In this document: positions 1 to 33,129 of the stretch, piece after piece
How the letters are laid out: every line of letters begins with the position of its first letter
Position numbering within the stretch: the stretch's first letter is position 1
Source of the DNA: Xanthomonas arboricola
Lineage (GTDB): Bacteria > Pseudomonadota > Gammaproteobacteria > Xanthomonadales > Xanthomonadaceae
Assembly (NCBI RefSeq): GCF_003353015.1
Contig: NZ_QREM01000007.1
Span: 253,086-286,214, forward strand
Direction of reading: 5' to 3'
Length of the DNA stretch: 33,129 nucleotides
Made by a program: the position numbers and the translations under genes
Notes under the pieces: generated by a model
What the model saw: the letters and a program-made list of their open reading frames with translations, nothing else
Databases searched by the model: none
What the model was told of the DNA's origin: nothing

Positions 1-97
1 TCGGTGAACTTGCTCTTGCGCATCGCTGGTCTCCTTGGTGGCTAGTGTGCCCGGAGACCTCTAACTATGGATGGACCAATTTTACGGGGAGCTGACA
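1..97 (-). mobile_element. Left end of an IS3-family insertion sequence with the start of its orfA
   Basis: Read on the minus strand, an ATG at 23-21 begins MRKSKFT and runs off the window edge. This is the usual opening of IS3-family OrfA (helix-turn-helix transposase subunit). An AAGGAGA ribosome binding site sits at about 30-36. Upstream of it the minus-strand sequence ends at a TGTCAGCTCCCCG-type terminus (97 to 85), which fits the 5'-TG start and C-rich pattern of IS3-family terminal inverted repeats. I therefore place the element boundary near 97, inside the RHS reading frame. The family call rests on seven residues and a terminus-like motif; the exact IS name and the boundary are inference. 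Confidence 0.55.
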
Positions 98-1641
98 GCG
101 GCAGCCGCCAACGTCTGCTGAGCGGAGCGACCTACTATCCGTTCGGCCCATCCTCCGGCTGGACCTACGGCAACGGCCGCAAGTTGGCGCGCAGGTACGA
201 TCAGGATTACCGGCCACAGAGCATCCAGGACACCCGCGCTGGCGGGCTGGAAATCGGCTTCGGCTTCGACGCCGTTGGCGACCTCACTGCGCTGACGCCG
301 GCCGGCAACCCAACACCAGAACTTCGTCTGGACTACGACGCGCTGGGCCGGCTGACAGCGTTGAAAGACGGCGCCGCCAATACCGTGATCGACGGCTACA
401 GCTACGATGCCACCGGCAATCGCCTAAGCGCCAAAGTTGGCGGTGCTACCCAAGCCTACACCTACCCGACCACCAACCACCGCCTGAGCGCAGTCGCAGG
501 CGTGGCGCGCACCTACGACAAGATGGGCAATACCCTCACCATCGGCGGCAAGGCACGCGAGTACCTGTACGACACCACCGCGCGCATGACCCAGGTCAAG
601 CGCGCAGGTGTCGCGGTCATGAACTACCGCTATAACGGCCGGGGTGAGCAAGTCCGTCGCTACCTGGGCACCACCAACACCTATACGCTCTACGACGAGG
701 CGGGCCATTGGCTCGGCGACTACGACACTAACGGTGCACCCAAGCAACAAGCGATCTGGCTGGATGACCTGCCGGTGGGCCTGTTGGCCAACGGTGGTCA
801 ACTGCACTATATCGAACCCGACCACCTAGGCAGCCCGCGTGTAGTCGTGGATGCCGCCCGCGACATTGCCGTGTGGAACTGGAGCCTGAAGGGCGAAGCC
901 TTCGGCAACACCGCGCCCAACCAGGATCCGGATGGCGATGGCGCCGCGATGGTGTTCGACATGCGCTTCCCAGGCCAGCGGTTTGATACAGCGAGCGGGT
1001 TCAATCAGAACTACTTTCGCGATTACGATGCGGCCACTGGTCGGTACGGGCAGAGTGATCCGATTGGATTAAGAGGGGGGCTGAATAGCTACTCATATGC
1101 TAACAATCGCCCGTTTTTCTCCTCTGATCCATTTGGCCTTCGTGCGCCATTTGCTCAAGAATCTGCTTTTATTGGCACTCTGTTCGGTAGCAGCTTCGAT
1201 ACTGCATCACTAGATATCCAGCAAGCATCGGGAAGCCGCGGCTCGTCTCTGCGTGGCAGCAATGTTAAGCTGCCACGAAGCCTTTTTATTGATGGCGATA
1301 TAGGTAAAGGCATCGACCTCAATAAAGTTGAAGCGCGCTCAACTCTTGCTCACGAGGTTTTTCATGTGTGGCAACGTCGTAGAGGTGCAAAGGTCACCTC
1401 ACGCCTCATACTTCCTCAGGTTGGATATACACTTGGCTTTGGAAGTCCCTATGATTACGCGAGTCCCTCTAGCGCTGAACAAGCATCTCAATACTTTAAT
1501 GCGCTTTTTGGAGATGGCAAGTACGAAGCACAGGCTCAGTTATGGGAAGATTCGTACCTTGCTAGCGACTCAAGTAGCTTAGCCGGGGAAATTTGGAATG
1601 CTTTGCAAAACGAGGTGCAAAATGGGTGCATGGGGCAATGA
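67..1641 (+). CDS. RHS-repeat protein C-terminal fragment with HExxH metallopeptidase-like toxin tip (5' end lost to an IS)
   Basis: RHS proteins are large secreted shells that deliver a C-terminal toxin. This is only the C-terminal part of one. YD-type repeats run from about residue 20 to 330 (YYPFGP, YGNGR, YDALGRL, YSYDATGNRL, DHLGSPR). The conserved core end follows, with DPIGL at 331-335 and DPFGL at 354-358. The last ~166 residues are the variable tip and are visibly AT-richer than the core. The tip contains H429-E430-V-F-H433, a zinc-metallopeptidase signature, and E487 in an EAQAQ context as a possible third ligand (gluzincin type). The first ~11 codons (MDGPILRGADS) appear to come from the end of an IS3 element, so the ATG at 67 is not the native start and a full RHS protein is not made. 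The overlapping lipoprotein gene behind it is the expected immunity position. The RHS core is certain; the protease activity is inferred from the motif. Confidence 0.85.
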   Translation: MDGPILRGADSGSRQRLLSGATYYPFGPSSGWTYGNGRKLARRYDQDYRPQSIQDTRAGGLEIGFGFDAVGDLTALTPAGNPTPELRLDYDALGRLTALKDGAANTVIDGYSYDATGNRLSAKVGGATQAYTYPTTNHRLSAVAGVARTYDKMGNTLTIGGKAREYLYDTTARMTQVKRAGVAVMNYRYNGRGEQVRRYLGTTNTYTLYDEAGHWLGDYDTNGAPKQQAIWLDDLPVGLLANGGQLHYIEPDHLGSPRVVVDAARDIAVWNWSLKGEAFGNTAPNQDPDGDGAAMVFDMRFPGQRFDTASGFNQNYFRDYDAATGRYGQSDPIGLRGGLNSYSYANNRPFFSSDPFGLRAPFAQESAFIGTLFGSSFDTASLDIQQASGSRGSSLRGSNVKLPRSLFIDGDIGKGIDLNKVEARSTLAHEVFHVWQRRRGAKVTSRLILPQVGYTLGFGSPYDYASPSSAEQASQYFNALFGDGKYEAQAQLWEDSYLASDSSSLAGEIWNALQNEVQNGCMGQ

Positions 1642-1991
1642 TGGCTAATAACTTAAGGCTGGCAATTATTCTTATGATCTCCTTGTCTGCTTGTGCTGCT
1701 CCTGGCCAAGGTATGAAAGCCAAGAAGACGAAGGAGGTCGGTAATGCTATAGTTCGTTCAATCGAAGCTTATCGTATTGAAAGGGCTGCTTATCCCAATT
1801 CGATTGATGAGCTTGACAATTATAAGGAAATCATGACGGATGTTGATTCCGCAAATATAAAGTTATTTTTTGTCTCAAATTCGCCTGATAATTACGAGTT
1901 GATAATCAAGTATTTTGGCCTAGGCAGTAACTTATGCGTCCATCGATCTACAGACGCCCAAAACGTCTGGAATTGCACGGGTAGCTACTGA
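1638..1991 (+). CDS. Small lipoprotein, candidate immunity protein to the RHS tip
   Basis: A 117-residue protein whose ATG at 1638 overlaps the RHS stop codon as ATGA; a second in-frame ATG follows at 1641. An open frame extends further upstream to 1593, but the residues from 1638 form a proper lipoprotein signal: basic NNLR, hydrophobic core and lipobox LSAC with Cys19. The mature part contains a helix followed by EAYRIERAAYPNSIDEL, a pattern like the region after the N-terminal helix of type II secretion/type IV pseudopilins (Y...G.YP.SL.EL). The codons are AT-rich like the preceding toxin tip, so both probably arrived together. The position directly behind a polymorphic toxin suggests an immunity protein anchored in the envelope. 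No named immunity family is recognised; the function is inferred from position. Confidence 0.7.
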   Translation: MMANNLRLAIILMISLSACAAPGQGMKAKKTKEVGNAIVRSIEAYRIERAAYPNSIDELDNYKEIMTDVDSANIKLFFVSNSPDNYELIIKYFGLGSNLCVHRSTDAQNVWNCTGSY

Positions 1992-2138
1992 TCAGAGGTC
2001 ACCACCCAGGTTTGCCATTAGCTGTGCTAATCATCAAAAATCCAAGCTGGGCCTAAGGTTTCCCCATGTGGCTCCCTGCGAGATCACACTGGTGCGCCAC
2101 GATTTGGAAGAAGTGCGCCCATGAGGGATGCTTTAAGA

Positions 2139-2181
2139 ACGGAGTCAGGTTCGCTTGAAAGTTCAATCTGACTCCGTTTTT
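2139..2181 (+). terminator. Hairpin with T-run, probable intrinsic terminator and repeat-family member
   Basis: AACGGAGTCAGGTT (2139-2152) pairs with AATCTGACTCCGTT (2165-2178) with one mismatch, leaving a 12-base loop, and the right arm runs into TTTTT (2177-2181). On the plus strand this has the form of a Rho-independent terminator downstream of the RHS/lipoprotein unit. It shares the GTCAGGTT arm with hairpins at 2385, 2640, 3258 and 5445, so it is also one copy of a dispersed repeat. Confidence 0.6.
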
Positions 2182-2366
2182 CGCTGCCTACATTACATCG
2201 GCGCACGGTTCAAATGGCGGAAAGAACTCGCCATTTGCGCCACACGCTGATCCAATGCGCCTTAACTTTGGTGTTAGAAAAAACTGGGAATTTGATTAAA
2301 ATTTTCTTGGGTTCCACGTCCTACGGCCTGTTCGACTTGAGAGCTCACACTGTTTCAATTTTATGT

Positions 2367-2411
2367 GGAAACGGGGAAACGGGGAAACGGGGTCAGGTTT
2401 ACTTCTCGAGA
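2367..2411. repeat. Three tandem GGAAACGG units joined to a half-copy of the hairpin repeat
   Basis: GGAAACGG occurs three times head to tail at 2367-2374, 2375-2382 and 2383-2390. It runs straight into GGTCAGGTTTACTT, the left arm of the local hairpin family; no matching right arm follows. The triplication looks like slippage at the edge of a partial element. Confidence 0.6.
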
Positions 2412-2639
2412 TAAGGGCTCAAGGGTATCTTCCGCGGGACGCATCGGTACGGCGGCACTCTCACATCCATATCAGCGCTCTGCTCTTCCCAGCAGTCGAT
2501 ATCCCGACAAACCTGCAGCCGAGCCCAACGCGCCGATCGCCGCGCAGAGGAGCACACAGATGGGGTAACCAGCTGTCGTTTCGCATCTCACGCCAGACCA
2601 CCTCGACCGCCTGCTACGCCCGCTCGTTGCTCATGTAAG

Positions 2640-2670
2640 AATGGGGTCAGGCTTATAAACCTGATCCATT
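2640..2670. repeat. Hairpin repeat copy
   Basis: AATGGGGTCAGG (2640-2651) faces CCTGATCCATT (2660-2670), giving an imperfect stem with a short AT-rich loop. It lies immediately before the small membrane-protein ORF at 2692. The GTCAGG arm matches the copy at 2139. Confidence 0.55.
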
Positions 2671-2691
2671 ACTCCACTCGGCCTGCTCGCC

Positions 2692-2892
2692 ATGAAATTC
2701 GTCTACATTTTTTGCATGCTGATTGCCGGTTTCTTGCTCGGCGCCGGTGGATTGATACGCTGGGGCGCGTTTCTTGTCGCGCCCGAGAAGCGGCCGTTTC
2801 GTTCGACTTGGGACCGGAGGGGATTTTTCATGGCGGCCGCCGGCATCACCGGGATGATCGTAAGTACAGCAATCTACGAGGCTTCTTGCTGA
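2692..2892 (+). CDS. Small putative two-helix membrane protein
   Basis: A 66-residue ORF with a hydrophobic segment at about residues 4-20 (starting FVYIFCMLIAGF), a basic/polar middle (PEKRPFRSTWDRR) and a second hydrophobic segment at about 45-60. This is consistent with a helical hairpin in the inner membrane with the charged loop in the cytoplasm. No strong ribosome binding site precedes the ATG, and no family is recognised. It sits among small unknown genes of a cassette-like region, which makes a real but lineage-specific gene plausible. Confidence 0.45.
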   Translation: MKFVYIFCMLIAGFLLGAGGLIRWGAFLVAPEKRPFRSTWDRRGFFMAAAGITGMIVSTAIYEASC

Positions 2893-2942
2893 TCTATGCA
2901 AGGGTATCAGGCTGGCGCAGCCATCAAGGGCTTTGCCCATGA

Positions 2943-3266
2943 AGTTGCAGGGCAAACACCGGAGTTATCTTGCGCGCAAATGATGATCTGGGTGAGTTAC
3001 CTGAGGACTGGGCTCCAGAGCCACTTGGTCCAAGGGCAGATGTCCTGGCTGCAATCGGAAGTTGCGTGCCCGCTAAGGATGCCAGTTTGGCACTAGATTT
3101 CCGAGTCGAGGAACCTGAGGATAGCGAGGAGCCGCGGACCATATCCGTATCAGGCGCCTGGGGTTAAAGAGAGGCTGCAATGTTGCAGAGGCTGTGCAAC
3201 CTGCTTGGTGCGCGGTTCTACGATGCTGAGGCTGGGGATTTCATAGATTTAGTGCAGAAGGGGTGA
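2943..3266 (+). pseudogene. Hypothetical cassette-type protein interrupted by an in-frame TAA
   Basis: The frame is open from 2943 and reads NTGVILRANDDLGELP, then EPLGPRADVLAAIGSCVP and EPRTISVSGAWG before TAA at 3165-3167. The same frame continues beyond the stop as REAAMLQRLCNLLGARFYD and AEAGDFIDLV to TGA at 3264-3266. The downstream part reads as a natural continuation (helix, then ARFYDAEAGDFI), so the TAA is probably a point mutation, for example of a Glu codon. No ATG opens the frame, and a possible start at 2939 lies in another frame, so the N-terminus may also be damaged. The acidic, Pro-rich N-terminal half resembles small hypothetical proteins common in xanthomonads. Function unknown. 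Confidence 0.55.
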
Positions 3267-3300
3267 GATTTACTTAAAAGTCAACCTAGCCCTGTTTCCC
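3258..3300. repeat. Degenerate hairpin repeat copy
   Basis: AAGGGGTGAGATTTACTT (3258-3275) faces AAGTCAACCTAGCCCTGTTT (3278-3297) with several mismatches. It has the same layout as the other copies: a G-rich GTGAG/GTCAG arm, ACTT near the loop, and a T-run after the right arm. It overlaps the end of the broken gene. Confidence 0.45.
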
Positions 3301-3345
3301 ATTCCACATCTTCGCCCTCTGCATCCAGAGGCGTTGTAGAGTGGA

Positions 3346-3404
3346 GCCTATCAATCCACTCAAGCTGTACCCGCTTCACGGGAAGGCTTGATCAAACGTT
3401 AGGC
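3346..3404 (+). other. attC: attC recombination site (integron cassette), copy 1
   Basis: The site runs from GCCTATC (R'', one base from GCCTAAC) to GTTAGGC (R', a perfect GTTRRRY) over 59 bp. Inside, CAAGC at 3361 faces GCTTG at 3386, and CCCG...CGGG forms the central stem. This is the standard imperfect palindrome of integron attC sites. The next ORF starts 18 bp after R', the usual spacing in a cassette. Length, core sites and internal arms agree. Confidence 0.8.
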
Positions 3405-3421
3405 CTAAGCGGGGCACTCCG

Positions 3422-3931
3422 ATGAAACTTGCAGCACTCTTGGCCATTGCTTTAGCGAGCACCTTGCTTGCGGCTCCGCTAGCGCATGGCGGCAAGCTCA
3501 GGGTTAAGACAGATCAAGTCGTAGACCTGACACGATTCCTTGAGGAGAAGCCGCTTGACGAAAGCGCGCCGGCCATTCGCTCGCTCCTCATAGATTGGGA
3601 AAAGAAGAGCAAGGATGTAGTCGATTACGTTTGCCCAGGCGTACTTACACCAATTCTAGCGACCGATGTTCCCAACTCTGCAGAGCTATTGGTACAGTTC
3701 ATTTTTGGAAGCGCCGCGCATCAAATTGGCAACCCAAGCGACAAGGGGAAGGTCGTGCCCGGACAACTCGCTGGGATGCGCGGCATGCTCAAGGCTTATA
3801 GAGCGTTTCTTGTGGCGAATCCGGCGGCCCGGATCCCGAGACTAGACGAGCTAACTCAGATGAATGCTGCAGGAACATTGCCGGAGTACCTTGAGCCAAT
3901 CGTAGTGAAAGAATGCGGCCAAGGTTCTTGA
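3422..3931 (+). CDS. Exported hypothetical protein, integron cassette gene A
   Basis: A 169-residue protein with a clear Sec signal peptide (MKLAALLAIALASTLLAAPL, cleavage near AHG at 21-23). The mature part is helical, with two cysteines (VCPG in the middle, KECG at the end) that could form a disulfide, and it should be periplasmic. Features include a segment AELLVQFIFGSAAHQIG and a helix GMRGMLKAYRAFLVANP. It is bounded by attC sites at 3346 and 3933, so it occupies one complete cassette of about 589 bp. I do not recognise a named family. The start is fixed by the signal peptide and the short distance to the attC. Confidence 0.75.
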   Translation: MKLAALLAIALASTLLAAPLAHGGKLRVKTDQVVDLTRFLEEKPLDESAPAIRSLLIDWEKKSKDVVDYVCPGVLTPILATDVPNSAELLVQFIFGSAAHQIGNPSDKGKVVPGQLAGMRGMLKAYRAFLVANPAARIPRLDELTQMNAAGTLPEYLEPIVVKECGQGS

Positions 3932-3932
3932 A

Positions 3933-3993
3933 GCTTAGTCCAATCATTCAAGCCGAAGCCGATCCACGGCGCAGCTCAACTTAGGCGTTAGGC
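3933..3993 (+). other. attC: attC recombination site, copy 2
   Basis: GCTTAGT (R'', two changes from GCCTAAC) at 3933 and a perfect GTTAGGC (R') at 3987-3993 enclose CATTCAAGCCG, a GCCG...CGGC stem with loop ATCCA, and GCAGCTCAAC. The layout and bases match the classical class of attC (CAATTCATTCAAGCCG type). It begins one base after the stop codon of cassette gene A, and the next ATG is 9 bp downstream of R'. Confidence 0.85.
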
Positions 3994-4001
3994 TCACCAG
4001 C

Positions 4002-4595
4002 ATGTCTCGCATCGCTAGATACAGAACGGGTTATTTGCTTGTACTTGGCGCGCTAAGCGCGCTGACGTATACCGTGGTCCGCGCTGCAGGCGGCTCCAGC
4101 GCTGCATTACTTACGGTCGGCTTCCTGCTCCTCGTGCCTGGCAGACTTCAGGGCTTGCTGCTGCGGCCTCTGTTTCGAGGACAGCGCGCACTTGCTGAAG
4201 GCAAGCCTGAGGAGGCGGCCGTCCAGTTCCATCACCAGCTCACTCAGCTCCAAGCACAGCCATGGCGGCGTCTCGCACTCTGGCTAGGCTGGTCTACTTA
4301 TACTCCAAGCCTCGCTGCCATGGTGACCAACAACCTCGGAGTCGCTTATGCGGCGCGGGGTGAGCTTGAGCAGGCACAAGCTGCCTGGAAACATGCATTG
4401 GCGCTAGATCATCTGTACCCGGTTCCGTATGCCAACTTGGCTGCCGCAGCTGCCGCCCGTGGCGCTTCCGATGAGGGGCACTCGCTATTGTGCCAAGCAC
4501 GGAAGCTGGGCTACGGCGGCGGCCCTTTGGATCAGGCCACGCACCGAATGCAGCAATTACTAGCAGCCGTGGAGTCTCGCGGGCCTGCGTTGTGA
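4002..4595 (+). CDS. Membrane-anchored TPR-like protein, integron cassette gene B
   Basis: A 197-residue protein. Two adjoining hydrophobic segments at about residues 10-28 and 33-52 (YLLVLGALSALTYTVV; SAALLTVGFLLLVPG) anchor it in the inner membrane. The rest is a helical domain with tetratricopeptide-like repeats: RALAEGKPEEAAVQFHHQL at about 60, LGVAYAARGELEQAQAAWK at about 110, and YANLAAAAAARG at about 145. TPR domains bind partner proteins, so an adaptor role is possible, but the partner is unknown. It lies between attC copies 2 and 3 as a single-gene cassette. The ATG is 9 bp after the R' box. Confidence 0.75.
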   Translation: MSRIARYRTGYLLVLGALSALTYTVVRAAGGSSAALLTVGFLLLVPGRLQGLLLRPLFRGQRALAEGKPEEAAVQFHHQLTQLQAQPWRRLALWLGWSTYTPSLAAMVTNNLGVAYAARGELEQAQAAWKHALALDHLYPVPYANLAAAAAARGASDEGHSLLCQARKLGYGGGPLDQATHRMQQLLAAVESRGPAL

Positions 4596-4651
4596 GGCTC
4601 AATAATTCATCCGTGTCGACGCCGCCTTGCGGCGCTGCTCTTCTGTTGTCT
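4596..4651 (+). other. attC: Decayed attC-like site, copy 3
   Basis: Directly after the stop of cassette gene B comes GGCTCAATAATTCATCCG, close to the usual GCCTAACAATTCATTCAAGCCG start. A perfect stem follows, GCCGC CTT GCGGC, then GCTGCTC. The right core box is degenerate (GTTGTCT at 4645-4651 instead of GTTRRRY). Left half and stem are convincing; the site is probably inactive or weak. Confidence 0.6.
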
Positions 4652-4930
4652 CTCCAGCGTGCTTTGCTTGGTGAGACCCATCCACAGCTTAGACAAGCGT
4701 CTATTGAGGCTGATCCCGGGACAAGCGTTGTTCGTTTGCGATTTGAGTACGATGGAGAGCCTTCCAAGGCTGCGCTCGACAGCGGCTCATGCGCTGCAAC
4801 GGAAGTGATTGCTGACTTCCCGGCGCCGTGGAATTTAGATGATCAGCATGTTTCCGTGGCATATCCACACAAGCTTTCGGCGTTGGCCCATATTGCCTAC
4901 CGTCGTTGGGAGCCTGAGCATGCTGCCTAG
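4646..4930 (+). CDS. Small cytoplasmic hypothetical protein, integron cassette gene C
   Basis: The frame is open from 4490, but the part before 4600 lies inside gene B and the part to about 4645 inside the attC-like palindrome. I therefore favour TTG at 4646, giving MSLQRALLGETHPQLRQ and 94 residues; GTG at 4613 is an alternative. No hydrophobic stretch is present. The pattern LQRALLGE, then VVRLRFEYDGEPS, then TEVIADFP and AYRRWEP is familiar from small hypothetical proteins found in cassette arrays and next to toxins in Proteobacteria, but I know no biochemical role for them. The gene sits between attC copies 3 and 4. Confidence 0.65.
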   Translation: MSLQRALLGETHPQLRQASIEADPGTSVVRLRFEYDGEPSKAALDSGSCAATEVIADFPAPWNLDDQHVSVAYPHKLSALAHIAYRRWEPEHAA

Positions 4931-4960
4931 CGGCTAGTCTGTGTCCCGCAATCCGGCGGC

Positions 4961-5025
4961 GTACAGCAATTCATTCAAGTCGGCACCATTTCGGTGCACG
5001 GCGCACTTCGAAACATGGTGTGGTC
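4961..5025 (+). other. attC: Decayed attC-like site, copy 4
   Basis: CAATTCATTCAAGTCGG (4967-4983) matches the conserved left arm of this attC type almost base for base. It is followed by the stem CACC ATTT GGTG and then CACGGCGCACTT. The outer core boxes have diverged (GTACAGC on the left, GTGTGGT on the right). It lies between gene C and the DUF6869-like gene at cassette spacing. Confidence 0.6.
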
Positions 5026-5028
5026 AGA

Positions 5029-5418
5029 ATGCATGCATGGTCCAGCATTGAAGAGTGGGCGCATGCGTACATCCGCGTTCATGAGGCCGAGGCTTCACTG
5101 GATGATTCGCACCCGGACTATCTGGCTGCCTATGAGTTCATGGTGGAGCTGGTCGGTGAAGATGCAGAGCAATGTTGGGCCGGCATTCTTGAGGTAGTTC
5201 GGCGCCGGCCAACAGAGCGTGTGCTTGGTATGGTCGCCGCCGGGCTGGTCGAAGACTTGCTCGATGGCTCCGGTGCGGTATTCATTGAGCGCATCGAGGC
5301 GCAGGCAGGCACCGATCCCGTCTTTCGCAAGATGCTCCATGGCGCCTGGGAAAGCGGCACGCCAGAGGTCTGGTCGCGGTTCGTGGCAGCTCGTGGGGAG
5401 TTCGCAGATGCTGGCTGA
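5029..5418 (+). CDS. DUF6869-like protein, integron cassette gene D
   Basis: A 129-residue acidic, helical, cytoplasmic protein starting MHAWSSIEEW. A GTG at 5020 in the same frame is possible but falls inside the attC-like right box. Motifs typical of DUF6869 are present: AWAGILEVV-type helix (CWAGILEVVRRRP), AAGLVEDLLDGSG, FIERIEAQA and DPVFRKMLHGAW. The domain has no known function; members occur as single small genes in variable regions. It is the last gene of the cassette cluster; no attC-like site is seen after it, only a hairpin repeat at 5445. Confidence 0.7.
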   Translation: MHAWSSIEEWAHAYIRVHEAEASLDDSHPDYLAAYEFMVELVGEDAEQCWAGILEVVRRRPTERVLGMVAAGLVEDLLDGSGAVFIERIEAQAGTDPVFRKMLHGAWESGTPEVWSRFVAARGEFADAG

Positions 5419-5444
5419 CACTTCATCGATACCGGGCGACCAAG

Positions 5445-5486
5445 AACGGTGTCAGCTTCACTTATAAGGCCAAGCTGACCTTGTTT
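5445..5486. repeat. Hairpin repeat copy closing the accessory region
   Basis: AACGGTGTCAGCTT (5445-5458) faces AAGCTGACCTTGTTT (5472-5486), a mostly paired stem around ACTT and a short loop, ending in a T-run. It has the same organisation as the copy at 2139. From 5487 to 5663 I see no gene. Confidence 0.55.
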
Positions 5487-5663
5487 CGCAGTGGCGCTGA
5501 GTCCGTGTTGACCTGTACCCCCAGGTGGTTGCTTCCTGACAATACGTTCAAGCCAAACCTGCCGCCGCGGATGTCCTCGCGCAGCTGCTGACGTTGCGGG
5601 CAAGTGGGATTGCCGAGTGTCACCGCACAGACAGGGCTGCCTGTTACTGGCCTTGGCCTGATC

Positions 5664-6395
5664 TCAAGCTAAGCTGAAGACGCTCGCTTTTCCGGTCCCC
5701 GTGTCGTACGCCACCAATGCCTCCTGGAAGGCATCAGCGCTGCCAACGAGGTCACCGTCACTGCTCCAGATGGCAGACCGACCCGCTCCTATGAAAGTAT
5801 CGGCGGGGCCTACACAGTTCGCCATCAAGACAGTCATGGAATGCGTTTTTGCAATCGTCGGATAGTGACTGTAGGCCGATGCCACCCCCCTCTCCGACTT
5901 GGCCACGCTTGCCAGATACACGCCCACACCTGAGTCCGCAGCCTGTTCTGCATGGCTTGCCTGCAGTGACTCGTAGCAAATGGCAGGCGCCAACGCCTGA
6001 TCTGCGTGTCTGAGAACAAGCTGCTCGCTACCGGCGGTGAAGAACGGGAACTCGTCGGGGTGTAACTGCTGTTTGGAGTAGCTTGTGCGCTCCAGCCCCG
6101 GTTGGAAGCAGAGCATGCTGATTTCGGTGCCCTTTGCCCCCTTCGTGGGCGCGCCAACGGCGATGAGCATGCCGTACCGGTCACTTGCCAGCTGAAATTG
6201 ATCAAAGCGCTGATCAGCCGGCTGCACCGCCAGGGCCTGCGCCAATCCGGGTTCGTAACCGGTGAGGGACAGCTCGGGAAAGACCAGCACATCGGCACCC
6301 TTGCTCGCAGCCAGGCGAATGACATCGAGGTGCTTGCTGATATTCCCTTCGATTTCGCCAGGCGTCGAAAGGATTTGCGCGGCTGTCAGCTTCAT
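5664..6395 (-). CDS. Carbon-nitrogen hydrolase (nitrilase superfamily amidase)
   Basis: Hydrolyses C-N bonds of amides or carbamoyl compounds in the cytoplasm; the substrate cannot be told. The start is ATG at 6395 (MKLTAAQI, the usual family opening, preceded by GAGACAGG); a GTG six codons upstream is less likely. The 243-residue length is normal for a single-domain member. The catalytic triad is visible: Glu41 in VFPELSLTGYEP, Lys108 in YSKQQLHPDE and Cys140 in PAICYESLQ. The late motif NCVGP is also present. It stands alone on the minus strand between the cassette region and the Tli4-like gene, with no operon partner. Confidence 0.9.
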   Translation of the reverse strand: MKLTAAQILSTPGEIEGNISKHLDVIRLAASKGADVLVFPELSLTGYEPGLAQALAVQPADQRFDQFQLASDRYGMLIAVGAPTKGAKGTEISMLCFQPGLERTSYSKQQLHPDEFPFFTAGSEQLVLRHADQALAPAICYESLQASHAEQAADSGVGVYLASVAKSERGVASAYSHYPTIAKTHSMTVLMANCVGPADTFIGAGRSAIWSSDGDLVGSADAFQEALVAYDTGTGKASVFSLA

Positions 6396-6631
6396 TGCCT
6401 GTCTCGTGTCCACGTATTGGGGTTGAGCGTAGCGGATTCCAACAGACTGGTAACCAGCATGCTCTCGAATTACGCATATGCTGCTCGCACGCTCGTGCCC
6501 TCAAAAGCGGAGCGTCTTGGCCCGTCCTTGTCTTCATCAACGGCATAGAGCAGATGTATAGCGTGGGTTTTTACCAATCTTCTCCGACTTGCTTCTTTGG
6601 AAAAAATGGCACAACGCGCTGAGGGATGTAC

Positions 6632-7891
6632 TCACTTATTGAGCACCTCGGTTGTCCATATCTGATCGTAATCCGCGTTGTGCGCCTTGGTAAAACCATG
6701 GGCATCGCTGAATCCATCATCGACCTTCTGGCCATCCTTATGGATCACGTAATGGCGCCCGCCGGCAACCTGGTCGCCGTGGTAATGCAGCTGCATCCGG
6801 TACACCAGCCTGCTCTCTTCTCCTGCTGGCGTCGCCTGCTGCTGTTCAACGCTGCCGGCTAGTTGCTGTATCTGCAACAGCGGTGTCGTCTGCTGCGGAT
6901 GGGCCACCACCCAGCTTCTGAACCTGGCCTGGTCCTGCGCTGGCGCCTGCCCGGACGCTGGCCAGATGTAGAGAAACGTTGCGGGCGTGCCGGGTGCCGT
7001 ACTGGCCGCCGGCATGTGCCACTCATAGACCTGGTGCCTACCATCGGCTGTCGTCATCTCGAGCAGGCGGGCACTGGCTTGCGATAGGTTGCTGGTGGCG
7101 ACCGGCAGTTCACTGATCGGGACGAGGCTGGAGTTCGGGACGGCGCCCGCCAGTGCCAGTAGCAGATCGCGCTGGTTTGTCACTTCCTGTTCGTTCAACG
7201 ACAGCGAGCGCAAGTAGCGCGAACGCAGGCTGAAACGGTAGCGCGTTTCCTGCAGGGTGAATTCTCCCTCGACCCTGGAGGCTTCGTGCCAGTCGTGCCC
7301 AGGTGCCAGATTGACAGCGCCGTGCATGACGCAAAACCCCTGCCGGGATTGCGCCGCTGGCGGGAAGGGCGCTGCACTGCTGGTGATCGATGCCAGGATG
7401 TCCTTGGTGCGCCGTTCGGTGATGTCCTGCAGGCGGCTGATGGCCGTTTTCTGGAAGCGAAAGGTCGTGCCATCGCGATGAATGAAGCCGGTGACCTGCA
7501 CCACATTCGGGTCGAGCGGCAGCGCGTCTTCGGCGTGTACGACGATGACCCTGCCATCGTCCTGCGCCAGCGTTTCCACGGGCTTGATCAGTTGGCGCAC
7601 CCGGCCATTGCTGGCCGGTGCTTGCGCGGCCAGCAGGCGCTGCGCATAGCTAGTCGCGTCCTCGCGGTAGCTGTCGATGTCGCCCCAGTAAAACTGCGCG
7701 GAACTCCCCAGGAAATGCAGGGGAACATCAGCCGTCACGGCAAGACGCCCGATGCAGTAACTGGTGTTGACGGGATTGTCCGCCGACGGCGGCAACGATT
7801 TGTTGGTGGTGTTGGTTGTGCTGCAAGCGGCAAGCAACGCCATGGCAGCAAGCAGCGGCGCGCGCATCAAACGCGTGGCGGAACGTCTCAA
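6632..7891 (-). CDS. Tli4-like T6SS immunity lipoprotein
   Basis: The open frame continues far upstream, but a lipoprotein signal begins at TTG 7891 (MRRSATRLMRAPLLAAM, lipobox LAAC, Cys23). A GAGGGA ribosome binding site lies 6 bp upstream; ATG 7867 is the alternative start. The 419-residue protein has an N-terminal domain starting SYCIGRLAVTADVPLHFLGS and a C-terminal domain with QGFCVMHGAVNL and EGEFTLQETRYRFSLRSR. This matches my memory of the Tli4 family, periplasmic proteins that neutralise Tle4-type phospholipase effectors of type VI secretion. No Tle lipase, VgrG or PAAR gene lies beside it, so it would be an orphan immunity gene guarding against neighbours. The family call is moderate; the lipoprotein call is strong. 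Confidence 0.65.
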   Translation of the reverse strand: MRRSATRLMRAPLLAAMALLAACSTTNTTNKSLPPSADNPVNTSYCIGRLAVTADVPLHFLGSSAQFYWGDIDSYREDATSYAQRLLAAQAPASNGRVRQLIKPVETLAQDDGRVIVVHAEDALPLDPNVVQVTGFIHRDGTTFRFQKTAISRLQDITERRTKDILASITSSAAPFPPAAQSRQGFCVMHGAVNLAPGHDWHEASRVEGEFTLQETRYRFSLRSRYLRSLSLNEQEVTNQRDLLLALAGAVPNSSLVPISELPVATSNLSQASARLLEMTTADGRHQVYEWHMPAASTAPGTPATFLYIWPASGQAPAQDQARFRSWVVAHPQQTTPLLQIQQLAGSVEQQQATPAGEESRLVYRMQLHYHGDQVAGGRHYVIHKDGQKVDDGFSDAHGFTKAHNADYDQIWTTEVLNK

Positions 7892-8226
7892 CGCAATTCC
7901 CTCAGAACAGCAATCGGCAATGATAGATGACGCCGGTCCACGTGGTGCGCCACCGCTGGCCAGGTGATCTGGTGCTTCCTGCTGCTTCCGTGCATTGGCC
8001 GATTGCGGGGTCGAGCGAGCCGCATCCGTTCTGGCCGGTGCAGGCCAACGGAAACCGCACTGCGCCACCTTGCATCGGCTTTTATGCCGTGGTGATAGTG
8101 ATGGCGTGCCTGCTTCCGTTGGCTGGGGCGTGTGGGGGTTGCGTTGGGAGGGGCCGGTGCTCGGAGGTCGCACACCCACGTGTGCGCCTTCCTCTGCGGG
8201 AGTGGCGCACAGGGTGCCCGCGCTTG
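7892..8226. other. 335-bp gap without a convincing gene
   Basis: Between two minus-strand envelope-protein genes. Open frames on both strands cross it, but none has a plausible start, motif or protein-like composition. The ribosome binding site of the Tli4-like gene lies at its left edge. No hairpin with T-run was found. Confidence 0.4.
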
Positions 8227-8895
8227 CTATGGCTTCTTTCGATACACCCCACCGAAGGACACGTTCATTCCGCCGCATTCCAGGTTGTCGTCGGCCAGCA
8301 GCATGTCGCCCAGCAATTGCAGGCGTACCTTGCAGGTGTTCTCGTTGACCTCGACGCGGTTGCCTTCGGGATAGCCGCGCGCGGTGACCGATCCGGTGTG
8401 CGGACCGCCCGGCGTCTGTTCCGGATCGGGATAGGCGCTGGGCCAGTACGCATCGCCGTTGACGGTGATGCTGCCGTCTGCGTTGGTGGTCAATTGCAGC
8501 GTGTTGTCGCCATAGTGCCAGTGGCCGTTCCATGCTTGCGGTGTGGGCGTGGCCGCGCTTGGTTGCATCTGCAGGCTGGACTGTGCGACCCAACCTGCGG
8601 TGCCGCCGCCCTTGTTGGGATAGAGCACGCAGACATAGGCATTGCGGCGCTGCGCCGTCAGGACGACATCGTTCTTGACCACGTAGGCGCGCCCCTGGCA
8701 CGCGGCCCCGCCCGTGTCCGGGCAGCCATCGGTGTCCTTGAGCAGGTACAGGCGCGGCGGGATGACCTTGCCGAGGGAGAACGCCACCGGCGCGCTGGTG
8801 AACAACCCATTGCGGCAGGTGGCATCGTCGGCGGCAGGTGCGGCGTGGACCAACGGCGAAACGCCCAACAGGGTAAGCATCCAGGCCTTACGCAT
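8227..8895 (-). CDS. Secreted cysteine-containing protein with SH3-like N-terminal half
   Basis: Start ATG 8895 (MRKAWMLTLLGVSPLVHA, Sec signal peptide) with GGAGTG 6 bp upstream; a GTG three codons earlier overlaps that ribosome binding site. The mature protein has paired cysteines (ATCRNG, DGCPD, AACQGR, YVCVLY, NTCKVR, LECGG), consistent with periplasmic disulfides. The first half, with PPRLYLLKDTDG, YVVKNDVVL and GGGTAGWVAQSSLQ, resembles a bacterial SH3-type fold. The second half begins WNGHWHYGDNTLQL and ends LADDNLECGGMNVSFGGVY, a beta-rich domain. No enzyme motif is visible. Lying 335 bp upstream of a Tli4-like lipoprotein on the same strand, it could be another envelope-protecting factor; that is inference. 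Confidence 0.75.
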   Translation of the reverse strand: MRKAWMLTLLGVSPLVHAAPAADDATCRNGLFTSAPVAFSLGKVIPPRLYLLKDTDGCPDTGGAACQGRAYVVKNDVVLTAQRRNAYVCVLYPNKGGGTAGWVAQSSLQMQPSAATPTPQAWNGHWHYGDNTLQLTTNADGSITVNGDAYWPSAYPDPEQTPGGPHTGSVTARGYPEGNRVEVNENTCKVRLQLLGDMLLADDNLECGGMNVSFGGVYRKKP

Positions 8896-9164
8896 CGCAA
8901 TCACTCCAGATGTGGCGCGGTAGTGTGCGGCAAACCGGGCCGTCTTTCAGCAGGAAAGTGCCACCACACGCCACGCATGCCCCAGCCGCGCCGACCTACG
9001 TGCAGTTTCACGCTCAGCGCGCAGGCGCGTGCCGCCGCGTGCAGTGCGGAGCGTTTCTACGCCCCGCAGCCCATGCTTGCGTCTGATTCACCTGGTGGGC
9101 GTGCATGGGGCTTCTTCACCTGGGCAGGCAGATGCTGCTGTCTTCAATCGAGAGGGAGTGGAGC

Positions 9165-9785
9165 ATGAAACAATCACTGTTGGTCCTGTCCATGGTCGCA
9201 GCGCTGGCGCTCGCTGGCTGCAAGCCTGATGCCGACAAGGAGGCCGCAGCGCCTGCCGCGTCCACCGAGCCGACGCCGACCGGTGGCGCGGCAACCCCGA
9301 CCACGCCGCCCGTCGGCGAAGCCAGCCCGGCGCCGGAAGGCGCGGCGCGCGCGAGTTCCGGAGACGACATCGCCCTTGGCTTGCTCGGGGCGGTGAACAA
9401 CCACGAGATCGCCGCAGCGAAGCAGGCGCAGGACAAGAAGGTCACCGGCGCGGTGCTCGAGTACGCGAAGATGATGGAAAAAGAGCACACCGAGAACCTG
9501 GAAAAGACCAAGGCGCTGGGAACACTGGCCGAAACCCCGGACGTCAAGAAGCTGGAGAGCAAGGGCGAGCAGGACCTGTCCACGCTGGGCCAGACGTCCG
9601 GCAAGGACTACGCGGCGGCCTACATCGATGCAATGATCGCCGGGCACAAGGAGGCGCTGCAGCTGATCCAGACGCAGATGATGACGGTAGCGTCGACCGA
9701 GCCGGTCAAGCAGCACCTGACCGAGACCAAGACGCACGTCGAGCAGCACCTGGCGAAGGCGGAAGCCATCAAGAAGGCAATGTAA
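9165..9785 (+). CDS. DUF4142 (ferritin-like fold) lipoprotein
   Basis: A 206-residue lipoprotein: signal MKQSLLVLSMVAALA with lipobox LAGC (Cys19). A Pro/Ala/Thr-rich linker (residues ~25-62) is followed by a long helical domain with GAVNNHEIAAAKQAQDKK, YAKMMEKEHTENLEK, KDYAAAYIDAMIAGHKEAL and VKQHLTETKTHVEQHLAKA. The His/Glu-bearing helices are the DUF4142 pattern, a four-helix bundle related to ferritin-like proteins, usually periplasmic and often stress-induced. The ATG follows GAGAGGGAGTGGAGC, so the open frame from 9105 is not used. A perfect-stem hairpin directly after the stop marks a single-gene unit. Confidence 0.85.
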   Translation: MKQSLLVLSMVAALALAGCKPDADKEAAAPAASTEPTPTGGAATPTTPPVGEASPAPEGAARASSGDDIALGLLGAVNNHEIAAAKQAQDKKVTGAVLEYAKMMEKEHTENLEKTKALGTLAETPDVKKLESKGEQDLSTLGQTSGKDYAAAYIDAMIAGHKEALQLIQTQMMTVASTEPVKQHLTETKTHVEQHLAKAEAIKKAM

Positions 9786-9790
9786 GCGCG

Positions 9791-9825
9791 GGCGTGGCAG
9801 ATCGCTGGTCTGCCACGCCTGGTTT
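9791..9825 (+). terminator. Terminator-like hairpin after the DUF4142 gene
   Basis: GGCGTGGCAGA (9791-9801) pairs perfectly with TCTGCCACGCC (9809-9819) around a 7-base loop, 5 bp after the stop codon. The T tract behind it is weak (TGGTTT). Confidence 0.6.
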
Positions 9826-9862
9826 GCAAGCGGCGAGGGAGAGACTTCGCCGTTTTCGAGTT

Positions 9863-10162
9863 TCAGGGGCCCGAAAAGGGAATCAGGGAAAAAGCGATTC
9901 CTCCCACAACTGCCAACAGCGCCAGCACGCCAAGAATTATCGAATACAGACGCCTGGAAAAATTGGGGCGGCGCCAGATGGCCCGGAGAATGGCGATCGG
10001 AATTAATGCATAGACCGCACAAAGGGCAATGAAGTACCAGTTGATCTGATAGGAGGAGCCCTTGCCCAGCGTGTTTCCGACTTGAAACAAGACCACTCCA
10101 CCGACAAGCGACAGGAAAGAGCGGATCGCAAATGCATTGGTGGTTCTTGTTTGAATGCTCAT
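9863..10162 (-). CDS. Small inner-membrane protein with three predicted helices
   Basis: A 99-residue protein starting at ATG 10162 (MSIQTRTTNAFAIRSF); the open frame extends to 10258 but the extra residues are unlike a protein start. Three hydrophobic segments are visible: FLSLVGGVVLFQVG (~16-30), INWYFIALCAVYALIPIAIL (~39-60) and LYSIILGVLALLAVVGGIAF (~72-94), separated by short basic loops (RAIWRRPNFSRR), so the loop after helix 2 should be cytoplasmic. No family recognised. The ribosome binding site is weak. Confidence 0.6.
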   Translation of the reverse strand: MSIQTRTTNAFAIRSFLSLVGGVVLFQVGNTLGKGSSYQINWYFIALCAVYALIPIAILRAIWRRPNFSRRLYSIILGVLALLAVVGGIAFSLIPFSGP

Positions 10163-10792
10163 ATAGTCACATCGATCTTGAAAATTGCCCCAGCCGGGAG
10201 GCCTGTGCAGGCTAAATGCAAACGACGATGTACTGGCCTGTTTGTTGCGCCTTGCCACCTGGCCCCAGGGTTGCCGATGTGCTCACCTGCGGCGACCATG
10301 AATCCCATCAACGTGATCTGCTCTCACGCATCCACTGAACGTGTTTGCTTCAGCACCCAGCGTCATCGCAGCTTTGCAATGACGTCAAATACGTTGCGGT
10401 GCTATCAACCAGCAAAATCGGCGACGGCCAGTACCCGCAAGCAACCGTGCCTCCCCGCGCTGTCCCTCCGCGGGCGCTGCCTTAAGCGACTAGGCTTCGC
10501 TGAAGGCGTAGCCACAGGATGTGCACTGGATGATGCAGGCGTTTATCCGTTGCGCCATGGGACTGGACTGACTACCAGCGTACCTACGGCGGCCAGCTGG
10601 CCACGCCTAAGCCTACGCCGCTGGCGGTCCGCGTGATAACCTGACCACCGCCATTCTGGCGAAGACGGAACATCATGTGGCCCAGCCGACACCGTCGCAA
10701 GCGGTGCCGGAGCTGTCTCGCAGAGCCATGCTTAACGCAAGTCGCCCAGAGACAAGCACGTCATTTCAACTACTACCAGGGAGGTATTCATC
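10163..10792. other. 630-bp stretch without a convincing intact gene
   Basis: No protein-like frame with a good start is present. Just before the TrbM gene two overlapping frames look protein-like for short stretches: one reads DWTDYQRTYGGQLATPKP at about 10559-10612, the other RDNLTTAILAKTEHHV from about 10632, running to a TGA that overlaps the next ATG. They could be a frameshifted relic of an upstream gene. Confidence 0.35.
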
Positions 10793-11113
10793 ATGAAGCC
10801 ACGCACCACTGCTGCCACTTTCGCGCTGGCTGCGGCTTTAGGCCTCGGCCTGAGCGCCCCGGCTCGCGCCCAGGCGCCAGATCCTTGCTCGGTCTTTCTT
10901 TGCATGGCCAGCAAGACCGGCTTCGGCGCTCCGACTGCCGAATGTGCAGCACCAATTGGCGTCTTCCACGCCATCCAGGTGTGGGACCCGCACTTCGACT
11001 CGCCAGCCACGGCGGCGGCACGCCGGGCATATCTGATGACTTGTCCCGGCGCGAGCGTCCCGAATCAGGCCATCTTGGAAGCCATTATCGGGAAATGGGG
11101 TTATAAGCTTTGA
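10793..11113 (+). CDS. trbM: TrbM/KikA-type conjugal transfer protein (orphan)
   Basis: A 106-residue secreted protein with a Sec signal (MKPRTTAATFALAAALGLGL, cleavage after ARA) and a strong GGGAGGT ribosome binding site. The mature sequence DPCSVFLCMASKTGFG, VFHAIQVWDPHFD, YLMTCPGA and IIGKWG is the TrbM signature. Four cysteines (PC, LCM, EC, TCP) suggest two disulfides. TrbM proteins are periplasmic accessories of conjugative mating-pair formation on IncP-type plasmids and integrative elements. No other transfer gene lies in the window, so this copy is an orphan left by, or co-opted from, a conjugative element. Confidence 0.8.
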   Translation: MKPRTTAATFALAAALGLGLSAPARAQAPDPCSVFLCMASKTGFGAPTAECAAPIGVFHAIQVWDPHFDSPATAAARRAYLMTCPGASVPNQAILEAIIGKWGYKL

Positions 11114-11833
11114 TGCATATCACCCGCTAACTGAGAAACCTGCTTCTGAGACGTGCGGGAGTACCACCATGCCCCTGTCCGCCACGTGGATGGCGCAATG
11201 CCTTTTTGTGCCATTGGGTTGCTAAACATCGGTCAATGGCAAGCGAACCCGCTGCCTTTGTAGATCCGTCCGCAGGAAAGCGCAGTCTGGCCCCGTTCTT
11301 GTTTGCTCAGTTGGCGGCGCTCACGGTGGTCTCTGCAGATGCACTGCGCGATTTCCCACCAAGCAAAAAAACGTGGTCTGGTTTAGTAAAAAACCAGATC
11401 CCGGTGTCCGACATCACTGGCGTCTCCTTTGCCGTTGCAACCGTGGCGATGGCCAGCAGTGCCGCCATGACGTCGCTCCGCATCCTTGCTCTCCCTGCAG
11501 GTTGAGGCCCTAGCCTACAAGCCTTGGGCGTTGGCCAGTGCTGCCTGAGCCTTCACCACAGCCGCGCTTGTTTGATTTTCGTCAATTCCACCGACACATG
11601 AAATTCGCAGCCGGGGTGCTTGACTGCATCGGTCAAGAATCGTTGCGGAGTTGCGCATGAGTGCAGTCACGGTGGGAAGGGTCGACCAGGGATCGGGTAG
11701 AGATGGGTCGATCCGGACGGGAGTTGGACTGGTGCGTCGTGACCGAGCACCGGCGGGTCTGCGGGGCGGGTCGGCCCGTATCGCGTTCTTTGTCACGGCG
11801 CGCGTCTGCGCCGTGGTCGGCTGAGGGGGCGCC
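11114..11833. other. 720-bp intergenic region upstream of the glgE operon
   Basis: No convincing gene on either strand. A plus-strand frame at 11206-11505 lacks motifs and a ribosome binding site. A minus-strand 58-codon frame (11483-11307) has a good GGGAGAGCAAGGATG start but contains an intrinsic terminator. The right part should hold the operon promoter; I could not pick one with confidence. GAGGGGGC at about 11825 is the glgE ribosome binding site. Confidence 0.4.
11365..11402 (-). terminator. Intrinsic terminator on the minus strand with no gene behind it
   Basis: On the minus strand GGATCTGGTTT pairs with AAACCAGACC (plus-strand positions 11391-11401 and 11375-11384), with a one-base bulge and a 6-base loop. 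After ACG the strand continues into seven T (complement of 11365-11371). Stem, loop and T-run are those of a Rho-independent terminator. No confident coding gene precedes it on that strand. Confidence 0.55.
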
Positions 11834-14800
11834 ATGCGGATCTGTGTTCTCAACGAGGCAACCGGGGACCAAGCCGGGCTGGAGCAGCGCTGCAGGTCGG
11901 CGCGCGAGGCGGGCTTTGATCATGTGGTGCTCGCGCCGCCGTTTGCGCGCGACGCCCAGGGCCGGCTGAGTGAGGTGGCCGGTGCCAGCGAGGCCGACGC
12001 GCAGCGCCTGCGCGAGGTGGTGCAGGCCGCGCACCGCGCCGGCGTGAAGCTGCTGCTCGACGTGCGCCTGGATGAAGTGGGTGGCGACAGCGCGGTGGTA
12101 CGCGACAACCCGCAGTGGTTCCGTGCGCGCAGCACGGCGGTGCCGGACCCGCGCCAGCCGCGCGCCACGCCCGAAGTGGCCGAGGCACGCTTCACCTATG
12201 CGCAGGAAGGTGCGGCGCTGGTGGAGTGGTGGAGCGCGAGCTTGCTGGACTGGGCCTCGCAGGGCGTGGCCGGCTTCCGCCTGTTGCAGCCGCAGCAGGT
12301 GCCGGCGCAACGCTGGCGCGAGTTGATCGCCCGCGTGCATGCGCAGGCACCGGAGGTGGTGTTTGCGGCGTGGACGCCGGGCCTGGGCATCGAGGCCTTG
12401 CAGCAGCTGGCCGGTGCCGGGTTCGATGTGGCGTTCTCCTCGCTCACATGGTGGGACGGCCGCGGCAGCTGGTTCTTCGACGAAGACACGGCGCTGCGCG
12501 CGTTGGCGTCGCAGATCGTTGCGGTGGTGGGTGCGCCCGAGGGCAAACCTGCGGCCGCTGCCGGGCAGCACTGGCAGCTGGCCCAGGCCCTGGGCGGGGC
12601 ATGGTTGCTGGACGAGGCGCAGCTGGAGACGTTGCCGTTGTCGATCAGGGCGCGCGATGGCGTGCCGCCCAGCACTGCCGGCCTGCGCTTGCGCCCGCTG
12701 CTGCGCGAGGGCACCGGTCTGACGGCGGTGGCCATCGAGCCATTGGGGGGCTTGCCGTCGCTACTGCTGATCAACGGCGATGCCGACCATGTGGTGCCGG
12801 TCCCGGCGCCGGACCTGTTGCGCCTGCTCGGCGATGCCGAAGCGCTGGTGGGCGAAGACGGCAGCACGCTTTCCGGTGCGACGCTGGAAGCGCTGGAGCC
12901 GGGCGAGGTGCGGGTGTACCGCAGCGTGCCGGCGCGGCATGTGCTGGCGGTGCCGCGCATGCGCCCGCGTGCGCAGACCGCGGCCGCCTGGCCACGTGTG
13001 TGCATCGAGTCGGTGACGCCGTCGGTCGATAACGGCCGCTTCCCGGTCAAGCGCACCGTGGGCGACCGCATCTGCGTGGAGGCCGATGCGTTCTGCGATG
13101 GGCACGACCGTATCGCGGTGGCGGTGCTGTGGCGCCCGGCCGATGCCAAGACCTGGGCCAGTGCGCCGATGCGTGCGCTGGGCAACGATCGCTGGCGCGC
13201 GGAGTTCCCGCTCGAGCGCATCGGCACCTATGAGTTCCGCGTCGAAGGCTGGCGCGATGTGTTCGCCACCTTGCATGCGGATCTGGAAAAGAAGCGCGCC
13301 GCCAACACGGTGCTGCCGGTGGATGTGCAGGAAGCAGTGGCCGTGGTGCAGGCCGCGCACGCACGCAGTAACGGTGCGCTGGCCGAGCGCCTGCAGGCCG
13401 TCCTCACCCGCATCGGTGCGCAGAGCGAGCCGCTGCAGCAGCTGGCGATCGTGCTGGAGCCGGACACCGCGCAGGCGATGGCAGCAGCCGACGACAAGCC
13501 GTTCCGCTCCGAGACGCCGGTGACCTTCCGGGTGGAGTCCGAGCGGCGCGCGGCGCATTTCGCCAGCTGGTACGAATTGTTCCCGCGCTCGCAAAGCGGC
13601 GATCCGCAGCGGCACGGCACCTTCGACGATGTGATCAAGCGGCTGGCGCATATCCGCGCGATGCACTTCGACGTGCTGTACATGCCGCCGATCCATCCGA
13701 TTGGGTTGAATAACCGCAAGGGCCGCAACAACTCGGTCACTGCGGTCGACGGCGAGCCGGGCAGCCCGTATGCGATCGGTGCCAGCGATGGCGGGCATAC
13801 CGAGGTGCATGCCGAGCTCGGCGGGCTGGATGGTTTCCGCCGCCTGATCCAGGCCGCGCGTGCACATGGGCTGGAAGTGGCGCTGGATTTCGCCATCCAG
13901 TGCGCGCCGGATCACCCGTGGTTGAAGGAGCACAAGGACTGGTTCACCTGGCGCGCGGATGGCTCGATTCCGTACGCGGAAAACCCGCCGAAGAAATACC
14001 AGGACATCGTCAACGTCGATTTCTACGCCAGCGGTGCGGTGCCGGACCTGTGGAACACGCTGCGCGATGCGGTGCTGTTCTGGGTCAACGAGGGGGTGAC
14101 GCTGTTCCGCGTCGACAACCCGCATACCAAGCCGTTCCCGTTCTGGGAGTGGTTGATTGCCGACATCCGCGGGCGCCGGCCGGATGTGGTGTTCCTGTCG
14201 GAGGCCTTCACCCGGCCGAAGATGATGTACCGGCTGGCCAAGTGCGGCTTCTCGCAGTCCTATACCTACTTCACCTGGCGCAACCACAAGCACGAGCTGC
14301 AGGAGTACGTGGAAGAGTTGAACCAGGGCGTGCCGCGCGAATGCTTCCGCCCGCATTTCTTCGTCAACACGCCGGATATCAATCCGCTGTTCCTGCAGAC
14401 CAGCGGGCGTAACGGGCATCTGATCCGCGCCGCGCTGGCGACCACGCTGTCGGGGCTATGGGGCATGTACCAGGGCTTCGAGCTATGCGAGGCCACGCCG
14501 CTGGCGCCGGGCAAGGAAGAGTATCTGGACTCGGAGAAGTTCCAGCTGCGTGCCTGGCCCGAGCGTGCGCCCGGCGACATCGTCGATGAGATCACCCGCT
14601 TCAACCAGCTGCGCCGCATGCATCCGGAACTGCAGTCGCACCTTGGCACGCGCTTCTACCAGGCGCACAACGACCAGGTGCTGTACTTCGGCAAGTTCCT
14701 GGACGCCGGCTACCTGTCGCGCAGCCGCAGCATGGTGCTGGTGGCGATCAACCTGGATCCGCAGGCGGGCCAGGACGCGGACATCGAAATTCCCTTGTGG

Positions 14801-14946
14801 GAGTTGGGCCTGCTCGATCACGCCAGCGTGGCGGTGGACGATCTGTGGGACGGCCACCGCTTCACGTGGCAAGGCAAGTATCAGCACATCCGCTTAGAGG
14901 CGACGCGGCCGTTCGCGTTATGGCGCATCCGCGCAGGAGAGGTTGC

Positions 14947-14950
<4 letters not shown>
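11834..14950 (+). CDS. glgE: Alpha-1,4-glucan:maltose-1-phosphate maltosyltransferase with extra N-terminal pseudo-amylase domain
   Basis: Transfers maltosyl units from maltose-1-phosphate to the non-reducing end of alpha-1,4-glucans in the cytoplasm. The canonical GlgE part begins near residue 388 ([20 protein letters not shown], the DUF3416-type domain) and is followed by the GH13 barrel with [18 protein letters not shown] and NRKGRNNS. The nucleophile is D761 in [10 protein letters not shown] and the acid/base E790 in LSEAFTRP, 29 residues apart as in characterised GlgE. About 387 extra N-terminal residues form a second amylase-like domain ([30 protein letters not shown]) in which the expected catalytic Asp is Leu151. 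Typical GlgE is about 660-700 residues; this one is 1038. The stop overlaps the treS start (ATGA), so translation is coupled. Confidence 0.95.
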
Positions 14951-18242
<3,292 letters not shown>

Positions 18243-18246
<4 letters not shown>

Positions 18247-20441
18247 TGAGTGGAGTGATGACAGCAGTGACCAATCGATGGGATCCCGGCGCGACCCGCG
18301 CCCTGGCCGAGGCACGCCATGGCGATGCATTCGCCCTTCTTGGCGCGCACCCGACCGACAGCGGTCGGGTGCTGCGCACCTATCAACCGGGTGCCGACTA
18401 CGTCAATGCCGTGCTGGACGATGGCCAGGTCATCGCGCTGGAGGCAGGCCCGGAGCCGGGCCTGTTTGCCGGCGCGTTGCCGGCGCAGGGCGGGTATCGC
18501 CTGCGCATCGGCTGGCCCGGCGGCGAACAGGACACCGCCGACCCGTATGCGTTCGGCCCGCAGCTCAGCGACTTCGACCTGCACCTGATCAGCGAAGGCC
18601 ATCACCTGCAGCTGGCCGATGCGCTCGGTGCCAACGTGATCGAGGTCGATGGCGTACGCGGCACGCGCTTTGCGGTATGGGCGCCCAACGCCACGCGCGT
18701 GGCGGTGGTGGGCGATTTCAACAGCTGGGACGCACGCCGGCATCCGATGCGGCTGCGGCACCAGTCCGGCGTGTGGGAGCTGTTCGTGCCCGACGTCGGC
18801 CCGGGCGCGCATTACAAGTACCAGCTACGCGGCCCGCACGGGAACGAGTTGCCGGCCAAGGCCGACCCGGTGGCGCGGCGTGCCGAGCTGGCGCCGGGCA
18901 CCGCCTCCATCGTGGCCGACCCCACCCCGCACCAGTGGAGCGATGACGGCTGGATGGCCACGCGCGCGCGCCGTCAGGCACACGACGCACCGATGAGCAT
19001 CTACGAGATCCATGCCGGTTCCTGGTTGCGCGAGGAAGGCGTGGACCTGGACTGGGATGGCCTGGCCGACCGCCTGATTCCGTACGTGGCGGACATGGGC
19101 TTCACCCATGTCGAGCTGATGCCGGTGACCGAGCATCCGTTCGGCGGCTCGTGGGGCTACCAGCCGTTGGGCCTGTTCGCGCCGACTGCGCGCTTCGGTT
19201 CGCCGGATGGCTTCGCCCGCTTCGTCGATCGCTGCCATCGCGAAGGCATCGGCGTGATCGTCGACTGGGTACCGGCGCATTTCCCCACCGACGCCCACGG
19301 CCTGGCGCACTTCGACGGCACCGCGCTGTACGAACATGCCGACCCGCGCGAAGGCTTCCACCGCGACTGGAATACGCTGATCTACAACCACGGGCGGCGC
19401 GAGGTGTCCGGGTTCCTGATCGCCAGTGCGCTGGAGTTCCTGCAGCGCTTCCACGTCGACGGCCTGCGCGTGGATGCGGTGGCCTCGATGCTGTACCGCG
19501 ACTACAGCCGCAATGCCGGCGAGTGGGTGCCCAACATCCATGGCGGGCGCGAGAATTACGAAACCATCGCCTTCCTGCGCCGGCTCAACGAAGTGGTGCG
19601 CGAGCACACCCCGGGCGCGGTGATGATTGCCGAGGAATCCACCGCCTTCCCCGGCGTCACCGCCGATGTGGCACATGGCGGCCTGGGCTTCCACTACAAG
19701 TGGAACATGGGCTGGATGCACGACACCCTGCATTACGCCGCGCTGGATCCGATTTACCGCCGTTACCACCATGGCGAGCTGACCTTCAGCATGGTCTATG
19801 CGTATTCGGAGCGTTTCGTGTTGCCGATCTCGCACGACGAAGTGGTGCACGGCAAGGGTTCGCTGCTGGGCCGCATGCCGGGCGACGACTGGCAGCGCTT
19901 CGCCAACCTGCGCGCCTACCTGGGCTACATGTTCACCCACCCGGGGCGCAAGTTGCTGTTCATGGGCTGCGAGTTCGGCCAGCCCACCGAGTGGAACCAC
20001 GACGGCGGCATCCCCTGGCACCTGCTCGACGACCCGCGCCATCGCGGCGTGCAGACCCTGGTGCGTGACTTGAACCGGCTGTATGTCGAGTACCCCGCGC
20101 TGCACGCGCAGGATGACGACCCGGCCGGGTTTGCGTGGGTGGTGGGCGATGATGCGGCCAACAGCGTGGTCGCGTTCCTGCGCAAGGGCAAGCGTGGCGA
20201 CGCCCCGGTGCTGGTGGTGATCAACTTCACCCCGATCGTGCAGCACGGCTACCGCATCGGCGTGCCGCAGGGCGGCCAGTGGCGCGAGGTGTTCAACAGC
20301 GATGCCGGCATCTACGGCGGCGCGAACCTGGGCAATGGCGGCGTGGTGGGCGCCGAGCAGCAGTCGATGCATGGCCATGCGCAATCCCTGCCGCTGCAGT
20401 TGCCGCCGCTGGGCGTCATCGTGCTGACGCCGCAGGGCTGA
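18243..20441 (+). CDS. glgB: 1,4-alpha-glucan branching enzyme
   Basis: Introduces alpha-1,6 branches into the glucan extended by GlgE. The 732-residue length is normal for GlgB with N-terminal carbohydrate-binding (CBM48) domains. Visible are [11 protein letters not shown], the CBM48 motif [19 protein letters not shown], then the GH13 barrel with nucleophile D411 in [17 protein letters not shown], acid/base E464 in [12 protein letters not shown] and D532 in [14 protein letters not shown]. The spacing (53 and 68 residues) equals that of E. coli GlgB. The first ATG at 18243 overlaps the treS stop; further ATGs at 18246 and 18258 are possible. It is the last gene of the operon in this window; no treY, treZ or malQ follows. 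Confidence 0.95.
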
Positions 20442-20826
20442 TGCAGCACCCACGGCGCCGGACCGCTGGCCCGGCGCTGTGGCACCTGTTAGATTGCGCG
20501 CCGTAGAGCGGCCAACACCTCGCTGTGCGCCCACCGGGCTTCGCAACAGGGGTGTTAGCCGCTACTTAGGCAGCCCGGGGAGGGCTGCCGGGCACAGCCG
20601 CCGCCATGCCTTCCGTCGATCTCTTTACGGGAGCGTTGTGCGTGGGTGTTTTGGGTGCTGTTGCTTCTTCGATGGTTGAGTCCTTTATCCATGTTGTGCG
20701 CATCGCTGGATGCGCGCATGCACTGGTGTGGGTTGCACGTTCGCCGTGTGTCGGCGCGCAAGATCGTGGCGCGCGGCTCATGCAGCTCGGTGTGTTGCCG
20801 TTCTCCGCTTCTGCGCAGGTGCAGGC
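20442..20826. other. 385-bp intergenic region with a repeat and a doubtful ORF
   Basis: Contains the inverted-repeat element at 20503-20565, then a GC-rich palindrome (CAGCCCGGGGAGGGCTG near 20571). A 74-codon plus-strand frame follows at 20606-20830 (MPSVDLFTGALCVGVLGAV). Similar short frames seem familiar as repeated hypothetical ORFs in Xanthomonas genomes, which would make this part of a repeat rather than a gene. It overlaps the start of the DUF3325 gene by four bases. Confidence 0.4.
20503..20565. repeat. Short inverted-repeat (MITE-like) element, copy 1
   Basis: GTAGAGCGGCCAACACC (20503-20519) pairs with GGTGTTAGCCGCTAC (20551-20565), differing by a two-base insertion and one mismatch. 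TTAGGCAG follows. The outer AGCGGC and AGCCGCT plus the following TTAGGCA recur in the element at 23618-23759, so the two look like members of one family. Confidence 0.5.
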
Positions 20827-21126
20827 ATGAGCGGCCTGCTGACGGCGTGCTACCTGCTCGCCGCTGCGGTCTCGGCGCTGGCGTTCTACCTGGCAACCAG
20901 GCATCAACGCCTGTGGCCGCAGCGCCGGCTGTCCGCGCGTGCGCTACGCCTCGGCGCCAGTGCGTTGCTGCTGCTGTCGCTGGGCTGCGCCATCGCTGCA
21001 TTGGGGACCTGGGCCGGCCTCTTTTCCGCAGTGACGGTGTTGATGCTGGTGGCGGTGGCGCTGCCGTACCTGGATGCCTGGCAGCAGGCGCGCGTGCAAC
21101 GCAGGCAGGTGCGCCATGTGGGCTAG
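20827..21126 (+). CDS. DUF3325-type inner-membrane protein
   Basis: A 99-residue protein with three hydrophobic helices: LLTACYLLAAAVSALAFYLA (~4-23), LGASALLLLSLGCAIAALGTW (~42-63) and GLFSAVTVLMLVAVALPYL (~65-83), with basic loops between (RHQRLWPQRRLSARALR). This is the DUF3325 layout, a small protein that accompanies PepSY proteins and TonB-dependent siderophore receptors in iron-uptake operons. ATG 20827 was chosen because the hydrophobic N-terminus starts there; upstream codons in the frame are not protein-like. It is the first of three overlapping genes. Confidence 0.7.
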   Translation: MSGLLTACYLLAAAVSALAFYLATRHQRLWPQRRLSARALRLGASALLLLSLGCAIAALGTWAGLFSAVTVLMLVAVALPYLDAWQQARVQRRQVRHVG

Positions 21127-21388
21127 ATGGCTGGCCGCCGTGGTGCTTGGCCTGCCGCTTGCGGTGGGCGTGGTCGGCCTGTGCGCCTTGTTGCTGCCGG
21201 GGCCGCAGCGGAGCTACACGCTGGCGTGGTTGCTGCTGATGTTTCCGGCATGGATCGGTGCGATGGCCTTGCCGTTCGTGTTTCGTAGCGCATCGCGTGC
21301 CTGGGTCGTACTCGGCGGGCTGACGCTGCTGTGCTACCTCGCGCTTGCAGGCATCAAGGCCGTGGGCTGGACGGAGCTGGGTGCATGA
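21116..21388 (+). CDS. DUF3649-like small inner-membrane protein
   Basis: A 90-residue protein starting MWARWLAAVVLGLPLA, overlapping the previous gene by 11 bp and the next by 4 bp (ATGA). Three hydrophobic segments (~5-27, ~35-53, ~60-80) leave almost no soluble part. Its position between DUF3325 and PepSY genes is that of DUF3649 proteins in siderophore-receptor operons; sequence alone gives only weak support for that name. Likely part of an inner-membrane complex with the PepSY protein. Confidence 0.6.
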   Translation: MWARWLAAVVLGLPLAVGVVGLCALLLPGPQRSYTLAWLLLMFPAWIGAMALPFVFRSASRAWVVLGGLTLLCYLALAGIKAVGWTELGA

Positions 21389-22938
21389 AAGCAGCGACCT
21401 TGCGCGCGTTTCTGTCGGTCCATAGCTGGATGGGCCTGTTGGCCGGCATGGCCTTGTTCATCGCCTTCTATGCCGGTGCCATCACCGTGTTTACCCACCA
21501 ATTGAGCGGCTGGCAGACCACCCCGCCTGCCACGCAGCCGGCGCCGGCAGATCCTGTCGCCGCCGCGCAGCGCCTGCTGGACGCGGTGATCGCCCGGCAC
21601 CCGCAGGTGGCCGACTCCTTCCTGGTGCTGCTGCCCGGCGAGCACGGGCCACTGGCGCGGCTGTACTGGTACGGGCCGCAGGCCGAGGCCAGTGGTGGCA
21701 TGCGGCAGTATCAACAGGCCGCCGATGGCAGCCTGCTGGAGCTGCCGCAGCGGGTGGGCTTTGCCGACTTTCTCTACGACCTGCACTTCACCGCCGGGCT
21801 GCCGCGCGTGTTCGGCACCTATCTGTTCGGGGTGGTGAGCGTGCTGTACGGGCTGGCCCTGGTCAGCGGCGTGGTGCTGTATGCGCCGGTGTTCTTCAAG
21901 GACCTGTTCGCGTTGCGCATCGGCGCCAACGTCAAGCGCCTGTGGCAGGACGCGCACAACGTGGTCGGCATGTTGTCGCTGCCGTTCCATGTGATCTTTG
22001 CCTGGTCCGGCGCGGTGTTGTGCCTGGGCGTGCTGCTGCTGGCGCCGTTCCAGTTCCTGGTGTTCGACGGCAAGCTGATGCAGATCCTGGAGCCGGAGTT
22101 CCAGCTCACCGCGCATGTACTACCGGCCAGGCGTGCGGCGCCGGTGCTGCCACTGGCGGTGCTGCTGGACAAGGCGCGCGCGGCCAGCCCGGGCTTCGTG
22201 CCGGAGAGCATCGGGTTTCATGACGCCGGCGATGCCAATGCGCGTGCGGAGGTGTATGGCCATCACGATCAGCGCCGGCTCAACACCCTCGGTGGCGTGG
22301 CATTGGACGCAGCAACCGGCCAGGTCCTGCGCGTACTCGAACCAAGGACGATGTCGACAGGCACCGCTGCCTTGCGCGGGCTGCAAGGGCTGCACTTCGG
22401 CAACTTCGGGCAGGCGCCGGTGCAGTGGCTGTACTTCCTGCTCGGGCTGGGTGGCGCGTTCCTGTTCTACAGCGGCAACCTGTTGTGGATCGAAACACGC
22501 CGCAAGCGCCGGCTGGTCGATCAGCCGCGGCGCACCCACGCAATGGCGCGCCTCACCGTCGGCGTGTGCCTGGGCTGCGTGGCCGGCGTCTCGGCGTTGT
22601 TCATCGCCGCACGCCTGCTGCCGCAGGGCCAGGAGCGGTATGTGTATTACGCGGTCTTCGCGGCCGTGCTGGCGTGGGCGCTGATCCGCCCCACCGCACG
22701 CGGGGCGTACGAGGTGCTGCTGGCCTGCGCAGGTCTGACGGCGCTGATTCCGCTGGCCAGCTGTGTTTCCGCGCGCGGCCTGGTGCTGCCATGGCAGGAC
22801 GCCACGGTACTCGGCGTGGACCTGATCGCGCTGGTGTTGGCATGGGCATACTGGCAACTGGCGCATGCGAGCAAACGGCGCGGACTGCAGGGCGATCCCA
22901 ACAGCGTCTGGGCCTGGAAAGCGCGTACAACACAGTGA
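21385..22938 (+). CDS. PepSY-associated membrane protein (siderophore reduction/uptake type)
   Basis: A 517-residue inner-membrane protein. It opens with the PepSY-TM signature RAFLSVHSWMGLLAGMALF (helix 1, ~15-35), followed by a periplasmic domain to ~140. Helices follow at YLFGVVSVLYGLALVSGVVLY (~150) and MLSLPFHVIFAWSGAVLCLGVLLL (~200), then a second periplasmic domain, helix WLYFLLGLGGAFLFYSGNLLW (~355) and four more hydrophobic segments to the end. Conserved His in VHSW and in DAHNVVGMLSLPFHVIF fit haem- or iron-related redox roles proposed for this family. ATG 21385 overlaps the previous stop (ATGA). No receptor gene is adjacent, which is unusual for this trio. Confidence 0.85.
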   Translation: MKAATLRAFLSVHSWMGLLAGMALFIAFYAGAITVFTHQLSGWQTTPPATQPAPADPVAAAQRLLDAVIARHPQVADSFLVLLPGEHGPLARLYWYGPQAEASGGMRQYQQAADGSLLELPQRVGFADFLYDLHFTAGLPRVFGTYLFGVVSVLYGLALVSGVVLYAPVFFKDLFALRIGANVKRLWQDAHNVVGMLSLPFHVIFAWSGAVLCLGVLLLAPFQFLVFDGKLMQILEPEFQLTAHVLPARRAAPVLPLAVLLDKARAASPGFVPESIGFHDAGDANARAEVYGHHDQRRLNTLGGVALDAATGQVLRVLEPRTMSTGTAALRGLQGLHFGNFGQAPVQWLYFLLGLGGAFLFYSGNLLWIETRRKRRLVDQPRRTHAMARLTVGVCLGCVAGVSALFIAARLLPQGQERYVYYAVFAAVLAWALIRPTARGAYEVLLACAGLTALIPLASCVSARGLVLPWQDATVLGVDLIALVLAWAYWQLAHASKRRGLQGDPNSVWAWKARTTQ

Positions 22939-23107
22939 GTCGATGCACCGAGTGGATTGATACCCGGCACGCCACGATGCGCCGGGCAACAGCTGCCGTG
23001 GCGAGGTTGGCTGCTGAACATGCTGCCGGCGCGAAAAGGCGCCACGTTGACGCAACCGCATCACCCGGCAGTGCATCCTCATCGCCCGCCACCTTCACCC
23101 ACACCCG

Positions 23108-23575
23108 ATGACGGCTGCCGCCTTACGCATTGGCCTGATCTCCGACACGCACGGCCTGCTGCGGCCCGAGGCCGTGGCTGCGTTGCAGGGCTGCGCGGCG
23201 ATCATCCACGCCGGCGATGTGGGCAAGCCGGAGATCCTCACCGCGCTGGGCGCGCTGGCACCGTTGCATGCAATCGCCGGCAATATCGACAACACGCCGT
23301 GGGCAGCGCAGCTTCCGCAAACGCTGGACCTGCTGATCGCGGGCGTGCGCGTCCATGTGCTGCACGATCTGAAAACGCTGGCGGCAGATGTCGCCGCAGA
23401 TGTGATCATCAGCGGACATTCGCACAAGCCAGCGGTCCAGACACGCGACGGGGTGCTGTACGTCAATCCGGGCAGCGCCGGCCCGCGCCGCTTCAGCCTG
23501 CCGATCAGCGTGGGCACGCTGTGGCTGGGCGATGGCCCGCCGCGTGCGCAGCTGCAAGTGCTGGAAATACACTGA
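23108..23575 (+). CDS. YfcE/MJ0936-type metallophosphoesterase
   Basis: A 155-residue cytoplasmic phosphodiesterase of the calcineurin-like superfamily. All metal-binding motifs are present: D13-T-H15 in ISDTHG, G36-D37, G58-N59..D61, H86 in VLHDLK and G103-H-S-H106. The short length and GNIDN motif are those of the YfcE/MJ0936 group, which in vitro cleaves phosphodiesters such as bis-p-nitrophenyl phosphate; the cellular substrate is unknown. It stands alone, 169 bp after the PepSY gene. The start is ATG 23108; the first strand and DTH motif follow at once. Confidence 0.9.
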   Translation: MTAAALRIGLISDTHGLLRPEAVAALQGCAAIIHAGDVGKPEILTALGALAPLHAIAGNIDNTPWAAQLPQTLDLLIAGVRVHVLHDLKTLAADVAADVIISGHSHKPAVQTRDGVLYVNPGSAGPRRFSLPISVGTLWLGDGPPRAQLQVLEIH

Positions 23576-23617
23576 TGGACGTGGGATCCATGCAATAAGG
23601 ACTTGTGCAGGGATCTG

Positions 23618-23759
23618 GAGCGGCTAGCAAAACGACTGCACAGCCCTCCGGCAGGCGCGGCCGGTGCTCGGAAGCAACATATGCCACGCATGCACTGCGA
23701 TTCTGGGTGTGCCGTCCGCACACAGTCGACTACCGCTCGCGACGCTGTGTCAGCCGCTC
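23618..23759. repeat. MITE-like element with GAGCGGCT/AGCCGCTC ends, copy 2
   Basis: A 142-bp segment bounded by GAGCGGCT (23618-23625) and its exact complement AGCCGCTC (23752-23759), followed by TTAGGCA like the copy at 20503. No protein-coding frame is credible inside. The rest of the gap (23576-23976) shows nothing else recognisable. Terminal repeats of this kind are compatible with a miniature non-autonomous transposable element; no target duplication is evident. Confidence 0.5.
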
Positions 23760-23976
23760 TTAGGCAACGCCACGCGATGAAGTGGGGCGGCCCGGCACAC
23801 AGGCCACTTCCGCATGTCCCGAGCATGCGGTGCATGCAATGACCAGCAGCAGCGACCGCTGACAACCTGTGCTGACGTGGCTGCTTGTCTAGACCTGCAC
23901 GCGCGCCTCGCGCTGACCTGGCCTGCACGCAGGCGGGACCATGCTGGTGCATCGAGTCGCCGCAAGGATTTTCCCC

Positions 23977-25119
23977 ATGAATACCCGTCGCCAGTTCCTT
24001 TCCGCCGCCGCTGCCGGCACCGCCGCATTGGCTGCCGCCCCGTTGTTGGCGCAGACCTCCGCGCCCGGCAGCGTGATGCCCACGCGCGGCAAGGCTGCCG
24101 CTTCTGCGTTGCCGACCAATCCTGCAGCCAAGGGCACGCGCTATCGGCCGTCGGGTCGCCTGGGCTTTGGCGGCGTGGCGATCGGCAACGGGTTTGCGCC
24201 CACCAGCGATGCGCAAAGCGAGGCCACCCTGGCCGCGGCATGGGCCTCGGGCGTGCGGTATTTCGATACCTCGCCGTGGTACGGCCTGGGCCTGTCCGAG
24301 CGTCGTACCGGCCACCATCTGCACAATCACGCCGCAGACGACTACGTGCTGTCGACCAAGGTCGGGCGTCTGCTCAGCGCCACCGACAAGCCGCCGAAGA
24401 CGATGTGGCAGCAGCCCTCGCCCTTCGATTATCGCTACGACTACAGTGCCTCCGGGGTGCGTCGCTCGATCGAAGACAGCCTGCAGCGGCTGGGCGTGTC
24501 GCAGATCGACATCGCCTACATCCACGACCTGTCTCCGGAGAACGAGAAAGACCTCGGCATGCCGTGGGAACAGCGCTTTGCCGAGGCGGTGAAAGGCGCG
24601 ATGCCCGAGCTGACCAAGATGCGCAAGGAGGGCCTGATCAAGGCCTGGGGCTTTGGCGTCAATCGCCCCGAACCGGCCCTGCGTGCGATCGAGGAGGCCG
24701 ATCCGGATATCTTCCTGCTGGCCTGCCAGTATGCGTTGCTCGACCACGCGCAGGCGCTGCACGATACCTTCCCGAAGATCGCAAGGCACGGCGCGTCGGT
24801 GGTGGTCGGTGCGCCGCTGCTGGCGGGCTATCTGGCCGGGCGCGAGCGTTATCTCTACGACGGCACCGTGCCGGAGTGGGCGCCAGCCAAGCGCCAGAAA
24901 GCACTCGCCATCTGTGAGCGCCACGGCGTGGACCTGCGCACGGTGTCGCTGCAGTTTGCCGCCGCGCCGACGGTGGTGTCCGCGGTGATTCCGGGTGCGC
25001 GCACGGCCGAGCAGGCGCATGCGAATGCGGCCTCGATGCGCGTGGCGATTCCGGCAGCGGTGTGGGAAGAGCTCAAGCGCGAGCAGGTGATCGAAGCGGA
25101 TGCGCCGGTGCCTGCTTGA
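23977..25119 (+). CDS. Aldo/keto reductase with Tat signal (sugar dehydrogenase-like)
   Basis: A 380-residue NAD(P)-dependent oxidoreductase of the aldo/keto reductase barrel family, closest in pattern to D-threo-aldose/L-fucose and pyridoxal dehydrogenases. The start is ATG 23977: the N-terminus MNTRRQFLSAAAAGTAAL is a twin-arginine signal, so the folded, cofactor-loaded enzyme should be exported to the periplasm. The catalytic tetrad is visible: D97 and Y102 (RYFDTSPWYGLGLSE), K128 (LSTKVGR) and H183 (IAYIHDL). The C-terminal cofactor motif SAVIPGARTAEQ is also present. It is not in an operon; the sugar-polymer locus lies 375 bp downstream on the other strand. Confidence 0.88.
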   Translation: MNTRRQFLSAAAAGTAALAAAPLLAQTSAPGSVMPTRGKAAASALPTNPAAKGTRYRPSGRLGFGGVAIGNGFAPTSDAQSEATLAAAWASGVRYFDTSPWYGLGLSERRTGHHLHNHAADDYVLSTKVGRLLSATDKPPKTMWQQPSPFDYRYDYSASGVRRSIEDSLQRLGVSQIDIAYIHDLSPENEKDLGMPWEQRFAEAVKGAMPELTKMRKEGLIKAWGFGVNRPEPALRAIEEADPDIFLLACQYALLDHAQALHDTFPKIARHGASVVVGAPLLAGYLAGRERYLYDGTVPEWAPAKRQKALAICERHGVDLRTVSLQFAAAPTVVSAVIPGARTAEQAHANAASMRVAIPAAVWEELKREQVIEADAPVPA

Positions 25120-25494
25120 GCTATGGAGGGATGCGTGGTCAGGATGCCGGTGCGAACACGGGCGCGTGCGATGGAAGGCAGCAAGCGTGGGCGACGACGT
25201 GTGTCGCACTGCGGGACGAACTAGTCCCGAGTGATGGAAGACACCAGGCTCCGCCCGCACCCTCATCCGGCGCTGCGCGCCACCTTCTCCCGACGGGAGA
25301 AGGGAACAAGGTCCCTCTCCCTGCGGGAGAGGGGCTGGGGTGCGGGTACGGGCCAAGCGAAAAGCCAAGGCCAAAGGCGGACAACGCCCTTGCAGGCGAA
25401 GCGCATCGTGCCACGCCACCAGTAAGACAACATCCAGCGCGAACATTCTCAGCGCTCGTTAACCAGAAAGATCACAAACCAGACAAGTTACACA
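25120..25494. repeat. Gene-free gap holding a double palindromic (REP-like) repeat
   Basis: Two palindromes lie 9 bp apart: CCTTCTCCCGACGGGAGAAGG (25283-25303) by position and the CCCTCTCCC/GGGAGAGGG pair at 25313-25333. They are bracketed by CCGCACCC near 25255 and GGGTGCGG near 25339, making a nested inverted structure of about 90 bp. The wording CCCTCATCC...TCTCCC/GGGAGA is a widespread extragenic repeat type in Gammaproteobacteria. It lies between convergent genes and may serve as a bidirectional transcription stop. No gene seen. Confidence 0.65.
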
Positions 25495-26457
25495 TTACGG
25501 AATCAACAGCGGCCGCAACGCGGGCACGTGCTTGGCCAATTCATCAGCAACAATCGCCGCGAACAGGTCGGCGCCGTCCGCACCAAGATGGGTGTAGTCG
25601 AACGCGAGCTTGGCCTGGCCCATCGGCTCGGCGCTGGCATTGTCCTGCGCGCTGGCGGAGACGCTGCCCGCTGCCGCGATCCTTGATGACGACGGCGGCG
25701 ACGCGTGCAATGCCTGCACCGGCGTCTTGCCAATCGTGGTGCCCGATTGCGCTGCAAGCACTTGCCCGGGATCGGCAGGCCGCTGTGCCAGCCGCATCGC
25801 CAACACCGGGCCCATGCCCTGCACCAGGGCGCGGCTGCGCGCATGCAGGTCGATCAGCGGCACCTGGAGTTCCTGCGCAACCTGACGGGTGGCCTGCGCC
25901 CAGGGCGCCAGATCGTCCAGCAACTGGCCGCGCGCGAATTGCCGCCGCGTCAATGGCGTGACCAGCACCGGAATCGCACCGGCGGCGCGCGCCTCGGCCA
26001 CGTACCGGCGCAGGTTGGCGGGGAATTCGGTCGTCAGGTCGGTGGAACGCCCCGGCTTGCCGGGTTGGTCGTTGTGACCGAACTGGATCAGCACATAGAC
26101 CTGTCGGTAACCGCCGCTGCGCAGCTCGTGCAGCGCGATCTCCCACGACCCTTCGGCACGGTAGTTGGAGGTGCTGCGGCCGCCGCGCGCCAGGTTGAGG
26201 CAGCTCAGGAACGAGGTCACATGCTGCGCGCAGAAACTCGGCCCCCAGCCACCTTGCACGGCGGTGGTGGAATCGCCGACCAGCACGATCTTGCTGGCGG
26301 CAAGCGGCGTGCCGGTCGCGGGCACGCCAGAAGCCGGCACGCCAGAAGCCGGCACGGGTGCAGACGAGGCCTCGGCCGGAGGCGCCTCAACCGCATGTGC
26401 GGCAGGTATAGCGGTTGCTGCCAGCAGGACCAGCGGTACGAGAGACAGGAAGCGCAT
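25495..26457 (-). CDS. Rhamnogalacturonan acetylesterase-like SGNH hydrolase
   Basis: A secreted 320-residue esterase that should remove acetyl groups from rhamnogalacturonan/pectin. Signal peptide MRFLSLVPLVLLAATAI with cleavage near AHA. The SGNH blocks are visible: nucleophile S63 in GDSTT, glycine block ARGGRS (~90-95), N129 in QFGHND, and the D287-H290 pair in DYTHLG, the arrangement of fungal RGAE and bacterial RhgT. Two oddities: a Pro/Ala-rich linker after the signal encoded by a 15-bp tandem repeat (PASGVPASGVPATG), and a ~50-residue low-complexity insertion before the last block (SPPSSSRIAAAGS). It is last in a minus-strand group with two other esterases, 230 bp downstream of the carboxylesterase. 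Confidence 0.88.
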   Translation of the reverse strand: MRFLSLVPLVLLAATAIPAAHAVEAPPAEASSAPVPASGVPASGVPATGTPLAASKIVLVGDSTTAVQGGWGPSFCAQHVTSFLSCLNLARGGRSTSNYRAEGSWEIALHELRSGGYRQVYVLIQFGHNDQPGKPGRSTDLTTEFPANLRRYVAEARAAGAIPVLVTPLTRRQFARGQLLDDLAPWAQATRQVAQELQVPLIDLHARSRALVQGMGPVLAMRLAQRPADPGQVLAAQSGTTIGKTPVQALHASPPSSSRIAAAGSVSASAQDNASAEPMGQAKLAFDYTHLGADGADLFAAIVADELAKHVPALRPLLIP

Positions 26458-26687
26458 GAGTCACCAGGGACGAAGAAGCGATCAAGAAACGGATGTCAGT
26501 CGGAAGACGAACGGAAGACGAAAGGCAGGCGAAAGACGAAATCGAGTTGGAAGACCAAAGCCAGTCAGAAAGCCCCAAGACGATCACCGGGGCCAGGCCT
26601 TGATTGGCGCCACCACGTATCGGCAAAAACCCTGCCGCCGCAGACAGCCATCAGCCGGCGCGAGGTCGCGCTCCACCACGCAAGCGC

Positions 26688-28286
26688 TCAGAACGTGCCG
26701 CGTTGAATGAAAGGCGCTTGCTGGTACAGCCTGCGCTCGCCACCGCGCGGGTCGTGTTCCAGCCGGCTCGGTGTATCGAACAGCAGCGTCTCGCGCCGCT
26801 GCAGCGAATACGGCGTCCAATGCGGCAGGCTGCGATGATTCGGGTTGCCGCTGCGCGCGAACGCCAGCAGTGCCTGGCTCATCTGCGCGGCCATGCGCTG
26901 CGCATCGACACCGTCGCCGGTGCGCGCGCCGGGCTGCGCAACGGTGTCGAACACCAGCGGAATATCCAGCGTGTGGAAGGCGCCCAACTTGCCGCCCTCC
27001 AGCGGCGAGCCCCAGTCCAGCTGATACACCCAGGTCGGCGCGCCCTGGCGTGCGCGCGCTTCGGCCTCTTCGACCGCGCCGCGCCACGAGCGGCCGGCGG
27101 TGGTCGCCGCAAAGAACACCTCCGAGGGCGAGTACTGCGGATACAGCCGGCGATATTCGGCGATCACCACCTGCGGCAACAGGTCGACGTATTGCTGGCT
27201 TTCCAGCCTGGCCGGCAGCTCGTCCCAGCTCAACGCGAAGTTCTTCGCGTCGTTGCCCAGAAACGCGCGTGTCTCGTCGCGGGTATTGCCGATCACCATG
27301 GGAATGCGGGCCGATTGCAGTGGCGCGGTCGGCCAGAACGGGTGCACCGGCACATTGCGCGCATCCAGCACCGGGCCGAAATACAACGCGCTGTTTTCCA
27401 CCCGCGAGGGGTCGCGCAGCTGCGCGGCAGCCAGCAGCTGCGCCACCGGTAGCGTGCGGATCCGCGCAAGCTCGCCCGGCGCAAGTTTCAGTGCATCCAG
27501 CAGCAGCTGCGCACGCTGGGTGGCCGCGCGTGGCCCTGCCACGGTGACCTGTTGCCCGCTCATGGTCCAGGCGCGATGGAACAGGCCGCGCGCAGCGGGC
27601 ATGGCCATCAGCGTGGCGATCTTGGCGCCGCCACCGGACTGGCCGAACACGGTGACGTTGCCGGCATCGCCGCCGAATTCGCCCGCGTGCTGGCGCACCC
27701 ACTGCAGCGCCTGGATCAGGTCCAGCTGCCCGGCATTGCCGGAGTCGGCAAAGCCGGCATCGCCCAGCTGCGCCAGCGACAGGTAGCCGAACAGGTTGAG
27801 CCGGTGATTGACGGTGACCACCACCACGTCGCCGCGCTTGCACAGGCGCACCCCGTCGTACAGCGGGTCGCTGCCGGAGCCGGTGGTGTAGCCGCCGCCG
27901 TGGATATAGAACAGGATCGGCCGCTTGCCGCCATCGCGCAGGCCCGGCGTCCACACGTTGAGAAACAGGCAGTCCTCGCTGGTGGGTTCGCTGGCCTTGA
28001 GTTGCGGTGCGGCCGCACCGAACGTGCTGGCATCGCGCACGTTCTGCCAAGGGGTTTCCAGCACAGCTGCCTGAAAGCGCCGCGCGGCGGTGTCGCTGCC
28101 GTACGGGATGCCCTTGAACACGCAGATGCCCTGGTCGCGGTAACCGCGCAGCGCGCCGCCACGCACGCGTGCCAGCGGCGCTGCGGCCGCGCCGCCGCCG
28201 CCGGGCAGCGCTGCTGCGGCCGTGGCAAGCAGCCCGCCACGCAGCAGCGTGCGTCGGCGCGTGTCGGGCATGGACGGCGCTGTCAT
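26688..28286 (-). CDS. Type-B carboxylesterase with Tat signal
   Basis: A 532-residue alpha/beta hydrolase of the carboxylesterase/cholinesterase type. ATG 28286 overlaps the stop of the preceding hydrolase (ATGA); the open frame upstream of it lies within that gene. The N-terminus DTRRRTLLRGGLLATAAAAL is a twin-arginine signal, so it should act in the periplasm. Family motifs: EDCLFLNVW (104-112), oxyanion HGGGY (129-133), nucleophile S217 in FGQSGGGAK, Glu in NTRDETRAF and His in GAFHTLDIPLVF. Likely substrates are acetyl or feruloyl esters on plant cell-wall polymers, inferred from its esterase neighbours; the family is promiscuous. Confidence 0.88.
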   Translation of the reverse strand: MTAPSMPDTRRRTLLRGGLLATAAAALPGGGGAAAAPLARVRGGALRGYRDQGICVFKGIPYGSDTAARRFQAAVLETPWQNVRDASTFGAAAPQLKASEPTSEDCLFLNVWTPGLRDGGKRPILFYIHGGGYTTGSGSDPLYDGVRLCKRGDVVVVTVNHRLNLFGYLSLAQLGDAGFADSGNAGQLDLIQALQWVRQHAGEFGGDAGNVTVFGQSGGGAKIATLMAMPAARGLFHRAWTMSGQQVTVAGPRAATQRAQLLLDALKLAPGELARIRTLPVAQLLAAAQLRDPSRVENSALYFGPVLDARNVPVHPFWPTAPLQSARIPMVIGNTRDETRAFLGNDAKNFALSWDELPARLESQQYVDLLPQVVIAEYRRLYPQYSPSEVFFAATTAGRSWRGAVEEAEARARQGAPTWVYQLDWGSPLEGGKLGAFHTLDIPLVFDTVAQPGARTGDGVDAQRMAAQMSQALLAFARSGNPNHRSLPHWTPYSLQRRETLLFDTPSRLEHDPRGGERRLYQQAPFIQRGTF

Positions 28287-29380
28287 CGCGCCGCGTCCTG
28301 CGCAGGGATCACTGCCGGTGCCGGTGCCGGTGAAGATGCAGACGCAGGCGCAGGCGTCTGCCCCCTGGTGACATACGCGATCCAGGCCTGCGCCAGCTGC
28401 GGCCATGCGGCCACGGTGAGGCCGGTGCCGCTGGCGGTGCCGAAGCCGTGGCCGCCCTGCGGGAACACATGCAGCTCGCTCGCCACGCCGGCGTGCAGCA
28501 GCGCGTCGTGCATCAGCAGGCTGTTGCGCACCGGCACCACGGTGTCGTCCTGTGCATGCAGCAGGAAACTGGGCGGCGTGCGGGCATCCACATGCAGGTG
28601 CGGCGAATACGCGCGCACCTGCGCCGCGCCTGGATTGCTGCCGAGCAGGCGCTCGCGCGAGCCCGGGTGCGCATTGGCGCTGTCCATGTCGATGACCGGG
28701 TAGATCAGCAGTTCAAAATCCGGCCGCGCGCTCAGCGCATCGGCTGCGTCCTGGGCCGGGTACACCTGCGCGGCGTAGCGCGTGCCCAGGCTGGCGGCGA
28801 CATGGCCGCCGGCCGAAAAGCCCATCACCCCGACCCGTTGCGCGTCGATGCCGTAGCGGGCGGCATTGGCACGGATCAGCCGTAGCGCACGCTGTGCATC
28901 GGCCAGCGGCACGTCGGCGCCGTTCCGGTGGCCTTCGCCGGGCAGCCGGTAGCGCAGCACGAACAGGGTGATGCCGGCCTGGTCGACGAAGCTGGGCACC
29001 AAGGCGCTGCCTTCGTTGTCGAGCACGATGCGCTGGTAGCCGCCGCCGGGGGTGACCAGCAGGGCAGTGCCGTTCGGCTGCCTGGGCCGGTAGACCACCA
29101 GGTACGGCGTGCTGACCTGCTGGATGTAGCGATCGGGCAGGGCGGGGTCGCTGCTGCGCTGGACGATGCGCTGCGGCTGCTGCAGCGCCGTGTCCCCCGG
29201 TGCCAGCCCCTTGGGCCACAGCGGGATCCGGCTGGCCTGCTCGGCTGCGGTATCGGCGCCGGGCGCCTCGGCGGCCAGCACCGGCCCTGCCAGCAGCGAA
29301 CCCAGCACCACCACGGTCATGCACCGGCGCATGAGGCTCGAAAACCCGGCAAACACGCGCGTCTGGCTTGTCTGTTCCAT
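28283..29380 (-). CDS. Acetyl-xylan-esterase-like alpha/beta hydrolase
   Basis: A 365-residue exported hydrolase. ATG 29380 follows GGGAGGGG at good spacing; the open frame starts earlier but that part is not protein-like. After a short polar lead comes a hydrophobic signal (TVVVLGSLLAGPVLA). Motifs: oxyanion TPGGGYQ (~110-116), LRYRLPGEG, nucleophile S189 in MGFSAGGH, Asp in HAQDDTVVP, His in FPQGGHGFG. This is the BD-FAE/endoxylanase-associated acetylesterase pattern (AXE type). The C-terminus is a low-complexity Ala/Pro/Ser tail. It is first in the minus-strand esterase group and is translationally coupled to the carboxylesterase. Confidence 0.85.
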   Translation of the reverse strand: MEQTSQTRVFAGFSSLMRRCMTVVVLGSLLAGPVLAAEAPGADTAAEQASRIPLWPKGLAPGDTALQQPQRIVQRSSDPALPDRYIQQVSTPYLVVYRPRQPNGTALLVTPGGGYQRIVLDNEGSALVPSFVDQAGITLFVLRYRLPGEGHRNGADVPLADAQRALRLIRANAARYGIDAQRVGVMGFSAGGHVAASLGTRYAAQVYPAQDAADALSARPDFELLIYPVIDMDSANAHPGSRERLLGSNPGAAQVRAYSPHLHVDARTPPSFLLHAQDDTVVPVRNSLLMHDALLHAGVASELHVFPQGGHGFGTASGTGLTVAAWPQLAQAWIAYVTRGQTPAPASASSPAPAPAVIPAQDAAR

Positions 29381-29439
29381 CCACCCCTCCCAGGGTTGCT
29401 TCGTTCCTGCGGCCACTTTGCCGCACTGCACATTGCCAA

Positions 29440-29455
29440 TGACACCGGTTTACCA
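29440..29455. promoter_or_regulatory. Candidate LacI-type operator in the divergent promoter region
   Basis: TGACACCGGTTTACCA lies between the divergent esterase and hydratase genes. The left half plus centre (TGACACCGGT) has the form of a LacI-family half-site around a central CCGG; the right half is imperfect. TACCATATAC overlaps it and could be a -10-like element. The position between two divergent units of one catabolic locus is what a shared operator would occupy. No regulator gene is in the window. Confidence 0.35.
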
Positions 29456-29519
29456 TATACAGCACACCGTGCCACTGTCGATTGGCAGTGCAACAAAAAC
29501 ACCTATCAGGGAGACACCC

Positions 29520-30341
29520 TTGAGCAACGACGCCGCCACCCCACCATCCTCCACATCCGCGCTGTCGCAGATCGCGCAGCGCTTTGTGGAGGCACGCCGT
29601 GCAGGGGCGTCGCTGCCCGACTTTCCCGGGCAAATCCCGGACGATCTGCTCACCGCCTACCAGGTGCAGGACATCGCCATCAGCCAGTGGGACGACCGTG
29701 TGGTCGGCTGGAAGGTGGGCTACATCGCCGCCGAGCGCCGCGACGCATCGGGCGACGAGCGCCTGCTTGGCCCGATCTTCGCGGGCAAGCTCTGGAATGC
29801 TACCGGTGGAACAACCGAGTTCCCGATCTACGCAGGCGGCTTTGGCGCGGTCGAGGCCGAGTACGTCTTGCGCCTGGACGCGGACGCGCCGGCCGAGCAG
29901 ACCCACTTCAGCCCGGAAGAGGCGGCGCAGTTGCCGGCCACCTTGTTCATCGGCGTGGAGATCGCCAGCAGCCCGCTGGCGACCATCAACAAGCTGGGTC
30001 CGCGCGTGGTGATTTCCGACTTCGGCAACAACAACGGCCTGATCCTGGGCCCGGAAGTGACCGACTGGCTGGCGCGCGCGGAGTCCACGCTGACCGCCGA
30101 AACCCTGATCGACGACCAGCTGGTCGGCACCGGCGGGGCCACCACGTTGCCGGGCGGGCTGCGCGCCGCCTACGCGTTTGCGCTCAGCCGTTCGGCCCGG
30201 CGCGGGCGTCCGCTCAAGCGTGGTGATCTCATTGCCACGGGCAATGCCACCGGTATCCACGACATCGAAGTGGGACAGCATGCCCTGATTCGCTTCGCCG
30301 GCATCGGCGACATTTCCTGTACGGCCGTGTCCGCCAGCTGA
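29520..30341 (+). CDS. 2-keto-4-pentenoate hydratase/FAH-superfamily enzyme
   Basis: A 273-residue cytoplasmic enzyme starting at TTG 29520 (MSNDAATPPSS) with GGGAGA upstream; no ATG fits, and the open frame before it runs into the divergent gene. The fold is that of MhpD-type hydratases and fumarylacetoacetate hydrolase-like decarboxylases: VGWKVGY, GPIFAGKLW, AVEAEYVLRL with the ExE metal pair, FIGVEIASSPL, ISDFGNNNGLILGP and a C-terminal GDLIATGNATGI. Such enzymes act on 2-keto acids with Mg2+. Being first in a plus-strand unit with a TRAP transporter, it may process an imported sugar acid derivative; the substrate is not evident. Confidence 0.85.
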   Translation: MSNDAATPPSSTSALSQIAQRFVEARRAGASLPDFPGQIPDDLLTAYQVQDIAISQWDDRVVGWKVGYIAAERRDASGDERLLGPIFAGKLWNATGGTTEFPIYAGGFGAVEAEYVLRLDADAPAEQTHFSPEEAAQLPATLFIGVEIASSPLATINKLGPRVVISDFGNNNGLILGPEVTDWLARAESTLTAETLIDDQLVGTGGATTLPGGLRAAYAFALSRSARRGRPLKRGDLIATGNATGIHDIEVGQHALIRFAGIGDISCTAVSAS

Positions 30342-30378
30342 GCGCGGACCCCGTGACCAGACGCTTGGGAGGGCGCCA

Positions 30379-31377
30379 ATGATCACACGCAGACATTTCC
30401 TCGGTGCCGGGCTTGGCGCCGCCGCGGCCGGCCCCTGGCTGGGCGCTGGCGCCACCACGCCGATTCCCGGCGGGCAGCTGCTGACCGCCACCGACGTGCA
30501 CGTCGGCGACTACCCCACGGTGGAAGCGGTGCGCTGGTTCGGCAAGCAGCTCGAAGCGCGCACCAACGGCCGGCTCAAGCTGCGCCAGTACCACTCCGGC
30601 CAGCTTGGCCGCGAGTCGGAGGCGATCGACATGGCGCGCTTCGGCGCCATCGACATCACCCGCGTGTACTCGGGTGCGTTGAACAACACCTTTCCGCTGA
30701 CCCAGGCGCTGTGCCTGCCGTATGTGTTCGACTCGGTGCCGCATCTGCGCCGCGCCATCGACGGCCATGTCGGCGACAGCGTGCTGCGCAGCTTCGAGCA
30801 GCGCGACCTGGTGGGCCTGGCGATCTACGATTCGGGCGCGCGTTGCTTCTACAACACCAAGCATCCGCTGCACCGCCCGGAAGATCTCAAGGGCCTGAAA
30901 TTGCGCGTGGCCTCCTCGGACATCTTCCTCAAGCTGATGCGCATGCTGGGCGCCAATCCCACCCCGATGTCGCTGGGCGAGACGTTCTCGGCGATGGAAA
31001 CGCACATGATCGACGGTGCGGAAAACAACATGCGCAGCTTCCAGTCCAGCCGGCATTTCGAAGCCGCGCATTACTGGTCGCAGAGCGAGCATTCCTACGC
31101 GCCGGACATCCTGGTGATGTCGCGGCAGAGCTTCGAATCGCTGAGCGCGGCCGACCGCGGCCTGGTGGTGGAGCTGGCGCGCGCCTCGGTGCCGGTGATG
31201 CGCCAGTTGTGGGATGCCTCGGAAACGGTCGCACGCAAGCAGGTGATCGATTACGGCGTCAAGCTCAACCAGGTCGACATGCCGGCGTTCCGCGCCGCCG
31301 CCGCGCCGCTGCTGGCCGAATACCGCAAGCAGCCGGAGATCGAAGCGCTGTACCGCCGCATCCGCGATTTTGCATAG
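30379..31377 (+). CDS. dctP: TRAP transporter solute-binding protein (DctP family)
   Basis: A 332-residue periplasmic receptor that captures an organic or sugar acid for the DctQM membrane unit. The N-terminus MITRRHFLGAGLGAAAAGP is a twin-arginine-type signal; GGGAGGGC precedes the ATG. Family motifs: AVRWFGKQLEARTNGRLKL, YHSGQLGRESEAIDM, LCLPYVF, DSGARCFYNTKHPL, DLKGLKLRVASS (the arginine that clamps the substrate carboxylate) and GAENNMRSF. The pattern resembles uronate/aldonate-binding DctP proteins, in keeping with the neighbouring pectin esterases. It lies 37 bp after the hydratase and 10 bp before dctQ. Confidence 0.92.
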   Translation: MITRRHFLGAGLGAAAAGPWLGAGATTPIPGGQLLTATDVHVGDYPTVEAVRWFGKQLEARTNGRLKLRQYHSGQLGRESEAIDMARFGAIDITRVYSGALNNTFPLTQALCLPYVFDSVPHLRRAIDGHVGDSVLRSFEQRDLVGLAIYDSGARCFYNTKHPLHRPEDLKGLKLRVASSDIFLKLMRMLGANPTPMSLGETFSAMETHMIDGAENNMRSFQSSRHFEAAHYWSQSEHSYAPDILVMSRQSFESLSAADRGLVVELARASVPVMRQLWDASETVARKQVIDYGVKLNQVDMPAFRAAAAPLLAEYRKQPEIEALYRRIRDFA

Positions 31378-31387
31378 AGGTGACCCG

Positions 31388-31909
31388 ATGACCGAACCCG
31401 AGACCGTCGCCGTCCCGGTCGCGCCGTTGCAGCGCGCGCTGGACCGCGTTTCCGATACCGCCGTTGGCGTGGCCTCCATCGCGCTGCTGGGCCTGGTGGT
31501 CGTGCAGGGCTGGCAGGTGTTCACCCGCTACGTGCTCAACGACTCGCCCAGCTGGACCGAGCCGGTGACGCTGCTGTTGCTGAGCACCGCGCTGAGCCTG
31601 GGCGCCGCCGCCGGTGTGCATACCAACCGCCACTTCGGCTTCTACCTGCTCGGCGAACACGTGCCGCCGCTGGTGCGCAAGATATTCGAGGTGATTCGCC
31701 CGCTGATGATCCTCGCCATCGGTGCGGTGCTGGCATGGTGGAGCGCCGCGCTGCTGCTCGATGGGCTGGATATCAAGATGGCCGGCGCGCAGATGCCGCA
31801 GAGCATCAACTACCTGCCGCTGTCGATCGGCGGCGCGCTGATGGTGGTGTTTGCCTTGTACAAGCTGTGGCGTGTGCTGCGCCCGATCCACACCGGAGGA
31901 GTGCGCTGA
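31388..31909 (+). CDS. dctQ: TRAP transporter small membrane subunit
   Basis: A 173-residue four-helix inner-membrane protein: helices at ~24-44 (VGVASIALLGLVVVQGW), ~58-78, ~97-120 and ~138-158. The signature FTRYVLNDSPSWTEPVTLLLL and HTNRHFGFYLL are typical of DctQ. It pairs with DctM to import the substrate delivered by DctP using the sodium gradient. ATG 31388 follows GAGGTGACCCG; codons before it in the frame overlap the dctP stop. Its stop overlaps dctM by one base (TGATG). Confidence 0.92.
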   Translation: MTEPETVAVPVAPLQRALDRVSDTAVGVASIALLGLVVVQGWQVFTRYVLNDSPSWTEPVTLLLLSTALSLGAAAGVHTNRHFGFYLLGEHVPPLVRKIFEVIRPLMILAIGAVLAWWSAALLLDGLDIKMAGAQMPQSINYLPLSIGGALMVVFALYKLWRVLRPIHTGGVR

Positions 31910-33129
31910 TGGGCATCGCGATGTTGTTGGGAACCTTCGTGGTGCTGCTGCTGATCGGCGTGCCGGTAGCGTATGCGCTGGGCGCGGCCGCACTGGCCAC
32001 GTTGCTGTATCTGGACCTGCCCACGGTGGTGCTGGTGCAGCAGATTTCCGCCGGTAGCGGCTCGGCCTCGTTGATCGCCATTCCGCTGTTTATCTTCGCC
32101 GGCGAGTTGATGTTGCGTGGTGGCATTTCCGAGCGCCTGATCGCGCTGGCCTCCTCCTTGGTGGGGCGCGTGCGTGGTGGCCTGGGGCAGGTCAGCGTGC
32201 TGTCGTCGCTGTTCTTCGGCGGCGTGTCCGGCTCGGCGATTGCCGATGTGTCGGCGGTCGGCGGCACCATGATCCCGCAGATGATCAAGCGCGGCTACGA
32301 CCGCGACTACGCGGTGAATGTGAGCATGACCGCCGCGCTGGTGGCCTTGCTGGTGCCGCCTTCGCACAACCTGATCCTGTTCTCGGCCGCGGCCGGTGGC
32401 GGGCTGTCGATCGCCGACCTGTTCGCCGCCGGCATCGTGCCGGCGCTGTTGATGACCGCAGCGATGATGGTCACCGGCTATGCGGTGGCGCGCCATCGCG
32501 GCTACGGCACCGAGCCGTTCCCCGGCTGGCGCGCGGTGGCATTGCGCCTGTTCGGTGCACTGCCGGGCCTGGGCCTGGTGGCGTTGATCTTCATCGGCAT
32601 CCGCGCCGGCATCTTCACTGCGGTGGAGAGTGCGGCGATCGCGGTGGTGTACGCCTTGATCGTCACTGCGCTGCTGTATCGCCAGTTGCGCTGGGCCGAG
32701 TTCTTTGCGGCCGTGACGCATGCGGCGCGCACCACCGGTGTGATCCTGTTCGTGATCGCCACCGCCGCGGTGTTCGGCTGGTTGCTGGCCTACCTGCAGG
32801 TGCCGGCGGCGGCGGTGAAGTTCCTGCAGGCCATCGCCGACAGCAAGAACACCGTGCTGCTGATGATCGTGGTGATGCTGCTGCTGCTGGGCATGTTCAT
32901 GGACCTCGCACCGAAGATCCTGATCTGCACGCCGATCTTCCTGCCGGTGGTCAAGGCCTATGGCATCGACCCGATCCACTTCGGTCTGGTGATGGTGCTG
33001 GCTGGCGGTATCGGCCTGATCACCCCGCCGATCGGCTCGGTGTTGTTCATCGGCACCTCGATCGGGCAGATCACCATCGCCCAGAGCATGCGCACCATCT
33101 GGCCGTTCTGGCTGGCGGCCTTGTGCGTG
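31909..33129 (+). CDS. dctM: TRAP transporter large permease subunit (runs off the window)
   Basis: Starts at ATG 31909 within the TGATG overlap with dctQ and stays open for 407 codons to the window edge, so the last ~20 residues are missing. It is almost wholly hydrophobic with about 11 helices. DctM motifs: LLIGVPVAYALG, AIPLFIFAGELM, LSSLFFGGVSGSAIADVSAVG, VALLVPPSHNLILFSA, MFMDLAPKILICTPIFLPV and GLITPPIGSVLF. It forms the elevator-type sodium-coupled transport pathway with DctQ and DctP. Confidence 0.93.
   Translation, partial: MGIAMLLGTFVVLLLIGVPVAYALGAAALATLLYLDLPTVVLVQQISAGSGSASLIAIPLFIFAGELMLRGGISERLIALASSLVGRVRGGLGQVSVLSSLFFGGVSGSAIADVSAVGGTMIPQMIKRGYDRDYAVNVSMTAALVALLVPPSHNLILFSAAAGGGLSIADLFAAGIVPALLMTAAMMVTGYAVARHRGYGTEPFPGWRAVALRLFGALPGLGLVALIFIGIRAGIFTAVESAAIAVVYALIVTALLYRQLRWAEFFAAVTHAARTTGVILFVIATAAVFGWLLAYLQVPAAAVKFLQAIADSKNTVLLMIVVMLLLLGMFMDLAPKILICTPIFLPVVKAYGIDPIHFGLVMVLAGGIGLITPPIGSVLFIGTSIGQITIAQSMRTIWPFWLAALCV

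Follow-up and report, generated by a model that had tools for sequence, protein, structure and literature searches.

A decayed, integrase-less cassette array beside lamG in Xanthomonas arboricola and the attI-like module at its head

How does an array of gene cassettes come to occupy a chromosomal position that has no integrase gene nearby? The question is raised by a stretch of 33,129 nt from Xanthomonas arboricola (contig NZ_QREM01000007.1, positions 253,086-286,214, forward strand), here called the window and numbered from its first letter, in which a preliminary description had recognized an integrase-less, CALIN-like cassette cluster. CALINs beside lamG in Xanthomonas have already been published by Colombi et al. 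(2025, PMC12444791), who name five species in which CALINs adjoin lamG and/or secF. According to the accessible text of that paper, these CALINs keep their positions, unlike scattered attG insertion; it gives no cause at the sites, and none of its five attI mentions concerns the lamG/secF CALINs.

Sites were scored with a covariance model (R1) that was built only from seven attC belonging to the ilvD array of the same genome (contig C20) and is thus independent of the window. Run unfiltered over the whole window, R1 gave 17 matches at E<=10. The cluster and its surroundings comprise the following features.

67..1641, plus strand: RHS-repeat protein, C-terminal part (Pfam RHS_repeat E 2.5e-7; NCBIfam Rhs_assc_core 1.2e-16)
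2948..3266, plus strand: distal part of a cassette ending at the attC 3346-3404 (DNA homology in lamG arrays)
3346..3404, plus strand: clear attC (R1 35.8 bits, E 4.5e-7, model positions 1-60)
3422..3931, plus strand: cassette ORF of 169 aa with a signal-peptide-like start, by eye (ORF call; no family)
3933..3993, plus strand: clear attC with a degenerate R'' box (R1 37.9 bits, E 1.3e-7)
4002..4595, plus strand: TPR-like cassette ORF of 197 aa (Pfam TPR_4 E 6.4e-6; 26.7 against 27 bits, just below the cut-off)
4597..4649, plus strand: decayed, marginal attC (R1 17.6 bits, E 0.026; with broken box pairs and an eroded 3' half)
4638..4930, plus strand: third-cassette remnant, no family (DNA homology to locus L022)
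4961..5025, plus strand: possible attC relic, attC-like left half only (by eye; absent from the 17 R1 matches)
5020..5418, plus strand: cassette ORF with DUF6869 (PF21746; E 2.7e-24, over the cut-off)
5512..5516, no strand: right border of the species-variable region (DNA homology with L027, L031, L032, L045, L050 and L051 begins here)

Three of the four attC sites proposed in the preliminary description are scored by the model. The two called clear score clearly; of the two called decayed, that at 4596-4651 was recovered marginally with slightly different ends, and that at 4961-5025 was left unreported by the unfiltered search of the window at E<=10. The next-best match in the window has an E of 1.3, and a further possible attC seen by eye at 5533-5600 is not reported by R1. 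All three scored sites share the plus strand, in line with the single orientation noted before, and the expected ATGs 9-18 bp after the clear sites are those at 3422 and 4002, 18 and 9 positions past the site ends. As to cargo, ORF 3422..3931 matches nothing in Pfam or NCBIfam at E<=0.1, ORF 4490-4930 has no Pfam match, and all six of six upstream cassette ORFs lack a Pfam family at E<=0.01. Cassettes at this locus vary between species, compared as one genome per species, so that a gene order fixed in all relatives, which had been named as evidence against cassettes, was not found. Homologues of window 2948-3251 occur in only two of 36 relatives' loci, both times within a lamG array (L020, 79%; L040, 83%), and window 4638-4843 has a counterpart in only one of the 36 (L022:15991-16194, 86% identical, downstream of lamG in genome G006). 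Homology at the right border begins only at window 5680 in L040, a seventh locus.

The window holds only the distal end of the cluster, which starts at C1:248.37 kb (4.7 kb before the window begins) and extends to about window position 5514, between lamG and a CN-hydrolase gene; the earlier delimitation thus caught its distal end and missed its true extent. In the stretch overlapping the window and extending to its left (L014, C1:235000-254000), lamG lies directly beside the cluster (L014:8910-12758; Laminin_G_3 E 3e-9), 0.6 kb before the first scored attC. Four full-length attC follow at C1:248373, 248683, 249931 and 250333 (R1 39.7-84.1 bits), together with a 3'-truncated one at C1:251502 (33.5 bits) and a decayed one at C1:249386 (14.2 bits, E 0.48). 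The RHS locus is not beside the cluster, as previously stated, but inside it: an RHS/symE block from about C1:251.55 kb to window position ~2.9 kb, to which the RHS gene 67..1641 belongs, splits the cluster, and RHS DNA about 90% identical is found downstream of lamG in L019, L023, L027 and L051. With two clear attC and one marginal attC in the window, five more in L014 (E<=4.5e-6), one orientation and no neighbouring intI, the cluster is a CALIN, as had been proposed, and what the window shows is the published lamG kind in decayed form. The whole is probably an old Xanthomonas CALIN of this position, with the window feature as its distal end.

No intI was matched in the window or in L014 with eight intI proteins as queries, in agreement with the preliminary description, and the intI that it had suggested locating proved to be a broken remnant on another contig. 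Genome-wide, TIGR02249 gave seven matches, none over the 265-bit cut-off (best 75.5); because all 14 control genomes have sub-threshold matches as well, the ones located in long open frames were taken as other tyrosine recombinases. Near ilvD, at C20:62630-63018, lie pieces covering only intI residues 15-83 and 280-315, one of them with a stop. Judged by their DNA identity of about 90% to the intact intI of relatives, they are real intI remnants and the only intI found in this genome, where no intact intI, and hence no complete integron, was found.

At the head of the array lies a module of ~80 bp (C1:247905-247984), which could not be noticed in the preliminary description because it is outside the window. 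Over its final 29 bp it is similar to the attI core of the ilvD integron. The consensus of 15 intI-linked leaders, 13 from relatives, one from this genome (beside ilvD) and one from L136 (no ilvD match), reads CACCGCnTTTAGGCGGTCCAATAGTAGTTAG. A position weight matrix with 15 rows, including the ilvD attI of this genome and the divergent L144 and leaving out L142, L143, L148 and L150 as core-less, was run over 37 loci and returned nine orphan-type sites in eight of them at 9.3-24.1 bits (L020, L023, L029, L036, L041 twice, L042, L047 and L052); across 50 more distant lamG loci, none of the 2,264,602 positions scored above -6.6 bits. It is through these nine sites in relatives that the orphan modules qualify as carrying an attI core, the copy in this genome being decayed (five mismatches and one insertion against the 29-bp consensus, below 8 bits). 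Only six lamG heads reach 8 bits (L020, L023, L029, L036, L041 and L047), and the remaining head modules were found with a second model, R2, whose training set consists mostly of lamG copies. Little beyond the 29 bp is common to module and ilvD leader.

Upstream of the core, TTGAC and GAGGAT blocks are kept at fixed spacing in 20 aligned module copies and look like a cassette promoter. Since a sigma-70 consensus scan of this genome's head region gave no promoter, and R2 matches in part (about positions 12-54) also where no core follows, the promoter half could be a common motif and not part of an integron module. Rfam reported only sX9 in the window and, in five loci, ALIL, sX9 and sRNA-Xcc1 away from the module, which thus corresponds to no catalogued RNA at the gathering threshold. 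A gene-less promoter cassette was considered, but the 3' end of the module is an attI core and not an attC; we keep this only as an idea on its origin.

The crossover point of attI and attC sites is G^TTAG, and it is here that the cassettes behind orphan modules begin. Among 55 pairs of lamG-type modules, identity is 71% over the 40 bp ending at GTTAG and 30% over the 60 bp after it, with the first cassette common to one pair. In addition, a 330-bp cassette is 98.2% identical between an orphan module in G020 and the ilvD attI of G030; immediately ahead of GTTAG the identity falls to 19/24 bp and beyond the attC it stops, and the lamG DNA of the two genomes, at 91%, is less similar than the cassette. 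A cassette at two attI types, cut at both ends, points to site-specific recombination, in a single case of sharing between orphan module and ilvD attI.

In the genus, attC follow lamG in 25 of 29 evaluable loci (attC taken at E<=0.1 for this count, and at 0.1, 0.01 or 1 depending on the table). A head module is present in 12 of these 25 loci of relatives, as well as in this genome, and absent from 13, L022 having modules only further inside. With R2, 30 copies that score at least 35 bits and extend into the core were found, spread over 18 of 35 genomes, and attC lie within 1.5 kb downstream of 23 of the 27 evaluable genus copies (chance 0.2%). Adding nine family-sample copies and three from L077, a same-strand attC within 1.5 kb downstream accompanies 30 of 39 evaluable copies (chance 0.2%) and nine have none nearby; three further copies too near a contig end stand outside the 39. 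This count leaves out R2 matches below 35 bits or not reaching the core (e.g., L018, at a contig end), takes copies in the overlapping loci L022 and L190 once, and admits copies with less than 1.5 kb of sequence only if an attC was found, the others being classed as too short. It becomes 26 of 35 when four positives with such short sequence are removed, and copies outside the R2 training set give 14 of 21. The copies occupy six upstream contexts. In the second-commonest, five loci have CCAG as their crossover box and share one conserved cassette start (95-98% over 150 bp), so these sites are not visibly active. In some lamG loci an attC-like right half, seen by eye, precedes the head module.

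The locus thus has attC sites, no intact intI, a position beside lamG and an ~80-bp head module. Judging from sequence comparison, we consider it probable that such arrays grew at orphan attI sites, where IntI formerly docked cassettes in trans, and that the present one is decayed and frozen. The head module would be the docking site, with promoter-like TTGAC/GAGGAT blocks upstream; IntI made at ilvD would have acted on it in trans, and circular cassettes would have joined at G^TTAG, one at a time, with no local integrase gene. A docking-site copy at the head of about half of the arrays would explain filling from a distance. With intI now a fragment, the orphan core decayed and the array split by the RHS/symE block, this route would now be closed to both gain and loss of cassettes in the present genome, and the attC would be eroding.

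It is unlikely that the lamG array is instead a dead second integron, whose full intI-attI platform lost intI and left attI and cassettes behind. G010 resembles such a platform: right after lamG it has an intact attI, a leader of the ilvD type and a broken intI that covers residues 11-84 and 190-315, and at ilvD it has a different intI remnant, 74.9% identical to the lamG one over 207 bp. In G006 and G034, both of which carry a full intI elsewhere, an N-terminal fragment of intI accompanies a further array, and the stretch around it contains no ilvD match. However, this lamG locus of G010 (L034) is the only one with an intI match (E<=1e-3, eight queries) among 33 relatives' lamG loci, L014 and the window, outside the core the usual lamG leader bears no relation to that of ilvD, and the G010 lamG intI is nearer to the ilvD intI of other species (up to 87-88%) than to its own and therefore looks like a later arrival. 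Still less probable is entry of the cassettes into an ordinary secondary site (attG) after lamG with no attI involved. The 13 loci lacking a head module would suit it, attG insertion is an experimental fact in E. coli, and attG-integrated cassettes likewise lie away from the platform (Loot et al. 2024, both as cited in PMC12444791). Where the module exists, however, an attI core stands at the insertion point with cassettes starting right after it, and one locus is used across the genus, which the accessible text of PMC12444791 also sets against scattered attG insertion. That the array is rearrangement debris, an ilvD-array piece moved by IS, RHS or symE units and headed by a conserved promoter without a recombination role, is very improbable in spite of a 3.3-kb block common (84-91%) to lamG regions and other cassette-array regions (L183, L184) and a module following an sRNA-Xcc1/symE-type unit in L187, given the cassette cut at both ends at two attI types and the variety of upstream contexts.

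Filling of orphan attI sites in trans is thus the reading that we prefer. The lamG arrays share attC type (R1) and attI core with the sedentary chromosomal integron at ilvD and differ from it in lacking a local intI and in the leader upstream of the core. The present array resembles the published lamG CALINs, as far as the accessible text of PMC12444791 describes them, in genus, lamG neighbour, attC without nearby intI, and intI kept or lost at ilvD; it is the frequency of attC after lamG and the attI-like heads that go beyond them. We have not found an attI-like module heading lamG arrays in print, in the literature as far as accessible. Whether the dispersed orphan promoter-attI modules, in at least six contexts, are integrase-less docking stations, with one ilvD IntI serving several arrays in trans and CALINs as satellites of one integron rather than debris, is in our estimation evenly balanced. 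An attI core heading about half of the lamG arrays would offer a simple cause for their fixed position, namely that the docking site stayed. If true, several arrays, each possibly with a promoter of its own, could gain and lose cassettes through one integrase, and the role of a sedentary integron would be wider.

The cluster at the left end of the window, described preliminarily as CALIN-like, is a real, decayed CALIN; intI is broken in this genome. A DNA search of the genome (4.73 Mb in 24 contigs; the window is C1:253086-286214) with the region led to contig C20 and to a point 2.7 kb beyond the window's left end, both with attC-like matches. The minus strand of C20 has seven clean attC sites, at C20:59210-62096, which adjoin intI remnants; beside these lies a frame (C20:63166-63891) taken to be ilvD. 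The covariance model R1 was made from these seven sites, so that the sites in the window were judged by an outside model. Three of the four attC sites claimed in the preliminary description were scored in an unfiltered search of the window, while the fourth gave no match at E≤10; the best remaining match in the window had E 1.3.

Features of the cluster and its surroundings (attC scores by R1; L014 is this genome's C1:235000-254000)
C20:62630-63018, intI remnants, DNA ~90% identical to intact intI of relatives
Window 3933-3993, attC, 37.9 bits, E 1.3e-7
Window 3346-3404, attC, 35.8 bits, E 4.5e-7
Window 4597-4649, decayed attC (marginal), 17.6 bits, E 0.026
C1:248373, 248683, 249931 and 250333, attC left of the window in the same orientation, 39.7 to 84.1 bits (search of L014)
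C1:251502, truncated attC, 33.5 bits (search of L014)
C1:249386, decayed attC, 14.2 bits, E 0.48 (search of L014)
Ending at C1:247757, lamG protein of 1282 aa (Laminin_G_3), left neighbour
L014:17713-17795, sRNA-Xcc1 (Rfam search)
Beside sRNA-Xcc1, symE-like frame (by eye and position only)

A block with sRNA-Xcc1, the symE-like frame and an RHS fragment spans the stretch from the truncated attC to about 2.9 kb in the window. On the right, homology to six loci of relatives returns at window 5512-5516 and to a seventh, L040, at 5680, with a CN-hydrolase gene lying beyond. The RHS protein (window 67-1641) has, by eye, a HEVFH stretch C-terminal to its core domain that resembles a metalloprotease motif; the only Pfam match of this C-terminal part is a weak one to eCIS_core (E 0.08). 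Elsewhere in the window, sRNA sX9 (23681-23755; Rfam RF02228) barely exceeds its threshold (44.2 against 44 bits).

According to Colombi et al. 2025 (PMC12444791), CALINs away from ilvD occur in about half of Xanthomonas genomes, five species have CALINs adjoining lamG and/or secF, and loss of intI is widespread in the genus; the window cluster belongs to these published CALINs. We sampled 33 lamG loci of relatives (L017-L049), four of which (L018, L030, L039, L047) were left out of the evaluable loci as their contigs end <1 kb past lamG. An attC lies downstream on the lamG strand in 25 of the 33, or 25 of 29 evaluable, counting L032, where it appears only past the CN-hydrolase gene, 12 kb away. 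No attC follows lamG for at least 3.5 kb in L024, L028, L034 and L037, and the lamG search of genome G007 was without match. Among 54 more distant lamG loci, four have attC (L076, L077, L078, L120; labelled Xanthomonas, lamG identity 77-80%); on the lamG strand of the other 50, which include L103 (lamG 66%, labelled Xanthomonas), no attC appears at E≤1, the single match in L100 (E 0.67) being upstream on the opposite strand. As a separate observation, lamG has two alternative 3' ends across L017-L049, diverging at one point (L014:12626 = C1:247625), 132 bp ahead of the stop in this genome's copy. An X. pisi contig (L054, seemingly the same stretch as L041) carries a full lamG with one end, followed ~3 kb downstream by a fragment that has the other end; it looks as though a deletion between partial copies had exchanged the tail.

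The DNA right after lamG in this genome, the head module of the array, recurs at further lamG loci, and G020 has it at a place away from its lamG. At the 3' end, this DNA is similar to the attI core of ilvD. Across 20 aligned copies, TTGAC and GAGGAT blocks are conserved at fixed spacing, with a consensus distance of 17 bp between hexamers, and the core is present. A sigma-70 scan of the head region gave no promoter match. The model R2, described next, also matches in part where no core is present, and the promoter-like half may therefore be a widespread motif. With R2, a sequence-only model (copies counted at ≥35 bits and reaching the core), we found 30 copies in 18 of 35 genus genomes, falling by upstream DNA into six contexts: 16 lamG-type (including L052, now elsewhere, and a second copy in L041), nine belonging to a second context, and four further contexts with 2, 1, 1 and 1 copies. 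The module heads the array in this genome and in 12 of the relatives' 25 attC-bearing lamG loci (L017, L019, L020, L023, L025, L026, L029, L036, L040, L041, L042, L044), with no head module by R2 in the other 13; L047 has it too, its locus being too short for an attC to appear. Nine copies outside the genus (198-genome family sample, stricter filters) and three in L077 brought the total to 42. Thirty are followed on their own strand by an attC within 1.5 kb, nine are not and three are too close to a contig end, the chance value being 0.2% (490 attC in 174 Mb); without four positives having <1.5 kb of sequence, the count is 26 of 35. A 3.3-kb block, 84-91% identical, is common to lamG regions (L021, L025, L042 compared) and other cassette-array regions (L183:11099-14416, L184:9725-13044), and is followed by an attI-like module in L042, L183 and L184.

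Leaders were taken from this genome and from 18 intI-linked loci in its relatives; the 15 with a core gave an independent weight matrix (PWM) for the attI core. Over 37 loci it found nine orphan-type sites (9.3-24.1 bits) in eight loci: six lamG heads, the second copy in L041, an inner copy in L042, and L052. No score above -6.5 occurred among 2.26 million positions of the 50 more distant lamG loci. This genome's own head core has five mismatches and one insertion relative to the consensus. The lamG locus of G010 scored 62.1 bits at an ilvD-type leader with a broken intI. There (L034:1342-2127), broken intI, leader and an intact attI lie immediately downstream of lamG; this intI is ~87% identical to the ilvD intI of other species, and G010's ilvD has another, different intI remnant.

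In 55 pairwise comparisons of 11 lamG-type modules, identity falls from 71% over the 40 bp through the end of GTTAG to 30% over the following 60 bp, and a first cassette is shared in one pair. The best single case for a crossover is the L052 cassette (330 bp with attC); its counterpart, at 98.2% identity (324/330), is the cassette that comes first after the ilvD attI in G030. Identity is 19/24 bp immediately ahead of GTTAG and stops past the attC, and the lamG DNA of the two genomes (G020 and G030) is 91% identical. The box is CCAG in five second-context loci, which keep the same first 150 bp of cassette at 95-98% identity; the array looks frozen where the crossover box is lost. Further cassette arrays accompany N-terminal intI fragments at L194:17612-17884 (G006) and L193:12775-12834 (G034), with no ilvD match within the fetched stretches; both genomes also have full-length intI elsewhere.

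From these sequence comparisons, we consider it rather probable that the head is an orphan attI once filled in trans by IntI, an estimate tempered slightly by the fact that no more than six lamG heads pass the independent PWM. Against this reading count the 13 arrays of relatives that lack a head module, the negative sigma-70 scan and the partial R2 matches. A literature search of limited reach turned up no publication describing an attI that heads CALINs, nor the term 'orphan attI'. The window feature is a real, decayed CALIN of the published kind, and the head of its array, outside the window, suggests an explanation, open to testing, for the formation of such arrays.
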